64,000 nucleotides of DNA. Origin: a bacterium (GTDB taxonomy: Bacteria; Electryoneota; RPQS01). Of this stretch, positions 1 through 64,000 are shown in pieces. Under the pieces are notes generated by a model. The model searched no databases and was not told the origin of the DNA. It was given only the letters and a program-made list of their open reading frames with translations. The stretch is taken from positions 186,001 to 250,000 of the forward strand of contig JAHDVH010000001.1 of the NCBI GenBank assembly GCA_023382385.1, in the 5' to 3' direction. Positions within the stretch are counted from its first letter, which is position 1; the number at the start of each line of letters is the position of its first letter. Both the position numbers and the translations under genes were made by a program.

Positions 1-2
1 TG

Positions 3-143
3 AATGGCGGGTGCGGCGCGAATCCATGTGTGCGCTATCGCTGTGATGACACCACACAGGCCAAAGACTTCGTCATGGGGTACGCAATCTCGAATGGCGA
101 CACAGTAGCCACCCAGAGTATCGGCTTCTTTCTCGGGCACTAA
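3..143 (+). CDS. C-terminal end of an unidentified protein (partial)
   Basis: An open frame enters from the left edge and ends at TAA 141-143, giving 46 visible residues. The stretch has three cysteines near its start (GGCG, NPC, YRC) and ends in SIGFFLGH. No family is recognised from this short piece. It is read as the end of a real gene because a good intrinsic terminator follows 20 bases after the stop. The short frame alone would not prove it. Confidence 0.45.
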   Translation, partial: NGGCGANPCVRYRCDDTTQAKDFVMGYAISNGDTVATQSIGFFLGH

Positions 144-162
144 CGTGCGCAAGAAACTCCAC

Positions 163-193
163 AAGGCCGCTTTGATCTAAAGCGGCCTTTTTC
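163..193 (+). terminator. Intrinsic terminator after the first partial gene
   Basis: A perfect 11-bp stem (AAGGCCGCTTT with AAAGCGGCCTT) with a short loop is followed directly by a T-run. It closes the transcript of the partial gene at the left edge and separates it from thyX. Confidence 0.85.
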
Positions 194-271
194 CTGCCAA
201 ATGTTTGAAAGTGGAGAAATCCGGACAGATTCCGTATCATTCACCAGCTCACTCAATTCCAACCAATTCCC

Positions 272-1810
272 ATGCCCCCGATCGTCCGCCTTGCCGGTTA
301 CAATGTAGATGCCGAACTACTGTCTGAGACATTGGACATTCTTCACCAGTTGGATGACCTGTCCAAGTCGGTAGGAGCGGGGTCTTCTGCTTCGGACCTT
401 CGGGCAGCCATTGAACGGCTGGGCGAAGATCTCCGTAGCAGGATTGATTTCGAAGCGTTCACCCCGGAGACGATTTCGGCCGCTTATGCTCGAATCAGCC
501 GTGATCCTTCCCATGTCACAGAGCTTCGCCGCTCCGCAAGATTTGCCGTCGCGCGAGCACGAAAGTCCAACGAGAATATTATCTTCGGACTTGGACACGC
601 GTCAGTAGCTGAGCATGCCGTCTTTAACTTTGACGTATCCCACTTATCCCGGCTTGCCGCAGAGGAACTTCAGTACCACCGGTTGCAGAGTTTCACTGAG
701 AAGTCACAGCGTTACATCACTATTGGCGAGGAGTTCGTTGTACCACAGGAACTGCATGGCTCTGGTCTGGAGGAGAAATTCCGCGCTGTAGTTCAGGATC
801 TATTTGCTGCCTATGGCGAGATTCTGAAGAGCCTTCATGAACATCATCAACCGGAAGACACTGCCGGACTCTCTAAGACAGAACTCAGGGATATCGAGAA
901 TCGCGCCAAAGAGGATGCACGCTATCTCCTCCCGCTCGCGTGTCTGACACAAATGGGGATGACTGTAAACGCGCGGAATCTGGAGCATCTACTCTGGGAG
1001 CTTTCCGATCACCCGCTTTCCGAATTACGCGACCTTGGGCAGGCTTTTCACAAGGCTGTCGGAGGTCTCACACCGTCGTTGGTGAAGTACACGACACGCG
1101 GCAGGTTTCCACGTGAAACGCGGGTCAGGCTCGTTCCTAAGCGTAGCGAGAAACCAAATAAAGACAATAGGATAGAGTTCTGGAGTGCGCCGAAAGTAAG
1201 CCTTATAGACTTCGACAAGTCCGCCGAAGAGCAGGTGTGGCGTGCGATGGCGTATGCGGCAGGCTATGAGTCAGATGCCACCGATTTTCCAAAAGATAAA
1301 GCATTCTGGAGAATACTTTTTGACGGTTTGGGTCCGCATGACCCCATGTTCAGGGAATTTGAAGTAGCTCGGGCAGTCTTTGACATCGAGATGAGCGCGA
1401 CGTGCTACGCCCAGTTTAAACGGCACCGTCTCATGACCCAACTTGTGCGCGAGTATGACGCGGGCTATGCGGCAATAGTCCCGCCAGCCATCGAGCATAC
1501 GGGACAAGGCACTGCTTTCAGAAACGGCGTGTTGCAGGCAGCGGAAGCCGCCTCGGAGCTTCAAGAGAGGAACCCGTTACTTGCACCGTACTTGCTGACA
1601 AATGCTCAGGTCAAGCAAGTGCGGGCGGCTCTCAATGCACGCGAGTTGTATCACCTGGCCCGTTTGAGATGTGATGCTCACGCGCAGTGGGAGATTCAGG
1701 AAGTTGCTAATAAAATGCTCGAACTTATGCACGATAAATGGCCGAACCTTCTCGCCTTAGCATGCGGAAAGGATCGCTTTGATGAGACATACCGAAGGTA
1801 CTTCTCATAG
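272..1810 (+). CDS. thyX: Flavin-dependent thymidylate synthase, tandem two-domain form (ThyX)
   Basis: ThyX makes dTMP from dUMP using methylene-tetrahydrofolate, FAD and NADPH. At 512 residues this protein is about twice the usual 220-250, and it contains two ThyX-like units. The first unit has LGHASVAEH (about 107-115) and a signature-like HRLQSFTEKSQRY (136-148). Its C-terminal part (NARNLEHLLWEL, 233-244) lacks the Arg and QWE residues normally there. The second unit has RHRLMTQLVREY (384-395), in which the conserved serine is lost, but keeps NAREL, RLR and AQWEI (455-475). The halves therefore look complementary, as if they form an internal pseudo-dimer; this is inferred. ATG 272 is the first in-frame start. 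A hairpin follows the gene, which stands alone between terminators. Confidence 0.85.
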   Translation: MPPIVRLAGYNVDAELLSETLDILHQLDDLSKSVGAGSSASDLRAAIERLGEDLRSRIDFEAFTPETISAAYARISRDPSHVTELRRSARFAVARARKSNENIIFGLGHASVAEHAVFNFDVSHLSRLAAEELQYHRLQSFTEKSQRYITIGEEFVVPQELHGSGLEEKFRAVVQDLFAAYGEILKSLHEHHQPEDTAGLSKTELRDIENRAKEDARYLLPLACLTQMGMTVNARNLEHLLWELSDHPLSELRDLGQAFHKAVGGLTPSLVKYTTRGRFPRETRVRLVPKRSEKPNKDNRIEFWSAPKVSLIDFDKSAEEQVWRAMAYAAGYESDATDFPKDKAFWRILFDGLGPHDPMFREFEVARAVFDIEMSATCYAQFKRHRLMTQLVREYDAGYAAIVPPAIEHTGQGTAFRNGVLQAAEAASELQERNPLLAPYLLTNAQVKQVRAALNARELYHLARLRCDAHAQWEIQEVANKMLELMHDKWPNLLALACGKDRFDETYRRYFS

Positions 1811-1833
1811 TGAAGACGGCTCTCGATGCAAAC

Positions 1834-1858
1834 AAAGCCCGGCCATTGGCCGGGCTTT
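1834..1858 (+). terminator. Hairpin terminator after thyX
   Basis: A perfect 11-bp stem (AAAGCCCGGCC with GGCCGGGCTTT) with a 3-base loop starts 23 bases after the thyX stop. The downstream side has only a few Ts, so termination may be weak or bidirectional. Confidence 0.7.
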
Positions 1859-2154
1859 GAAATTTCTGAACGTCGGAGTGGTGTCAGCCACGATCTTGGT
1901 GGGTCCCGGGGTATAAATGCGTAAACCTCGACCATCTCCGACGCTCATATCTGCAAGTTCTGCAAGAGAGTCTGCAATCTCTGTATTCCTCAAATGCAGA
2001 ATTCGCGCCAGTTCGGCTTCTTCTATTTGTGATCGAAAATTCTATATTAGTATATTAAAAACTGATATTTACAAAAAGACTTCGCCCGCTAAGTCCGATC
2101 GCTGGCGAATCAATACGCAATACTACGCAAGAATTGCAAAAGTATTACACATTC
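1859..2154. other. Long gap with no convincing gene; possible gene remnant on the - strand
   Basis: About 300 bases without a recognisable gene. On the - strand an open frame from about 2046 to 1805 reads as an amphipathic stretch (for example AELARILHLRNTEIADSLA) and then RGLRIYTPGPTK. It has no ATG, no ribosome binding site, and runs through the thyX terminator hairpin. It could be a decayed gene or chance. The part from 2030 to 2080 is strongly AT-rich. Confidence 0.35.
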
Positions 2155-2183
2155 TTGCATGTATCGGGCTAAGCTACTGTATT
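2155..2183 (+). promoter_or_regulatory. Promoter-like element sharing its spacer with the tRNA-Leu promoter
   Basis: TTGCAT, 17 bases, then TGTATT. The element matches the tRNA-Leu promoter at 3240-3268 in 22 of 29 positions, including an identical GGGCTAAG inside the spacer and CC after the -10 box. It points into the 3' end of the oppositely oriented EamA gene, so no sense gene lies behind it. It could make an antisense RNA or be an orphaned promoter copy. Confidence 0.45.
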
Positions 2184-2214
2184 CCGCGAACGGAGGCCGT
2201 GATTCGTAGAGATC

Positions 2215-3108
2215 TCACCCAAAGGTAACTAAGTAGACACCGAAAACTGCCAGCACGATTCCGATAACACGCTGCATCGTCATGCGTTCCTTGAGAAATA
2301 TCGCCGCGAAGACGAACACGAAGATGTTGCTCGTTTGATTCAGCGCGGACGCCTGCGAGGCCTGAGTGTATTTCATGCCTGCAAGCCATGTTATCAGAGC
2401 AAGGTACGCTCCCACAAACGACCCGCTGATTAGATATCCTCTGCCGTGCTGCACAAGTAACGAACGCAGGATGACAACACGCTCGCGGTTGATCGCAAGA
2501 ATCAGCAACAGCGTTGCGATCCCGCCCAGTAATCTGATTTGCATTACCCACAGTAGAGAGCTTGTCTCCAGCAGAGGCTTCACGATGACAATTCCAACGG
2601 CCATGAAAGCCATTGCGAGCACTCCCCAAATCACCCCTGCCCAAAGCCCCGTGGGGTTCGCGCGGCTGGCGTGTTTCGTGTGAGTCGCCTCGAATACTGC
2701 TGAAATGATCAGTAGCACGCCGACAATCTGCCAAAGACTTAAGCGTTCGCCCAACCATATCATGGCTGCAGCAATCACCATTGGGCTGTAGAGGCAGTCA
2801 ACGATAGACGACAGTGCCGCACCCAGCCGATTCAGGCTCATGAAGAACAACGTGTCCGCAATCCCAATCCCCATCGCTCCGCTGATTAGCAACAGACCTG
2901 TTTCTGAAGGTGTGAAAGCAGGCAGCAACGGTCCTTCAAAGAGGAGTATGGTGGGGAAAATCAGTACGGCACCCAAGACGTTTTTGAAGAGGTTCAAGGC
3001 AATCGGGTGCACGATCTCGCCGCTCTTCTTGAACAAGATAACAGCGAATGCCCAAATCAGGGCTGTGCTAAGCGCGAGAATCTCGCCGATGTGCGGGATG
3101 GAAGACAG
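2215..3108 (-). CDS. EamA/DMT-family membrane transporter
   Basis: A drug/metabolite-type permease with about ten hydrophobic segments arranged as two EamA repeats. The substrate is unknown. The family block FKKSGE(I)...LNLFKN lies near the N-terminus. TTG 3036 is the only ATG/GTG/TTG start in this part, but it would cut off the first membrane helix. The frame stays open upstream, giving SSIPHIGEILALSTALIWA, which fits the family's first helix. The start given here is CTG 3108, just inside the upstream TAA; the protein is then 297 residues, near the family norm. This non-standard start is an inference; TTG 3036 (273 residues) is the alternative. It is the only - strand gene in the left arm and has its own promoter at 3178-3206. 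Confidence 0.75.
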   Translation of the reverse strand: MSSIPHIGEILALSTALIWAFAVILFKKSGEIVHPIALNLFKNVLGAVLIFPTILLFEGPLLPAFTPSETGLLLISGAMGIGIADTLFFMSLNRLGAALSSIVDCLYSPMVIAAAMIWLGERLSLWQIVGVLLIISAVFEATHTKHASRANPTGLWAGVIWGVLAMAFMAVGIVIVKPLLETSSLLWVMQIRLLGGIATLLLILAINRERVVILRSLLVQHGRGYLISGSFVGAYLALITWLAGMKYTQASQASALNQTSNIFVFVFAAIFLKERMTMQRVIGIVLAVFGVYLVTFG

Positions 3109-3177
3109 TGTGAGAATTGACGGGAGTTAGGAATCAAACACGATTCGGGAAGTGCCAAGACCGCCTTAGTCTGTCAC

Positions 3178-3206
3178 AAGATAGCCTTGGCCCCAAGAAA
3201 AGTCAA
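3178..3206 (-). promoter_or_regulatory. Promoter for the EamA transporter gene
   Basis: Read on the - strand: TTGACT, 17 bases, TATCTT. A transcript would start near 3171, about 60 bases upstream of the proposed CTG start at 3108. It is divergent from the tRNA-Leu promoter 34 bases away. Confidence 0.6.
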
Positions 3207-3239
3207 ATGACAGATCAGACGTCAAATCACCAGGGCTGC

Positions 3240-3268
3240 TTGCATTTTTGGGGCTAAGTCTCTATATT
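3240..3268 (+). promoter_or_regulatory. Promoter upstream of tRNA-Leu
   Basis: TTGCAT, exactly 17 bases, TATATT. Same architecture as the tRNA-Arg, rimP and pcm promoters in this window. The expected start is near 3275, about 100 bases before the mature tRNA, leaving a long structured leader. Confidence 0.7.
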
Positions 3269-3274
3269 CCAGCT

Positions 3275-3369
3275 TACGTTACGACCGCTATCCACCAGCT
3301 TCTGCGTGACCGCTATAGTAATTGGCCCCCCACGATTACTAAGCTCCGCTCCGCTGGTGGTATTTTTTC
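3275..3369 (+). ncRNA. Candidate structured small RNA or tRNA leader
   Basis: Between the promoter and tRNA-Leu lies a compact fold. An outer 8-bp perfect stem pairs CCACCAGC (3292-3299) with GCTGGTGG (3353-3360), followed by TATTTTTT. An inner 7-bp stem pairs TAGTAAT (3316-3322) with ATTACTA (3335-3341). GACCGCTAT occurs twice (3283-3291, 3308-3316). The end resembles an intrinsic terminator. It does not show the conserved parts of SRP RNA, 6S RNA or tmRNA. It may be a separate small RNA or a leader that controls tRNA-Leu. Confidence 0.35.
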
Positions 3370-3372
3370 CCC

Positions 3373-3458
3373 GCCGGGGTGGCGGAACTGGTAGACGCAG
3401 CAGACTCAAAATCTGCCGGGGGTTACCCCCCGTGCCGGTTCGATTCCGGCCCTCGGCA
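3373..3458 (+). tRNA. tRNA-Leu (anticodon CAA)
   Basis: The acceptor strands GCCGGGG and CCTCGGC pair over 7 bp. The anticodon loop CTCAAAA sits on a GCAGA/TCTGC stem and gives CAA, reading UUG. A long variable arm (GGGGG/CCCCC) marks it as a class II tRNA, and the T-loop TTCGATT is normal. The discriminator is A3458; CCA is not fully encoded. Confidence 0.97.
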
Positions 3459-3470
3459 CCCGGCGCGACG

Positions 3471-3494
3471 GGCCGCACCCTCGGTGCGGCCTTT
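3471..3494 (+). terminator. Intrinsic terminator after tRNA-Leu
   Basis: A 9-bp stem (GGCCGCACC with GGTGCGGCC) and a 3-base loop, followed by TTTG. It separates the tRNA transcript from purM. Confidence 0.75.
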
Positions 3495-3538
3495 GTCATG
3501 TTTAGCACCTTATTTATTTTCAAACTCTTAAAGTTCAA

Positions 3539-4540
3539 ATGTCGTCCTCTTATTCGAGTTCCGGCGTAGACCTTTCCCGATCGGCAACGGCAAAGTCGCT
3601 GATCGCGAAGGCCGCCAAGTCCACTCATACTGATGCGGTCCTGCGTGGGATCGGGCTGTTCGGGGGGTTCTTTGCACTGGACGACGCTCCCGATGGGCAG
3701 GTTCTGGTCGCATCGACAGACGGGGTAGGGACGAAGGTCTTGCTTGCCGCACAAATGAAGAAGCTTGAAGGTCTGGGCGAAGACCTTGTCCACCACTCCA
3801 TCAACGACATAATGGTCTGCGGAGCGAAGCCTCTTTTCTTTCTCGACTATTTGGCTTTTGGGAAGCTCGATCCGGAGTTAGCCGGGTCACTTGCTGAAAG
3901 TCTGGCTCGCGGCTGCAGGGCGCACGGGGTCGCGCTTATCGGTGGTGAGACTGCCGAAATGCCAGGGCTTTATGAAGAAGGACACTTTGATCTTGCGGGG
4001 ACGATTGTGGGCACGGTCCGGCGGGATCGAATTCTTGACGGGGCGCGTGTGAAAAGAGGAGACATTCTGCTCGGACTTGAGTCCAGCGGCCCGCACACGA
4101 ACGGTTACTCACTAATTCGCAAAGTCCTCGATCCGAAACTGCGTTCCGGCGATCTTGCCGGAATGAGACTGAGCGATGGCACCTTGTTCAGCGATGCGGT
4201 TTTGGCGCCACATCGCTGCTACTGGAACATAATCGAGCCGTTGCTTACAAACTCCAACCTGCACGCGATGTCGCACATTACGGGCGGTGGTCTGGTTGAG
4301 AATACAGAGCGCGTGTTGCGTGAAGGTCAGAGACTCGAAGTAGACTGGAATTCTTGGGAGTTTCCCGAGCTGTTTCGATTGATTCAGCAGTGGGGCCAAA
4401 TCAGCGATGACGAAATGTGGCGAGTATTCAACTGCGGAATTGGTCTGGTGCTGATCGTTGCCGAAGATTACGTGACCGAGTTTCAGGCGTACTTTGCCAC
4501 GCGGAAGGAGCCGGTGCACGTCATCGGACGAGTGGTGTGA
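3539..4540 (+). CDS. purM: Phosphoribosylformylglycinamidine cyclo-ligase (AIR synthetase)
   Basis: PurM closes the imidazole ring of purines: FGAM plus ATP gives AIR, in the cytosol. The 333 residues are of normal length. The ATP-binding block DGVGTK (61-66), HHSINDIMVCGAKPL and GGETAEMPG (135-143) are all present, followed by the C-terminal GPHTNGYSL and THITGGG-like (SHITGGG) stretches. ATG 3539 is used; a good ribosome binding site is not obvious. It starts a tight gene row. The next gene, plsY, begins inside its stop codon (GTGA overlap), which suggests translational coupling. Confidence 0.95.
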   Translation: MSSSYSSSGVDLSRSATAKSLIAKAAKSTHTDAVLRGIGLFGGFFALDDAPDGQVLVASTDGVGTKVLLAAQMKKLEGLGEDLVHHSINDIMVCGAKPLFFLDYLAFGKLDPELAGSLAESLARGCRAHGVALIGGETAEMPGLYEEGHFDLAGTIVGTVRRDRILDGARVKRGDILLGLESSGPHTNGYSLIRKVLDPKLRSGDLAGMRLSDGTLFSDAVLAPHRCYWNIIEPLLTNSNLHAMSHITGGGLVENTERVLREGQRLEVDWNSWEFPELFRLIQQWGQISDDEMWRVFNCGIGLVLIVAEDYVTEFQAYFATRKEPVHVIGRVV

Positions 4541-5133
4541 GCGCATACCTTGCCGCTTTGGTCGGCTACGTTATCGGTGGGATACCCACAGGAATTTGGC
4601 TCTCCAAGTGGATTGCCGGCACCGATCCACGTGAGATAGGTTCGCGAAGCTCCGGTGCCACGAACGTTTCTCGCGTGCTTGGCAGGAAGTGGGGCGCGTT
4701 GGTTTTGATATTGGACGCATTGAAAGGATATCTGCCCGTCGCTTACCTTGCTCCGCTGCTTTTAGGTGGAGACGACCACGCAGGAGCAATCGTCATGGCT
4801 TTTAGCACGGTTGCGGGACACGTCTTCACACCTTTTGCACGATTCAAGGGAGGCAAGGGAGTTGCCACCTCTGCCGGTGCGATGGCTGCGATCAGCCTTG
4901 CCTCATTAGGTTGGTCGCTGGCTGTCTGGGCAATCGTGTTTGGAGTGACTCGTCGCGTCTCTGCCGCTTCGCTCACCGCAGCTGCCGCATTTCCTGTTAT
5001 ACTACTCGCGGGAGCAGAACCCTATCCGCCCGTTGTGATTATCGGGGGAGTTGTTATCGCTCTCTTTCTCTTCTATACGCATCGCGAGAACATCGCACGA
5101 CTGCTCTCTGGAACTGAACCGAGGTTTTTCTAA
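4537..5133 (+). CDS. plsY: Acyl-phosphate:glycerol-3-phosphate acyltransferase
   Basis: PlsY is an inner-membrane enzyme that moves the acyl group from acyl-phosphate to glycerol-3-phosphate, the first step of phospholipid synthesis. PlsX, which makes its substrate, is encoded at 60468-61535. With GTG 4537 it has 198 residues, the normal size. An earlier in-frame start would add a non-conserved tail overlapping purM, so it was not used. Seen: GYVIGGIPTG near the start, GSRSSGATNVSR (motif 1), FKGGKGVATSAG (motif 2) and several hydrophobic segments. The gene overlaps purM by 4 bp, and gpsA follows after one base, so the two glycerolipid genes are together. Confidence 0.95.
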   Translation: MSAYLAALVGYVIGGIPTGIWLSKWIAGTDPREIGSRSSGATNVSRVLGRKWGALVLILDALKGYLPVAYLAPLLLGGDDHAGAIVMAFSTVAGHVFTPFARFKGGKGVATSAGAMAAISLASLGWSLAVWAIVFGVTRRVSAASLTAAAAFPVILLAGAEPYPPVVIIGGVVIALFLFYTHRENIARLLSGTEPRFF

Positions 5134-5134
5134 G

Positions 5135-6130
5135 ATGAAAGTCGCGATACTCGGCGCGGGAAGTTGGGGAACGGCATTGGCGATTCATGCCGGACGGCTC
5201 GGTCACGAAGTAACGCTGTGGGCGCGTGATTCTCAGCTCGTACAGACTGTTGAACAGGACAGGATTAATGCGAAATACCTTCCGGGGCTACAGTTGCCTC
5301 ACACTGTTCGCGTGACCGCAAGTCTTGAAAAGTCTTTGAGTCAAAGTGAGATCGTTTTTTTTGCAGTACCGATGCAGGAGACGAGGGAGTTTGTTCAACG
5401 CAACGACGCGCTTTTTCCAGAAGTAATATGGGTCGGTACCGCCAAAGGTATCGAGAGCGGCACGGGCAAACTCGAGCATGAAATCCTCGGAGAGTCTGCG
5501 ACAAGATTCTCTATGAACAGATATGTCTGTCTGTCCGGCCCGACTTTGGCGGCGGAACTTGCGATGGGAATGCCAACGTCTGCCGTTGTTGCGAGCAGGA
5601 GTGAGGAGACTGCGAGAACAGTCCAAAGTGCATTCTCTTCTGAGCAGCTTAGGCTGTACCGCTCATCAGACGTGCGCGGAGTCGAATTTGCAGGGGCAAT
5701 GAAGAATGTCATTGCGCTCGCGGCCGGGATGGTGGACGGCATGGGTTTCGGGGCCAATACGAAGGGCACGCTGATTACAAGGGGACTCACGGAACTGTCG
5801 CGGTTAGGGGAAGCGATTGGCGGCGATCGTAAGACGTTTATGGGCCTCTCCGGACTGGGAGATCTCGCCACAACCTGCATGTCGCCTCGCAGCAGGAACC
5901 GCACAGTCGGCGAGTTCATTGGCAGAGGTGAAACGCTTCCTGAGGCGATGAAGAAGACTGGTCAGGTCGCAGAAGGTGTTTGGACGGCGCGAGCTGCTTT
6001 TGAGTTGGGAATTAAGCACGGCATAGCGACACCCATCACAGCCGGAGTCTGTGCCGTCTTGGAGGGCAAGCTTTCCGCGCGGGATGCAGTCCGAGGATTA
6101 ATGGAACGAGAGCTTAAAGAGGAAGACTAG
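5135..6130 (+). CDS. gpsA: NAD(P)-dependent glycerol-3-phosphate dehydrogenase
   Basis: GpsA reduces dihydroxyacetone phosphate to sn-glycerol-3-phosphate, the substrate of PlsY just upstream. From ATG 5135 the protein has 331 residues, typical of the family. The N-terminal Rossmann motif GAGSWG is at residues 7-12. The SGPTLAAELAMGMPT block lies near 134-148 and the catalytic lysine in GAMKN at 190. An upstream in-frame start inside plsY was rejected because homology begins at MKVAILGAGSWG. Confidence 0.96.
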   Translation: MKVAILGAGSWGTALAIHAGRLGHEVTLWARDSQLVQTVEQDRINAKYLPGLQLPHTVRVTASLEKSLSQSEIVFFAVPMQETREFVQRNDALFPEVIWVGTAKGIESGTGKLEHEILGESATRFSMNRYVCLSGPTLAAELAMGMPTSAVVASRSEETARTVQSAFSSEQLRLYRSSDVRGVEFAGAMKNVIALAAGMVDGMGFGANTKGTLITRGLTELSRLGEAIGGDRKTFMGLSGLGDLATTCMSPRSRNRTVGEFIGRGETLPEAMKKTGQVAEGVWTARAAFELGIKHGIATPITAGVCAVLEGKLSARDAVRGLMERELKEED

Positions 6131-6145
6131 CGATAAGAGGTGACT

Positions 6146-7456
6146 ATGGTGACGCCGACTGCGCCACATGTGTATCTGCAGGACATAGCCGCATGGGACG
6201 GCAAAGATGTGACTCTGAAAGGATGGCTTTACAACAAGCGTTCTTCCGGCAAGATTCGGTTCGTGCTGCTTCGTGACGGCACGGGCGTTATTCAGTGCGT
6301 CGGATCCATCAAGGACATCGGCGAGGACGGATTCGCTGCAATCGACGCGATGACACAGGAGTCCTCGCTGATGGTCGTCGGAACAGTTCATGCCGACGAG
6401 CGAGCGCCCGGAGGATTTGAGCTGATTCTGAAGCAGGTCATTCCTGTTCAAGCGGCAATGGGAGAATTTCCCATTTCTCCAAAAGAGCACGGCACCGCCT
6501 TCCTGATGGATAATCGTCACCTTTGGCTCCGGAGCAAGCGGCAGGTGTCGATCATGCGCATTCGCCACTGTATCGTGAAGGCAATTCGTGACTTCTTTGA
6601 TGAACGCGGGTTCACCCTTTTTGATCCTCCGATATTCACCAATGCAGCCTGCGAAGGGACATCCACGCTCTTTGAAACCGATTACTTTGGGGAGCCCGCC
6701 TATCTCAGTCAGTCCGGCCAGCTCTACGGGGAATGCGGGGCGATGGCACTTGGCAGGATCTACACATTCGGTCCGACTTTCCGTGCGGAGAAATCCAAAA
6801 CCCGTCGTCACCTGACAGAGTTCTGGATGATTGAACCTGAAGTTGCGTACATGGATATGTGGGGTGCTGCGGAGCTTGCAGAGGACATGATCTGCTTTAT
6901 TGTCCAGCGCGTATTAGAGACGCGCTCGGAGGACCTTAAAGTTATTGAGCGTGATGCGTCAATACTCGAGAAGATCAGGAAACCGTTCCCGCGCATCAGC
7001 TATAACGATGCAATTGAAGTCTTGAAACAGAACGGCCATGAGATAAGCTGGGGAGATGACATTGGCGGCGATGAAGAGACTACTATTTCCAATCAGTATG
7101 ACCGTCCGGTAATCCTGCATCACTTTCCTGCGCACCTTAAGGCCTTCTACATGAAGCGTGATCCGGAAGACGACAAACTCGCATTGGGATTTGATATCCT
7201 TGCACCGGAAGGAAAAGGCGAGGTCGTGGGCGGAGGTCAGCGTGAAGACAGCTATGACGAGCTGGTCAAACGCGTGTTGGAGCACGGCTTGAAGGTCGAG
7301 GATTTTAGCTGGTATCTTGACTTGCGTAAGTTCGGCAGTGTTCCGCATGCGGGGTATGGTTTGGGGCTTGAACGGACGGTCGCTTGGCTCTGCGGATTGC
7401 CGCACGTCCGCGAGACGATTCCGTTCCCGAGAATGATCTCAAGGTTGAAGCCGTAA
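6146..7456 (+). CDS. asnS: Asparaginyl-tRNA synthetase
   Basis: A class IIb aminoacyl-tRNA synthetase. An N-terminal OB-fold (about residues 15-110) recognises the anticodon and a C-terminal catalytic domain charges tRNA-Asn. FRAEKSKTRRHLTEFWMIEPE is the motif 2 region of AsnRS, distinct from AspRS. GLGLERTVAWLCG near the end is motif 3. ATG 6146 is preferred over GTG 6140 because AAGAGG at 6135-6140 lies 5 bases before the ATG. The protein has 436 residues, as expected. Direct charging means the Asp-tRNA-Asn amidation route is not needed for this codon. Confidence 0.95.
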   Translation: MVTPTAPHVYLQDIAAWDGKDVTLKGWLYNKRSSGKIRFVLLRDGTGVIQCVGSIKDIGEDGFAAIDAMTQESSLMVVGTVHADERAPGGFELILKQVIPVQAAMGEFPISPKEHGTAFLMDNRHLWLRSKRQVSIMRIRHCIVKAIRDFFDERGFTLFDPPIFTNAACEGTSTLFETDYFGEPAYLSQSGQLYGECGAMALGRIYTFGPTFRAEKSKTRRHLTEFWMIEPEVAYMDMWGAAELAEDMICFIVQRVLETRSEDLKVIERDASILEKIRKPFPRISYNDAIEVLKQNGHEISWGDDIGGDEETTISNQYDRPVILHHFPAHLKAFYMKRDPEDDKLALGFDILAPEGKGEVVGGGQREDSYDELVKRVLEHGLKVEDFSWYLDLRKFGSVPHAGYGLGLERTVAWLCGLPHVRETIPFPRMISRLKP

Positions 7457-7461
7457 TTGAA

Positions 7462-7755
7462 ATGGGCGAGGAATTCCGTCGAGTCCGTGTAACTGTCAAT
7501 GGCGTCGTACAAGGCGTCGGCTTTCGATGCTTTGTGCTTGAACGTGCACAGTCGCTGGGAGTAACGGGTTGGGTGCGAAACCTGCGAGACGGACGAGTAG
7601 AAGCTGAGCTGGAGGGACCTCAAGGATTGGTCAACATGATGATAGAGGCAATGCGGGAAGGGCCGACTTTTTCACATGTGACTTCTTTGAATCAATTTCC
7701 GCTCGGTGGTGGACAGGAGTTCACCGACTTCAGGGTGCGACCGGATGGACAGTAA
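7462..7755 (+). CDS. acyP: Acylphosphatase
   Basis: A small enzyme that hydrolyses acyl phosphates. The 97 residues from ATG 7462 match the usual 90-100. The signature VQGVGFRCFV carries the catalytic Arg, and GWVRN carries the catalytic Asn about 18 residues later. A longer frame reaches back into asnS but was rejected because the fold begins at RVRVTVNG. The gene lies 5 bases after asnS and overlaps the next gene by 11 bp. Confidence 0.93.
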   Translation: MGEEFRRVRVTVNGVVQGVGFRCFVLERAQSLGVTGWVRNLRDGRVEAELEGPQGLVNMMIEAMREGPTFSHVTSLNQFPLGGGQEFTDFRVRPDGQ

Positions 7756-9163
7756 GATGTGGCCGCAAGTAGTGCAGGAGCTCAGATCATTCCTCGATCC
7801 GGAGGATTTGCTGCATCCAGGTGACTTGAATTTCGACAAGTATGGCAGCGATGAGACTGAAGACCTGAATTTCCCTCCTCATGTTGTCGTGCGGCCTCGA
7901 TCGGTCAAAGATGTTCAAACCGCAGTCAGGATCGCCGCAAAACATCGCTCGCCAATAGTTGCGCGTGGCGGCGGCACAGGACTGTCCGGCGGAGCATTAC
8001 CGGTCTGCGGTGGCATAGTCCTGTCCACGGAGCGATTGAATAGGATCATCGAAATCGACAGTAAGAACTTCTTCGTGACATGCGAGCCGGGAGTGATTAC
8101 TCAGATTCTTCAAGAGGAAGTGGAGAAGGTCGGACTCTTCTATCCCGTTGATCCTGCCAGCCGCGGCTCCTGTACAATCGGCGGAAATGTGGCGGAGGGG
8201 GCAGGCGGGCCTCGAGCATTGAAGTACGGGACAACGAAAGACTACGTGTATGGGTTGGATGTCGTTCTGGCGAGCGGAGAACTCGCTCGCTACGGGGGCA
8301 AACGACTGAAAGATGTGACCGGCTTCAATATGACCCAGCTGTTTGTCGGCAGCGAAGGCACGCTGGGGATTGTAGTTGGGATAACGCTCAAACTGCTGCC
8401 GCGTCCCCAATTCCGCCGTACCTTACTGGCACCGTTTGGGTCTCTGGATTCCGCAGCCGAAGCCGTGCCGCGCATCCTTGAAGCAGGAGTCATCCCGTGC
8501 GCGCTTGAGTTCATGGAACAGGCGTGCCTTCAGGCTATTCAAGCCCGGAGATCGGAGGCGGTTCCATATGCTGATGCAGCCGCATGCCTATTGATAGAGA
8601 TCGATGGCATGCATGAGGAACAGCTGGATAGTGAAATGATGGAAGTCGGCGCGATCCTGCAATCTTGCGGGGCACTCGATGTAAACGTGGCAGAGTCACC
8701 GCAGCAGCAAGAAAAGCTTTGGGAGATTCGGCGCGCAGCAGGCGAAGCAACCAAGGCAATCAGCCCCTATAAGGAAGAAGACACAGTCGTGCCGCGCTCC
8801 AAGCTTCCGCAGCTTATTCGGGGAGTTCACGAGATCTGCGACAAGTGGAAGGTCCGCGTAATTTGCTACGGCCACGCTGGCGACGGTAACATCCATTGCA
8901 ACCTCCTGCGCGAGTCCACGGAAGCAACAGAGTGGGAGCGGCGAACCTCCGGCGCTATCCCTGAGATTTTTGACCTCACGGTCTCCCTTGGTGGAACAAT
9001 CAGCGGCGAGCACGGAATCGGGTGGGTTCAAAAGAAATATCTCTCGCAAGCGCTAAGCGATGTTGAGATTGCGACGATGAGGTCGGTCAAGCAAGCCTTG
9101 GATCCCTTCGCAATTCTGAATCCGGGAAAAATCTTTCCTGACCCAGTCAAACAGGGCACTTGA
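7745..9163 (+). CDS. glcD: FAD-linked oxidase, glycolate/D-lactate dehydrogenase GlcD type
   Basis: Oxidises a 2-hydroxyacid, probably glycolate or D-lactate, with FAD. The 472 residues start at ATG 7745; ATG 7757 is also possible. The FAD-binding PCMH-type domain covers about 40-220, with ARGGGTGLSGGALP and PASRGSCTIGGNVAEGAGG. The C-terminal FAD-oxidase domain has GHAGDGNIHCNLL and SGEHGIGWVQKKYL and ends in NPGKIFP. No GlcE or GlcF partner is next to it, so it may act alone or with distant subunits. The exact substrate cannot be read from sequence. Confidence 0.9.
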   Translation: MDSKMWPQVVQELRSFLDPEDLLHPGDLNFDKYGSDETEDLNFPPHVVVRPRSVKDVQTAVRIAAKHRSPIVARGGGTGLSGGALPVCGGIVLSTERLNRIIEIDSKNFFVTCEPGVITQILQEEVEKVGLFYPVDPASRGSCTIGGNVAEGAGGPRALKYGTTKDYVYGLDVVLASGELARYGGKRLKDVTGFNMTQLFVGSEGTLGIVVGITLKLLPRPQFRRTLLAPFGSLDSAAEAVPRILEAGVIPCALEFMEQACLQAIQARRSEAVPYADAAACLLIEIDGMHEEQLDSEMMEVGAILQSCGALDVNVAESPQQQEKLWEIRRAAGEATKAISPYKEEDTVVPRSKLPQLIRGVHEICDKWKVRVICYGHAGDGNIHCNLLRESTEATEWERRTSGAIPEIFDLTVSLGGTISGEHGIGWVQKKYLSQALSDVEIATMRSVKQALDPFAILNPGKIFPDPVKQGT

Positions 9164-9188
9164 CATCAAGGCGGAAGAGCCCTATATT
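9160..9188 (+). promoter_or_regulatory. Promoter for tRNA-Arg
   Basis: TTGACA, 17 bases, TATATT. This is the best sigma-70-type promoter seen in the window. It overlaps the glcD stop codon and lies 19 bases before tRNA-Arg. Confidence 0.85.
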
Positions 9189-9207
9189 ATTAGGTTTGCT
9201 GGGACAT

Positions 9208-9281
9208 GCCCCCGTAGCTCAGATGGATAGAGCGAGAGTTTCCTAAACTCTGCGTCGGAGGTTCGAGTCCTCTCGGGGGTA
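9208..9281 (+). tRNA. tRNA-Arg (anticodon CCT)
   Basis: The acceptor strands GCCCCCG and CGGGGGT pair, with a G-T end pair. The anticodon loop TTCCTAA on an AGAGT/ACTCT stem gives CCT, reading AGG. The T-loop TTCGAGT is standard. The discriminator is A9281; CCA is not encoded. It is transcribed from the promoter just upstream and may share a transcript with the TPR gene 54 bases later. Confidence 0.97.
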
Positions 9282-9335
9282 CGAAGGACTCGACGGTGAC
9301 GCAACACAAGACTTTTCATAAACAAAGCATAATCA

Positions 9336-10016
9336 ATGGCTAAAGCAGCAGCCACACGCGGCGGACGGCTTACAAAAAGCGATCTCAAGCACGACACTCT
9401 GGTCGAGACAGCGGCCAAGGCAGAGCATTTCTATCACGAGCACAAGAATACTGTCTGGATGGTGGCAGGGGGGATAGTCGCGATCATCCTGGTCGTGATC
9501 GGGCTTCAGGCTTGGATGGGTAGTTCTGCTACTCAGGCAAGTTATGAGATATTCCTTGCCAAATCCTTATACGGGCAGCAACGTCTGGCCGAGGCACAGG
9601 CACAGTTTCACACCGTCCAGGCCGCTCATGGCGGGGCCACTGCCGCCGAGGCGCAATACTACCTTTCGCGCATAAAATTCGACCAAGGCGATTTCGCTGG
9701 AGCTTTGGCCGGATTTGAGGCATGTCTGAAGGACTATTCCCCCGATAAGGAAACGGCCTTGGGTGCCGAAGCCGGCGTAGCAAGCACACTGGAGGCGCTC
9801 GGACGCAAAGAAGAAGCCGCGCAGAGGTATGAACAAGTCGCGCAGAAATTCCCCAAAGCGGCCTTCGCCGCAGAGGGGTTAAACAGTGCAGCGAGGATAT
9901 ATCTCGAAATAAATCAAAAGGATAAGGCAATTTCTGTGCTCGACAGAATTGTTCAGAATTATCCGGATTCTCAGTCGGCGACGCGCGCGCGAACTTTGTT
10001 GGGCCAGCTTCGCTAA
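9336..10016 (+). CDS. Membrane-anchored tetratricopeptide-repeat protein
   Basis: The 226 residues have a charged N-terminal part (1-35), one strong membrane segment (about 38-60, TVWMVAGGIVAIILVVIGL) and then helical TPR-like repeats to the end. Visible repeats include AEAQYYLSRIKFDQGDFAGALAGFEACL, a second at GRKEEAAQRYEQVAQKFPKAA and a third at NQKDKAISVLDRIVQNYPDS. The layout resembles YfgM/BepA-type helper proteins that expose TPRs outside the inner membrane, but the partner is unknown. It lies downstream of tRNA-Arg and probably shares its promoter. Confidence 0.75.
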   Translation: MAKAAATRGGRLTKSDLKHDTLVETAAKAEHFYHEHKNTVWMVAGGIVAIILVVIGLQAWMGSSATQASYEIFLAKSLYGQQRLAEAQAQFHTVQAAHGGATAAEAQYYLSRIKFDQGDFAGALAGFEACLKDYSPDKETALGAEAGVASTLEALGRKEEAAQRYEQVAQKFPKAAFAAEGLNSAARIYLEINQKDKAISVLDRIVQNYPDSQSATRARTLLGQLR

Positions 10017-10029
10017 TTATCGCTGGGAC

Positions 10030-10058
10030 TTGCCATTGGTGCCCTGTTTTCGTATATT
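10030..10058 (+). promoter_or_regulatory. Promoter of the rimP-nusA-infB operon
   Basis: TTGCCA, 17 bases, TATATT. The predicted start is near 10065, about 20 bases before a terminator hairpin, which gives a short attenuator-type leader. Confidence 0.75.
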
Positions 10059-10083
10059 TGAGGAAATGTGATTCCTTATTAGA

Positions 10084-10107
10084 AAGTGGGCCCGCGCCCG
10101 CTTTTTT
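10084..10107 (+). terminator. Premature terminator (attenuator) in the rimP leader
   Basis: AAGTGGGC pairs with GCCCGCTT over 8 bp (one T-G pair) around a CCGC loop, followed by four or more Ts. It lies between the operon promoter and rimP, so it must be read through for the operon to be expressed. A small AGGAA/TTCCT hairpin lies just upstream. Premature terminators before rimP-nusA are known in other bacteria and fit feedback by NusA. Confidence 0.75.
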
Positions 10108-10132
10108 GTTTATCTACGGTGAGCAATAGGTC

Positions 10133-10603
10133 TTGGATCGAGTGGAGCAAGTTGCGCAGCAGTTACTTAGGGAACACGGGTTCGTGTTGCTCGAGTATTC
10201 TCATGTCGAGCGCAATGGAAGCACGCAATTGCGGATAGTAGGTGATCGGGAGATTGGCAATATCTCTATTGAAGACTGCGCCCAGCTGACGAGGGAGCTG
10301 CGAAACCTGATCATCGAGCAGAATTTGCTATCCGATGATTTTCGCATTGAGGTCAGTTCGCCCGGCTTGGATTATCCACTTCGTGAGGACTGGCAATTTC
10401 GAAAAAACGTCGGACGTCTCTTGAAAGTTCGAATTCCGGGTGCAAAGGGTCCTAAGGAGATACGCGGCCGGTTGGTAGAGTATGATGAAAACACAGGTTT
10501 AACCTTGCAAGCAGAATCTCAGGTGTACAGGCTCGAACGACCGGACGTGTTGGCGGCAGTGGTCCTACCTGAATTCAAGAAACCATTGGGGTTCAAGGAA
10601 TGA
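10133..10603 (+). CDS. rimP: Ribosome maturation factor RimP
   Basis: RimP helps assemble the 30S subunit. The 156 residues are typical. An N-terminal alpha/beta domain holds FVLLEYSHVERNG and the EVSSPGLDYPL block (about 82-92), and an SH3-like C-terminal domain starts near GRLLKVRI. The start is TTG 10133; no in-frame ATG precedes the conserved region. It is the first gene of a long translation operon behind an attenuator. Its stop overlaps the nusA start by 4 bp (ATGA). Confidence 0.92.
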   Translation: MDRVEQVAQQLLREHGFVLLEYSHVERNGSTQLRIVGDREIGNISIEDCAQLTRELRNLIIEQNLLSDDFRIEVSSPGLDYPLREDWQFRKNVGRLLKVRIPGAKGPKEIRGRLVEYDENTGLTLQAESQVYRLERPDVLAAVVLPEFKKPLGFKE

Positions 10604-11919
10604 ATACTCCGATAGTCGAAGCCATCGGTCAAATTCTCCAAGACAAGAGCATTGACCGCGATGCGTTTCGCGAGATCATCGAAGGGGTGTTTCACGCGAT
10701 GATCAAGAAGAAATATGGGAACGCCGAGAATTTCGACGTCATTTTCAATATTGAAAAGGGTGATATCGAGATCTTCTGCGAGAAAGAGATCGTCGATGAT
10801 GACGACCTGACGGACCCTGTGACGCAGATGCCGCTTTCACGTGCTCTGCGAATCGACGAGGATCTCGATATCGGCGATACCTACGCCGAGCTTGTGGATG
10901 TAAACGAGTTCGGCAGGCGACTGGTGATGACGGCCAGACAGAATCTCACGCAAAAAATCCGCGAGATTGAGAAAGAGAATATCTACCAGGAATTCTCATC
11001 TCGCATCGGCGAGATTGTTACGGGCGAGATCCATCAGATTAATCGTCGTGAGATTCGGATCCACCTCGACAGATACGAAGCGATTATGCCCAAGTCCGAG
11101 CAGGTGTATAACGAGAAGTATGTTCGCGGCAAGACAATTCGCGCGATCATCAAAGAAGTTCGCAAGACGACCAAGGATCCTGAAGTTGTCATTTCCCGTG
11201 CTGATCCGAGCTTTGTCACACGGCTGTTTGAGCTTGAAGTGCCTGAGATTTTCGACAGTATCATTGAAATTATGGGCGTGGCTCGTGAGCCGGGCGATCG
11301 CACCAAGATTGCAGTTCGCAGCCACGACAAGCGGATTGATCCGGTCGGTGCGTGCGTGGGAATGAAGGGTATTCGCATTCAAGCCGTAGTTCGCGAGCTT
11401 GGCGGGGAGAAGATCGACATCATTCACTGGAGCGCAGACCCGGAAATTTACGTCAAGCGCGCAATGTCTCCAGCGACGCCGCTGCTCGTCGTATACGACA
11501 ACGAGTCGCACTCTGCCACGGTGGTTGTGCCGGACGACCAGATACAATTTGCGGTAGGCAAGCGGGGTCAGAACTTGCGACTCGCATCCGATCTGACAAA
11601 TATCCCGATTGAGCCGATCAAGGAGTCGGAGTATTTGGCGCCCGATCCATTACAGCTCGCTGAAGTCAACGAGCTGGATGAAGATACGAAAACCAAGCTG
11701 ATTGAGGCCGGATTCGAAACGGCGGACGAAGTGCTTGACGCAGGCGAAGAAAAGGTGATGACCTTGACGAAGTTCAGCGTTGATCAGGTCCACAGTATCA
11801 TGTCAATTCTCAACAGCTACTTTGTCACGGAAGAAAGCTCTGAATCAGCCGGTTCTCCCAAGAGTCCTGACGAAGCAAACGCCTCACAGACTGAATCTGA
11901 ATCGAAGATTGAGGGATAA
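10600..11919 (+). CDS. nusA: Transcription termination/antitermination factor NusA
   Basis: NusA binds RNA polymerase and nascent RNA and acts in pausing, termination and antitermination. The 439 residues run in order: N-terminal domain (1-130), S1 domain (about 135-200, GEIVTGEIHQINRREIRI), and KH domains with DPVGACVGMKGIRIQAVVREL and FAVGKRGQNLRLASDLT. A C-terminal extension (about 345-410) resembles a single helix-hairpin acidic repeat. ATG 10600 overlaps the rimP stop. NusA is a natural candidate to act on the upstream attenuator; this is inferred. Confidence 0.96.
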   Translation: MNTPIVEAIGQILQDKSIDRDAFREIIEGVFHAMIKKKYGNAENFDVIFNIEKGDIEIFCEKEIVDDDDLTDPVTQMPLSRALRIDEDLDIGDTYAELVDVNEFGRRLVMTARQNLTQKIREIEKENIYQEFSSRIGEIVTGEIHQINRREIRIHLDRYEAIMPKSEQVYNEKYVRGKTIRAIIKEVRKTTKDPEVVISRADPSFVTRLFELEVPEIFDSIIEIMGVAREPGDRTKIAVRSHDKRIDPVGACVGMKGIRIQAVVRELGGEKIDIIHWSADPEIYVKRAMSPATPLLVVYDNESHSATVVVPDDQIQFAVGKRGQNLRLASDLTNIPIEPIKESEYLAPDPLQLAEVNELDEDTKTKLIEAGFETADEVLDAGEEKVMTLTKFSVDQVHSIMSILNSYFVTEESSESAGSPKSPDEANASQTESESKIEG

Positions 11920-11930
11920 GGAATTTCCTT

Positions 11931-14705
11931 TTGAGTTCGGCAAAAAAGAAGAAGATTTTTGAGGTTTCTAAGGAACTTAAAGTTGCCAGCCCGGCGATTA
12001 TTGAGTTCTTAGAGGAACGCGGGTTCGATGTTTCGAAGTCGCCGAAGCACATGTCTCCGGTAACGGACGAGATGTATGCTGAAGTGGTCAAGAAATTTGA
12101 TCCCTCGCGTTGGCAGGAGATGCAGGCACCTGCACAGCCTGCTGCTACAACTCACGTGGAACCTGAGCGAAACCGGACGAATCAGCTTGACGAATTGCTC
12201 AACACGACTTCCAACCAGACGCTGGACTCCGCCGCAAGTTTGATTCAGCAGGTTGAAGCGGAAGAGGAAAAGCGTTCGCGCGAGCGTAAGGCGGTAGAGG
12301 ACCGAGAGCGCGAAGAGATCGAGGCACAGGAGAAGGCAAAGCGGGCGGAAGAAGACGAGCAAAAGAAGGAAGCCGAGGCTCGTGCGCAGCGTGAGCGCGA
12401 AGAGATCGAGAAACGGCGAAAAGAGATAGAGGCACAACGCGCGGCAGAGGAAGCCCGTCGGAAAGCGCGTGCTGAGTCGGCGAAGCAGCGCACGGAGGCG
12501 AAGACTCATCCACCTCGGACAGAGACTCGTCCCGAGCGTAAAGGTGCACCTGCACCTGGACAGACACGCCGGCCAAGCGCTGCACCAACAGATGGGGCAC
12601 CCTCGCGTGTTCGGCCGGTTGTCGCACCGCCCGTTGAAGCCACTGATACTGCGAAGTCGGGTGACGCCAAGAAGCGCCGCGCACCGACCAAGGCGAATAT
12701 CGAGATAATCGAGAAGCAGAAGCGCCTGATCGCCGCACAGAAGCAGGAGAAGGCCAAGCGCATAACACCGACTGTCGAAAGTCGTTCTCGAAGAATAAAG
12801 ACGAAAACGAAGCGAAAAGAAGTCGACCCTTCGGCGGTTCAGGCAACGATTCGTCAGACGATTGCCTCGATGGATACGGTGAAGAAACGCGCAAAACGCC
12901 GCGACAAGCTTACCGGTGAACTCGTTGAAACGCACGATAACATCCTGCAGCTGACCGAGTTCGTATCGACTCAGGAGCTTGCCAACCTGATGGACGTCGA
13001 TGTCTCCGAAGTCATCAAGAAATTTTTCATGATGGGCAAGCTTGTAACGATCAATCAGCGTCTTGAGCATGACTTGATTGAGTTGATGGCAGATGAATTC
13101 GGCTTCAAAGTTGAGTTTGTCACCGACGAGGAAGAAGTCGTGCAGGATCTTGATGACGAAAAGGATGATCCTGCTGATCTCGTGCCTCGGCCGCCTGTAG
13201 TTACAGTTATGGGTCACGTCGACCACGGTAAGACGTCTCTTCTTGATTATCTTCGCAAAACGGCAGTTATCGCCGAGGAACACGGCGGGATTACTCAGCA
13301 CATCGGCGCATACGAAGTAATCCACAAAGATCGACGCATTACTTTCCTCGACACTCCCGGTCACGAAGCCTTTACGGCGATGCGTGCGCGCGGGGCACAA
13401 GTCACGGATTTGGTGATTCTGGTGATTGCCGCCGACGATCAAGTGCGGCCGCAGACCTTGGAAGCAATCAGTCACGCGCAGTCGGCAGACGTACCCATCG
13501 TTGTCGCGATCAATAAGATTGATCGTCCAAATGCCGACCCTGAGAAGATCCGCAAGCAGCTCGCAAGTCACAATGTATTGGTCGAGCAGTGGGGTGGCAA
13601 GGTGCAATCCGCCGAGATTTCCGCGAAGTTTGGTCAGGGTATCGACGGATTGTTGGAAGAGGTTTTGCTTGCTGCGGACCTTCTCGAATTAAAAGGCAAT
13701 CCCAAGCGGCGCGCACGTGCGACGGTTGTTGAAACGCGCATGGACAAAGGAAGAGGCGTCGTTGCAACGGTCATCGTCACAAATGGAACGCTGAAAGTTG
13801 GCGACTTCTTTGTCGCAGGTCAGTTTCACGGCAAAGTCCGAACTCTTCTCGACGAAAACAGCCGATCCATTGATATCGTGGGGCCCGGACGTCCGGCGCA
13901 GGTCGTCGGGTTTTCCGGCGCACCGCAAGCAGGCGACGCGTTTGTTGTTCTTGACAGCGAACGCGAAGTGAAAGACATCGCAATGCGGCGCCAGCTCCTG
14001 CAACGAGAGCAGACGTTCCGCCAGATCCGGATGCTTAGCCTGGATCAGCTTTCGCAACGAATCCGCGAGGGCGAACTTAGAGAATTGCCGCTGATCATCA
14101 AGGGTGACGCGGACGGATCAGTCGAGGCGATTTGTGATCAACTGCAACGACTTTCGACAAAGGAAGTCGGAGTCAAGATCATACATCGCGGAGTTGGAGC
14201 GATCAGCGAAAGTGATGTTTTGCTCGCCGCCGCAACCGGATCGATTATTCTGGGATTCCATGTTCATCCGAACCTGAAAGCGCGAGAGTTTGCAATGCGT
14301 GAGAGCGTGGATATTCGAGTCTACCGGATTATCTACGAAATGGAGAGCGACATTCGCGCTGCGCTCGAGGGAATGCTTCGTCCGGACAAACGCGAAGACG
14401 TTGTCGGTCTGATTGAAGTGCGCCAGACTTTTCATGTCCCGTCGTCCGGAACGATCGCGGGCTGCTTTGTTGTCTCCGGCTCAATCAGGCGGCAAAGCCA
14501 AATTCGGCTGCTTCGAGACGGCAAGCAGATATGGGCAGGCACCATCGGTTCTCTGCGGCGTTTCAAGAATGATGCGACGGAAGTCAAAGCGGGATATGAA
14601 TGCGGCATCCTTTTGAACGGCATGAATGATGTTCGTGAAGGAGACTCGATAGAAGTTATTTCAGTGGTTGAGGTCAAGAGAACACTCGAGCAGTCTGTGG
14701 TATGA
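11931..14705 (+). CDS. infB: Translation initiation factor IF-2
   Basis: IF-2 is the GTPase that brings fMet-tRNA to the 30S subunit. The 924 residues comprise an N-terminal IF2N-like domain (1-60), a long charged low-complexity linker rich in K, E, R and A (about 95-290), a second IF2N domain (about 330-400) and the G domain from about 420. G1 is VMGHVDHGKTSLLDYL, G3 is DTPGHEAF and G4 is NKID. Domains II to IV follow, with GAISESDVLLAAA. The start is TTG 11931 with AAGGA 8 bases upstream. The stop overlaps the next ATG by 4 bp. Confidence 0.97.
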   Translation: MSSAKKKKIFEVSKELKVASPAIIEFLEERGFDVSKSPKHMSPVTDEMYAEVVKKFDPSRWQEMQAPAQPAATTHVEPERNRTNQLDELLNTTSNQTLDSAASLIQQVEAEEEKRSRERKAVEDREREEIEAQEKAKRAEEDEQKKEAEARAQREREEIEKRRKEIEAQRAAEEARRKARAESAKQRTEAKTHPPRTETRPERKGAPAPGQTRRPSAAPTDGAPSRVRPVVAPPVEATDTAKSGDAKKRRAPTKANIEIIEKQKRLIAAQKQEKAKRITPTVESRSRRIKTKTKRKEVDPSAVQATIRQTIASMDTVKKRAKRRDKLTGELVETHDNILQLTEFVSTQELANLMDVDVSEVIKKFFMMGKLVTINQRLEHDLIELMADEFGFKVEFVTDEEEVVQDLDDEKDDPADLVPRPPVVTVMGHVDHGKTSLLDYLRKTAVIAEEHGGITQHIGAYEVIHKDRRITFLDTPGHEAFTAMRARGAQVTDLVILVIAADDQVRPQTLEAISHAQSADVPIVVAINKIDRPNADPEKIRKQLASHNVLVEQWGGKVQSAEISAKFGQGIDGLLEEVLLAADLLELKGNPKRRARATVVETRMDKGRGVVATVIVTNGTLKVGDFFVAGQFHGKVRTLLDENSRSIDIVGPGRPAQVVGFSGAPQAGDAFVVLDSEREVKDIAMRRQLLQREQTFRQIRMLSLDQLSQRIREGELRELPLIIKGDADGSVEAICDQLQRLSTKEVGVKIIHRGVGAISESDVLLAAATGSIILGFHVHPNLKAREFAMRESVDIRVYRIIYEMESDIRAALEGMLRPDKREDVVGLIEVRQTFHVPSSGTIAGCFVVSGSIRRQSQIRLLRDGKQIWAGTIGSLRRFKNDATEVKAGYECGILLNGMNDVREGDSIEVISVVEVKRTLEQSVV

Positions 14706-14989
14706 AATTCTGCGTTGCGGCGATGAAAGTGGACCTCCATTTGCCGCACAGCCATGCATTGAAAGAGCGACGTAGTGTCGTAAACTCGTTAAAGGACAGG
14801 ATTCGTCAGCGATTCAATGCGTCGGTGATCGAAGACGGCGGATCCGCTTGGCAGGCGGTCACACTGGTTGTCGCGGCAGCGGCCCATACTGAGTCCGCGG
14901 TTGAGCAAGAGTTTAGGCAGATTCAGGAGCTTATTCTACAGGAGACGCGTGCTTCTGTCATGAATCTTCAAATCGAGTATTATGTCTAA
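14702..14989 (+). CDS. ylxP: DUF503 family protein (YlxP-like)
   Basis: A small 95-residue protein of the DUF503/YlxP family. Seen: VAAMKVDLHLPHSHALKERRSVVNSLKDRIRQRFNAS at the start and a ferredoxin-like alternation of strands and helices. Members commonly sit between infB and rbfA, as here, and are linked to ribosome or RNA work, but no reaction is established. ATG 14702 overlaps the infB stop (ATGA), and its own end overlaps rbfA by 8 bp. Confidence 0.85.
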   Translation: MKFCVAAMKVDLHLPHSHALKERRSVVNSLKDRIRQRFNASVIEDGGSAWQAVTLVVAAAAHTESAVEQEFRQIQELILQETRASVMNLQIEYYV

Positions 14990-15359
14990 TCAGCTTCGCC
15001 CAGACTCTGGCGGCCCTCGCCGCCCACTCCGTTTAGGTGCGGAAATCGAGCGCATGATGCCCGATTGGATTCGCGACATAGCGAGTTTCCCACCCACGGT
15101 TTTGATTTCCGTGACAGGCGTGGAAGTTTCGGAAGACCTCTCACTTGCTCAGGTGTTCATCAGTGCGTATGGGGAGAAAGCCGACGGAGCGGCCATCGTT
15201 TCGGAGTTAAACAGGCTGCGAGGTCGCTTTCGGACTGAGATCGCGAAGCGATTTGTGATGCGGCACCATCCCGAAGTCAAATTCCGGTATGATGAAACAC
15301 CGGCTCGCGCAGCACGCATAGAAGAACTTCTTAAGAAAGCGCGGGGAGACTCGGAATAG
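14982..15359 (+). CDS. rbfA: Ribosome-binding factor A
   Basis: RbfA is a KH-like protein needed for late maturation of the 30S subunit. The 125 residues show RLGAEIERMMPDWIRDIA, VSEDLSLAQVFISAYG and RHHPEVKFRYDETPARAARIEELL, the family blocks in the expected order. ATG 14982 lies 8 bp inside the previous gene. The stop TAG supplies the first base of the GTG start of the next gene. Confidence 0.94.
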   Translation: MSNQLRPDSGGPRRPLRLGAEIERMMPDWIRDIASFPPTVLISVTGVEVSEDLSLAQVFISAYGEKADGAAIVSELNRLRGRFRTEIAKRFVMRHHPEVKFRYDETPARAARIEELLKKARGDSE

Positions 15360-16342
15360 TGAGTCTCGCTAAAGCGTCGGTGCTTGCCCTTCGAGAGTTC
15401 CTAAAGTGCGAGCGGGTCTTGATATCTTCGCATGTCCGGCCTGATCCGGATGCCATCGGTTCGATACTGGCATTGCGCGAAGCGGTTATTCAGTGCGGGG
15501 GAACACCGACGTGCATCTTGGAGGATGAGTGCCCCAAGCGATGCTTGTTCCTGCACGGAGCAGCGGAGATTCTCGTCGCCAAGGGCACAAGTGGTCTCGC
15601 GCCGTTCAGTACTGCGATCATCGTCGACAGCGGCAACAGGGACAGAATCGGTGAAGTTGAAAACTTCCTGTCGCCTGAGTCGCGTCTTGCAAACATCGAC
15701 CACCACGTTTCAAATACGAAGTTCGGCGACTTGGTTCTGCTGGACACGGATGCTGCGGCTTCCGGCGAAGTTCTATATGAGATATTCCGCGAACTTGGAT
15801 TGACGTTTAGTCCGTCGATAGCAACGAATCTGCTCGCGGGAATCCTCACGGACACGGGACGTTTCCGGCATTCCAATACTTCCGCGAACTCACTTCGCGT
15901 CGCCGCGGATTTGGTTGAGGCGGGAGCCTCGCTTCAAACACTTACCGAACAGCTGTATTACTCAATTCCTGCGGAAGACGTCCGTTCGACTTCGCAGATT
16001 CTTGATACGCTGGAGCTGCTTGAAGGCGGAATGATTGCCACGATGTTCGTGTCGTCAGAGCACGCCGTGGAGGATCCTGACAACCTCGTGGACTTGGGCC
16101 GTGCCATCAGAGGAGTGGAGGTTGCAGTGCTCTTCTCCGAAATGAGGGATGGTCGAATTCGCGTGTCGATGCGCTCGAATTCCCACGTGAATGTGTCGGA
16201 AATCGCGGAGAAGTTTGGTGGCGGGGGTCACGAGCGAGCCGCAGGTTTTAGGATGTTTGGAACTTTTCGATCAGTTCAGCAAAAATTGCTGCCGGTGTTG
16301 TCCAACGCTTTGCGCGACGCCAGTGTCACCTGCCAAGATTGA
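15359..16342 (+). CDS. nrnA: DHH-family phosphoesterase, NrnA-like oligoribonuclease / pAp phosphatase
   Basis: NrnA-type enzymes degrade short oligoribonucleotides and may dephosphorylate pAp. The 327 residues carry the DHH domain (SSHVRPDPDAIGS, VDSGNRDR, NIDHHVSNT, and TDTGRF as the fourth metal motif) and the DHHA1 domain near the end (FGGGGHERAAGF). The start is GTG 15359, overlapping the rbfA stop by one base. Placement between rbfA and truB is common and fits RNA turnover work. Confidence 0.93.
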   Translation: MSLAKASVLALREFLKCERVLISSHVRPDPDAIGSILALREAVIQCGGTPTCILEDECPKRCLFLHGAAEILVAKGTSGLAPFSTAIIVDSGNRDRIGEVENFLSPESRLANIDHHVSNTKFGDLVLLDTDAAASGEVLYEIFRELGLTFSPSIATNLLAGILTDTGRFRHSNTSANSLRVAADLVEAGASLQTLTEQLYYSIPAEDVRSTSQILDTLELLEGGMIATMFVSSEHAVEDPDNLVDLGRAIRGVEVAVLFSEMRDGRIRVSMRSNSHVNVSEIAEKFGGGGHERAAGFRMFGTFRSVQQKLLPVLSNALRDASVTCQD

Positions 16343-17004
16343 AAGGCTTAGTTCTTCCAATCGACAAGCCGCTGGGCTGGACTTCTTTCGATGTGGTGGC
16401 GAAACTCCGCGGGGGGTTGCGCTGGAAGAAGGTTGGACATGCAGGCACGCTTGATCCGCTTGCGAGTGGATTACTTCTTCTGCTGTTCGGCGACTGCACA
16501 ACCCGGTCGGATGAGTTCATGAGTCTCGGAAAGTGTTACACAGGTACGATCAGGTTGGGAATTACAACTACGACTGATGACCTTGGCGGCAAGACAATCC
16601 GAGAGTCTGCCGTTGATTGGAACGAATCCAAGATCATTGACTTCCTGCGCTCACAAATTGGTGAGATTATGCAGCGGCCACCTGCCGTTTCGGCCATTCA
16701 GGTCGACGGCAAACGCGGTTACAAGCGCGTGCGGAGCGGCGAGTCCTTTCTCCTTGAGTCCCGACCGGTACGAGTAAACAAATTGAGTGTACTCAGGATG
16801 GAAAATCCGGAGGTCGAGTTCGAGGTTGACTGCGAGAAGGGAACGTATGTCCGTTCCATAGCGCGCGATCTTGGCGACTCGCTTGGATGCGGAGCCGCGC
16901 TCTCTTCCCTGCGGCGAACCAGGGTCGGCCAGTACCGGATTGATGCAGCGTGGACAATCGGCGAGGCACTGACAAGACCTGAATTTAGGGGTGACGCGTT
17001 CTGA
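16339..17004 (+). CDS. truB: tRNA pseudouridine(55) synthase, short form
   Basis: TruB makes pseudouridine 55 in the T-loop of tRNAs. GHAGTLDPLASGLL (34-47) includes the catalytic Asp39. PPAVSAIQVDGKRGYKRVR and GTYVRSIARDLG are the other family blocks. At 221 residues it lacks the C-terminal PUA-like domain of the E. coli enzyme (about 314), as in several other phyla. The start is TTG 16339, overlapping the previous stop (TTGA). The stop TGA overlaps the ribF ATG by one base. Confidence 0.94.
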   Translation: MKGLVLPIDKPLGWTSFDVVAKLRGGLRWKKVGHAGTLDPLASGLLLLLFGDCTTRSDEFMSLGKCYTGTIRLGITTTTDDLGGKTIRESAVDWNESKIIDFLRSQIGEIMQRPPAVSAIQVDGKRGYKRVRSGESFLLESRPVRVNKLSVLRMENPEVEFEVDCEKGTYVRSIARDLGDSLGCGAALSSLRRTRVGQYRIDAAWTIGEALTRPEFRGDAF

Positions 17005-17984
17005 TGACAGTCTACAGGGATCAACTTCCCGCAGAGATCGTGAAGAGAAAGACTGCCGTCACTGTTGGAACGTTTGACGGAGTGCATATTGGTCACGGTG
17101 CAATTCTTGAGACTCTAAAACGAGCCGCAGCTCAGGCACATGCCATCCCGTTGGTTGCAACGTTTGATGCGCATCCCCGATCAGTCATTTCAGGTGATTC
17201 TCATTCTGTTGCCTTGCTGACATCGTTCGACGAGAAGTTGCAGCTACTTGCTGCGCAAGGAATTGAACACGTTGTTCTAATGCATTTTGATGAGACTGTT
17301 CGGGAATTGACGCCACGAGAATTCGTCTCGGAACACATTGTCAAGCGATGGAACGCTGGAAGCGTTATCGCAGGTTACAATCACTCATTTGGAAGAGACA
17401 GAGGTGGTGACCGCGAATCGCTGTTGAGTCTTGGACAAGAGTTTGGTTTTCAGGTAGCGATTGTTCCTCCTGCAGTGGTGGGCGGCCAGGCAGTATCGTC
17501 AACACAAATTCGTCGCTTGCTCTTGGATGGCGACGTTGCTCAGGCTAATGACATGCTTGGTCGCCGCTTTGAACTAAGCGGACATGTTGTCAGAGGTTAT
17601 GGCCGAGGCAAAGGCTTAGGCTGCCCGACCGCGAATCTCGATGGATTCGCAGCAGGAAAGCTGGTTCCACGGGATGGCATATATGCGGCTGTGGCTGAAA
17701 CGAACGATCACGCGTACCCTGCCGCAGTATCAATCGGCTTCAATCCGACCTTCGAAAACCGCCGGCATTCCGTCGAGGCACATCTCATCGGATTCAGCGG
17801 CGATCTTTACGACCGAAAGCTTACAATCAAGTTTGTAAAACGGTTGCGGGGCGAGATCAGGTTTTCGAGCGAAGATGCACTATCCAAGCAGATGCAGCAG
17901 GATTTGGAAAGTGTGCGGCATATACTCATTGAGGCGGGTGTCAGTGTTGAGCCGCGATTGCTTCACGTAAATGCGACTTCATAA
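17004..17984 (+). CDS. ribF: Bifunctional riboflavin kinase / FAD synthetase
   Basis: RibF converts riboflavin to FMN and FMN to FAD. The 326 residues have an N-terminal nucleotidyltransferase-type domain (VTVGTFDGVHIGHGAIL, about 18-34; SSTQIRRLLLDG). The C-terminal riboflavin kinase domain has GYGRGKGLGCPTANLD and VSIGFNPTF. ATG 17004 shares its A with the truB stop. Placement after truB and before rpsO is common in bacteria. FAD made here is needed by ThyX and GlcD in this window. Confidence 0.95.
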   Translation: MTVYRDQLPAEIVKRKTAVTVGTFDGVHIGHGAILETLKRAAAQAHAIPLVATFDAHPRSVISGDSHSVALLTSFDEKLQLLAAQGIEHVVLMHFDETVRELTPREFVSEHIVKRWNAGSVIAGYNHSFGRDRGGDRESLLSLGQEFGFQVAIVPPAVVGGQAVSSTQIRRLLLDGDVAQANDMLGRRFELSGHVVRGYGRGKGLGCPTANLDGFAAGKLVPRDGIYAAVAETNDHAYPAAVSIGFNPTFENRRHSVEAHLIGFSGDLYDRKLTIKFVKRLRGEIRFSSEDALSKQMQQDLESVRHILIEAGVSVEPRLLHVNATS

Positions 17985-18014
17985 CAGAACTAAATACCAT
18001 GAAAGAGACCGAAA

Positions 18015-18284
18015 ATGTCAGATGCTAACAATCCGCGCCGCGAGATCATGGAAAAATACGGCCGGACAAAGAATGACACAGGCAGCCCGGAAGTTCAGGT
18101 GGCTCTGCTAACTCACCGCATCAGCTATTTAACGGAGCATCTTAAGAAGAATGCGAAGGACAATCACTCACGGCGCGGACTCCTGTTGTTGGTAGGACAG
18201 CGTCGCCGTCTGCTGAAGTTCCTTGCCAAGAAAGACATTAACCGCTACCGCGAACTTGTGAAGCAGCTTGGCCTCCGCGGCTAA
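18015..18284 (+). CDS. rpsO: 30S ribosomal protein S15
   Basis: S15 binds the central domain of 16S rRNA. The 89 residues match the family exactly, with [21 protein letters not shown] and [25 protein letters not shown] 18015 follows an A/G-rich stretch. It precedes pnp as in most bacteria; the 51-base gap between them is very purine-rich and carries the pnp ribosome binding site. Confidence 0.98.
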
Positions 18285-18335
18285 ACGGCGTTTCGCGAAG
18301 TAAACAGGAGCAGGAGAGAAGAAGGAGAGAAGAGA

Positions 18336-20516
18336 ATGACACGCGAAACGTTGGAATTGGGTGGTTTATCGCTTAGCCTTGAGACTGGAAAGATGGCAAA
18401 GCAGGCCGACGGTGCAATCTGGTTGACGCTTGGGGATACAACCGTGTTGGCAACCGTTTGCGCAAATCTTGATGCGGAAACCGATTTTGATTTTATGCCG
18501 CTCACGGTGGACTACCGTGAGAAAATGTATTCAGTAGGAAGAATTCCGGGTGGATTCTTCAAGCGTGAAGGACGGCCGTCTGAGAAGGAGACGCTGTCAG
18601 CGCGCCTGACGGACCGTCCGTTGCGTCCGTTGTTTCCTGACGGATTCAATAAGGAAGTGCAGATTATGATCAACGTCTTATCTTCGGACGGAGAGCATGA
18701 TCCTGATGTCTTGGGAACAATCGCGGCTTCAGCAGCATTGGTGATTTCGCAAGTTCCGTTCAATGGACCGGTCGGCGCAGTGCGCATGGGCTGCATTAAC
18801 GGCGAGTACATCGTGAATCCGACGTTTAAGCAGCTTGAAGAGTCTTCGCTTGACGTGGTGGTCGCCGGAACATCCGAGTCCATAATGATGATCGAAGGAC
18901 TTGCCCGGCTGGTTGACGAGGACACATTCCTGAAGGCCATAGAAATCGCCCACGCGGAGATCAAGAGGATTGTCAATCTTCAGTTGAAGCTCGCAGAAGC
19001 CGCCGGCAAACCCAAAGCGGAGTTCACGCCGCGCAAGCTCGATGCGAACTTGGTTGATCGTCTGTCGAAAACTTACACAGGTCGCGTCGCAGAATTGCTT
19101 CAAGTACCTGAAAAGCAGTCCAGAAAGAAGGCGATGAAAGTTATCATTGCCGAAGCGGTTGAGGCGCTTGCCGACGAATTCCCTGATTCTGATTCCGCGA
19201 TCAAGGAATGGGTTAACTCGTGTTTTGATCAGGTCGTAAGACATCGAGTCGTGAAAGAGAAGGTTCGTCTCGACGGTCGCGGCCCGACCGACATTCGACC
19301 GATTTCATGTGAGATCGACGTACTTCCGCGTGTGCATGGCAGCGCGCTGTTTACGAGAGGTCAGACGCAGGCGCTTGGAGCGATAACTCTTGGAGCGAAG
19401 TTCGACGAACAGAAGGTAGACGGCATTGACGGCGTCTACTTCAGGCCGTATATGCTTCATTATAACTTCCCGCCGTTCAGCGTGGGAGAAGTTCGCAAGT
19501 TTCTGGGTCAATCACGTCGCGAGGTCGGTCACGGCAATTTGGCGTGGCGCGCGATTCAACCGGTTTTGCCCGCATGGGATGACTTCCCGTATACGATTCG
19601 AGTTGTTTCGGAAGTTCTTGAATCCAACGGCAGTTCGTCAATGGCGACGGTCTGTGCCGGTTGCATGTCGCTCATGGCCGGCGGTGTGCCGCTCAAGTCA
19701 CCTGTCGCTGGAATCGCGATGGGTCTTATCGAGGAGGATGGTCAAGTCGCGATACTCTCCGACATTCTGGGCGATGAAGATCACCTTGGCGATATGGACT
19801 TCAAGGTCACGGGAAATGAGCAGGGCATTACAGCGTGCCAGATGGACATCAAGATTACCGGAATTTCGATCGACTTGATGCGCGTTGCTATCAAGCAGGC
19901 CAGAGCCGGAATTGCGCACATTCTTGACAAGATGCGCGAGGCCATTGCCGAACCGCGCCCGATGATATCTCCTTTCGCGCCGCGCATCGCGTTCTTCACC
20001 GTTGATCCGGATAAGATCGGACTAATCATTGGTCCGGGTGGCCGAACGATACGCGACATCATAGCCCGAAGCGGAGCACAGATCGATATCGAAGATACCG
20101 GACAGATTTGCATTTCCGGTCCAAGCTCGGAAGAGGTGGAGAAGGCTCTGGCCATTCTCCGCGGCATGACGGAGAATCCGGAAGTCGGCAGAACTTACGA
20201 TGGTCGCGTCACAAAAGTGACCGACTTCGGTGCTTTTGTCGAGATTCTGCCCGGACGTGAAGGTCTTCTGCATATCAGCGAAATCGAGCATCATCGCGTT
20301 GCTAAGGTCACCGATCACTTGAATGTTGGCGATCCTGTGAATGTCAAGCTGGTAAAGATCACTCCGGAAGGCAAGCTTGACTTGTCGCGCAAGGCTTTGC
20401 TTCCGAAGCCGGAAGGCTACGTTGAAGAGCCTCCGCGTGAGCGTTCTGACAGGGGTCATCACGGGAAAGGACGTGAAAAGCACTCGCGGCATGAGAAGGT
20501 CAAGGATGGCGACTAA
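18336..20516 (+). CDS. pnp: Polyribonucleotide nucleotidyltransferase (PNPase)
   Basis: PNPase is a phosphate-dependent 3'-5' exoribonuclease that forms a trimer. The 726 residues comprise RNase PH domain 1 (about 10-145), a helical linker, RNase PH domain 2 (about 320-545), KH (about 555-615, GLIIGPGGRTIRDI) and S1 (about 620-690, YDGRVTKVTDFGAFVEILPGREG), with a basic tail. FFKREGRPSEKE and KVTGNEQGITACQMDIKITG are family signatures. ATG 18336 has AAGGAGA upstream. It follows rpsO in one transcript. Confidence 0.97.
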   Translation: MTRETLELGGLSLSLETGKMAKQADGAIWLTLGDTTVLATVCANLDAETDFDFMPLTVDYREKMYSVGRIPGGFFKREGRPSEKETLSARLTDRPLRPLFPDGFNKEVQIMINVLSSDGEHDPDVLGTIAASAALVISQVPFNGPVGAVRMGCINGEYIVNPTFKQLEESSLDVVVAGTSESIMMIEGLARLVDEDTFLKAIEIAHAEIKRIVNLQLKLAEAAGKPKAEFTPRKLDANLVDRLSKTYTGRVAELLQVPEKQSRKKAMKVIIAEAVEALADEFPDSDSAIKEWVNSCFDQVVRHRVVKEKVRLDGRGPTDIRPISCEIDVLPRVHGSALFTRGQTQALGAITLGAKFDEQKVDGIDGVYFRPYMLHYNFPPFSVGEVRKFLGQSRREVGHGNLAWRAIQPVLPAWDDFPYTIRVVSEVLESNGSSSMATVCAGCMSLMAGGVPLKSPVAGIAMGLIEEDGQVAILSDILGDEDHLGDMDFKVTGNEQGITACQMDIKITGISIDLMRVAIKQARAGIAHILDKMREAIAEPRPMISPFAPRIAFFTVDPDKIGLIIGPGGRTIRDIIARSGAQIDIEDTGQICISGPSSEEVEKALAILRGMTENPEVGRTYDGRVTKVTDFGAFVEILPGREGLLHISEIEHHRVAKVTDHLNVGDPVNVKLVKITPEGKLDLSRKALLPKPEGYVEEPPRERSDRGHHGKGREKHSRHEKVKDGD

Positions 20517-20544
20517 CATAGGCGAAAGGTCAGCGAGGTAAGTA

Positions 20545-21780
20545 GTGGCGCGAGGCGCACAGTACGAAAAAAGTGTTCTGTCAAATGGTGTGAGACTTGT
20601 CACGGAGAGAATTCCCAGCGTGCGGTCGGCCGCCCTGGGAATCTGGGTGACAGTGGGTTCAAGGCATGAGTCTTCGAAGCTCAACGGAGTCTCACACTTC
20701 ATCGAGCATATGGCGTTCAAGGGGACGTCAACTCGCACGGCTATCGAAATTGCGAAAGCCATCGAGCGCGGCGGTGGTCATATCAATGCGTTTACCGGGA
20801 AAGAGCTGACGTGTTTTTATGTGCACGTTCTCGATGACCAGTTGCCCAACGCAGTAGACATCTTGACGGACATTCTCCAGAACTCACTGTATGATCCGCA
20901 GGAGATGGAGAAAGAAAAGCAAGTCATCCTTGATGAGATTCGAGACCACGAGGACATGCCGGATGATGTAGCACATGAACAGTTCGTTGCGCAGGTTTTC
21001 GGCAATCATGCTCTGTCACGTCCGATTCTTGGATCGCCGGAAAACGTCTCCTCATTCACTCGCGAAAGCATTCTCAACTTTCAACGTGAGCACTATCAGG
21101 CGCCGCGAATAGTCGTTGCTGCCGCGGGGAATGTGAAGCATTCGCAGCTTGTTCGCCTCCTGTCCGACAAGTTGACCGTGAGCAGCTCGCGCAGAACCGC
21201 AAAATCGGATCCAGTGTCGGCGATGAAGCCGAGCACCACGCGGAATTCGCGGCCCATTCAACAGGCTCACATGTTCATCGGTGGCAGAAGCGTTCCGTAC
21301 AAATCCCCCGATCGCATGGCGACCTCTATGCTCAATACCGTTCTTGGTGGCGGAATGTCTTCCAGATTGTTCCAGAACATCCGTGAAAAGCACGGTATTG
21401 CGTACGCAGTGTATTCATATAACGACGCTTTGTCGGACGTAGGCTATTTCGGGATATACCTCGCTACAGATAAGAGCAGAGTTGAACGCGCGAAAGAACT
21501 TGTGCTGGTCGAGTTGAAGGACTTGATGGACAAACCGCTCAGCTCACAGGAGCTGGAGGAGATCAAGGTTCAGTACAAAGGTGGGCTTATGTTGGGACTT
21601 GAGAACACCTCGAGCAGGATGATGCGGCTTGCGCGCATGGAGATTTACCAGGGAAGGTATGTTTCGCTCGACGAGATCAGCGAGCGGATTGATGCCGTTA
21701 CGCCGAGGAAGATTCAAGGCATGGCGCGCAAACTGTTCGATGCACAGAATCTTGTCACAACCGTCGTTGAGCCAAACTGA
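20545..21780 (+). CDS. M16 family zinc peptidase
   Basis: A 411-residue insulinase-type (pitrilysin) metalloprotease. The inverted zinc motif HFIEH lies at 51-55 with the downstream glutamate region EKEKQVILDEIRDHEDMPDD. The C-terminal half has GGGMSSRLFQNIREKHGIAYAVYSY, the second M16 domain. The start is GTG 20545. M16 proteins downstream of pnp are found in many bacteria (MlpA/YmxG-like), but the natural substrate is not known. It is followed by dut after 2 bases, so the row continues. Confidence 0.93.
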   Translation: MARGAQYEKSVLSNGVRLVTERIPSVRSAALGIWVTVGSRHESSKLNGVSHFIEHMAFKGTSTRTAIEIAKAIERGGGHINAFTGKELTCFYVHVLDDQLPNAVDILTDILQNSLYDPQEMEKEKQVILDEIRDHEDMPDDVAHEQFVAQVFGNHALSRPILGSPENVSSFTRESILNFQREHYQAPRIVVAAAGNVKHSQLVRLLSDKLTVSSSRRTAKSDPVSAMKPSTTRNSRPIQQAHMFIGGRSVPYKSPDRMATSMLNTVLGGGMSSRLFQNIREKHGIAYAVYSYNDALSDVGYFGIYLATDKSRVERAKELVLVELKDLMDKPLSSQELEEIKVQYKGGLMLGLENTSSRMMRLARMEIYQGRYVSLDEISERIDAVTPRKIQGMARKLFDAQNLVTTVVEPN

Positions 21781-21782
21781 GA

Positions 21783-22229
21783 TTGACCACGCAGATTAAG
21801 ATCGAAGTATTGCGGCTGGAACACGCCTTGGCAGAACTCCCCAGCTATGCGTCAAGTGGTGCTGCCGGTCTTGATCTTGCACTTGCCGGCCAGAGCGTTA
21901 CTATCGAACCTCGTCAGCGAGTGCTGCTGCCCACCGGTATTTGTGTCGCGATTCCTGATGGATTTGAGGGTCAGGTTAGGCTTCGATCCGGCTTCGCACG
22001 ACGGAGCGGATGCTTCATGCCGAATGCTCCCGGCACAATTGATTCGGACTATCGCGGAGAGATTCTGATTTTAGTCATGAACGCATCGGACCAGAGTGTT
22101 CGAATCGAGTCTGGCGAGCGATTTGCACAGCTTATAGTGTCTCCTGTTGCCAGAGTTGAGCTGATTGAGTCGAAGTCACTTCCACCCAGCCAACGGGCCG
22201 GGGGTGGATTTGGCAGCACCGGTCAGTAA
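21783..22229 (+). CDS. dut: dUTP diphosphatase
   Basis: Dut hydrolyses dUTP to dUMP and PPi. This keeps uracil out of DNA and supplies dUMP to thymidylate synthase (ThyX at 272-1810). The 148 residues show the five trimeric dUTPase motifs: AGLDLAL, RSGFARRSG, GTIDSDYRGEI, GERFAQLIV and RAGGGFGSTG at the C-terminus. The start is TTG 21783, two bases after the peptidase stop. Confidence 0.96.
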   Translation: MTTQIKIEVLRLEHALAELPSYASSGAAGLDLALAGQSVTIEPRQRVLLPTGICVAIPDGFEGQVRLRSGFARRSGCFMPNAPGTIDSDYRGEILILVMNASDQSVRIESGERFAQLIVSPVARVELIESKSLPPSQRAGGGFGSTGQ

Positions 22230-22266
22230 GACGTTCTGAAATTCTGAACATTCGAAAGAGACGCGC

Positions 22267-22624
22267 ATGAAGGACATCGAAGCAAGAGATTCGCGTGCTC
22301 CTCAGCTTCGCAAGCTTTACTATTCGATCAGCGAGGTTTCAGAGCGAATCGGTGTGCATCAGCACGTTTTGCGCTATTGGGAAAGTGAGTTTCCGCAGCT
22401 TCACCCGAAAAAGGGTCGGGGGGGAAACCGATTGTACACTGAGAATGATCTCGCATTGATCACGAGAATTCACGACCTTTTGCACAATAAGAAATTTACA
22501 ATTGCGGGTGCAAGGAAGCAGCTTGAGTTAGGTTTTGATGAGCCGGAGCAGGTTGAGACGGACACCAGCCTGCTGGAGTTAGTTCGCCGAGAGTTGAAAG
22601 AGATATTGGAGATGATAGATTCGT

Positions 22625-22647
<23 letters not shown>
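22267..22647 (+). CDS. MerR-family transcriptional regulator ending inside a tRNA gene
   Basis: The 126 residues have a winged helix-turn-helix at 16-85: YYSISEVSERIGVHQHVLRYWESEFPQL, then GGNRLYTENDLALITRIHDLL. A short helical C-terminus follows with no cysteine-rich or ligand domain, like the MerR proteins often found after ihf or dut genes. The regulated genes are unknown. The last residues (SGRGAAR) and the TAG stop are encoded by the first 23 bases of tRNA-Pro(GGG); the stop lies in the D-loop. The start is ATG 22267. Confidence 0.88.
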
Positions 22648-22701
<54 letters not shown>

Positions 22702-22705
22702 AATG

Positions 22706-22734
22706 ACACACGGGTGCAATGCCCGTGTGTTTTG
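22706..22734 (+). terminator. Intrinsic terminator after tRNA-Pro(GGG)
   Basis: ACACACGGG pairs with CCCGTGTGT over 9 bp, followed by TTTTG. It ends the long rimP-to-tRNA row. The next gene's AAGGAGGA ribosome site follows immediately. Confidence 0.88.
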
Positions 22735-22750
22735 TTAAGGAGGAGTCAGA

Positions 22751-23380
22751 ATGTGCAACGCATATGGAACCATCGGCTACTCGAGAAGTGCATTTGTTCA
22801 TGACCTGCTCGGGATTCCCCGGAATCTTGACTACGACCGTCCCATGCGAATTGTCAGACCGACAGATATGGTGCCAGTTTTACGCAAGTCGGGAACGGAG
22901 TTTGTGCAGGCCGAAATGCGCTGGGGTTTAATCCCCGGCTGGTCGAAGCAAATGCCGGATCGACCTTTGACCAATGCCAGATCCGAAACGGTTGAGGATT
23001 TGCGCTCATTTTCCGCTTCATTTCGAGAACGCCGATGCATCATGCCTGCGGGAGAGTTCTACGAGTGGACGAAGTCGAGGAAGCGCCGCACGTTCGTTCC
23101 GGCCGATGAAGAGTTCCTGTTCGCGGGATTGTGGGATGAGTGGTTTGACGAATCGAAAAGCATTCAGAGTTGTGTGCTGTTAACCACCAGTGCAAATGAA
23201 ATCGTCTCGCCAGTTCACGATCGAATGCCGGTCATCCTGAAGCCTGATGACGTGAAGGCCTGGCTTGAACCGGAAACGCCATTGCCAAGTATTCGGGACC
23301 TCCTGAAGCCTTTGGAGAGTGAACTGATCTTGCTTCTGCCTGATGAGCCTGAAGGTTCCTCGCAAACGTCGCTGTTTTAA
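22751..23380 (+). CDS. yedK: SRAP domain protein (HMCES/YedK-type abasic-site shield)
   Basis: SRAP proteins form a covalent bond through Cys2 with abasic sites in single-stranded DNA and protect them during replication. Cys2 is present after Met1 (MCNAYG). Other blocks are RPTDMVPV, MRWGLIPGW, NARSETV, CIMPAGEFYEW with the active-site Glu, and HDRMPVIL with the His. The 209 residues are normal. ATG 22751 has a strong AAGGAGGA 5 bases upstream. It sits directly after a terminator, so it likely has its own, unrecognised, promoter or depends on readthrough. Confidence 0.94.
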   Translation: MCNAYGTIGYSRSAFVHDLLGIPRNLDYDRPMRIVRPTDMVPVLRKSGTEFVQAEMRWGLIPGWSKQMPDRPLTNARSETVEDLRSFSASFRERRCIMPAGEFYEWTKSRKRRTFVPADEEFLFAGLWDEWFDESKSIQSCVLLTTSANEIVSPVHDRMPVILKPDDVKAWLEPETPLPSIRDLLKPLESELILLLPDEPEGSSQTSLF

Positions 23381-23385
23381 TTCGA

Positions 23386-24567
23386 ATGTCGCAATCTTCA
23401 TATCCGAAAGTTGTCCTGAAGAAGGGTGCACAGGATCGAGTGTTCAAGGGACATCCTTGGATATTTGCGAATGAATTGCAGGATGGTTTTCAAATACACG
23501 AGCCGGGCAGCTTTGTGCGAGTCGAGGACGAGAGGAGAAGACTCTACGGTATCGCATCTCTCAACCGACACAGTTTGATCGCGGCGAGAGTATTCACTCG
23601 AGATGACGAGCAGATCGATCGGGACTTTGTGTTCAGGAGACTGGATGCAGCGAGGGACATGCGAGTGCGGGTATTGGGAGACGACAGAGTCTGCAGAATC
23701 GCATTCAGTGAAGCGGACGGCATTCCCGGCGTCATTCTGGACCGATTCGACAGATTGGCAGTCTATCAGAGTCTAACAGCAGGCAGCGAGAGTATTGTGG
23801 ATCATGTCGTGGATTGGATTTGCACACGGCTCAATCCTGCGCACATTGTGGCCGCAAACGATTCTACCATGCGAACGCTCGAAGGATTGCAGGCCGAGCG
23901 CAAGGTCATTCTCGGCGAACTCGAGGATACGCATATCTTCGAGCAGGATGGACTTAAGCTGCTTGCTGATCCGGTCAAGGGCCAGAAAACCGGCTATTTC
24001 CTTGACCAGCGCGTGAATCGAAAGTTGATGCAATCATTCATCCGCGGCGGCGAACGAGTGCTCGACTTGTTTTGCTATTCGGGAGCATTTGGTCTGTATG
24101 CGTTGTCAGCGGGAGCTGGTTTCGTACATTTCGTGGACGGATCAGACCGCGCGCTTAAACTGGCGAGTGACGTCAGTGAACTGAACAACTTCGCGGGCCG
24201 CGCACTTTTTACGAAAGCCGACATCTTCGAGTGGTTGAAGGATGTTCAGGAACAGTATGATGTCGTCAGTGTCGATCCGCCAGCACTGGCCAAGAGCCGC
24301 AGCAAGGCAACGGTTGCTTTGCGCGGTTATCGCGACTTGAATGCGCGGGCCATGAAATGGGTGAAGCCGGGGGGATTACTATTGACATCGAGCTGTTCCG
24401 GGCTAATTTCGCGAGTAAATTGGAGAAAGTCCCTTGAAGAAGCGGCTTTTAAGAGCCGCAGGACCGTACGTTTTCTGGCCTTTGGGACGCAGGCACCGGA
24501 TCATCCTGTCTTGTCAGCGATGCCGGAATCAGAGTATTTGAAATTTGCTGTTGCGCAGGTTCTGTAA
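23386..24567 (+). CDS. rlmI: Class I rRNA (cytosine-C5) methyltransferase, RlmI-like
   Basis: An SAM-dependent methyltransferase of the RlmI (YccW) family, which makes m5C1962 in 23S rRNA in E. coli. The 393 residues comprise an N-terminal PUA domain (about 5-75, GHPWIFANEL), an EEHEH-like middle part, and a Rossmann domain with GYFLDQRVNR, VLDLFCYSGAFGLYA (SAM motif I) and VDPPALAKSR. TSSCS near 340 holds the catalytic Cys region. It follows the SRAP gene by 5 bases, suggesting co-transcription. The exact target base is inferred from the family. Confidence 0.9.
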   Translation: MSQSSYPKVVLKKGAQDRVFKGHPWIFANELQDGFQIHEPGSFVRVEDERRRLYGIASLNRHSLIAARVFTRDDEQIDRDFVFRRLDAARDMRVRVLGDDRVCRIAFSEADGIPGVILDRFDRLAVYQSLTAGSESIVDHVVDWICTRLNPAHIVAANDSTMRTLEGLQAERKVILGELEDTHIFEQDGLKLLADPVKGQKTGYFLDQRVNRKLMQSFIRGGERVLDLFCYSGAFGLYALSAGAGFVHFVDGSDRALKLASDVSELNNFAGRALFTKADIFEWLKDVQEQYDVVSVDPPALAKSRSKATVALRGYRDLNARAMKWVKPGGLLLTSSCSGLISRVNWRKSLEEAAFKSRRTVRFLAFGTQAPDHPVLSAMPESEYLKFAVAQVL

Positions 24568-24586
24568 CTTTCGGGTTTTTTGGAGC

Positions 24587-24615
24587 TTGACTTTCGCGAT
24601 GAGGAGTTGTATATT
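24587..24615 (+). promoter_or_regulatory. Promoter for pcm and tRNA-Pro(CGG)
   Basis: TTGACT, 17 bases, TATATT, located 60 bases before the pcm ATG. This is the fourth + strand element with the same spacing and -10 box. Confidence 0.8.
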
Positions 24616-24675
24616 CTGTTTCTTTGTGTGAAGTGGCTGCTGTCATGCTGATAAAGCATTCTCGGATATAAACAT

Positions 24676-25345
24676 ATGAGAAATTATAAGTTAACCCGAG
24701 ATGAGATGGTGCTTACCCAGTTGCGACGCAGGGGAATCCAAGACGAGCGCGTTCTTGAGATCATGGCCAGAGTGAAACGCCACGAGTTCGTTGACGAGGC
24801 GTTCCAGAACAGAGCGTACGAGGATACGCCTCTGCCGATTGAGCAAGGGCAGACGATCAGCCAACCGTTCATTGTTGCGCGGATGACAGAGCTGCTGGAG
24901 ATCCAGCCAACTGATAGAGTCTTGGAAATCGGTACGGGATCGGGCTATCAAGCGGCCATTCTTGGGCATCTTGCCAGCAAGGTCTTTACCATTGAACGTC
25001 ACTTCGAGTTGGCGAAGACCGCACGATTGAGGTTGGAAGCTTGCGGGTTGACGAATGTTCTTGTGAAGCACGGCGACGGGACAATCGGCTGGTCGGAGCA
25101 TGCTCCGTTTGATAAGATACTAATCACTGCAGCGGCTCCGCAGTTGCCGAAGACCTTGGCGACGCAGCTACGTGAAGGCGGGAGAATGATCTTTCCGATG
25201 GGCGCGGAACGCGAGCAGAAGCTTGTGGTGGTTGACAAAGTTGGCGGCGAATTGCAGCAGCGGGAAATGGGAGTTGTATCATTCGTGCCATTGATAGGGC
25301 GAGAGGGATTTAGTGATCCGGGAGCGGATCCAAGACAATACATGT

Positions 25346-25368
<23 letters not shown>
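24676..25368 (+). CDS. pcm: Protein-L-isoaspartate O-methyltransferase, ending inside a tRNA gene
   Basis: Pcm methylates isoaspartyl residues to start repair of aged proteins. The 230 residues show [22 protein letters not shown], the substrate loop [21 protein letters not shown] motif [16 protein letters not shown] and the VTAAAP-like ITAAAPQLP. The reading frame ends MSGRSAVR; these last codons and the TAG are the first 23 bases of tRNA-Pro(CGG). ATG 24676 is 60 bases after a good promoter. Confidence 0.95.
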
Positions 25369-25421
<53 letters not shown>

Positions 25422-25430
25422 ACGCAGCAG

Positions 25431-25458
25431 AGCCGCCCTTGTTCGGGAGCGGCTTTGT
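25431..25458 (+). terminator. Terminator after tRNA-Pro(CGG)
   Basis: AGCCGC pairs with GCGGCT, with an additional inner CC/GG pairing, followed by TTGTTG. It is an imperfect but plausible terminator for the pcm-tRNA transcript, just before the DedA gene. Confidence 0.65.
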
Positions 25459-25473
25459 TGTATTAGCAGCCTA

Positions 25474-26121
25474 ATGGATTTCATCTCCCAGATACTCGAT
25501 TTTCTTTCGCATTTGGATACACGGCTTGAGCAAGCCGCCGTCGATCATGGCGCGTGGACTTACTGGCTGATTTTCCTGATCGTCTTCGCCGAGACGGGTT
25601 TGGTGGTTGCCGCATTTTTGCCCGGTGACACGTTGTTGTTCGCAGCGGGGACATTTGCCGGCGCAGGTCATTTGAATGTCTATGAACTCGCGATTGGGAT
25701 CCACCTGGCGGCAGTCTTAGGTGATTCGGCCAATTATTGGCTCGCGCGGAAGCTTGGCCATCAGGTTTTGGTCAAATGGACGAAGATGATTCGTCCGGGA
25801 TACTTGCGTAAGGCGACCATGTTTTACCGCAAGCATGGCGTGAAGGCGGTACTGGTTTCGAGGTTCATTCCCACCTTTCGCACTTTCGTTCCGTTTATCG
25901 CGGGCTTGTCGAAGATGCGCTACTCCCGGTTTGTGCTGGCGAGTGTCATAGGGAGTTTCGCGTGGGTCATGGTTTTTGTGCTCGGAGGTTTCTTTTTCGG
26001 GTCTATTCCTTGGGTCAGGCAGAACTTCGTGCTGGCCATTATCATTGTCGCGTTCTTGACGATTGTTCCCACTTCGATTGCCCTGCTTCGCTCGCGAGCA
26101 TTAAGTAGACGCTCATCATAA
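25474..26121 (+). CDS. dedA: DedA/VTT-family membrane protein
   Basis: The 215 residues have about five hydrophobic segments. The DedA signature regions are present: ETGLVVAAFLPGDTLLFAAGTFAG (about 41-64), GDSANYWLARKLG and the re-entrant-loop motif SRFIPTFRTFVPFIAGLSKM. Some DedA proteins flip the undecaprenyl-phosphate lipid carrier or other phospholipids; this member's lipid is unknown. The start is ATG 25474. It is followed by a second VTT protein of a different subfamily. Confidence 0.9.
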   Translation: MDFISQILDFLSHLDTRLEQAAVDHGAWTYWLIFLIVFAETGLVVAAFLPGDTLLFAAGTFAGAGHLNVYELAIGIHLAAVLGDSANYWLARKLGHQVLVKWTKMIRPGYLRKATMFYRKHGVKAVLVSRFIPTFRTFVPFIAGLSKMRYSRFVLASVIGSFAWVMVFVLGGFFFGSIPWVRQNFVLAIIIVAFLTIVPTSIALLRSRALSRRSS

Positions 26122-26138
26122 AACCGGAAGAACGCACG

Positions 26139-26771
26139 TTGTCTTTGCCCAAGCCACATTTTATCCGCAGGCTCTATGACTGGACAGTCGCCTGGGCGGC
26201 GCGCCCGTCCGCGCTGATCGCACTATTTTCAATCGCTTTCGTCGAGTCGTCGTTCTTTCCGATCCCGCCGGACGTTCTGTTGATTGTGATGTGTGTCGGG
26301 GCATATCAGCGCTGGTATGTCTATGCACTGATGTGCTCGCTTGGTTCGGTGTTCGGCGGAATGTTAGGCTATGGCATTGGGTATGCGATGAAGGACACAC
26401 TTGGATGGTGGCTACTGGTGTGGATCGGCAAGTTGATTGGTCATACTCCGGAGTACATTCAGCAAACGGCACAACACTATTTTGATCAATACGGAGCCTG
26501 GGCTGTGGGGATTGCGGGTTTTACGCCGATTCCTTACAAGGTGTTCACGATAACGGCGGGTTGGTTCGAGATGAACTTCCCGACATTTGTGATTGCATCG
26601 GCACTGTCGAGGAGTGCGCGGTTCTTTCTGGTGGCAGGTATCATTGGGTTGACTTATAAGAAATACGGCGACAGAATCACTGTCTTCATTGACAAGTACT
26701 TCAATCAGCTTACGATCGTGTTCACGGTGCTGCTGATTGGCGGGTTCTTGGTGTTGAAGGTGTTAAAGTAG
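26139..26771 (+). CDS. yqaA: YqaA-type VTT-domain membrane protein
   Basis: The 210 residues with several membrane segments belong to the YqaA branch of the DedA/VTT (SNARE-associated) superfamily. Seen: FVESSFFPIPPDVLLIVM (about 34-51), GGMLGYGIGYAMKDTLG and the loop GFTPIPYKVFTITAGWF. The function is not established. The start is TTG 26139; no in-frame ATG precedes the conserved part. It lies 17 bases after dedA, suggesting that two related transport-fold proteins are made together. Confidence 0.85.
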   Translation: MSLPKPHFIRRLYDWTVAWAARPSALIALFSIAFVESSFFPIPPDVLLIVMCVGAYQRWYVYALMCSLGSVFGGMLGYGIGYAMKDTLGWWLLVWIGKLIGHTPEYIQQTAQHYFDQYGAWAVGIAGFTPIPYKVFTITAGWFEMNFPTFVIASALSRSARFFLVAGIIGLTYKKYGDRITVFIDKYFNQLTIVFTVLLIGGFLVLKVLK

Positions 26772-26772
26772 A

Positions 26773-27567
26773 GTGCGGCGGGAATCGCTACGACTTGAGT
26801 TTGCGGATTACTTTCTGGCCGCGGAGCGGTTGGCGCGGGGGGAAGAATTAAGCGACCCGGCGATTATTCTTTTGCATGACGCATTGGGGTGCATGGCGAC
26901 ATGGAGAGAGTTTCCAGAGCAACTCTTCGAGGCAACTGGATTTGATGTAGTGATGTATGATCGGCGGGGGCACGGGGAGTCGTCGGCGCTTTCTGATTGT
27001 CAGCGGACGAGCGCTTATCTGGAAGAGGATGCACGGCGGATGCCGGAGATCTTGGATAAGCTGGGTGTAACGCGCGCGATTTTAGTGGGGCATAGTGACG
27101 GAGGTTCGATTGCGCTGGTGGCGGCGGCAATGTGGCCGAAACGTGTGGCCTCAATCGTCTCGATTGCGGCGCATGTGATGCTGGAAGAGGTGACGATTCA
27201 AGGTGTGATGAATACAGTCGCGACGGCCGACGACACGCGACTGTTGGAACGATTGCGGAAGTATCACGGCGACAAAACACAACGGCTGTACACAGTTTGG
27301 CACGAGACGTGGTTGAATCCCGCGCATCGTGAGTGGAATCTGCTTCAGTATCTGCCTCAGATACAGTGCCCGGTGCTGGTGATGCAGGGGGAGCTGGATG
27401 AATATGGCTCGATTGAGCAGGTGAATGCGATTGTCGACGGAGTGGGGAAGAAGGCGCGGGCGGCGATGTACGCTGGCGTGGGACACGCTCCGCAACGGGA
27501 GATTGAGATGGAAGTTGTGGGGGAGATTGCGGATTTCCTTAGAAGTTGTTATTTGGAGAGGCGCTGA
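26773..27567 (+). CDS. Alpha/beta hydrolase
   Basis: The 264 residues have the alpha/beta-hydrolase fold. LLHDALGCMATW is the oxyanion region, YDRRGHGES follows, and the nucleophile elbow GHSDGG has Ser near residue 112. GELDEYGSIEQV carries the acid and GVGHAPQREI the catalytic His. The substrate is unknown; the sequence resembles esterase/C-C hydrolase-like members. The start is GTG 26773, right after the yqaA stop. The coding strand is very G-rich compared with the flanking SIR2 gene. Confidence 0.85.
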   Translation: MRRESLRLEFADYFLAAERLARGEELSDPAIILLHDALGCMATWREFPEQLFEATGFDVVMYDRRGHGESSALSDCQRTSAYLEEDARRMPEILDKLGVTRAILVGHSDGGSIALVAAAMWPKRVASIVSIAAHVMLEEVTIQGVMNTVATADDTRLLERLRKYHGDKTQRLYTVWHETWLNPAHREWNLLQYLPQIQCPVLVMQGELDEYGSIEQVNAIVDGVGKKARAAMYAGVGHAPQREIEMEVVGEIADFLRSCYLERR

Positions 27568-27818
27568 CGGTAGGGGAGTGGATAGGAAACAGGTAGTTAC
27601 CAACTTGTGACGAGGGTGGCATTGAGTATTGAACGCTTGGGTAAGGCATTTGGTTCCCGGGTAGGAATAACAAGGGGTTAGCGTGAAGTGGATGTGAGGA
27701 CTAGCTGTTGCGGGGTTTGTGCAGTAGCCGAGTGAACAAGAGGAAGAGTTTCATTCAGATCGCGGATTCGAGTATCGCTCGGAGACCGAGTAAACAGCCT
27801 ATTTCGAGGGAGGTTTCA

Positions 27819-30161
27819 ATGTTGGAAATCGAGAATCAACACAATTTTGAAGTTGCGCTTCGCAATCAAATCAACTTGTTTGTTGGGGCGGGATTTTCTG
27901 TATTGGCGAAGAACAAGTTCGGTGATACACTCCCCACTGGAATCCAGCTCAAAGAGGATCTAGCTTCGAAGTTTGCTATGGCAGATGTCGAAAGCTTGTC
28001 CCTCTCACAACTTTGCACCATTATCGAATCTACTAGTTCCGAGGAGTTTCGGGCGTTCATCGTTGACAAAATGACAGTCGTCGACCACTCTGAGAAGTAC
28101 CTTGCGATTGATAAACTCGATATCAATTCGATCTTTACTACAAATGTCGATGATTTGCTCTTGAAGATCTACTCAAAATCTGACCGCCATTATTCGAATG
28201 ACGTCTATATTAAGGGTCCGCATTATGGCGATAGTAGCGGAGTTGATATATTACCTTTACACGGGTCAATTTACAATAGTGACCGTAGAATGACCTTTGG
28301 AAGCGCAGAAACGGCATCAGCCTTTGATCTTGACCCCACCCATTTTCGGTATCTCGTAGCAAGACTAAAAAAGTCTCCGACAATTTTCTGGGGATACAAG
28401 CTGGCAGATTCTGGAATACTTAATGCAATCGCACAAGCAATGCACGGGCCGGGAGAGCAACCCGACCGCTGGATCGTTATTCCTGAGAAGTACCTGGATG
28501 CTAATACTCGGAAGTTCTTTAAAGCACTAAGGTTTCAGATTATTGTCAGCTCGACTGAGGAGTTTCTTGACTATTTATTGGAGCTTAGTATAGCGCCCTC
28601 ATCGTCGCATGATTCAAGCGTTCATTCAGGGAAACTCGAGTTTCCGGAATTTTCAGTCCCGGAATTAGGAAAGGCGCCGGCACGTCCAATACGAGAGTTT
28701 TATGAAGGCGCGGCTCCAGTGTGGAGCGACATTTTTCAAAGCCAACTGTTTAGGACAAGCCACTATGACGAGATTCGGAATCACGTCAATGCAGGGAAGA
28801 CAGTAGTAATCACTGGTGTGCCTGCGTGTGGCAAGACCACTTTGCTAATGCAGCTTGCTGCTTCAATGTCTTATGAAGGTATAAAGCTCATTATGGATTT
28901 CTGCAGCAAGGAGAAAGCACTTACAATCATAAATCTTCTGCGCTCACGAAGAGCACTCATATTTCTGGACAATATTTCTGATTCGGTAGAGGCTTTCGAC
29001 GAATTTCGCGCGCATGAAAACATTCGAATCATCTCGGCCGATAGGGAGTACAACTATGAAATTGTCTCCCATTTGGTTTCTCACGGGTCAACAATAATTG
29101 ACGTGACAGAGCTTACCGCGCAAGATAAGCAGGAACTGCGAAAACGTATTCCGGATGCAGTAAGACGAGTTCGTGCCGAACACTTTGAAGTGACTGATCG
29201 TCCAACTTCAATATTCGAACTAATTCAAGAAGAGGTAAATTTCCCAAGACTTAATGAAAGGTATTCAAGTGTATTCCAACAGCTTGAAGAGTCAGACTGG
29301 CGACTCACCGATCTCTTGCTAGTAGTATGTTATTTACATTCATGCCGCACACCATGCGCCTTGGACACATTGATTGGATACTTTGAGAGAAGCGTTAGGA
29401 ATTATGAGGAAATTCACGAGCTAATTGCTCGACTAGGTTCACTGGTAACTGATTATTCCGGGCAATTTATGGACACTAATCAGGACTACTTCAGTCCTCG
29501 ATCCAATATTGTTTCCGAGGCTGTATTGCGTCAGTCTCCTGCAGATGCTCTTCGTAGAATGTTGAAGCGGTTTAGACAGAATGTTCGCCCATGGCAAATT
29601 CCTCGCTACGACATTTTTAAGCGATACGCATATGACCGAAGACTAGCGGAGCGCGCTTTCCCGAATTGGTTGGCAGGAAGGGACTATTATGAAGAAATCT
29701 TTGAAGAAACTCGTTCTCCGTGGGTCCGGCAGCAGGGAGCGCTTTATCTAAGTCGGAAAGAACAGCATCAGCTTGCGTTCCAGTGGATCGATCAAGCTGT
29801 AAATATGACAAATTATGACATCTGGAGCATTAGAAACTCTCACGCTGTGATACTGTATCGCGCGAACATTAACCAGAATCCTAGCAATCCGACTGTACAA
29901 GAGAGTCTGAAGAATAGCATGCAAATCTTGGCTAGATGCTATTCGTCGGACAAGCGCAAACTATTTCATGCTCTCACTTTTGCCGAGCAAGCGATTGGTT
30001 ATCGAGATGTTTTCGGTTTGACGCGAGAGGCCAAAGAGTACTTAGAACAGGCAAACTTATGGCTGGAGGAAGAGGCTTCGCTTCAAAGCACGAATCGCGT
30101 TCGAGTATTGAGAAAGCAAATTCGCGAAAAGCTAAGTAACACAATTCAAACTGATAGATGA
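27819..30161 (+). CDS. SIR2-like domain plus P-loop (STAND-type) NTPase, candidate anti-phage protein
   Basis: The 780 residues begin with a SIR2-like NAD-binding domain (about 1-255): FVGAGFS (21-27), FTTNVDD (106-112), LPLHGS with the presumed catalytic His148, and WGYKLAD (191-197). A P-loop ATPase domain follows, with Walker A GVPACGKTT (333-341) and Walker B ALIFLDN (379-385). A helical, TPR-like C-terminus makes up the rest. SIR2-STAND proteins known from defence studies (for example Avs5-type) destroy NAD when they sense phage; that role is inferred here. ATG 27819 is chosen because GGGAGG lies 6 bases upstream. The 251-base gap before it shows no recognisable promoter. The coding region is visibly more AT-rich than its neighbours, which suggests transfer. 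Its TGA overlaps the leuS ATG (ATGA). Confidence 0.8.
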   Translation: MLEIENQHNFEVALRNQINLFVGAGFSVLAKNKFGDTLPTGIQLKEDLASKFAMADVESLSLSQLCTIIESTSSEEFRAFIVDKMTVVDHSEKYLAIDKLDINSIFTTNVDDLLLKIYSKSDRHYSNDVYIKGPHYGDSSGVDILPLHGSIYNSDRRMTFGSAETASAFDLDPTHFRYLVARLKKSPTIFWGYKLADSGILNAIAQAMHGPGEQPDRWIVIPEKYLDANTRKFFKALRFQIIVSSTEEFLDYLLELSIAPSSSHDSSVHSGKLEFPEFSVPELGKAPARPIREFYEGAAPVWSDIFQSQLFRTSHYDEIRNHVNAGKTVVITGVPACGKTTLLMQLAASMSYEGIKLIMDFCSKEKALTIINLLRSRRALIFLDNISDSVEAFDEFRAHENIRIISADREYNYEIVSHLVSHGSTIIDVTELTAQDKQELRKRIPDAVRRVRAEHFEVTDRPTSIFELIQEEVNFPRLNERYSSVFQQLEESDWRLTDLLLVVCYLHSCRTPCALDTLIGYFERSVRNYEEIHELIARLGSLVTDYSGQFMDTNQDYFSPRSNIVSEAVLRQSPADALRRMLKRFRQNVRPWQIPRYDIFKRYAYDRRLAERAFPNWLAGRDYYEEIFEETRSPWVRQQGALYLSRKEQHQLAFQWIDQAVNMTNYDIWSIRNSHAVILYRANINQNPSNPTVQESLKNSMQILARCYSSDKRKLFHALTFAEQAIGYRDVFGLTREAKEYLEQANLWLEEEASLQSTNRVRVLRKQIREKLSNTIQTDR

Positions 30162-32641
30162 CTAAACCCATATCCGAACAGCCGTACCCGTTTGCTGAGA
30201 TTGAATCCCGCTGGCAGAAGTGGTGGGAAGAGAACGGGACGTATAAGTTCAATTGGCACGCAAAAAAGCCGAAGCACTATGTGCTGACGATGTTCTCGTA
30301 TCCTTCGGGGGACAAGCTGCATATGGGGCACTGGTATTGCTATGCGCCGACGGACAGCTATGCGCGGTTCAAGCGGATGCAGGGATATGAGGTATTCGAG
30401 CCGATGGGGTTTGACTCGTTCGGTCTGCCCGCAGAGAATTATGCTATCAAGACGGGGATTCATCCGGCCATCTCGACGGCGAATAACATTCGCTTCATGC
30501 GCGAGCAGCTCAAGAAGATCGGCGCGATGTACGACTGGGACTATGAGGTGGTGACGTCGTCGCCGGACTACTACAAGTGGACGCAGTGGTGGTTTTTGCT
30601 GATGTATAAGCGCGGGCTGGCCTATCAGAAAGACGCGCTGGTGAATTGGTGCCCGAACTGTCAGACCGTGCTGGCCAATGAGCAGGTCGGTGCGGACAAC
30701 CTGTGCGAGCGGTGTGACACGATGGTCGAGCGGCGCAAGATGAGGCAATGGTTTTTCAGAATATCCGATTACAATCAAAGATTGCTGGACGGGCTTGATA
30801 CGATTGACTGGCCGGAGAAGACGAAGGCCATGCAGCGGTACTGGATCGGGAAGTCGGAGGGGACGGAGATTGTGTTTCCCGTCTCGAACAGCGACCTGCG
30901 TATCGAAGCATTCACGACACGGGCGGATACATTGTTCGGTGTGACTTATGTCGTACTTGCACCGGAGCATTCGTTAGTGAAGGAGATTACGACTGCCGAG
31001 CAGAGGGGAGCGGTCGAAAAGTATGTGAAAATGGCTCTGAGTCTTTCAGAAGTGGATCGGCAGGTTGTGGATCGGCCCAAGACGGGGGTGTTTACGGGGG
31101 CATATGCAACGCATCCGCTGACAGGCGAAGCACTTCCGGTGTGGGTTGCAGACTATGTGATCGGGAGCTATGGAACCGGAGCGGTGATGGCCGTGCCGGC
31201 ACATGACACGCGCGATTTCGAGTTCGCGAAGACGTATAAGCTGCCAATAAAGGAAGTGATTGCAGAAGCGAAGAGCGATCAGGAGAAGGCAAAAAGAGCG
31301 GATGGGGCCTTTACTAACTACGGTGTGATGTTTGACTCGGGTGAGTTCTCAGGAATGACTTCAGAAGAGGGAATTCGGGCGGTCGGGAGGAAGCTCGAAT
31401 CTTTGGGATTGGGCAAGCCTACCGTGACATGGCACCTGCGCGACTGGACAGTGTCGCGGCAGCGCTATTGGGGGGCACCGATTCCGATGGTACACTGCCC
31501 GAAGTGTGGAATTGTGCCTGTGCCGGAAGACGAGTTGCCGGTACTCTTGCCGGAAGATGTGACAGAGTACAAGCCCAAAGGGAAGTCACCGCTGGCCAGC
31601 GTGGAGTCCTTTATCAGAACGACCTGCCCGAACTGCAACGGCCCGGCGGAACGCGATCCGGATACAATGGATACTTTTGTCTGCTCCTCGTGGTACTACC
31701 TCAGATATCCCGACGCACGGCTGGATAACGCGCCCTTCAATAGAGAACACTTGAAGGAGATGTTTCCGGTTCATCAATATGTTGGCGGTCCTGAGCACGC
31801 GATGGGACATCTGATTTACAGCCGATTCTTTGGGAAAGTCGCTAAAGATGCCGGTTGGTTCCCCTACGAAGAACCGTTCACAAGGTTGATTCATCAGGGC
31901 ATTATTCTGAGGGGCGGACAGCGGATGTCGAAGTCGAAAGGGAACACCGTCGCGCCGGAGCCGGTGCTCGAACGTGTCGGCTCGGATGTGCTGCGCTGCT
32001 ACTTGATGTTTTCGGGAGACTATACGGAGGGTGGCGAGTGGACTGAAGGCGGAATCACCGGAATTGAGAGGTTTATTGCCCGGGTTTGGAGGCTGGGGAT
32101 GGCCGTCTGTACATCAACCGAGACGACTGAAGAGGCCATACCACGGGACGTTGAGCAAAGGCTCCACAAGACTATCGAAGCGGTTGGTCACGACCTTCAG
32201 GCGTTCTCATTCAATACTCAGCTTGCGAGGTTAATGGAGCTGACGAACGCGATATATGGCTGGGTGGGATCAGATCTTCAAGGCGTGAAGTCGAGTCCGG
32301 CCAAGGTTCAGGTTATAGAAACGCTTGTCAAACTTGTGGCACCATCCGCGCCGCACTTGGCCGAGGAACTATGGAGCCGACTGGGACACATCGGGACTGT
32401 CTTTGACGAAGCCTGGCCCGCGTATGATGCCAAGAAAGCCAAATCTGATACTGTGACAATTGCTGTACAGATCAACGGGAAACTGCGCGATACTTTTGAG
32501 GCACCTGCGGAGGCCTCGAAGCATGAACTTGAGCAAGGTGCGCTGGGACTTGAGAAGGTCAAGGCACAGCTCGAAGGGAAGCAGCTTGCTAAAGCGATCG
32601 TCGTGCCGGGGAAGATTGTCAATCTGGTCGTGAAGGGGTAA
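30158..32641 (+). CDS. leuS: Leucyl-tRNA synthetase
   Basis: LeuS charges tRNA-Leu; tRNA-Leu(CAA) is at 3373-3458. The 827 residues carry the class I HIGH motif as HMGH (55-58), zinc-type cysteines (CPNC, CERC, about 165-190), the editing domain (about 225-400, with the TTRADTLFG threonine-rich motif), SSWYYLRYPDA and the KMSKS motif as RMSKSKGN (588-595). The anticodon-binding C-terminus ends in the usual small domain. ATG 30158 overlaps the upstream SIR2 stop by 4 bp. No separate promoter is visible, so expression appears tied to the SIR2 gene or to signals inside it. Confidence 0.96.
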   Translation: MTKPISEQPYPFAEIESRWQKWWEENGTYKFNWHAKKPKHYVLTMFSYPSGDKLHMGHWYCYAPTDSYARFKRMQGYEVFEPMGFDSFGLPAENYAIKTGIHPAISTANNIRFMREQLKKIGAMYDWDYEVVTSSPDYYKWTQWWFLLMYKRGLAYQKDALVNWCPNCQTVLANEQVGADNLCERCDTMVERRKMRQWFFRISDYNQRLLDGLDTIDWPEKTKAMQRYWIGKSEGTEIVFPVSNSDLRIEAFTTRADTLFGVTYVVLAPEHSLVKEITTAEQRGAVEKYVKMALSLSEVDRQVVDRPKTGVFTGAYATHPLTGEALPVWVADYVIGSYGTGAVMAVPAHDTRDFEFAKTYKLPIKEVIAEAKSDQEKAKRADGAFTNYGVMFDSGEFSGMTSEEGIRAVGRKLESLGLGKPTVTWHLRDWTVSRQRYWGAPIPMVHCPKCGIVPVPEDELPVLLPEDVTEYKPKGKSPLASVESFIRTTCPNCNGPAERDPDTMDTFVCSSWYYLRYPDARLDNAPFNREHLKEMFPVHQYVGGPEHAMGHLIYSRFFGKVAKDAGWFPYEEPFTRLIHQGIILRGGQRMSKSKGNTVAPEPVLERVGSDVLRCYLMFSGDYTEGGEWTEGGITGIERFIARVWRLGMAVCTSTETTEEAIPRDVEQRLHKTIEAVGHDLQAFSFNTQLARLMELTNAIYGWVGSDLQGVKSSPAKVQVIETLVKLVAPSAPHLAEELWSRLGHIGTVFDEAWPAYDAKKAKSDTVTIAVQINGKLRDTFEAPAEASKHELEQGALGLEKVKAQLEGKQLAKAIVVPGKIVNLVVKG

Positions 32642-32647
32642 AGAGGA

Positions 32648-32665
32648 AGCCGGCAAGAGCCGGCT
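32648..32665. terminator. Hairpin between the convergent leuS and TolB/PEGA genes
   Basis: AGCCGGC pairs with GCCGGCT over 7 bp around AAGA, 6 bases after leuS. It lacks a long T-run on the leuS side, but a T/C-rich stretch lies on the opposite strand, so it could serve both converging transcripts. Confidence 0.55.
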
Positions 32666-32680
32666 ACTTCGTAAATCCGA

Positions 32681-32708
32681 AAGTCACATAAGTAACATTA
32701 TGTGAAGA
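32681..32708. other. Candidate dif (XerC/XerD) chromosome-resolution site
   Basis: This is a 28-bp segment with an 11-6-11 layout: a left arm ending CACATAA, a 6-base centre GTAACA and a right arm starting TTATGTGAA. The inner arms CATAA and TTATGT are the same as in the E. coli dif core; overall 16 of 28 positions match that site. It lies in the 100-bp gap where gene direction flips from + to -, as expected at a replication terminus. The alternative is a simple symmetric hairpin (8-bp stem) acting as a terminator. Confidence 0.4.
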
Positions 32709-32741
32709 AAGTATGCGTGCCGCGCGAAACGGGCGCAGAGT

Positions 32742-33569
32742 CTACTGCCGCCCCGGCACAGCCTGAAACGACATCGGCTGCAGCTCTACCACCAGACGGT
32801 ATACCTTGCCCGGGCTAAGACTTAGCGACTCCTCGTGGCCATAGTAACCTCGCTGGGCGATTGAAACCAGTTGCTCTCCCGCTGGCACGTCCGCAACAAA
32901 GCAGATTTGAGATGCGGCAGAACCGTCGGACAGCGACCGATCGAGTACCGAACACCGCTTGAACGGCACACCGCTTGACACGCTGACTTTTGGCGATGGT
33001 GAATTGACTTCGACAACAAGCCGTGCATTGGCACTCGCAGGAAAACCAAGCGCGGCTCGCTCGCCTTCAAGCACCAGCCTGCTGACAGACTCACGTCGAG
33101 GCGTCGCGGAACCAGTGACCATTGAGAGCAGTTGGCCGGCCAGACTTTGCGACACTTCCGAAAGATCCTCCCAGCGCCCAGCGGTTGCACTTGCCTGATA
33201 GCCGCGAGGGACATCCCCGAGGCCAACATCAATCAATTGGGCATCGGCACGAATGGAAGACGGAAGCTCGGCGTACGTACCAATCACGGCAAAGTCGGCA
33301 CCCGCGGCTTTCGCCTCGGCTAAGGCAGCAGACTGGGCACCTAAGGCATTGGCCATCGCCACGACTTCGAAACGGGCATCCTGCCTAAGATCCGCCACGA
33401 GGAACCCATGTAATGCCTTCTGGTAGTTCAGAACTTTGACCTGATCGCCCCACCAATTATATGTAGAATCCATCAGGGGCTGGAAGGGGAACACGGCAAT
33501 CTTCGGCACTGCCTGTGCCTGTATTGCGCAAGCTATTAAAAAAACTATAAATACAGAAATTCTTCTCAT
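32742..33569 (-). CDS. Secreted TolB-N/PEGA-like envelope protein
   Basis: The 275 residues begin with a signal peptide (MRRISVFIVFLIACAIQAQA, likely cut before VPK). KIAVFPF and the helix/strand pattern to about residue 140, with GADFAVIGTYAEL, resemble the TolB N-terminal or CsgG-like fold. The C-terminal part (about 180-270) ends in PEGA-like strands (GEQLVSIAQRGYYGHEESLSL). The function is unknown; it is probably periplasmic. ATG 33569 is used because it starts the signal peptide and GGAG lies just upstream; an earlier in-frame start would run into the pckG terminator. It is the leftmost gene of the right arm. Confidence 0.6.
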   Translation of the reverse strand: MRRISVFIVFLIACAIQAQAVPKIAVFPFQPLMDSTYNWWGDQVKVLNYQKALHGFLVADLRQDARFEVVAMANALGAQSAALAEAKAAGADFAVIGTYAELPSSIRADAQLIDVGLGDVPRGYQASATAGRWEDLSEVSQSLAGQLLSMVTGSATPRRESVSRLVLEGERAALGFPASANARLVVEVNSPSPKVSVSSGVPFKRCSVLDRSLSDGSAASQICFVADVPAGEQLVSIAQRGYYGHEESLSLSPGKVYRLVVELQPMSFQAVPGRQ

Positions 33570-33586
33570 TCTGGTACTCCAGTTGA

Positions 33587-33619
33587 AAGGGCCATCTGAC
33601 AATTAAACAGATGGCCCTT
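33587..33619 (-). terminator. Intrinsic terminator after pckG
   Basis: A perfect 12-bp stem (AAGGGCCATCTG with CAGATGGCCCTT) around a 9-base AT-rich loop lies 23 bases after the pckG stop and 18 bases before the next start codon. A short T-run follows. It separates pckG from the TolB/PEGA gene. Confidence 0.85.
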
Positions 33620-33641
33620 CAGATAGTTTCATTCCGGACGA

Positions 33642-35390
33642 TTAGCCTAAACGCTTTTCAAGCGCATCGACCTCATGGTTTAGAGCTGCAGGGAACCGAT
33701 CCCCAAAAGTCTTGAAGTATTCACGTCTACCGACCACTTCATTTCGCCACCCTGGGACATCAATCTTGAGAATCTCTTCAAGGTCATCCTTGGAAGCATT
33801 CAAACCATCGGTGTTTAGGTCAGAAAGGCGCGGCAGAATCCCGATTGGTGTTTCGACGCTTCCCCCCTTCCCTTCTATCCTGCTGATAATCCATTGCAGG
33901 ACCCGGACATTGTCCCCAAACCCCGGCCAGAGGTAACGACCGTCTGAATCCTGACGGAACCAGTTGACGGCAAAAATCTTAGGCGGATTGGGAACTCGTT
34001 TTCCCATGTCCAACCAATGCTGAAAGTAGTCACCCATGTTGTAGCCACAGAAGGGCAACATCGCCATTGGATCGTGGCGGATTGTCCCTGCCTTGGTGTC
34101 GGTAGCTGCCGCAGTAGCTTCACTTCCCATCGACGCACCGATCAGCACCCCGTGTTCCCATGAGAACGCTTCAACGACCAAGGGCACAAGATGCGTGCGG
34201 CGACCACCGAAGAGAATTGCGGAAATTGGGACCCCTTCAGGGTCTTCCCAATGCGGCGAAATGGATGGGCACTGTCTTGCGGGAGCAGTAAATCGCGAGT
34301 TCGGATGTGCCGCTACTTCAGGCGAGTCGGGAGTCCAAGGATTCCCCTTCCAGTCCGTCAGCTTGGCCGGCGCCGGACCCATACCTTCCCACCAGACATC
34401 GCCATTTTCGTCAACCCCAACATTGGTGAAGATAGAATTTGCCTGAGCACTTTTCAAAGCGTTAGGATTAGTCTTCATGGATGTGCCGGGCGCGACGCCG
34501 AAAAAGCCTGCTTCCGGATTGATGGCATACAGCCGACCGTCCTTACCAAAACGCATCCATGCAATGTCATCGCCGACCGTCCAAGTCTTCCAGCCCTTCA
34601 GCGCAGCCGGCGGAATGACCATTGCCAGATTTGTCTTTCCGCAGGCGGAAGGGAATGCGGCCGCGATGTAGTGGGTCTTGCCCTCAGGACTTTCCAGTCC
34701 AAGAATCAGCATGTGCTCTGCGAACCATCCCTCGCGGCGCGCCTGGGCAGAGGCAATGCGCAACGCGTGACACTTTTTTCCGAGCAGGGCGTTTCCGCCA
34801 TATCCTGAGCCAATTGACCAGATTTCGTTTCTTTCAGGGAAATGGCAAATCGCCCTCGTAGCCGGATTGAGATCGGCAATAGAGTGCATGCCTTTGACAA
34901 AGTCAGGCGAGTTCCCGAGGAGCTCCAACGCCGCCTCACCCATTCGGCTCATAATTCTCATGTTGAGCACGACGTATGCGGAGTCCGTCAGCTGGACCCC
35001 GACCTTGCTGTGCGGGCTGCCCAAGGGACCCATAACGTATGGCATCACGTACATGGTGCGGCCCTTCATACAGCCGTCAAAGCGCGGCTTGATTTCCGAT
35101 TCAGCCTGCTTCGGCGACATGTAATTGTTGGTAGGACCACAATCACTTTCCGATTCCGAGCAAATATAAGTAACCTTTTCTGTGCGCGCCACATCTGATG
35201 GATCAGAACGGTAAAGATAACAATTGGGCCAATTCTTTTCATTAAGCTTCATAAATTCGCCGCGATCCAAAAGCTCTTGCGTGAGCTTTTCTCGCTCTGC
35301 ATCCGATCCATCGCACCAATGGATCTTGTCTGGTTTCAGCAGCCGCGCACACTCTTCAACCCATGAGTTCAAGGTTGTGTTGGTTGTCAT
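33642..35390 (-). CDS. pckG: Phosphoenolpyruvate carboxykinase (GTP)
   Basis: Converts oxaloacetate and GTP to PEP, GDP and CO2, the entry to gluconeogenesis. The 582 residues and the block FPSACGKTN (246-254), which has the reactive cysteine and P-loop lysine of the GTP form, identify it; the ATP form is unrelated. YGGNALLGKKCHALR, WTVGDDIAW and PRRT-like GRRTHLVPLV also fit. ATG 35390 is chosen over ATG 35402 because GAGGAGC lies right before it. The gene has its own promoter at 35448-35476 and a terminator, so it is a single-gene unit. Confidence 0.96.
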   Translation of the reverse strand: MTTNTTLNSWVEECARLLKPDKIHWCDGSDAEREKLTQELLDRGEFMKLNEKNWPNCYLYRSDPSDVARTEKVTYICSESESDCGPTNNYMSPKQAESEIKPRFDGCMKGRTMYVMPYVMGPLGSPHSKVGVQLTDSAYVVLNMRIMSRMGEAALELLGNSPDFVKGMHSIADLNPATRAICHFPERNEIWSIGSGYGGNALLGKKCHALRIASAQARREGWFAEHMLILGLESPEGKTHYIAAAFPSACGKTNLAMVIPPAALKGWKTWTVGDDIAWMRFGKDGRLYAINPEAGFFGVAPGTSMKTNPNALKSAQANSIFTNVGVDENGDVWWEGMGPAPAKLTDWKGNPWTPDSPEVAAHPNSRFTAPARQCPSISPHWEDPEGVPISAILFGGRRTHLVPLVVEAFSWEHGVLIGASMGSEATAAATDTKAGTIRHDPMAMLPFCGYNMGDYFQHWLDMGKRVPNPPKIFAVNWFRQDSDGRYLWPGFGDNVRVLQWIISRIEGKGGSVETPIGILPRLSDLNTDGLNASKDDLEEILKIDVPGWRNEVVGRREYFKTFGDRFPAALNHEVDALEKRLG

Positions 35391-35447
35391 ATTGCTCCTC
35401 ATTTGCCGGTAAATTAAATGGTAGAGATAGTGGACAGTAATGATTAA

Positions 35448-35476
35448 AAGCTAACTATCTTGAACAGGAAAGTCAA
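35448..35476 (-). promoter_or_regulatory. Promoter of pckG
   Basis: On the - strand: TTGACT, 17 bases, TAGCTT. The predicted start is near 35441, giving a leader of about 50 bases before the pckG ATG. Confidence 0.6.
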
Positions 35477-35549
35477 GTCGACACTTCATTCTGAATAACA
35501 ACATCTTAGAACATAGGAATCGGGTAGCGCGCACTCCCTACCTAAATTG

Positions 35550-35645
35550 CGGGAACGTCTGGGAATCGAACCCAGCCATCCATGTGTTACATGGACGCAA
35601 ACGGTTTTGAAGACCGCGGAGGCCACCAGTGCCCCATCCGTCCCC
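35550..35645 (-). tRNA. selC: tRNA-Sec (anticodon TCA)
   Basis: This 96-base tRNA carries selenocysteine to UGA codons. The anticodon loop CTTCAAA on a GCGGT/ACCGT stem gives TCA. A long variable arm has a 7-bp stem (TCCATGT with ACATGGA), and the T-arm CTGGG-TTCGATT-CCCAG is normal. The acceptor is 7 clear pairs plus a G-A apposition at the eighth position, where bacterial tRNA-Sec normally has 8 pairs. The discriminator is G and CCA is not encoded. SelA and SelB, its partners, are encoded on the same strand at 50.5-51.9 and 44.1-46.0 kb. It lies 19 bases after mpl and probably comes from the same transcript. Confidence 0.93.
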
Positions 35646-35662
35646 ACGGCACTCCTGCCGTG
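35645..35662 (-). other. Hairpin directly abutting the 5' end of selC
   Basis: CACGGCA pairs with TGCCGTG over 7 bp around GGAG, in the 19 bases between the mpl stop and tRNA-Sec, with the last base being tRNA position 1. No T-run follows, so it is probably a processing or insulating element and not a terminator. Confidence 0.4.
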
Positions 35663-35664
35663 AA

Positions 35665-37050
35665 TCAGTTTTCCTGCAAGAACAATTTACAGAACTTATG
35701 ACAAACGCCGTCAAAACTGCCGTTGCTCATGAAGAGAACGATGCGATCGCCGGCGGGAAATGTCGCGTGAAGATAATCAGGAATCTCTGAATTTTCGATC
35801 GCGGCGGCCGCCACACCACGCGAGGTGAGTTGTTCGACGATCGCGTCAACGTTCAGCCGTTCACCACTCGAAATTCTCTCCTTGCGATGAATCGAACCAA
35901 TAACGACCGCATCCGCCTTCGCCAGGGCCTCGGCAAACTCGTGCTGATACAGATCCCGTGTGGCAGTATTGGAGCGTGGTTCAAAGACCGCGATGACTCT
36001 TGCGTCTCTGTCATACTCACGAACGGCATCAATGGCGGCAGCCACCGCTGTCGGGTGGTGAGCGAAGTCATCGAAAACGGTCACTTCACCTGCACGCAAC
36101 ACGAGCTCGAGTCGGCGTCTGATACCCCTGAATTGTTTGGACGCTTCAACCAGCGCAAGAAGGTCCGGCTCCACTGCAGACGCGGAAGCGATGGCCATCG
36201 CCACATTCAACCGATTGTGACTTCCCAGAACAGAATCGGCATACGTTGCGAAGACCTGGTCTCCCAAGTGAACCAAGTCTGTCCCCCTAATCTGCCAAGT
36301 GCAAGTTTCCGAGAAACCGACCGTGACGACTTCACAGGGGGACAACTCAGCGAGTTTCATCGCGTGCAAGCTGTCTGACGATACAATCAACCTGCCATTA
36401 CCTGGCAACTGCGAGACCAGTCGACGATAGGATAAGAGCATTTCATCAAGCGTCGGGAAGATGTCAAGGTGATCATGCTCGACTCTCCCCAAGACGAGAA
36501 TGCTGGGAAAGTAGTCTAAGAACTTCGAGCGTTTGTCAAAGAAAGCACTGTCATACTCGTCACCCTCAATCACGAATGTGTCGCTGTTCGAGTAATGACC
36601 ACCAAAATCCAAATCTAAAGGGTCAGCACCTATCAAATAAGACGGATCATGTCCCGTTGACTTCAGGAGGTGAGCAATACAGGCCGTAGTTGTACTCTTG
36701 CCATGAGTGCCGGCGACAACAATCCTGCGTTTATGCCGCATAACTGTTCGCCGGAGCAATCCGGGAAACGACTCAAGAGGAATGTTTTTCGATAACGCTT
36801 CCTCTACCTCGATCTGTCCTCGCGATTGCACGTTGCCCACAACCACGATGGAATTCTCTTCATTGGGAACATTTTGAACGGCGTAAGGTGTACGCACTGA
36901 CACACCAGCCCTACTGAGAATCGACGCAGCAGGCTCATAGATGTTCTGATCAGAACCAGAGACAGCATAACCGGCCTCGCGAAGCAGAACAGCGACGTTT
37001 GCCATCGCAATTCCGCCAATCCCGAGCATATATATGTCTGGCTTCGTCAT
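35665..37050 (-). CDS. mpl: UDP-N-acetylmuramate:L-alanyl-gamma-D-glutamyl-meso-diaminopimelate ligase
   Basis: Mpl reattaches the recycled murein tripeptide to UDP-MurNAc, saving peptidoglycan precursors in the cytosol. The 461 residues belong to the Mur ligase family. The N-terminal Rossmann part has IGGIAMAN, the ATP loop GTHGKSTTT lies at 114-122, EGDEYDSAFFDKRSKF is the Mpl-type block, and DDFAHHPTAV plus FEPRSNT define the C-terminal domain. The SDTFVIEGDEYDSAFFD sequence favours Mpl over MurC. ATG 37050 overlaps the folD stop (ATGA). Confidence 0.93.
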   Translation of the reverse strand: MTKPDIYMLGIGGIAMANVAVLLREAGYAVSGSDQNIYEPAASILSRAGVSVRTPYAVQNVPNEENSIVVVGNVQSRGQIEVEEALSKNIPLESFPGLLRRTVMRHKRRIVVAGTHGKSTTTACIAHLLKSTGHDPSYLIGADPLDLDFGGHYSNSDTFVIEGDEYDSAFFDKRSKFLDYFPSILVLGRVEHDHLDIFPTLDEMLLSYRRLVSQLPGNGRLIVSSDSLHAMKLAELSPCEVVTVGFSETCTWQIRGTDLVHLGDQVFATYADSVLGSHNRLNVAMAIASASAVEPDLLALVEASKQFRGIRRRLELVLRAGEVTVFDDFAHHPTAVAAAIDAVREYDRDARVIAVFEPRSNTATRDLYQHEFAEALAKADAVVIGSIHRKERISSGERLNVDAIVEQLTSRGVAAAAIENSEIPDYLHATFPAGDRIVLFMSNGSFDGVCHKFCKLFLQEN

Positions 37051-37937
37051 CCCGCGTTCTTGGCACGCACGGCAAGCTGCGCCGCAAGCAGCGTATTTTG
37101 CATGAGCATCGCGATCGTCATCGGGCCGACTCCCCCGGGAACGGGCGTAATCGCTTCTGCCACACGTGCTACCGACTCGAAGTCAACATCTCCACAAAGA
37201 CCGCCGCCTTCAGATTCGTCCAGCCGGTGAATGCCGACGTCAATCACCACCGCGCCAGGCCGCACCATGTCAGCCGTGATCATACGGCGCTTCCCAGCAG
37301 CAACGATCAATATGTCTGCGAGCCGTGTCATCGTGGAAAGGTCAGACGACCGCGAATGGCACACCGTGACGGTCGCGTCTGCAAACTCACCCTTCATCGA
37401 CAGTAGTGTTGAGATTGGTCTGCCCACAAGGTTCGACCGACCCACCACAACGACATGTCTACCGATCGTTTTGATGTTGTATGATTCAAGCAGTGCCATG
37501 ATTCCGGCTGGCGTGCAAGGAACAAACCGTGGACGCCCTAGCGCCAACATGCCAGCGTTAACAGGATGCAACCCGTCAACGTCTTTCAGCGGGCTTACTG
37601 CATCAATCACTTCATCTGCGTCGAGCTGCTTCGGAAGAGGCAATTGAACCAAGATTCCATGCGTATTCACGTTTGAGTTCAAGCTGGCAATACGATCCAA
37701 CACCTCCTCCCTGCTCACGGACGCGGGCAGGACAATTGTCTCGGAATTCATTCCCAGCTTTAAAGCAGCCTTGTTCTTTGATCGCACATATACGGCTGAA
37801 GCAGGGTCATCTCCAATCAACAGCACCGCCAAGCTTGGAGTGACGTTCGAGCCACGCTTGAACTCAGCAATCTCGTTTGCAAGTCTTTCCTGGATCCGTT
37901 TCGATACGGCGTTTCCGTCAATAAGATGAAGACTCAT
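37047..37937 (-). CDS. folD: Methylenetetrahydrofolate dehydrogenase / cyclohydrolase
   Basis: FolD interconverts methylene-, methenyl- and formyl-tetrahydrofolate, supplying one-carbon units, including the methylene-THF used by ThyX. The 296 residues have YVRSKNKAALKLGM with the catalytic Lys, VQLPLPKQLD, DVDGLHPVNAG, VVVGRSNLVGRPIS and the end PGGVGPMTIAMLMQNTL. ATG 37937 overlaps the upstream glycosyltransferase stop by 4 bp; its own end overlaps mpl. Confidence 0.96.
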   Translation of the reverse strand: MSLHLIDGNAVSKRIQERLANEIAEFKRGSNVTPSLAVLLIGDDPASAVYVRSKNKAALKLGMNSETIVLPASVSREEVLDRIASLNSNVNTHGILVQLPLPKQLDADEVIDAVSPLKDVDGLHPVNAGMLALGRPRFVPCTPAGIMALLESYNIKTIGRHVVVVGRSNLVGRPISTLLSMKGEFADATVTVCHSRSSDLSTMTRLADILIVAAGKRRMITADMVRPGAVVIDVGIHRLDESEGGGLCGDVDFESVARVAEAITPVPGGVGPMTIAMLMQNTLLAAQLAVRAKNAG

Positions 37938-38881
37938 CGTTTAGTAATTTCTTTGAAATACGCAGATTCTGACAGCCCGCGCGAATATTGGCGCAGATGC
38001 AGATAGTCGAACAGAAATCGCGGAAGCTTATGAGATCTCAACGAATCCACTGTATACCGCACAATAGTAAAGACCGGCCGGGAAAACAGCAACCGATGGC
38101 ACATCCGCCAAAGACCGCCGAAGCGATCTTTGTCAAAAGGATTTGAAAACACACGATCCAAGTTCAGTTCTCTAAAAAGTCTTGGGTGATTCTTCAACAG
38201 AATTGGAATCCCCTCCCGGCCGTACGCTTCCAGATTTGCAAGCAAGCTATCAATCGATCGAAAATGGTGATGAATCGCAAGGGCTCGAGGTTCGGCGTAA
38301 ATCGGCACACCGGCATCCTCAATACGAACTCCATAATCGAGGTCTTCGCCACCCCAACAGTCGAAGGTCTCGTCAAACAGGCCGACTCGCTGCACTACGC
38401 TCTTCGAAATCGAGCAATTCCTGGTCAGAAAGTAACGGCCCGGCAACCTCTGATTACTTCCAAGCTTTACGGCCCCGCCATTATTCAGATAGTCACTAAT
38501 TGCAGTGAACTCGTCGTGTTGTGCAAAGTCAGACTTCCCGACGATCGCACAGTCTCCACGCTGGTGCGCGGACCAATGAACTGACAGAAAGTTCCGACTG
38601 ACTGTATGATCACCGTCAATCATAACGATAATCTCACCATGTGCCTTTGCGATCCCTTGATTACGCGCGAATGACCGGTTCGAAGGATCCGACAGCAATA
38701 GCGGCACTAAGTTTCGATTTCGAAATCCTGCAAGCCACTCTCTTGTTGAGTCCGTCGATGCGCACTCAACAAGAATAATCTCATAGTCATCACTGTCGAA
38801 ATCCTGTTCGATCAGTTGTGCTACCAATCTCTGTATGAACTGCTTCTGATTGAATGATATGACAATTACGCTTATCTTCAC
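37934..38881 (-). CDS. Family 2 glycosyltransferase
   Basis: The 315 residues have a GT-A fold of the GT2 family. ISVIVISFNQKQFIQRLVAQL is at the start, VMIDGDHTV is the DXD-like metal motif, and the GGEDLDYGVRI block (ED(x)xD) is typical. It probably adds a sugar to a surface glycan; donor and acceptor are unknown. GTG 38881 is preferred because it overlaps the upstream stop as GTGA and begins right at the conserved strand; TTG 38890 is possible. It is part of a four-gene glycan set (37.9-42.6 kb). Confidence 0.85.
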   Translation of the reverse strand: MKISVIVISFNQKQFIQRLVAQLIEQDFDSDDYEIILVECASTDSTREWLAGFRNRNLVPLLLSDPSNRSFARNQGIAKAHGEIIVMIDGDHTVSRNFLSVHWSAHQRGDCAIVGKSDFAQHDEFTAISDYLNNGGAVKLGSNQRLPGRYFLTRNCSISKSVVQRVGLFDETFDCWGGEDLDYGVRIEDAGVPIYAEPRALAIHHHFRSIDSLLANLEAYGREGIPILLKNHPRLFRELNLDRVFSNPFDKDRFGGLWRMCHRLLFSRPVFTIVRYTVDSLRSHKLPRFLFDYLHLRQYSRGLSESAYFKEITKR

Positions 38882-39957
38882 TGGCACCAATCAAGCCGCC
38901 TATAATGTCCGTACAGCGCGTCACCAACCTTTTGAATTTCATGTCGCGACATAACCCATTCAAGTCCTCGCGCTGCGGTTGTTTGCAAGATCTCCCGATT
39001 GGACAGGCAATCCTCCAATACCTGAGTAAGAGACATAGTGTCCGCGACTATAAAAGGGTGGTCACCGATGTATTTCAGCATCCGGTCAGGAATGTTCGTA
39101 ATCACGGGAATACCCATCGCCAGTGCCTCCACGCTGCTCATCCCGTATCCCCAACCTCCCGCATTTGTAAGCTGGTCGATAAATATGTCGCAGGAGAACT
39201 TCGCAGCGAGCGCACTTTCGTAGGACATGTCCCTGATTAAGACAAGCTCCAGAGGGTAGCGATTCGAAAGTGAATCAATCGCACTTACGATCGCATCTGT
39301 CCCTTTTAACGGATTACGTGCCGCATGGGCGATACGAATCACTTTACCGGGTCGAAAGGGCTTAGTCTGAAAGCTCGCGGCATCGAATGGAAGGTAGAGA
39401 TAGTGAATCCGAGAATCAAGATCGTGCAGATCCCACTCGGGAGTCAAATGCAGATCAGTGACTTCCTCGACACGCGGAATGAAGCCTCGAGAACGCAGGT
39501 CTGACCCATGAAAGTAGGAGACAATCGGCTTGCCACGAGCCTTCATACTGCGCGCAAACCTAGCGTCTCGAGTGAAGTCCAAGCCACCGTCAAGATGAAC
39601 GATGTCATACTCGGCGAGACTATACTGCCGAATTACTTCATTGATACGGGGCCAATTATACTCGTCACGCATCCTAAACATCGCGCGAACATGCCATGGT
39701 GGATCCCAGACTGGCAACTTGCGGTCTTCGACGCGAGAAGGAACACGGTGCGGGTCGTGTGTCACAAGATCTCGAATCCCGCGAACCCACCTCTGAATAG
39801 GCATACCAGCAAGTCCAAGGCAGATGTCATCCGGGAATTGCCATCGACTTCGCCAGAAGGTAACATACCGGCACTCATCTCCTCGTCTCTCGTGTTCACG
39901 CTTAAACAATGCCAGCGTGCCAGACACATGCTCTGGCGCAATGTAAAGTACTCTCAC
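38878..39957 (-). CDS. Glycosyltransferase, GT-B fold
   Basis: The 359 residues look like a GT4-type enzyme. An N-terminal sugar-acceptor domain begins RVLYIAPEHVSGTLALFKREH. A C-terminal nucleotide-sugar domain has VIRIAHAARNPLKGTDAIVSAI and the GYGMSSVEALAMGIPVITNIPD motif, which corresponds to the E-x7-E region. The linkage made is unknown. The start is GTG 39957, overlapping the flippase stop (GTGA). Neighbours point to a lipid-linked glycan or O-antigen-like polymer. Confidence 0.8.
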   Translation of the reverse strand: MRVLYIAPEHVSGTLALFKREHERRGDECRYVTFWRSRWQFPDDICLGLAGMPIQRWVRGIRDLVTHDPHRVPSRVEDRKLPVWDPPWHVRAMFRMRDEYNWPRINEVIRQYSLAEYDIVHLDGGLDFTRDARFARSMKARGKPIVSYFHGSDLRSRGFIPRVEEVTDLHLTPEWDLHDLDSRIHYLYLPFDAASFQTKPFRPGKVIRIAHAARNPLKGTDAIVSAIDSLSNRYPLELVLIRDMSYESALAAKFSCDIFIDQLTNAGGWGYGMSSVEALAMGIPVITNIPDRMLKYIGDHPFIVADTMSLTQVLEDCLSNREILQTTAARGLEWVMSRHEIQKVGDALYGHYRRLDWCQ

Positions 39958-41429
39958 CTTTGCACAAATCGCCTGACAACAGCGACCTCATCGGACGTAA
40001 AGAATCTTAGAAAGACAAGAAGTACCGGAAATGCAACCGCAAGCAGGATTCGCAGCGACCAATTCAACTCGAGCAATGCCGCCGCGCCGGTAAGTGCAAT
40101 TGTGATTACAGCTAAGATAGCCAATCGACGCCACTCGTATGCGATGGGATAGATTTTCTGAACCACGAGGTATAGAAGCAACGCCTGAATAACAAATGCG
40201 AAAAACGTGACCCAAGCGGCAGCGAGCATACCGTAGGTTGGCACCAATAATAGATTAGCGATCACAGTAAAAACCGCAGCCACACCTGTTACAAATGGCA
40301 GTTTCCTTGTAGCTTTCTGCAAGTAGATACCTACCATGAGATTCGCGTAGATCCCATCGAAAATGTGGGCCGCAAGGATAATCGGGAAGACAACGAGTCC
40401 GCTCCAATACGATGGAGAGATCAAATAGCCGACAATAGGGAAATTGAACTTCAGTAGAGGCGGCACCGCAAGCGTCAGCATCAGCAAGAGGCCGGATGCG
40501 ACGGCAACGTAGTACGTCAGCGTCCGAGCGTACAATCGAGGCGCCTGAGGATCATTAGCATGCTTCAGGAAGAACGGCTGCCATGCGAATCTGAAGGCGG
40601 CATTTACCACTCCCATGAACATCCCAAGTTTGTAACCTGCCGAGTAGAGGCCCGCCTCCTCGATCCCACGGAAGAGTTCCAACACTTTTCGATCCGCAAG
40701 TTCCACGACCATTACGAACAAGTAGGTTGGTATGTTGGGCAGCCCGAAAGCAAGCAGATCGGAGAATAGCACACGATCAATGCGAAATCTGCACGTCTGC
40801 AGGAAGGCGGGCAGGATCAGCGCACAAGTGACAAGACTCGCAATCAGATTTGCATATAACACGCCGAGAACACCTAGCCCCAAAGAACCTACCATCCAGA
40901 CATTCAGACTGATATTCAACACCACATTGACTATCTTCTGTGCCGAAAAGGAGAGCGGCTTGTTTTCGCTACGCAATCGAAGGAATGGGAAAGTTCCAAT
41001 GGTGTCAAAGAACAATATCCCCAGACAAATAACAATACCGATGGGCACATCGTCCGCGTTCTCCGGATTCTGAATCAAAAGCGACCCAAGCGAATCCCTA
41101 AACAAAAGTCCGAGTAGGCAGAGAACCGAAGAACTCAGTGCGACGGCAAGGAGCGCCGTTCCGTTCACCTGCGCGCTGGTGCGTCCATGGTCCTTTAGAT
41201 TATAGAAGCGCAGATAAGCAATGTCAAGTCCATATACATAAAAAGTCTGCGCGACGGCTAAGAACAGATAGTACAGTGATAGCTCGCCATAGTCAGCGGC
41301 ACTAAGACGATAGCTGTAGTATGGCAGCAGGAGGAAGGTAACAGATCTCGTCAAGATGTGCGCGAGACCGTAGATCAGCGACTCCTTAGTCAGTGACCTG
41401 AGTTTTCCTAGTATGCTTTCAGATGACAA
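39954..41429 (-). CDS. Polysaccharide flippase (Wzx-like, MATE/MOP superfamily)
   Basis: The 491 residues carry about 12-14 membrane segments and start with ESLIYGLAHILTRSVTFLLLPYYSYRLSAADYGELSLYYL, the usual opening of polysaccharide-export flippases. They move lipid-linked glycan units across the inner membrane. The start is TTG 41429, overlapping the next gene by 11 bp. The adjacent glycosyltransferases fit this role. The exact glycan cannot be told. Confidence 0.88.
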   Translation of the reverse strand: MSSESILGKLRSLTKESLIYGLAHILTRSVTFLLLPYYSYRLSAADYGELSLYYLFLAVAQTFYVYGLDIAYLRFYNLKDHGRTSAQVNGTALLAVALSSSVLCLLGLLFRDSLGSLLIQNPENADDVPIGIVICLGILFFDTIGTFPFLRLRSENKPLSFSAQKIVNVVLNISLNVWMVGSLGLGVLGVLYANLIASLVTCALILPAFLQTCRFRIDRVLFSDLLAFGLPNIPTYLFVMVVELADRKVLELFRGIEEAGLYSAGYKLGMFMGVVNAAFRFAWQPFFLKHANDPQAPRLYARTLTYYVAVASGLLLMLTLAVPPLLKFNFPIVGYLISPSYWSGLVVFPIILAAHIFDGIYANLMVGIYLQKATRKLPFVTGVAAVFTVIANLLLVPTYGMLAAAWVTFFAFVIQALLLYLVVQKIYPIAYEWRRLAILAVITIALTGAAALLELNWSLRILLAVAFPVLLVFLRFFTSDEVAVVRRFVQR

Positions 41430-42570
41430 AGAGCAAGTAGGGAATCATAAATGCGACTAGCCAGATAGGCCAAGAGCGAAGCCGCTTCGGAAGAGACGGA
41501 ACAAGAGATACAACGGCCGGCCAAGCAATAAAGAGGTAACGACCCTCGGCTTGATCATATCTTATGTTTAAGAATACAAAGGAAAGCAGAGTGCTTCCAA
41601 TCACAATCGCTCGCCAATCAAGAACATTCACATTCCTTAGTCCTACTATGAACAAGGTACTAAGTAGCACGATCGCGGGCAGCATTAGAACAAGCCCCTT
41701 CCAGTTCTGCCAAAACTCACTCCACGGAAAAATACTGGACCTTGCACAATAAAGCAAAGTGTCGACATTCGGAAGACGCCAGCTTGGCTCTCCAAAACCA
41801 ACGGATAAAGGAATCAAGCCCCCAAATAGACTGGCATTTCTTGCCGCAAGAGGAATGAGAAATGTCAGCATAAGAACGACAGAAACAAATGCAGCACGAC
41901 CGGATCTTCCCCACGAATCTAAGATGCACAGAACTACGAGCGGCGTCAAGACGAGTATTGAAAGCTTAACATAAACTCCGATCACGAAAAGAAAGACCAT
42001 GGAATAGAGAGTTCGATGTGTTCGCCGCGCCTTGTTTCGCAGATACGCCAAACATACACCCCCGCTCGCTAGCCAAGCCATCGCTTCATTTCCGGACAGC
42101 ACGCTGAATCGGACTAGTACACCGCTTAAGGCAAGCAACACAAGCAACAACAAGGTATCGGTAGATTGAAAACCGAAATGCCGCGCGATTGCGAAGGCAA
42201 TCCATGTTATACCTATCATGCACAACAGTGACAACATGCGGCCTACATACTTGACTCCAGTTTCACTATGAATGCCGCACAAGTAACAAAGAGTTGCGTG
42301 GATAAGGTAGTATATCGGCGATTGGTAATTTTCAAAGGTTGGTTCTTCTAATGCCCAATCAGATGTGATAGGCTGCGCGTTTCTCGGAAGGCTGCCTTCC
42401 TGCAATATGTGCATGGCGTAGGAAACGTGCGCCGGCTCATCGTTGTAAGCTGACAGTTTTCTCGGGGTTGAGGGGGCATTGTATGGAGTCACATGCAAAA
42501 GGTAAAGTCTTATCGCCGCGCCACACACGCAAATGATTAGAATCAGAGTGCGTGACACTACGCCACTCAA
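41419..42570 (-). CDS. Multi-pass membrane protein, glycosyltransferase 39/ArnT-like
   Basis: The 383 residues have about ten hydrophobic segments. The first loop after helix 1 carries AYNDEPAHVSYAMHIL, the acidic D-E motif in the position used by GT-C enzymes (PMT/ArnT type) for catalysis with lipid-linked sugars. The C-terminal soluble domain typical of many GT-C enzymes is missing. The role is probably transfer of a sugar from a polyprenyl-phosphate donor. The start is TTG 42570 (GTG 42558 possible), overlapping the gpmI stop. Confidence 0.65.
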   Translation of the reverse strand: MSGVVSRTLILIICVCGAAIRLYLLHVTPYNAPSTPRKLSAYNDEPAHVSYAMHILQEGSLPRNAQPITSDWALEEPTFENYQSPIYYLIHATLCYLCGIHSETGVKYVGRMLSLLCMIGITWIAFAIARHFGFQSTDTLLLLVLLALSGVLVRFSVLSGNEAMAWLASGGVCLAYLRNKARRTHRTLYSMVFLFVIGVYVKLSILVLTPLVVLCILDSWGRSGRAAFVSVVLMLTFLIPLAARNASLFGGLIPLSVGFGEPSWRLPNVDTLLYCARSSIFPWSEFWQNWKGLVLMLPAIVLLSTLFIVGLRNVNVLDWRAIVIGSTLLSFVFLNIRYDQAEGRYLFIAWPAVVSLVPSLPKRLRSWPIWLVAFMIPYLLFVI

Positions 42571-44096
42571 GCGATTCTATCGATTAATGACTTGCCCGTC
42601 ATCTCCGCAGGTTGGACTAGACCCATCAAGTCCAGAATTGTCGGCGCAATATCTCCCAATTTGCCGCCGCTGCGAAGTTGCAGCGCTTTCTCGCCATTGA
42701 AAAGCGCAATCGGAACAGGATTAGTTGTATGGGCTGTATGAGGTCCATTTGTCTCAAAGTCCCACATTTGTTCAGCGTTGCCGTGATCCGCCGTAATAAG
42801 CACGGTGTAACCGGCTACTTCAGCCGCCTTACACAGCTCCTCTGCGCCATGATTAGCCGCTTCAACCGCCTGAATAGCCGCCTCCAAAACCCCAGTATGA
42901 CCGACCATGTCGCAGTTTGCAAAGTTCACGCAGACAAAGTCATAAGCTTGAGAGTGGATCGCCTCGCACAGTCGACGTGTCACCTCCGGCTCACTCATCT
43001 TTGGCTGTAAGTCGTACGTTGCCACCTTGGGGGATGGAATCAAGATGCGATCTTCACCGGCAAACGGAGAGTCCTCTCCACCGTTGAAGAAGTATGTCAC
43101 ATGAGGATACTTCTCAGTTTCTGCGATCCGAAGTTGTCGAAGTCCCTGTTTTGAAATCACATTCCCAAGGATGTCATTCAGAAACTGCGGCCTAAACAGA
43201 ACTGGAAACGTATACTCATCGTGATACTGAGTCATCGTCACGAATGTGCCGACTTTCGTCGGGCAATCAAACTCTTGAAACAACGGATTTGTCAGTGCCT
43301 GTGTCAACTGTCGAGTTCGATCGGAGCGGAAGTTGAAAAAAAGCACAGCATCCTCATTCTGAACTCGCATTGAAGGGTCGGAAGGATCCACAATGATTGG
43401 CAAAAGGAATTCGTCAGTCACTCCAGCTTTGTATGAGTCCTTAACAGCCTGCGATACGTTGCTGCACTCGGTGCCTTCACCAAGACAGATGGCCCGATAC
43501 GCTCTCTCAACCCGGTCCCAACGCTTATCACGATCCATCGCATAGTAGCGTCCGACGATCGTTGCGATCTTTCCTACACCAAGCTGACCAATCCACCTCT
43601 GAAGCGTGGCCAAGTGGTCAATTCCGGACTGCGGGGGGGTGTCTCTACCATCCGTAAAGGCATGTACAAATACCCTTGTAAGCTCAAAGCGTTTGCAGGC
43701 CTCAAGAATTGCGCGGACATGCTGAAGTGATGAATGCACTCCTCCGTCACTGACAAGTCCGAGAAGATGCAAAGAGCAACCTTTTCTTTTCACGGTGGTC
43801 AGAAGATCAATCAGCGCGTCATTTGAATAAAATTCACCTGTTCGAATTGCGCGATCGATACGAGTGATATCCTGATAGACTATCCGACCAGCACCAATAT
43901 TTAGATGACCGACTTCGCTGTTTCCCATTTGCCCTTCTGGAAGTCCAACATCTTCTCCAGACGTAACCAGGGTGGAATAAGGGCATTCCTTCCAAACTTT
44001 GTTTAGGAAAGGTGTGTTTGCCAAAGTTACTGCGTTGTCGTGGCGAGCGGGCGCCAATCCGTAGCCGTCCAAAATTGCCAATATGATACGCCGCAT
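42567..44096 (-). CDS. gpmI: 2,3-bisphosphoglycerate-independent phosphoglycerate mutase
   Basis: Interconverts 3- and 2-phosphoglycerate in glycolysis and gluconeogenesis without a cofactor. The 509 residues are of normal length and in the alkaline phosphatase superfamily. ILDGYG holds the first metal Asp, MGNSEVGHLNIGAG the phospho-accepting Ser60, HAFTDGRDTPP a substrate loop, and TADHGNAEQM with HTTNPVP the C-terminal metal ligands. ATG 44096 lies 2 bases after the selB stop, so this housekeeping gene is co-directional with selB. Confidence 0.96.
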   Translation of the reverse strand: MRRIILAILDGYGLAPARHDNAVTLANTPFLNKVWKECPYSTLVTSGEDVGLPEGQMGNSEVGHLNIGAGRIVYQDITRIDRAIRTGEFYSNDALIDLLTTVKRKGCSLHLLGLVSDGGVHSSLQHVRAILEACKRFELTRVFVHAFTDGRDTPPQSGIDHLATLQRWIGQLGVGKIATIVGRYYAMDRDKRWDRVERAYRAICLGEGTECSNVSQAVKDSYKAGVTDEFLLPIIVDPSDPSMRVQNEDAVLFFNFRSDRTRQLTQALTNPLFQEFDCPTKVGTFVTMTQYHDEYTFPVLFRPQFLNDILGNVISKQGLRQLRIAETEKYPHVTYFFNGGEDSPFAGEDRILIPSPKVATYDLQPKMSEPEVTRRLCEAIHSQAYDFVCVNFANCDMVGHTGVLEAAIQAVEAANHGAEELCKAAEVAGYTVLITADHGNAEQMWDFETNGPHTAHTTNPVPIALFNGEKALQLRSGGKLGDIAPTILDLMGLVQPAEMTGKSLIDRIA

Positions 44097-44098
44097 TA

Positions 44099-45967
44099 CT
44101 ACTCAGAAGATTTGAAATTTCGACCGGCGACGCGAAAGTTCTCGCGCCTCTCTGTTATTCCAACACTATCAAGATACTCCAAGAAGGGGACCACGTACTT
44201 TCTGGATGAATTCAAGTGCTTGGTGACATCAGCTACCTGGATTGATCCGCGTTTTGTGATCATGTCCTTCGTCGCGGCAAGTGCTCTTGCAAAAGCGTCA
44301 CGTTCAAAAAAAAGATCATTCCCCAATCGAGTCGCCATATTCTGACGAACTGCAAGTACAAGTGCGCGCTCTATCTCGGATCGTGGCTTTTGTAATTCAA
44401 CTGCGAGCATTGCCGCAGAAGGGGGAGTGAAACCACTTGAGGAGAGCCGTTCCATGACGCACACGACTATGTCTCGAAGTCTAGGATCTCCAACTGCGTC
44501 TGCACCCGGAAGCAAAACACGTGACCCATCAAGTATTACAGATCGGTTTGCTGCCAACTCCGACACAATTCCCGAAAGCACGTCAATGTGAACAGCCGGA
44601 ACCAATTGGGCCAGTTGAACGATCGAAGGTACTGCAGAACTCTCATGGAGACGTTGCATAGCCGCCAGAAGCTTAGACTCCAAGAGTTTGACATGAGACC
44701 GATGCATAATCCATTTCCCGCAAAACAGCCATTCTGCGAGAGATTGCTGAATACGGTCAGCCACTAATGACTCAGAAAGTCCGAAGACTTGCGCCGCATA
44801 CTTCAGATGGACGCCGTTTGATCGCGACTTAATCCAAGACAATAATCCCTTATCATCGTCTTGGTCGCGCATATCCTGCAGAGCTTCTATTTGCCCAGTC
44901 CTATCTCGCAGACGCTTTAGCATTGGGTCAATATCGAGGACTATCCCACCGCCGAGCGTTTCGACCGGAGAGTAATTTCGAAGGATGAAGCGATCACCCC
45001 AGACCGTAACTATTGCAGAATCCAAGAGCAACAAGGCAATATCGTATTCCTTGTGCCTTGCGAGAACGCGATACCGACCCATGACTTCCTGAGTCCCTAT
45101 CAGGCATCTCACTCGCTGTCGGTCTCGTAGCTTAGCAACGGTGCTCTGCAAACTTTCGACACGTGCCGCAACCTTCCGCGCGACCGTTAAAGCTTCGGGA
45201 CTAGTGATTGTCTGTCCCCGTGTCAGGGAATCCACAGAAGCGAGATTGGCGGCAACTCGCATCCCGGGGCCAATAGTCGATCGCTCGCTCATATTCGACT
45301 GGAGTTGTTTAACACGGGACTGGACACTTCCTGGAAGGATTTCCACACGCATGTCTTTAGCAATTGTCCCAGATAGTACGGTGCCAGTTACAACCGTACC
45401 GTGTCCTCGGACAGAAAACACGCGATCGATAGGGATTCTAAGCGCTTTCTGGGAACTTCGTACAGGGAGTTTCGGAAGTTCGGTAACGAGAAAAACTCGA
45501 AGATCAGATACGCCCCATCCTGACAGGGAATCCACCTCAAAAATGGGCGCGTTTACCAGGAATGTACCACGAATCGAATTTCGAATCTGATCCTTTACCC
45601 CAACAACATGCGATGAATCCACACAATCGATCTTTGTAATGACAATCGCTCCAAAACGAATCCCCAGCAACCTCAAGATATGCAAATGTTCACGTGTCTG
45701 GGGCATTACTCCGTCATCTGCAGCAATGACCAGAAGTGCATAGTCAATCGTAGATGCACCCGCAACCATATTATGAATGAACTTTTCATGCCCTGGAACA
45801 TCGATTATTGCCGCGACGTCATCGAGAAAAGCATATCCGAGGTCGATAGTGATTTGCCGACGTTTCTCTTCTGGAAGCCGATCAGGGTCGGTACCAGTAA
45901 GGGCACGAACAAGCGAAGACTTCCCGTGGTCTATATGCCCGGCCGTACCTACAATAACGTGGCCCAT
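44099..45967 (-). CDS. selB: Selenocysteine-specific elongation factor SelB
   Basis: SelB brings Sec-tRNA to UGA codons marked by a SECIS hairpin. The 622 residues comprise a GTPase domain ([13 protein letters not shown] at 6-18, [17 protein letters not shown]), two beta-barrel domains (about 175-370, [21 protein letters not shown]) and C-terminal winged helices that read the SECIS (from about 380; the last has [28 protein letters not shown]). ATG 45967 is used: it overlaps the small upstream gene (TGATG), and the GTPase strand begins at once. TTG 45970 would add one residue. Confidence 0.95.
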
Positions 45968-46191
45968 CAATCATGCCTAAAAATGCTTTGCATATCAAAC
46001 GTATGGTACTCCGCCATGCACCAGCGGCAGCCGTTATACTGGGGACGATGCTGTGAGTCAATCATACGCTTGACTTGGTCTAATGTGTAGACTTTTCTCC
46101 GCTTGTCCTCTGGTATCTTCTTTATTTCGCACTCGTATTTAGGAGACGACATGTCATGTATGATCAGTTTCTCCTCGTCAACAAGAAACAT
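45967..46191 (-). CDS. Small cysteine-containing protein coupled to selB
   Basis: The 74 residues are not assigned to a known function. It starts [22 protein letters not shown] and ends with [15 protein letters not shown], so one Cys (ECEI) plus a CxxC near a His could bind zinc. The pattern resembles short bacterial proteins of unknown role with IHDL...EC.I...NC.WC. It sits between a pseudouridine synthase (2 bases away) and selB (overlapping stop/start), suggesting coupled translation with SelB. Whether it helps selenoprotein synthesis is speculation. Confidence 0.65.
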
Positions 46192-46193
46192 GG

Positions 46194-46937
46194 CTATTCT
46201 TCCTTGTTTGAATGACTGGTATCCAAATCACGCAACTTACGAAGACGCTTGATTTCGCTTGAAGAGAGCTCTCTCCACCTCCCCGGAGCAAGGTTTCCAA
46301 GACGAATTCCGGCTTGTTCGATCCGAACCAATGACACGACTTTTGCGCCAATAGCGGCAACCATTCGCCGGATTTGCCGTTTTCTGCCTTCCCCAAGTGT
46401 CATCTCATACGTCGCTTCGTCCAATTGTCTGATGCGAATGGGTTTTGAGAACCCATCTTCAAGCTCGACACCTTTTGACAACTGAGAGAACTGGCGGCGA
46501 GTAAGTGCCGGCTTTATGCCGACCCGATAGACTTTTGTAGATCCGAATCTCGGATGTGTAAGCAGGTTCGCGAGTTCGCCGTCGTCTGTGACTAGAAGCA
46601 GTCCAGACGAATCGCGATCCAGTCTTCCGATCGGAAACAATCGCCGGTCGCTGGGGAGATACTCCAGAATTATCGGCCCCTTTTCGCGTCCGGTCTTACA
46701 AGTCGAGAGAACTCCGACGGGTTTATGAAATAGCAGGACTGTCGGTTCAGCAAACCCAATCACTCGCTCATCATCCACCTCGACCAGATCTCGATCAGGA
46801 TCGATCCTCGATCCCAATTCCCTGATGCAAACTCCGTTGACAGAAACCCGACCTTCAGCTATTAGCTGGTCAGCTTCACGGCGCGAACTTACACCATGTC
46901 TCGCAAGATATCGATTCAGGCGCTCGCTTCTTAGCAA
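46194..46937 (-). CDS. rluB: RsuA/RluB-family rRNA pseudouridine synthase
   Basis: The 247 residues: an S4 RNA-binding domain (1-60, ERLNRYLARHGVSSRREADQLI) precedes the catalytic domain with GRLDRDSSGLLLVT (Asp107 is the nucleophile), GRKRQIRRM and KPVGVLST. The family modifies 16S or 23S rRNA (RsuA, RluB, RluE, RluF); the exact site cannot be assigned, though RluB is the closest guess. The start is TTG 46937, and no ATG lies before the S4 domain. This start codon and its GAGGG ribosome site lie inside a long hairpin (46933-46964). Confidence 0.85.
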   Translation of the reverse strand: MLRSERLNRYLARHGVSSRREADQLIAEGRVSVNGVCIRELGSRIDPDRDLVEVDDERVIGFAEPTVLLFHKPVGVLSTCKTGREKGPIILEYLPSDRRLFPIGRLDRDSSGLLLVTDDGELANLLTHPRFGSTKVYRVGIKPALTRRQFSQLSKGVELEDGFSKPIRIRQLDEATYEMTLGEGRKRQIRRMVAAIGAKVVSLVRIEQAGIRLGNLAPGRWRELSSSEIKRLRKLRDLDTSHSNKEE

Positions 46938-46964
46938 GAAACCCTCCGAGTGAGGGTTCTTGCT
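46933..46964 (-). promoter_or_regulatory. Hairpin enclosing the start region of the pseudouridine synthase gene
   Basis: On the - strand AGCAAGAACCCTC pairs with GAGGGTTTCTTGCT, 13 bp with one bulged base and a 5-base loop. The 3' arm holds both the GAGGG ribosome site and the TTG start of the downstream gene. It could be the terminator of the upstream PEGA gene or an element that blocks translation until opened. Confidence 0.6.
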
Positions 46965-46993
46965 GAGTAATTCGGATCCACTCGTCAGAAAGC

Positions 46994-48400
46994 CTAGCTT
47001 TGTGTTAAAACGACTGATTTCTTATGACGTGCCTGCCACGTATCAATGGGTATGTTCGTGCGCACTTTTAGCTTCAGGCTTCGCTTGCCAAAAGCAGCGT
47101 TTATACGTAAGGTCGCTTCGGCAACGTGATCATCAGACAGCTTGACAAGTTCCTCCGCCGAAAGTCCGTCATATTCAACTTTCACGGATCGTTCACCGGC
47201 ATAAAGGCTACCCAGCAAAGTAGCGTCGAAATCACCACTTGGCGAGTCCAGAATTAGTTCGCCGTCAATGAATATGCGCAGTTTGCTCGCTTCAAAGCGT
47301 TGAAAGGTTTCACTTGGAACGATTGCCAACAGAGCAGTGCCTGTGAGCCGCTCGTAAACTCCCTCGACTTCGTGATTAGGGTTGTCCTTCGTGATAGAGA
47401 TGCGAACTGGGTTAGGAGTTCGATAACCGGGAACTGGAGAGAATTCCACAAGCACATTCCCGTACTCAGCACTCAGTCGGGCGGATCCAACCCCTACTGC
47501 AGTCCCATTTACGCGAATTGGTGCCGCAAGAGGCTTTGTTGACAGCACGAGTTGCGGTGTAGGTAAGTTTCCCGCCGGTTGCAATGAAAAGGCGGCAAGT
47601 TCAGATTGACCATCACCAGTGAGAGCTATCTCTATGCTGTCAGGCGATGATATCTGCCCTTGTTGCTCGACTGAAAAGACATAGTATCCACGATCGAGAC
47701 CTCGAAATGTATGTGGCGTCCTACTTGTAGTGCGAGCCCCGTTCACAATTATCGCTGCCCCTGCAGGTTCCGAAGTAACAGTGATTTGAGTGCCACTCAA
47801 TGATCTGCCAATCTCTGCCCGATCTGTGCCGTCTAAAGTCGAGTCTTGCGCTTTCTTCTGCGAATGACCGCCAGTTGTGCGTGGAAACGGAGCTGACGAC
47901 TGATTGTCTGCCAAACTTCTGGCGGTACGCTCAGAGTAGTCCAACAGGCTCCTTCGTCCCGATGCCGCAGGAATTAATCGTACTGCTCCACCCGCATCAG
48001 CGAAAATTTCCTGTCGAACGCCACGCTTTGCGGAAAAGGTATCGTTTGTGACAACGAATGCAGAGTCGTGCAAAACAAACGACGCCACGGCAGGTCGGCC
48101 TTTCTGAACCTCAACTATCGCAACCTCTGGATCAGCAACTTTGCCAGTTGCCCGTACCGTAACGAGCCGTCGGCCAATTGGAACATTGAGCAGGACTGTG
48201 TCGCTGAGCGCTCCCGTTTGCTTCCCGTCAATGTGAATTTCAGCGCCTTTAAAACTCGTAATGACTCGAAGTTCCCCTACTTGAGTTGATTCGCGATTGA
48301 GTACCCATAGAGCCGCAGCGGCGATCAACGCAAGAGGTATCGCAACCTTCGCGAGATTCCCGACAAACTGAATGATTGGGCGCTTACTGCGTGGTGACAT
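46994..48400 (-). CDS. Membrane-anchored protein with several PEGA-type repeats
   Basis: The 468 residues start with a short basic stretch and one membrane helix (about 13-33, LAKVAIPLALIAAAALWVL). Three or four PEGA-like beta domains follow: ELRVITSFKGAEIHIDGKQTG, TVTSEPAGAAIIVNGARTTS, LSTKPLAAPIRVNGTAVG and a more distant one with LRIFIDGELI. PEGA domains are surface or periplasmic binding modules of unclear ligand. ATG 48400 has GGAG 8 bases upstream; TTG 48424 would overlap the slipin gene. It is in a row with slipin and NfeD genes. Confidence 0.75.
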   Translation of the reverse strand: MSPRSKRPIIQFVGNLAKVAIPLALIAAAALWVLNRESTQVGELRVITSFKGAEIHIDGKQTGALSDTVLLNVPIGRRLVTVRATGKVADPEVAIVEVQKGRPAVASFVLHDSAFVVTNDTFSAKRGVRQEIFADAGGAVRLIPAASGRRSLLDYSERTARSLADNQSSAPFPRTTGGHSQKKAQDSTLDGTDRAEIGRSLSGTQITVTSEPAGAAIIVNGARTTSRTPHTFRGLDRGYYVFSVEQQGQISSPDSIEIALTGDGQSELAAFSLQPAGNLPTPQLVLSTKPLAAPIRVNGTAVGVGSARLSAEYGNVLVEFSPVPGYRTPNPVRISITKDNPNHEVEGVYERLTGTALLAIVPSETFQRFEASKLRIFIDGELILDSPSGDFDATLLGSLYAGERSVKVEYDGLSAEELVKLSDDHVAEATLRINAAFGKRSLKLKVRTNIPIDTWQARHKKSVVLTQS

Positions 48401-48420
48401 AAGTACGGGCTCCGTCAGTA

Positions 48421-49188
48421 TCAAGCGGACTCAGGTGGACTCTGCTTGCCGGAATTGAGAAATGGCTTTAAGAGGTCAATCGGGATCGGGAAAATCGTCA
48501 CAGAATTATTCTCTGAAGAAATCTCTACCAACGTTTGCAAATAGCGTAACTGTAGAGCCTCCGGATGTGCAGCAATGATCGAAGCAGCAGCAGTCAACTG
48601 GTCTGCTGCCTGCCTTTCGCCTTCTGCGGCAATGACTTTTGCGCGACGTTCGCGTTCTGCCTCTGCCTGACGAGCCATGGCCCTTTTCATTTCTTGAGGC
48701 AGATCCACGTGCTTGATTTCCACAAGTGAGACCTTGATTCCCCAAGGGTCAGTTTGCCGATCAATTATCTGTTGCAACTCGTCATTGATCTTTTCGCGCT
48801 CTGAAAGGATTTCATCCAGCGCTGTCTGACCAAGGACGCTTCGTAACGTGGTTTGTGATAACTGGCTCGTCGCGAACATGTAGTTCTCTACATCGATGAC
48901 TGCTCTGTCCGGTGCCAGTACACGGAAATAGACAACAGCATTAACCTGTAACGATACATTATCTCGCGTTATCACATCTTGCGGTGGTACATCAAGAACG
49001 ACCGTACGCAGACTAACCTTGACCATCCGGTCCACAATGGGAATCAGAATAATCAACCCAGGTCCCTTCACCCCGATAGTACGACCTAGTCGGAAAACGA
49101 CGCCACGCTCGTATTCATTCAGCACGCGAAGCGAAGTGCTAAGAATGAATACAATGAACACTACGATGAAGGCAAGAAGCGGCAACAT
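48421..49188 (-). CDS. SPFH-domain slipin (stomatin-like protein)
   Basis: The 255 residues comprise one N-terminal membrane helix (about 1-20), then an SPFH domain ([16 protein letters not shown] to about 190), a short coiled helix rich in Ala, Glu and Arg ([23 protein letters not shown]) and a hydrophobic C-terminal strand. Such proteins form membrane microdomain cages with NfeD partners; the NfeD gene lies directly upstream at 49202-50488, which supports this pairing. Confidence 0.92.
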
Positions 49189-49201
49189 AGTAGCTCCTTG
49201 A

Positions 49202-50488
49202 TTAGGATTCCTGACTTAACTCAATCGGCTGCACTGTCAGAACCATGCCGTCGACACGTACAACTCTTATTTTCTGTCCTCGAGAAATTGTCTGCGTGCT
49301 TCGAGCTGACCAAATTTCACCATGCACGCTTACTTTGCCTTCCGGTGAAAGCTCAGATATTGCAGTTCCGATTTCACCGATCAGGCCCTCTTCACCCGTA
49401 ACGACCTTTCGAGCCTGTGCCCGCAAACCCATACCAACCACAAAAACAAAGAATAGTGCAGTGACTATTGCTGCGGGTATTATGACGTCAAGTCCTACTT
49501 TCACGCCAGTGACTCCGGGCTGAAAAAGCATTAGCGAACCAAGTATCATGCTGACGATACCTGCTACAGAAAGTAGTCCGTAGCTGGCAATCTTGACTTC
49601 AAGGATAAACAGAATGATCGCCAAAATAATCAACAGCAAACCTGCCCAACTGATCGGCAGAAGTTGGAGACTGAAAAACGCAAGAATTAATGACAAGGCA
49701 CCGACAACGCCGGGGAGTATCGCACCTGGATTGTACAACTCGAAGAATAGTCCGTACACTCCAAGAAGCAGCAGAATATATGCGATGTTCGGGTCCGCGA
49801 TCAGGTCAAGTATTCGCAGCCTCAGGCTCATAGGAGACTCTGATATCGAAGCGTGCTCAGTGTTTAGAGTATCAGCACGACCATCAATAGTAACAACTCG
49901 CCCATGAAGCAGAATCAGCAAAGAGTCTGGGGACGATGCGACAAAATCAATCACTTCAAGTTCGAGCGCTTCCGAGTCCGTCACGGATCTGCTCTCGCGG
50001 ACAGCCTGTTCCGCCCACTCTGCATTGCGGCTTCGCTGTTCTGCCAATGTGCGCGCGAATGCCGCGGCATCGTTGGTGATCTTTCCTTCCATCACACCAC
50101 TGGAATCCTGGCTACTGCCAATACCTCCAAGTCCTACGGGATGCGCGGCACCGATATTCGTGCCGGGTGCCATGACTGCGACATGTGCAGCCAATGTAAT
50201 AAAGACTCCGGCGGACCCGGCTCGTGCACCAGGAGGAGAAACGTAAACAACAATTGGGATGCGAGAAGCGAGAATAGTCTTGCACATCATACGTGTGGTC
50301 TTGAGCAAGCCGCCCGGTGTATCCAACTCAATGACCAGAGCTTCAGCGTCCTCATCTTGAGCTTGCTTGAGAGCCGCCACCAGCATTTCATTAGCGACCG
50401 GCCCAATAGCACCATCAATGGTTAGCCATTGGACAGTTGAGGCACAAGTTGCAGATGCCAGCGCCAGAATCACTAATAGTCTTAGCAT
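49202..50488 (-). CDS. NfeD long form: ClpP-like serine protease plus NfeD domain
   Basis: The protein has about 428 residues. After a signal peptide ([17 protein letters not shown]) comes a ClpP/crotonase-like protease domain (about 20-220) with [31 protein letters not shown] carrying the likely catalytic Ser, and [18 protein letters not shown] with the Lys region. Four to five membrane segments (about 230-350) and a C-terminal OB-fold NfeD domain follow. Long NfeD proteins cleave stomatin-type partners; slipin follows 13 bases downstream. ATG 50488 is chosen; GTG 50509, inside selA, is possible. Confidence 0.88.
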
Positions 50489-50492
50489 AAGC

Positions 50493-51878
50493 CTAATTAA
50501 GGCATTCACGAACCATATCTACAATGATGTCAAGTTCATCATCCGCAACCGTTCGAAGATTAAGCACAACTTTATCATCCTGTACGATCGGCACCACCGG
50601 AATTGACGCATTCCGAAGCTTGCTAGCCCATTCCGTTACAGAAAAACTCATGGGGAGAAAGACAACCGCACTCGAATTTAGTGGTGTAGCAGGCAAAGTA
50701 CCTGAACCTGCTTGTGCAGGCCAATCCGTAACTTCCAGTATCCTCCAGTTACCATGAGATTGGAGCTTTTCCCGCAAGTGCACGGCGCGGCGCCGCGTTA
50801 CTTCGAGAGGCTCCACAAGCATGCGCCAAGTTGGATTCTCAACGACACAAACTTCCTTAGACAAGAAGCTCGTCAAAGTCGAAGCTAATGCCGCAATCTC
50901 CAGCTTCCCGGGACGTAACACACGTGAAAGCGGCGACCTCTTGAGTTTCTGCACATATGACTTCTTTCCGATGATCAGACCTGCCTGAGGCCCACCTAAC
51001 ACTTTGTCACCAGAAACAAGAACAAGATCAGCACCTTCGCTCAAACTTTGAGCAACATTCGGCTCATAGGGCATCCCCAAAGACGTCCAATCCCAAAGGA
51101 GTCCACCTCCCAAATCATCGACACAAATCAAACCATTGGAATGCGCAAGGTCCGACAATGCAGCAATCTCCACTGATTCAGCAAAACCTTCGATTCGATA
51201 ATTAGATGGATACGCACGCAGCAGCATCACTGTCCGATCCGTGATTGCTGACGCATAATCACTAATTCGAGTCCGGTTTGTCGTTCCAACTTCAACGAGC
51301 TTGCATCCAGCACGAAGCATGATGTCGGGCAGCCTAAAACTTCCACCTATCTCGATCAACTGCCCCCGCGACACTACCACCTCTTTGCGATAACCGAGCA
51401 CACTTAGAACAAGGAAAAGTGCAGCCGCATTATTGTTTACCATGATCGCCGATTCGGCACCAGTTATCCAACAAAGAAGCCTTTCGACACGCTCTTGCCT
51501 ATCACCCCTTGCACCAGTCCGCAGGTCGTACTCCAAGTCACAGTATCCTGCGGCATTCACGACCGCCGCAACAGCATTCCTTGAAAGTGGTGCACGCCCC
51601 AGACCTGTATGAAGTATTATTCCTGTAGCATTGATGACTCTAAGCGGCGCGGCTTGAATCACCCGCTGTATGGCCTTCACGGCACAGGAGACTATCTCAT
51701 CTTCGTCAGGCACTGCCTCCCCGTTCAACACTCGCTCGCGGGCATCCTGAACGACCCCTCGCAAAATATCAGTTAACAAAGAACCCGCGACTCTACCCTT
51801 ATACTCCGTGAGCTTGTCATGGTCCAGAAGACGATCGATTGCAGGCAAGAGTCTGCGCGGATCACTACTCCGCGGCAT
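50493..51878 (-). CDS. selA: L-seryl-tRNA(Sec) selenium transferase
   Basis: SelA converts Ser-tRNA-Sec to Sec-tRNA-Sec with selenophosphate, using PLP. The 461 residues from ATG 51878 match the E. coli length; a longer in-frame start would overlap the upstream barrel gene. NATGIILHTGLGRAPLS (83-99), DLRTGARGDRQ and the PLP lysine in SGDKVLGGPQAG (Lys292) are all present. It lies 2 bases after the outer-membrane barrel gene, and its stop nearly touches the NfeD start. selD, the selenophosphate source, is not in the window. Confidence 0.95.
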   Translation of the reverse strand: MPRSSDPRRLLPAIDRLLDHDKLTEYKGRVAGSLLTDILRGVVQDARERVLNGEAVPDEDEIVSCAVKAIQRVIQAAPLRVINATGIILHTGLGRAPLSRNAVAAVVNAAGYCDLEYDLRTGARGDRQERVERLLCWITGAESAIMVNNNAAALFLVLSVLGYRKEVVVSRGQLIEIGGSFRLPDIMLRAGCKLVEVGTTNRTRISDYASAITDRTVMLLRAYPSNYRIEGFAESVEIAALSDLAHSNGLICVDDLGGGLLWDWTSLGMPYEPNVAQSLSEGADLVLVSGDKVLGGPQAGLIIGKKSYVQKLKRSPLSRVLRPGKLEIAALASTLTSFLSKEVCVVENPTWRMLVEPLEVTRRRAVHLREKLQSHGNWRILEVTDWPAQAGSGTLPATPLNSSAVVFLPMSFSVTEWASKLRNASIPVVPIVQDDKVVLNLRTVADDELDIIVDMVRECLN

Positions 51879-51880
51879 GA

Positions 51881-53395
51881 TTAGAGCGACGTTTCCAGAG
51901 TTAGACGAAGGCCCGAAAACGGCTGGACTTGCCGGCAAACGCCGTTCGAACACTTCATCCCGCCACGTTCACGTCCGAAGAAGATCGCCGCGCGGTGCTT
52001 ACCACCAGAGAGTCTGGTTGCCGCCTCAACGCCTGCCCAAAACTCTCCTTCACGATCCATAAGTTCCTCATCGTCAGTTAACTGCACAGATGTATTCATC
52101 GAAAACATTCCGGAAGGAACCCACGACAACGCATATAGCATGTCGTGGTACTTTTCGTCATCACGCTTTCGATCCGTGATGAGAAGTTGTTCCGTCTCAA
52201 ACTCAATCTCCTGCGATCCGCGGAATGGAAACTTCAGTCGAGCATGCAACCACAAGCGGTCCTGCCATACCACATTGGCTTCCTCATTCGCACCCGCTTC
52301 AAAGAATAGATGTTGCCCGCCAGTAAAATCATGCTCAAGGTTGACAAATCCTTCCCAGAAGGGACGATACTTTTCCTCAAGCTTGGGTAAAGGCACAAAG
52401 TCATCTGCTCCGGAGTGCCGGCTGCTTGAGTTATAGTGGGCGGTAATATAGGTGCTTTCCAGCACAGTCCCGCTTAACTCCACCTGAAAACCAACCTCGT
52501 CGGGAATGTTCAGAACATGAGGTTCGCGACCCTGAAGTAATCGAGGACCAATCTCTCTGTGTGTTGTCGGAGGATTCTGAATAGGTGTAACAATATTGTA
52601 TCGATAGTCCGCATACTCTGCAAGCAAGGACCAGCCAAGTTTGGAGAGCGTTGCCCCAACAAAGGTCGCGTGACCCTTGCTATTCCCTCCCGCCAGCACG
52701 GCCTCGTTCCAGGCACGCTCGCCGTATAGGTTAAAGATCCCGCGTGTTAGATTCCAATCAACGCCCGCAATACCCATTTCAGGATTAGAAAGACTATCGT
52801 GGTACACATAGCTGAAGCCAACCCTCCGGCCTTGGCCCGGCGACATTTCCACTCTGCCTGCGGTCGCTTTCATTTCGGATACAAGCGGCCCATCCGCAGT
52901 CTTGCCCGTTAGGCCTATGAGCTTTATCGAACCGGCGTTCAATTGCACACGAGCGCCATCAAGTTCAGAATCAAAGAAGAGATCGCGATTCTCAAAGGAA
53001 CTGAAGGCGAGTCCAGATCCCCAGAGATCGCTGAAGTGCCCTAATCTGAAACTGAATGGATCAATGGTTCCGGCAAAAAAACGTTTGTCAAAACGATTCT
53101 CATCCTCGAGTCGAAACTGGTAAATGTCCGCTTCGGAAGGCTTGAAGTACAAATACCTTCCACCAAGATGAAAGTTGCCGCTAAAGAGATTGAGGACAAG
53201 CTTATTCTCAACAAAGTGTCGACGGATCGTATTCCCGGGATACGGGTTGTTGGGGTCTACTCGACGAGTATCCACCTCTCGACCATTATCATAACGAAGT
53301 TGATTTGAGCCGCTAAAGTCGATCTCATCCAGTTGTGCTTGCCCCGACGCAGAGAGGACTAGCACAGTGCAAATTACAGCGAGAAACTTATTCAC
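51881..53395 (-). CDS. Predicted outer-membrane beta-barrel protein (DUF6029-like)
   Basis: The 504 residues have a signal peptide (MNKFLAVICTVLVLSASGQA) followed by many alternating amphipathic strands with aromatic ends (for example HLGGRYLYFKP, FRLGHFSDLWGSGLAFSSFENRDLFF) and a C-terminal strand. The pattern resembles DUF6029-type barrels known mainly from Bacteroidetes. The function is unknown. GTG 53395 is favoured by the signal peptide and a GGA upstream; TTG 53407 is also in frame. It overlaps the thioredoxin gene by 8 bp and precedes selA by 2 bases. Confidence 0.7.
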   Translation of the reverse strand: MNKFLAVICTVLVLSASGQAQLDEIDFSGSNQLRYDNGREVDTRRVDPNNPYPGNTIRRHFVENKLVLNLFSGNFHLGGRYLYFKPSEADIYQFRLEDENRFDKRFFAGTIDPFSFRLGHFSDLWGSGLAFSSFENRDLFFDSELDGARVQLNAGSIKLIGLTGKTADGPLVSEMKATAGRVEMSPGQGRRVGFSYVYHDSLSNPEMGIAGVDWNLTRGIFNLYGERAWNEAVLAGGNSKGHATFVGATLSKLGWSLLAEYADYRYNIVTPIQNPPTTHREIGPRLLQGREPHVLNIPDEVGFQVELSGTVLESTYITAHYNSSSRHSGADDFVPLPKLEEKYRPFWEGFVNLEHDFTGGQHLFFEAGANEEANVVWQDRLWLHARLKFPFRGSQEIEFETEQLLITDRKRDDEKYHDMLYALSWVPSGMFSMNTSVQLTDDEELMDREGEFWAGVEAATRLSGGKHRAAIFFGRERGGMKCSNGVCRQVQPFSGLRLTLETSL

Positions 53396-53873
53396 CAGAT
53401 TGTCCAAGAAGTTCAGTGGCTTTTGCGATCATCTCAGTCGGATCCTTCATTTCGCCCCTATGCTCATAAACTGGCACACCCTGTGAATTAAGCAGTACCG
53501 AAAACGGTAGAGATGTGCCGCTATAGACTTTTAGTACCGCGCCATCCGGATCGAGTAATGCCGTCCAGGTGTAGCCTTTCGACTGGATGTACGGCTTTAC
53601 CTTGCTCATTGATCTTTGAGTATCCTCCGAGATCATGATGACATTGAGGCCACGCTCTGTCAAACTATCGAACGTGGTTCTCATCGCATCAATTTCAGCT
53701 TTGCAGGGCTTGCACCATGTTGCCCAAAAGACAAGCAAGCTTGGTCGTCCACCGGCATCTCTCGTGATGTTGAATTCATTGCCATCGATCGATGAGAGGG
53801 TCCAATTCCGGCCGGAGGCCTCGGCGGATGATAACACAACGAATGTAAGGAGTAATGCGGGAAGAAGTCTCAA
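53388..53873 (-). CDS. TlpA/ResA-like periplasmic thioredoxin
   Basis: The 161 residues: a signal peptide (1-20) precedes a thioredoxin fold with VFWATWCKPCKAE, active Cys54 and Cys57, and the cis-Pro region SLPFSVLLNSQG. It probably handles disulphides in the periplasm, for example in cytochrome or barrel maturation; the partner is unknown. The start is TTG 53873 with GGAG upstream. It lies between a lipoprotein that has a similar fold and the outer-membrane barrel. Confidence 0.87.
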   Translation of the reverse strand: MRLLPALLLTFVVLSSAEASGRNWTLSSIDGNEFNITRDAGGRPSLLVFWATWCKPCKAEIDAMRTTFDSLTERGLNVIMISEDTQRSMSKVKPYIQSKGYTWTALLDPDGAVLKVYSGTSLPFSVLLNSQGVPVYEHRGEMKDPTEMIAKATELLGQSGE

Positions 53874-53896
53874 GGGAGCGCTCCTGCGTTTATGGA

Positions 53897-54883
53897 TTAA
53901 TCACCGAATTCCGTCATCAACGACTCAATTGCGCTTCGCAGCTGCGCTTCGCTAACCCCACCCCATTTGTAACGAATTACACCAGAAGGGTCGACCAGAA
54001 AATTTGAAGGACAGCTTTCAATTTCGTAAGGATCGGTCTGATGTGTCTGTTGATCCCACAGCAGCGGAAATTGCAGACCCAAGTAAGCGTGATTCGATCG
54101 ATACTGATTAAAGAGTGCCCAGGGGTCGATACGATCAACCCCAAGCACAGTAAACCATCCAGCGTATGCTGGATCCGCATAAACTTCTTGAATGTGCGGG
54201 AATTCAGCAAGACATGGTGCACATGTGTAGAAAAAGAAACTCACGAGCACGATTTTGCCACGAAAATCTTGAAGGCTGTAGAAGGTTGTGCCGTCGCCAT
54301 CGCTGAGTAGCGTAAAGACCGGCGCCAACTGTCCAACCTGGTTCCCTTGTTCCAGCGCCGTGAACTGTGTCAGAATCGTCAGAGTGTCGCGGGGACTCAG
54401 CGTTGTAAAGAGACGTGCAGGCGCATTGGTGGCGTGACCGGGCAAATAGGCAGAGATCAGCCATGAACCGATCCCTATGTCAAAGTGATTAGGCGGGGTC
54501 GTGACAAACGGTGAATTGTCGATAAGTATAATCGTTCCGGCTGGAGCGTCCGTCATCTCAATATGAGCGAGGGGAACGTCAGCGGCGACGAGTTCTACAG
54601 CGACGGTGTCATCTTCCAAGACGACAACCTCAATCGTGGCCGCTTCGTACCCCGGTTTCGTTGTCATTACGACATGCGGACCCGTTGGGACTTGACTAAG
54701 AACTGCCGGAGTTACCTGAGCGGTTTGCACGCCGTCCAGCCAGATCCGTGCACCAGTCAAAGAGTTTCCTTGCGAGTCACGTAGTTGAACAGAAATCCCC
54801 CCAGACCTTGAGTGAGTTTCCTCGATTTCACAGCCTGCGAACATGATCATCAGCAGGAGATAGGTATATCCGATGTACTTCAT
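53897..54883 (-). CDS. Lipoprotein with PEGA-like repeats fused to a thioredoxin domain
   Basis: The 328 residues start with a lipoprotein signal (MFAGC, lipid Cys18). Two PEGA/carboxypeptidase-like beta repeats (about 28-100 and 105-175) follow, then a redoxin domain (about 185-328) with FFFYTCAPCLAEF (Cys221, Cys224) and SCPSNFLVDPSG. This places a disulphide enzyme at the end of an outer-membrane-anchored stalk. ATG 54883 overlaps the Nudix gene stop by 4 bp. Confidence 0.75.
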   Translation of the reverse strand: MKYIGYTYLLLMIMFAGCEIEETHSRSGGISVQLRDSQGNSLTGARIWLDGVQTAQVTPAVLSQVPTGPHVVMTTKPGYEAATIEVVVLEDDTVAVELVAADVPLAHIEMTDAPAGTIILIDNSPFVTTPPNHFDIGIGSWLISAYLPGHATNAPARLFTTLSPRDTLTILTQFTALEQGNQVGQLAPVFTLLSDGDGTTFYSLQDFRGKIVLVSFFFYTCAPCLAEFPHIQEVYADPAYAGWFTVLGVDRIDPWALFNQYRSNHAYLGLQFPLLWDQQTHQTDPYEIESCPSNFLVDPSGVIRYKWGGVSEAQLRSAIESLMTEFGD

Positions 54884-55386
54884 TCGCTGAACTCCATCAA
54901 TTGTTCGGCATGGCGGATAAAATCAGTATGGCTGCGGAAAGCCATTAGGGGCAACTCGTTAGTGTTGAACCAGTGAGCCTCGATGGCATCATCGCCCGCA
55001 GCCGCAGCACCGGCGGAATAATGCGCTGTGTAAGCAAGTACCAAGACCTGTCCGAAGTGGGGGTCCTGGTGATTGGTCACACCCAATAGCACACCTGGCT
55101 TACAATGAATGCTTGTTTCCTCGAGAACTTCGCGCACGAGTGCCTGCTCTGGAGATTCGTCTTTCTCCATAAAACCTGAAGGTAGAGCCCATAGACCAAG
55201 CCCCGGCTCCACGCCACGTTTTACTAACAAAACGCGGCCACTCTGCAGAAGAACGGCCGCGACAGCAGGGGATGGATTGAGATATACAACGTTCCCACAA
55301 GCTCTGCAATATGGACGGACTCGTCCATCAACAGCCCTGTCAGACAATCGCTCCCCACAACGTGTGCAAAAAACATAATCTCTCAT
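54880..55386 (-). CDS. Nudix hydrolase with zinc ribbon (NudC-like)
   Basis: The 168 residues: an N-terminal zinc ribbon (Cys7, Cys10, Cys27, Cys30) precedes a Nudix domain. The Nudix box starts at GFMEKDESPEQALVREVLEE and ends ETSI, close to GX5EX7REUXEEXGU. The family hydrolyses NADH or related nucleoside diphosphates; the substrate here is not certain. NudC proteins usually have an extra N-terminal domain that is missing. ATG 55386 is used; its end overlaps the lipoprotein. Confidence 0.85.
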   Translation of the reverse strand: MRDYVFCTRCGERLSDRAVDGRVRPYCRACGNVVYLNPSPAVAAVLLQSGRVLLVKRGVEPGLGLWALPSGFMEKDESPEQALVREVLEETSIHCKPGVLLGVTNHQDPHFGQVLVLAYTAHYSAGAAAAGDDAIEAHWFNTNELPLMAFRSHTDFIRHAEQLMEFSE

Positions 55387-55416
55387 GCTACCCCCGCACG
55401 CGCTCCTCTCCGTGCG

Positions 55417-56202
55417 TCAACCGGTGCCTTTTCCCAAGTCTAATTCGTCCGCACCAAGTAGTCCAAGTCTTGCGGCCGCGACGGATGCAGCTTTCTGCTC
55501 TGCTGCCTTCTTGGAAGTTCCGTCTCCCCTGCCGTATGACTCGCCATTCAGGTAGATCTCGACCACGAACAGCTTTGAATGATCAGGCCCGGATTCCTCC
55601 ACGAGGCGATACTCCGGACTTTCCCACGAATTTGCCTGCGCATGCTCGAGAACAAGGCTCTTGTAATTTACATATTCATCTTTTGTAACGATTTCGCGCC
55701 AATTGTCAAGCAGATGGGTCTCAACAAACTGCCGAGCAGGCTTCATGCCGCGGTCCAGATAGATTGCGCCAATCAGTGCCTCAAACGCATCCTCAAGTAT
55801 GGAAGCTCGATCTCGCCCGCCAGCTCTGTCTTCATTGTCGCTGAGCAGAAGATGGTTCCCCAGATCAATTCTCTTAGCAGCAGCGACTAAAGCTGTGCCA
55901 GACACGATCACTGAACGGAGCTTAGTGAGCTGACCTTCTACCATGCCAGGGAAGAGATGATAGAAATACTCGGCAATTATGAAGTCCAGAACAGCATCGC
56001 CCAGATACTCAAGACGCTCATTTGATTCATGGCGCCCCAAGTTCTCCTTGTTCAGCACGCTACGATGACGTAGAGCGGCAATAAGCAGAGCTTGATCTTT
56101 GAAGCGAAATCCAATCCGTCGCTCAAGTCTGCGCAATTGTTGCCGAATTTTCGGGGGAACGCCCCTTCGATTCCTTCGCAGCAAATCGCGCAAGAATTCC
56201 AT
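55417..56202 (-). CDS. rnc: Ribonuclease III
   Basis: RNase III cuts double-stranded RNA, including rRNA precursors. The 261 residues have the catalytic domain (about 25-175) with HESNERLEYLGDAVLDFIIAEYF (metal Asp and Glu) and EDAFEALIGAIYLDRG. The dsRNA-binding domain (about 180-250) ends with KKAAEQKAA. ATG 56202 follows fabF after 7 bases; the fab-acp-fabF-rnc order is common across bacteria. Confidence 0.96.
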   Translation of the reverse strand: MEFLRDLLRRNRRGVPPKIRQQLRRLERRIGFRFKDQALLIAALRHRSVLNKENLGRHESNERLEYLGDAVLDFIIAEYFYHLFPGMVEGQLTKLRSVIVSGTALVAAAKRIDLGNHLLLSDNEDRAGGRDRASILEDAFEALIGAIYLDRGMKPARQFVETHLLDNWREIVTKDEYVNYKSLVLEHAQANSWESPEYRLVEESGPDHSKLFVVEIYLNGESYGRGDGTSKKAAEQKAASVAAARLGLLGADELDLGKGTG

Positions 56203-56209
56203 TCAGCGG

Positions 56210-57472
56210 TTACCTACCCTTGTGGTACTCCGGCTTGGCAAATATTAGTGACGAATTATGTCCACCAAAACCAAAGGCATTGGACATGGCAATGGAAACG
56301 TCTCTTTTTACCGCGAGATTCGGTGTCACAAAGAGGTCACATTCCGGGTCCTGATTCTCAATGTTTATCGTCGGCGGTATCAAGTCATTTTGCGTCACAA
56401 GAATGGACGCTATGGCCTCAATTGCCCCAGCAGCTCCAAGTGTATGACCGTGCATCGATTTGGTTGAGGAAACAGCCAACTTGTCCGCATGTGCGCCGAA
56501 CACTGACCGAATAGCTCTTATCTCGGTCGGATCACCTACGTCAGTGGACGTACCGTGCGCATTGATATAGGCAACATCTTCTTTGGGCACATTCGCGTCT
56601 GTCAGTGCAGCTATCATCGCCCGACGAGCACCATCACCGTCAACATGTGGAGCCGTAATGTGGTAGGCGTCACCGGACGCTCCTGCACCCAAAAGCTCTG
56701 CGTGAATCTTTGCACCACGTCTCTCAGCAGACTCAAGACTCTCAAGGATGAGCACACCCGAACCCTCGCCAATGACAAAGCCATCTCGATCAATATCGAA
56801 CGGCCTGCTGGCTTTTTGAGGATCCTCATTTCGTGTGGAAAGCGCTTTCATCGCATTAAATCCACCAACGCCAAGATGGGTGATTGCAGCTTCAGTACCA
56901 CCAGCCACAATTGCGTCAGCTTCACCAGCCTGAATCAAACGCGCTGCCATGTGGATTGAATGACCGGCAGTCGAGCAAGCAGATACAACGGCAAAGTTAG
57001 GTCCACCAAGACCAAAGCAAATTGAGACCTGACCTGAAACAATGTCAGAGATCATCATCGGCACAAAGAACGGGCTGATTCGTTTAGGTCCGCGTTCAAG
57101 ATAAACCTTCGCCTGTTCTTCGAAAAGTTCTATCCCGCCGATTCCCGATCCGATAATTACGCCTGTCCGCTCCTTCGCTACTGGCGGCGATTCACCACTT
57201 AAACCTGCATCCACAAGCGCTTGATGTGCAGCAGCGATCCCGAATTGCGTAAACCTCTGAAACCTTCGCGCCTCTTTAGGGTCAAGTAAATCCCCAATGG
57301 AGAAGTCTTTGACTTCGCACGCGAACTTCGTTGCGAACTCTGTAGTATCAAACAATGTAATGGGTCCCGCTCCAGAGCGGCCGGAAGTAATAGCGCTCCA
57401 AAAGCTATGAACGTCGTTGCCGACCGGAGAGATCACCCCCATACCAGTTACGACAACTCGATGCTTCTGCAT
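56210..57472 (-). CDS. fabF: 3-oxoacyl-[acyl-carrier-protein] synthase II
   Basis: FabF elongates acyl-ACP by condensation with malonyl-ACP. The 420 residues have the catalytic Cys166 in VSACSTAGHS and the two His in NAHGTSTDVGD and STKSMHGHTLGAAG. The end region SNAFGFGGHNSSLIF is typical. ATG 57472 follows acpP by 17 bases. It is part of the plsX-fabH-fabD-fabG-acpP-fabF row. Confidence 0.97.
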   Translation of the reverse strand: MQKHRVVVTGMGVISPVGNDVHSFWSAITSGRSGAGPITLFDTTEFATKFACEVKDFSIGDLLDPKEARRFQRFTQFGIAAAHQALVDAGLSGESPPVAKERTGVIIGSGIGGIELFEEQAKVYLERGPKRISPFFVPMMISDIVSGQVSICFGLGGPNFAVVSACSTAGHSIHMAARLIQAGEADAIVAGGTEAAITHLGVGGFNAMKALSTRNEDPQKASRPFDIDRDGFVIGEGSGVLILESLESAERRGAKIHAELLGAGASGDAYHITAPHVDGDGARRAMIAALTDANVPKEDVAYINAHGTSTDVGDPTEIRAIRSVFGAHADKLAVSSTKSMHGHTLGAAGAIEAIASILVTQNDLIPPTINIENQDPECDLFVTPNLAVKRDVSIAMSNAFGFGGHNSSLIFAKPEYHKGR

Positions 57473-57489
57473 GTAAGTCTTGCTCTAAA

Positions 57490-57738
57490 TTAGGCGTTCT
57501 CTGCTGGGGTCTTGCTCTTCAAGTAGTTGACGGCATCACCAACAGTTTTCATCGTTTCGGCATCTTGATCTGGGATCTCGAGTCCGAATTCCTCCTCGAA
57601 AGCCATGACCAGTTCGACCAGATCGAGCGAGTCGGCACCAAGGTCCTCGACGAAGCCCGCTCCGTCGGTGACGCTGCTTAGGTCAACCTGCAATCGATCC
57701 GCAATGATCTTTTTTACTTTGTTCTCCATGTCGGACAT
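57490..57738 (-). CDS. acpP: Acyl carrier protein
   Basis: The 82 residues of the acyl carrier. The phosphopantetheine serine is Ser37 in [11 protein letters not shown]. The protein is strongly acidic, as expected. ATG 57738 is chosen because GGAGG lies 7 bases upstream; TTG 57744 in the same frame is less likely. It is located between fabG and fabF. Confidence 0.97.
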
Positions 57739-57776
57739 GTTCAAGCCTCCGTTAGAAAAGCGACGTTTAAGTTACG

Positions 57777-58526
57777 TTACATGTGCAGTCCACCGTCAAC
57801 GACTAACACTTGCCCTGAAATGTAGTCAGATGCGGAGGATGCGAGAAATGCGCAAACATGCGCAATATCGTCCGATGAGCCGAGATACTTCAGGGGAATA
57901 GCCTGCATATAGGCATCCCTAACCTCTGGACTCAATTGATGAGTCATGTCTGTTTCAATGAAACCTGGCGCAATCGCATTTGCCCGGATACCACGGCCGG
58001 CAAGCTCTTTCGCGACTGATTTTGTGAACCCAATCATTCCAGCCTTGGAGGCTGAGTAATTTGCTTGTCCCGCATTACCCATGACTCCAACTACAGAAGC
58101 GATGTTAATAATCTTCCCATAGCGAGCTTTCATCATGGGCTTAATCGCGGCCTGCGTGCAAACAAAACATCCGGTTAGGTTGACATGAAGCACACGCTCC
58201 CAATCGCTCACTGACATGCGCATGATCAAGTTATCTCGAGTGATTCCGGCATTGTTAACCAGAACGCTTAGGCCTCCCAATTCCTCGGTCACACGTTGCA
58301 CGAACCCCGCAGTCCCGATCGGATCCGTAACGTCCACTACTTGTGAGACTACTTTACGTCCAGATTCAACCGCAAGTTCCGCTGCTGTCGCAGTTAAGTC
58401 TTCAGAAAGAACGTCGGTCAAAGCGAGATCGGCACCCTCGAGCGCAAGATGCCGCGCGATCGCCTTACCAATTCCTCGAGCGGAACCAGTGACCCATGCA
58501 ACGCGGCCTGAAAGAGTCTGATTCAA
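57777..58526 (-). CDS. fabG: 3-oxoacyl-[acyl-carrier-protein] reductase
   Basis: FabG reduces 3-oxoacyl-ACP with NADPH. The 249 residues of the short-chain dehydrogenase family have TGSARGIGKAIA (13-24), NNAG (91-94) and the triad Ser144, Tyr157, Lys161 (YSASK). The start is TTG 58526, overlapping the fabD stop (TTGA). Placement next to acpP makes the fatty-acid role secure. Confidence 0.96.
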   Translation of the reverse strand: MNQTLSGRVAWVTGSARGIGKAIARHLALEGADLALTDVLSEDLTATAAELAVESGRKVVSQVVDVTDPIGTAGFVQRVTEELGGLSVLVNNAGITRDNLIMRMSVSDWERVLHVNLTGCFVCTQAAIKPMMKARYGKIINIASVVGVMGNAGQANYSASKAGMIGFTKSVAKELAGRGIRANAIAPGFIETDMTHQLSPEVRDAYMQAIPLKYLGSSDDIAHVCAFLASSASDYISGQVLVVDGGLHM

Positions 58527-59461
58527 GCTGTTGCTCCCGCAGTTACTTCTTCAATTTCAGCGACCGTGCCGACTGTTTGCGCGAAGGCACCACTAACAGT
58601 TCTCTTTAGAAGGCCCGCCAGTACATTGCCCGGGCCGATCTCGAACCAATGCGCATGCCCCATTTCACTCAAAGCTTGCAGACAATCCGTCCATCTGACG
58701 GGTGCGAGCAACTGATCCACGAGGGCTCGCCTGACAGCTTGCGGTGTGCTGTGCGGTCTACCTGTAGCATTGGACATCACAGGAAATCTTGGACTGGAAA
58801 TCACCGCTTCTTCCAACGCCTCTTCCAGCGCTTTAGAAGCAGATGACATGAGTGGCGAGTGAAAAGCACCGGAAACTACTAACTTCCGTGCAAGCTTTGC
58901 CCCACTCGCTTTGCATAGTTCAATGGCATGTTCAACGGCTCGGACTTCACCGGAAATCACAAGTTGCCCGGGCGAATTGTAATTCGCAGGGACGACGACG
59001 CCGACATCGGCAACTTCTCGGCAGATTTGCTCGACTGTCTCGAACTCAATTCCGACCACTGCCGCCATTGCACCAGGGCGTTCCTCGCCCGCCCTTTGCA
59101 TCGCATCAGCACGCACCTTCACCAGTCGCAGCCCTGTCCTGAAGTCGAATACGCCCGCGCATGCAAGAGCTGAGTATTCACCAAGGCTATGCCCCGCCGC
59201 AGCAACAGGCAGAATCCCTCGTTCTGCAAGCAATTCTGAAACGACTACAGAGTGGACGAACAGTGCAGGTTGAGTTACACGTGTCTGACGCAGCTCCTCC
59301 TCAGGCCCGTTGAAACAGAATGCCGCCAAATCAAAATCGAGGACTTCGGCGGCCTCATCGAAGCGTCGCTTGACTGAATCGAACCTCTCGTAAAGGTCTT
59401 GTGCCATTCCAACACTTTGCGACCCTTGGCCGGAGCACAGGTAAACAGGACTGAACTTCAA
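58523..59461 (-). CDS. fabD: Malonyl-CoA:ACP transacylase
   Basis: FabD moves malonyl from CoA to ACP. The 312 residues have CSGQGSQ (9-15), the nucleophile Ser92 in GHSLGEYSA, and His in SGAFHSPLM. The start is TTG 59461, 21 bases after fabH, with an AAGAG-like site upstream. The end overlaps fabG by 4 bp. Confidence 0.96.
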   Translation of the reverse strand: MKFSPVYLCSGQGSQSVGMAQDLYERFDSVKRRFDEAAEVLDFDLAAFCFNGPEEELRQTRVTQPALFVHSVVVSELLAERGILPVAAAGHSLGEYSALACAGVFDFRTGLRLVKVRADAMQRAGEERPGAMAAVVGIEFETVEQICREVADVGVVVPANYNSPGQLVISGEVRAVEHAIELCKASGAKLARKLVVSGAFHSPLMSSASKALEEALEEAVISSPRFPVMSNATGRPHSTPQAVRRALVDQLLAPVRWTDCLQALSEMGHAHWFEIGPGNVLAGLLKRTVSGAFAQTVGTVAEIEEVTAGATA

Positions 59462-59482
59462 GAAACTCTTATTTCCCCGTGT

Positions 59483-60475
59483 TTAGAAACGGACCACTGC
59501 CCCGCCCCAAGTGAATCCGCCGCCGAAAACGACAGACAACATAATCTGTCCATCTTTAAGCAACCCTTCCTTGCGAGCCTCGTACATCGCCAATGGCACA
59601 GAGGCAGATGAAGTATTGCCGTACTTATGAATGTTCAGGAATACTTGCTCCATAGGCAAGCCCATGCGCTCTGCTGTCGCAGAAATTATCCGAGTGTTAG
59701 CTTGATGAGGGATCAGCCAATCGACATCTGCAGGCTCGAGGCCGGCTTTTTCAACTGCCTCTTTTGCGGTTCTTTCCAACATACGCACCGCATGACGAAA
59801 CACTTCGTTGCCGCTCATGTGCATTACACTCTCAGAGTATTGGGTCTCTGGCAGCCTCTTGCCCGCCAGTCCATGCCCCACACAATACAGTAAGTCTGTA
59901 TAGGAACCATTTGATCCGATTACCACGGAAAGAATTCCCCGGTCATCTTTTGCCTTCGTAACCACGGCCGCGCCGGCCGCATCACCGAACAGGACACAGG
60001 TCCCCCGATCTGTCCAATCCGTGATAGGAGTCAGCAGTTCTGCTCCAATAATCAGGACATTTGCAGCACGTGACGCAGCTATCAGAGCGTCCGCCATGTA
60101 GAGCGAGTACATGAACCCGCTGCACGTGGCACTCACATCCCAAGCCGCTGCGTTCTTCGCGCCGATTGCTTCCTGCACCAGTGTCGCAGTGGCCGGAAAC
60201 CGCAGATCTCCAGAAATAGTACCGATGATAACTGCGTTTAGTTCCGACGCATCCAGGCTTGCCTGCTCTAAAGCTTCGCGTGCAGCTCTGATGCAGTAGT
60301 CCGACGTTCGCTCACCCCTGCGGACAATCCTTCGTTCCTTAATCCCAGTCCGGGTTGTAATCCACTCGTCATTTGTTTCCACAATCTTCTCAAGATCGTG
60401 GTTCGTGAGGATGTTCTCGGGAAAACTAACTCCCAACCCCGCAATACGTGAGACTGGTCTAACGCCTTTACTCAT
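59483..60475 (-). CDS. fabH: 3-oxoacyl-[acyl-carrier-protein] synthase III
   Basis: FabH starts fatty-acid synthesis by condensing acetyl-CoA (or a branched acyl-CoA) with malonyl-ACP. The 330 residues have the catalytic Cys118 in ATCSGF, His in LIPHQANTRI and Asn in YGNTSSAS. ATG 60475 lies inside the plsX end by 8 bp. A longer frame reaching back into plsX carries no homology and was rejected. Confidence 0.96.
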   Translation of the reverse strand: MSKGVRPVSRIAGLGVSFPENILTNHDLEKIVETNDEWITTRTGIKERRIVRRGERTSDYCIRAAREALEQASLDASELNAVIIGTISGDLRFPATATLVQEAIGAKNAAAWDVSATCSGFMYSLYMADALIAASRAANVLIIGAELLTPITDWTDRGTCVLFGDAAGAAVVTKAKDDRGILSVVIGSNGSYTDLLYCVGHGLAGKRLPETQYSESVMHMSGNEVFRHAVRMLERTAKEAVEKAGLEPADVDWLIPHQANTRIISATAERMGLPMEQVFLNIHKYGNTSSASVPLAMYEARKEGLLKDGQIMLSVVFGGGFTWGGAVVRF

Positions 60476-61535
60476 CGTCTGACTGTTCCACCTCCAGCTC
60501 ATCACGCTTCTCAGTCCGGCCTTTGTACATGGCAACACCGCGAGCCAGCATGCTGGCATCGTACTGTTCGACACCGTTGCTTAGTGCGGAAGGCAGGTCT
60601 TTTGCGACCATGCTTCGTGCTTCGCCAATAGCGTTCTTTATCGCCTTGGCCGGCGAGCCCCCGTGACAAATGATGGACACGCCATTGACACCCAGCAGAG
60701 GAACACCCCCAATTTCCGAGTAGTCAAACTCTTTTGCCATCTTAGCAAGAGCCGGAGGCGGAGGACCGCTCCCATTTCCGCTGGCAAACCGCGTCATAAA
60801 GGTATGAAAAAGAGACTCGCTTAGTTTGAGTATCACGTTACCTACAAATCCATCACAAACCATGACATCAGCTTTGTCCGACAGGAGATCCCGGCCTTCA
60901 ATGTTACCGATGAAATTGAGTCCACTATGCTCCAATAGATAGTGAGTCGCGAGCACTAACTCATTGCCCTTGGTCTTTTCTTCACCAATGGAAACAAGTG
61001 CTATCCGAGGATTCACGGTGCCTGTCAGAAGCTCCATATACACTGAACCCATAACGGCGAACTGCAACAAGTTTATGGGCTTGCAATCCGTGTTTGCACC
61101 GACGTCGAGGAGAAGCGAGAAACGACCGTTGCCTTTCGGGAAGAGTCCACCAATGGTCGGCCTTCGCACGCCTTTTATCAATCCGAGCTTTAAGTAGCTG
61201 GCAGCCATTTGCACGCCAGTGTGACCTGCGGAAACGATAGCACTTGCCTCACCCGTCTGGTGAAGATCAATGGCGCGCAAGAGCGAGCTATTGGGTTTTG
61301 ACCGCACGACTTTGCCGGGCGAATCAGTCATCTCCACCACTTCGGGCGAATGCTCGGTAGAGATCCGATCGGCAATTCCGGTGATGTCGAGGCGTCTCAA
61401 TTCCTCACGCAAGAGGCTATCCGGACCAAAGAGCTTGACGCTTATGTCCGGCCATTCGCGCAGAGCTTGAACAGCAGCTTCAACGGGAACACGGGGAGCA
61501 TGGTCGCCCCCCATAGCATCCAAGGCAATAACCAT
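60468..61535 (-). CDS. plsX: Phosphate acyltransferase PlsX
   Basis: PlsX makes acyl-phosphate from acyl-ACP for PlsY (4537-5133). The 355 residues start MVIALDAMGGDHAP, the family opening. ASAIVSAGHTGVQMAAS, DVGANTDCKP and CDGFVGNVILKL also fit. ATG 61535 is chosen for this reason; GTG 61544 would add three residues. It lies between rpmF and fabH, the usual order. Confidence 0.96.
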   Translation of the reverse strand: MVIALDAMGGDHAPRVPVEAAVQALREWPDISVKLFGPDSLLREELRRLDITGIADRISTEHSPEVVEMTDSPGKVVRSKPNSSLLRAIDLHQTGEASAIVSAGHTGVQMAASYLKLGLIKGVRRPTIGGLFPKGNGRFSLLLDVGANTDCKPINLLQFAVMGSVYMELLTGTVNPRIALVSIGEEKTKGNELVLATHYLLEHSGLNFIGNIEGRDLLSDKADVMVCDGFVGNVILKLSESLFHTFMTRFASGNGSGPPPPALAKMAKEFDYSEIGGVPLLGVNGVSIICHGGSPAKAIKNAIGEARSMVAKDLPSALSNGVEQYDASMLARGVAMYKGRTEKRDELEVEQSDDE

Positions 61536-61555
61536 GGACGACACGGTGAAATGAT

Positions 61556-61738
61556 CTACCTTGACTTCACTGACATTACGAAGCGGCCATTATAGTAGCC
61601 GCACGAACCACATACACGGTGCGGGGCAATTGAAGCTTTGCAGTTTGAGCACGTTGCGAGTGCAGGTCCGGTCAAATTGAAATTTGCCCGGCGGCGATCA
61701 CGGCGGGACTTTCCGACTCTTCTTTTTGGTACTGGCAT
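61556..61738 (-). CDS. rpmF: 50S ribosomal protein L32
   Basis: The 60 residues MPVPKRRVGKSRRDRRRAN and four cysteines (CSNC, CGSC) form the zinc-ribbon version of L32. The location between yceD and plsX is conserved in bacteria. The ATG is at 61738. Confidence 0.97.
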   Translation of the reverse strand: MPVPKRRVGKSRRDRRRANFNLTGPALATCSNCKASIAPHRVCGSCGYYNGRFVMSVKSR

Positions 61739-61756
61739 GGCAATATTTTGTGATGG

Positions 61757-62224
61757 TTAAATGGAATTCTTTGCGTTACAATTGCAGGGACCGTCATTCA
61801 GGTTTGCACCGCATTGGACGCACAAGCCCAGACAGTCCTCATGACACAGGTGTTTCCCAGCAAAAGCAAGTATGAGCAGATCGCGAAAGTCCTGACTCAA
61901 ATCTAACTCCGTTGTCCCAGGCCTGAAGTACACGATATCTTCATCGTCTACTTCGTCCCCTTTAGGCGGTTGACCAGCGACAAAAAGCAACGGAGAACTA
62001 ACTTCCAAGGGAATCTCAATCTGACATAGGCAACGATCACATTCAGTCTTCGCAGACGTTTCAAGCTTTATACGGAAATCGAAATAGGGATCATGCCTGT
62101 CCAACCTGAGCCGTGCTTGAATCGGCCGACTGAAGGACTCTGGATCCAGCTCGAGCTCTGAAGCCACCAGCTCCTCGCTGATTTCGTGCACTCCTTGCCC
62201 GTAAGCCGGAAGGTGAATTTTCAC
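61757..62224 (-). CDS. yceD: YceD (DUF177) family protein
   Basis: The 155 residues of the YceD/DUF177 family commonly precede rpmF and are linked to 23S rRNA/ribosome work. CDRCLCQIE and the C-terminal DCLGLCVQCGANLNDGPCNC are typical cysteine blocks, and DEDIVYF is the middle motif. GTG 62224 (VKIHLPAYGQGVHEI) is chosen: the fold starts there, GGA lies 8 bases upstream and a promoter ends just upstream. A longer open frame to 62323 would contain the promoter itself. Confidence 0.85.
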   Translation of the reverse strand: MKIHLPAYGQGVHEISEELVASELELDPESFSRPIQARLRLDRHDPYFDFRIKLETSAKTECDRCLCQIEIPLEVSSPLLFVAGQPPKGDEVDDEDIVYFRPGTTELDLSQDFRDLLILAFAGKHLCHEDCLGLCVQCGANLNDGPCNCNAKNSI

Positions 62225-62245
62225 GTCAAGATTCCTGAAGTCATA

Positions 62246-62274
62246 AAGATAACAAGACTTTGCTTCAATATCAA
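62246..62274 (-). promoter_or_regulatory. Promoter of the yceD-rpmF-plsX-fab operon
   Basis: On the - strand: TTGATA, 17 bases, TATCTT. The predicted start is near 62239, about 15 bases before the GTG of yceD. The site lies inside the possible longer yceD frame, which argues for the shorter protein. Confidence 0.55.
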
Positions 62275-62361
62275 GCTGCCGAGAGGCAACATGGTGCAAC
62301 GCAACGAAGAGGACTCGACTCAATTAATTCATTATTATCAATAATTTATGGATAGCGTGCG

Positions 62362-62943
62362 CTATTGTTGCCCTTCAGGGGGATTTCCCGTATCAAGCGG
62401 GTCATTATCAGTAAGACGATGTTCGAGTGACCGAATATGATCACGGATCTTTGCTGCTTCTTCGTATGCTTCAACTTCGACATACTCTTTCAGCTTCTGA
62501 TGCAAGTACGCGATTTGCTCAACAATGGATCGATTCACAGGCTCGTTACTGACAGCGGCACTGTCCATGACTTTGTTCGCCACTTGTATCGGAGCTTTGC
62601 TTTTCAGCGCAAGCGCGATGGCATCCGATGGGCGTGAATCTATCCGGCGCGTCTCACCGCCAGAAATTCGCAGTTCAACTTCGGCATAGAATGTGTTATC
62701 CTTGAGATCGCATATGGTAGTCGAAACGACACTTACCCCGCTTTCCAAGAGGATCGCAGCGAATAAGTCGTAAGTCATCGGACGCGCATACTCAAGTCCT
62801 TGAAGCAGGAGCGAAATGCTCTGAGCTTCAGCTGCCCCGATAAAAATGGGCAGCCAGCGCTCGCCATCCTTCTCTTTCAGGATGACAACATAGCCTTGAT
62901 ATGGAGGACAAACTGAGATTCCAATAACCTCAACGCTTATCAT
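62362..62943 (-). CDS. BFN-family nuclease with UVR motif
   Basis: The 193 residues comprise a bifunctional nuclease (BFN/DUF151) domain (about 1-130) with WLPIFIGAAEAQSI and IDSRPSDAIALALKSKAPI, and a UvrB/UvrC-type UVR helix pair (about 150-185, LKEYVEVEAYEEAAKIRDHIRSLE). BFN proteins cut DNA and RNA in tested plant cases; the bacterial role is unclear. ATG 62943 is used, 18 bases after the adenylate-forming gene. Confidence 0.88.
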   Translation of the reverse strand: MISVEVIGISVCPPYQGYVVILKEKDGERWLPIFIGAAEAQSISLLLQGLEYARPMTYDLFAAILLESGVSVVSTTICDLKDNTFYAEVELRISGGETRRIDSRPSDAIALALKSKAPIQVANKVMDSAAVSNEPVNRSIVEQIAYLHQKLKEYVEVEAYEEAAKIRDHIRSLEHRLTDNDPLDTGNPPEGQQ

Positions 62944-62961
62944 GACAACTCCGAGAGTGAA

Positions 62962-64000
62962 TCAAACATCTTCAATAGGCAAGGATTCGTCTCTGGAATC
63001 CTCCTCCGTGGCTCGGGTAAGCCTTGGATCGAATGACGGGAGAACGAATTCCGGCAGAGGCTTCAGCGGATCAACATTCTTTCCTGCCGCGGCCAGCCCG
63101 AATCTAATCCGTTTTCCAGACGGCGTCGATGCCAAATCATTGACAACAGAAAGTGAAGTCGGTACCATGAAACGAGGCAACATTGCATCCAGCAGTCGGG
63201 GAATATTAGATGCATCTGCATTGCCATTTGATAAGAGCAAAGTAGCTGCGACTTCGGAACCAATCTCCTCATGGGGCTTCGCATAAACTACAGCATCAGA
63301 TACTCCATCCATATGCTTCAGACTCTTTTCCAAGTCCTCGGCGCGGACATGGAATCCACCTTTCAGAAAAACTGCTCTGTCACAACCAACTATTCCAAGA
63401 AAGTCCTGCTCATCAAGTACTGCCCAATCATCAACCGGAAGCCATTCTTCCTCGTCACGCTTTGAGCTACTCTTGTAGCTAAGCGAAACGAACTTGAGGG
63501 GTCGTGGTGCATTACTCACTTCCAATCGACCAATTGATCCGCATGGCAGACTCTCGCCGCTCTCCCCTACGACTTTGAAAACTGCTCCGCCAATCGGTCG
63601 GCCGACGGACTCGAAAGGCCAGACGCCGGGCAAAGTGTTCAGTGCGACAAATCCTGCGGTCTCCGAAGTGTAGTACCCAGACCAAACTTGTCCGTCAGTT
63701 GCGCGAGTTACCAACAGCGCAAACTCTTCTGTTAGCGACGAGTCCGTCACTAACACTGCGGAGACTTTCCCTTTGAGTTGAAGGAGTTTATCCGCATTCC
63801 AATAAGACCGGTCACGCGCTTCGGCCAACAGGAGTAGACGTTGTTTCGCGTCTGAATCGGCCTTCACAAGCTCCTCAGAAGGATCATCCAAAACGAACGT
63901 GGCATCTGATGACAACGCGGCAAACATTCCGAGAGATAGCACCGCAACAGACGCTAAAGTACCCGTGTACCAAACTTCCGTTCCTTGACGAATTCTCAGT
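62962..64000 (-). CDS. Acyl-CoA synthetase / adenylate-forming enzyme (partial)
   Basis: The C-terminal part, at least 346 residues, continues off the right edge; the frame stays open to 63999 (RQGTEVWYTGTLAS). The ANL superfamily is suggested by YTSETAGF (A5-like), SVGRPIGGAVF, VDDWAVLDEQDFLGIVGCDR (A7/A8-like), VRAEDLEKSLKHMDGVSDAVVY and the catalytic lysine block TPSGKRIR. The substrate is unknown; the N-terminal P-loop is outside the window. It is upstream of the BFN gene and possibly co-transcribed. Confidence 0.75.
   Translation of the reverse strand, partial: LRIRQGTEVWYTGTLASVAVLSLGMFAALSSDATFVLDDPSEELVKADSDAKQRLLLLAEARDRSYWNADKLLQLKGKVSAVLVTDSSLTEEFALLVTRATDGQVWSGYYTSETAGFVALNTLPGVWPFESVGRPIGGAVFKVVGESGESLPCGSIGRLEVSNAPRPLKFVSLSYKSSSKRDEEEWLPVDDWAVLDEQDFLGIVGCDRAVFLKGGFHVRAEDLEKSLKHMDGVSDAVVYAKPHEEIGSEVAATLLLSNGNADASNIPRLLDAMLPRFMVPTSLSVVNDLASTPSGKRIRFGLAAAGKNVDPLKPLPEFVLPSFDPRLTRATEEDSRDESLPIEDV

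Follow-up and report, generated by a model that had tools for sequence, protein, structure and literature searches.

The window, by which we mean the whole stretch of 64,000 nucleotides that was analysed, holds at positions 27819-30161 of its forward strand a gene for a SIR2-nSTAND protein of 780 amino acids (780 codons, ATG start). The surrounding open frame extends from 27708 to 30161, and the plausible start within it is the ATG at 27819, with GGGAGG at 27808-27813 (+), 5 nt 5' of this ATG, as the putative ribosome-binding site. At its 3' end the gene overlaps leuS (leucyl-tRNA synthetase) by 4 nt, its stop codon and the leuS start sharing an ATGA at 30158-30161 (+). The initial annotation had given the span as 27568-30180; the gene does lie inside this interval, which also takes in some 250 bp of intergenic sequence and the start of leuS.

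The gene stands alone between an alpha/beta hydrolase gene and leuS, with VTT-domain (DedA) genes also flanking, and, as originally described, it is without mobile-element ends: terminal repeats and mobile-element genes were looked for at its edges and none were found. No convincing promoter was found 5' of the gene. Its GC content (44.5%) and GC3 (44.1%) are both the lowest among the 40 genes of the window, which has a GC content of 52.1%, so the gene is indeed AT-richer than its surroundings; its overall codon choice is ordinary and no outlier among the same 40 genes. The gene was horizontally acquired and inserted just upstream of leuS. An Rfam scan of the window returned tRNAs and no other element; one of these is a selenocysteine tRNA gene (RF01852) at 35549-35645 (-), which suggests selenoprotein use by the host.

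Domains and predicted structure

Pfam analysis of the protein identified SIR2_2 (PF13289) at residues 104-242 (47.3 bits against a cut-off of 24.5, E 2.9e-12), nSTAND_NTPase5 (PF25199) at residues 292-410 (44.2 bits against a cut-off of 34, E 2.2e-11) and nSTAND3 (PF20720; 34.4 bits against a cut-off of 27.2), and these matches, from which the domains are predicted, are far beyond chance. The motifs quoted in the initial annotation are all present, and their numbering is correct when counted from the ATG at 27819. The predicted N-terminal SIR2 (SIR2_2) Rossmann domain comprises residues 1-255 (27819-28583, this and all following features being on the forward strand), as judged from the PF13289 match and an AlphaFold2 model. 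It carries the predicted NAD-binding motif GAGFS (residues 23-27, 27885-27899), TTNVDD (residues 107-112, 28137-28154) with the predicted catalytic N109, and LHG (residues 147-149, 28257-28265) with the predicted catalytic H148. The novel-STAND NTPase core, at about residues 292-430 (28692-29108), for which both PF25199 and PF20720 score above cut-off, contains the Walker A motif GVPACGKTT (residues 333-341 with K339, 28815-28841), the Walker B motif ALIFLDN (residues 379-385 with D384, 28953-28973) and, from an alignment of 23 proteins, R409 of a 'DR/ER' motif (29043-29045). Residues 575-779 (29541-30155) form a C-terminal, TPR-like alpha-solenoid in the secondary structure of the AlphaFold2 model, and this is the putative sensor.

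Across 19 aligned proteins G23, S27, T107, N109, D111, L147, G149, G338 and K339 are invariant, and H148 is retained in all but a few; one member of the same clade (L029, see below) has N at that position. Taken over the 19-23 proteins compared, catalytic and Walker residues are conserved. Several of these positions can be compared with those of Avs5 from previous work. In PaAvs5 the N110A substitution abolishes defence, R438 is an arginine that matters, and an H to N swap at the catalytic His position is common in Avs5 (PMC12931631). R409 stands about where R438 does in PaAvs5, an equivalence that we infer from the spacing after Walker B. Avs5 also has a Tyr/Trp/Gln cluster at the start of its repeats (Y661, W675 and Q677 of PaAvs5-1). 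At the repeat start in our 23-protein alignment, which is without any PaAvs5 sequence, Y624 and Q639 are kept and the Trp is not.

The AlphaFold2 model, built from a 19-sequence alignment, has a pLDDT of 84.6 and a pTM of 0.78. In it the SIR2 domain extends to about residue 255; after a loose linker at residues 261-272 come the NTPase core, a middle part made up mostly of helices and the helical-repeat C-terminus (575-779), the last of these in agreement with the helical C-terminus originally noted. The STAND-type architecture that was to be looked for in a predicted structure is thus present.

Relation to Avs5 and other SIR2 proteins

Using Foldseek, the best whole-length PDB fold match of the model was EfAvs5 (9jap, E 8e-21), aligned over essentially the entire chain, and behind it came an AVAST5 filament (9nc9), human SAMD9, ThsA, KomC and DSR2. 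Only about 15% of residues are identical to those of solved Avs5, and the whole-chain TM-score to EfAvs5 is low (0.31). Since such low whole-chain scores (about 0.3) arise because the inter-domain arrangement differs, the EfAvs5 match is to be read as one of domain order and local fold, and not of overall pose. A fold search of a viral structure library gave generic ATPase matches and nothing else.

Profile searches of the PDB gave results that depended on the breadth of the profile. With the narrow family profile, matches through the SIR2 domain were to defence SIR2 NADases including ThsA, KomC and SPARSA Sir2; EfAvs5 (9jap) was absent among the entries at E <= 1, and the other solved Avs5 was likewise not listed. 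The wide-set profile did reach both: EfAvs5 at positions 3-770 (E 2.2e-24), and 9nah, the other solved Avs5, at positions 8-416. Because the wide profile reaches EfAvs5 and the narrow one does not, the link between them runs via intermediates and structure. The SIR2-STAND layout proposed for this protein was therefore borne out by profile search, by structure prediction and by fold search.

Single-protein queries of genome and viral contigs returned no match, and matches were obtained with an alignment as query. Full-length relatives show 26-38% identity to the window protein, those at 30-38% with E values down to 5e-174, and are encoded by a lone gene. They come from Bacteroidetes, Firmicutes and Proteobacteria, and include proteins of a Bacteroidetes MAG (38%), Kluyvera (36%), Marinisporobacter (31%) and a Clostridia MAG (26-27%), together with an Oscillospiraceae plasmid copy (31%) and viral-contig copies (29-37%). 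More distant SIR2-nSTAND proteins have 15-18% identity. In Alterinioella the relative (L030:4989-6969) is truncated to 297 aa, and a transposase frame follows immediately. When 23 proteins were placed in a tree, ten relatives grouped with the window protein in a clade supported at 100/100 (branch 1.67); EfAvs5 fell outside this clade, on a long branch that leaves its exact placement unsure. Neither curated set of models recovers the window protein as Avs5: the PADLOC Avs5 model (PDLC02170) gave no match at E <= 1, and NF041814 was not among the NCBIfam matches listed, which extend down to about E 0.15. A true NF041814 Avs5 was sought as a yardstick in 395 Enterobacterales genomes; this gave weak partial matches only, and the PDB sequence of EfAvs5 was therefore used instead.

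The likeness to Avs5 (AVAST type 5; EfAvs5 9jap, AVAST5 9nc9/9nah, PaAvs5) lies in a single protein of about 770-870 aa with a SIR2 domain bearing GAG-x-S and TTN-x-D, an nSTAND NTPase with Walker A, Walker B and a later Arg, and C-terminal helical repeats; EfAvs5 and the window protein align end to end by profile as well as by fold. They differ in that the window protein has HG where EfAvs5 and PaAvs5-1 have NG, and in that, in our alignment, the window clade appears to be without the Trp of the Avs5 W-x-Q motif at the repeat start and to keep the Gln. The N-terminal SIR2-like domain with its motifs, the nSTAND3-type NTPase with K339 in Walker A, D384 in Walker B and the later R409, the C-terminal helical repeats and the end-to-end match to EfAvs5 place the protein in Avs5 in the broad sense. 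The mention of the Avs family in the initial annotation therefore holds in this broad architectural sense, but not in a strict one, since the protein falls in a separate clade and curated Avs5 models do not recognise it. The window protein is a distant, unnamed relative of Avs5 whose separate clade the curated NCBIfam and PADLOC Avs5 models miss, and the best name for it is 'Avs5-like SIR2-STAND protein, distinct clade'.

Other SIR2 and STAND systems share parts of this layout. DSR2 also has a SIR2 NADase followed by a large helical sensor, and its SIR2 domain is a fold match, but the matched DSR2 chains are longer (about 920-1000 aa), and we know of no report of an nSTAND domain in DSR2. An identity with DSR2, that is SIR2 and a helical sensor without an NTPase, was ruled out because an nSTAND NTPase is present by Pfam. 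ThsA of Thoeris and KomC have a SIR2 NADase domain related to that of the window protein; they belong to multi-gene systems in which a small-molecule signal or a partner protein activates the SIR2 effector, and to our knowledge that effector chain does not include a STAND sensor. An identity with Thoeris ThsA (SIR2-SLOG with a ThsB TIR partner) was also ruled out, as the window protein has nSTAND and not SLOG, and its gene is flanked by alpha/beta hydrolase, VTT-domain (DedA) and leuS genes. The TIR-STAND-TPR protein of the P4 hotspot, for which phage defence has been shown (PMC9122126), has the layout of the window protein and shares its hotspot with the P4 relatives of that protein, and differs in that its NAD-consuming domain is TIR where that of the window protein is SIR2.

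Genomic settings of the gene and its relatives

The Kluyvera relative is carried on a P4-type satellite, flanked by a Psu gene (PHROG E 1.8e-60) on one side and an integrase gene on the other. A relative was found in 12 of 5,426 E. coli genomes; three of these were inspected, and in each a psu remnant and an integrase gene flank it, beside tRNA-Leu. At the DNA level the E. coli and Kluyvera copies share about 99% identity. The E. coli protein, WP_073461782.1, is annotated only as 'SIR2 family protein', and our literature search found no published test or naming of it. It belongs to the same clade as the window protein and has the same full-length architecture, but is carried on a P4-type satellite where the window gene occupies a chromosomal slot. 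Elsewhere relatives adjoin P2-like terminase and portal genes (L059, L058), lie between tail-completion and baseplate genes (L060) or occur in other prophages. The plasmid copy (CP141730, L005:4007-8388) stands after Ku and DNA ligase genes, near DNA polymerase IV, on a plasmid that also has rpsI and rplM. The psu-int locus of P4 is a documented antiviral hotspot in which SIR2-STAND proteins have been reported and a TIR-STAND one validated (PMC9122126). The presence of relatives in this satellite hotspot and in prophages strengthens the reading of the window gene as a defence gene.

Among 41 genomes searched by profile, a close copy was found only in the window genome and was absent from its congener; a distant copy was found in one (G009) and marginal partial matches in two others (G011 and G032). 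As a positive control the same profile recovered the gene in five of five genomes known to have it, with one copy each. The distant SIR2-nSTAND gene of G009, a second one for the family (L003:493-2946 / L025, G009:C63), lies beside a dapB-like gene.

The gene is thus not at the leuS slot in the relatives examined; its presence there in all relatives, which the initial annotation took to count against its reading, was not seen. The congener (G001) has the same gene order, with an LVIVD-repeat protein bearing a secretion tail in the slot before leuS. A DedA gene directly abuts leuS in G011, and the slot of G009 spans about 620 bp in which no gene is obvious. The slot holds a Schlafen/AlbA_2-TPR gene and a nucleotidyltransferase/HEPN pair in G002, a GmrSD_N (DUF262) gene in G003, and an HNH gene with another SIR2-type protein in G008; defence-type genes therefore occupy the slot in three other family members as well as in the window genome. 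Given the few genomes, this is a pattern and not a statistic. More generally the region from hydrolase/DedA to leuS is variable, with cargo that differs across G000, G001, G002, G003 and G008 (L018, L019, L021, L022).

A 30-bp block at 27629-27658 (+) is common to the congener at the same locus, where it lies upstream of a different cargo gene. This element, TTGAACGC[A/T]TGGG[C/T]A-N5-TTTGGTTCCC with at most one mismatch, has five copies in two congeners: that of the window (27629-27658), G000:C5:53255-53284 and three in G001 (L075, L078, L080). These lie at the leuS slot, close to an isocitrate dehydrogenase-like gene, close to an ORF whose end resembles HEPN, and 5' of an ORF for a secreted Cys-rich product. 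The element was weighed as an integron-type or transposon end, and no consistent partner was seen among the five copies in the two congeners.

Proposed function and alternatives

We consider it highly likely that the SIR2-nSTAND protein is a single-gene anti-phage immune sensor working like Avs5. Sequence and model support its prediction as a STAND-gated NADase that is Avs5-like in architecture, and by analogy with its relatives it very probably destroys the NAD+ of the cell on phage infection. The C-terminal alpha-solenoid would recognise a phage product, after which the nSTAND NTPase would be free to take up nucleotide and form oligomers, Avs5 being known to form filaments. Clustering would then turn on the SIR2_2 domain, which may hydrolyse NAD+ via N109 and H148; to judge from the conserved residues and the relatives, the loss of NAD+ would halt metabolism and phage replication and lead to growth arrest. 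The same mechanism has been shown for PaAvs5, which senses a phage protein (PMC12931631).

A STAND-gated SIR2 protein might instead make or consume a nucleotide signal, or ADP-ribosylate a target, rather than deplete NAD+ in bulk. SIR2-type folds are capable of other NAD chemistry, and for the window protein there are only a sequence and a model to go by, but we regard this alternative as improbable, given that the closest solved relatives (ThsA, KomC, SPARSA Sir2) and the Avs5 fold matches are defence NADases and that there is no partner effector gene beside the window gene or its relatives. Less probable still is a system of plasmid or satellite competition, in which the protein would act on incoming mobile DNA and not on phages. 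Several relatives are indeed carried on satellites, prophages or a plasmid, but the anti-phage character of the P4 psu-int slot (PMC9122126) and the sensing of a phage protein by PaAvs5 (PMC12931631) argue against exclusion between elements. The 4-nt overlap with leuS is compatible with translational coupling, as might be expected of a domesticated regulator tied to leuS expression; such a role is very unlikely, since the gene is absent in the congener and in relatives, whose slot either is empty or carries other genes, and relatives elsewhere have no link to leuS.

The reading of the gene as an Avs5-like sensor extends predicted NAD-depleting immunity of this kind to the bacterial lineage of the host, and defines a cross-phylum clade that curated Avs5 models overlook. 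It is conceivable, though on balance doubtful, that the clade (the window gene with its P4, P2-like, prophage and plasmid relatives) constitutes a separate type of SIR2-STAND defence that responds to a trigger of its own and escapes current Avs5 models, and that the site before leuS is a defence hotspot of the family with cargo co-expressed with leuS. The leuS-side slot is a place to seek more defence genes in this bacterial family. As the E. coli relative lies in a P4 satellite hotspot, the clade is directly testable with standard coliphages. In E. coli P276M (L065:12001-14306) the annotation splits the SIR2-STAND stretch into three hypothetical fragments, and that copy is therefore probably broken.
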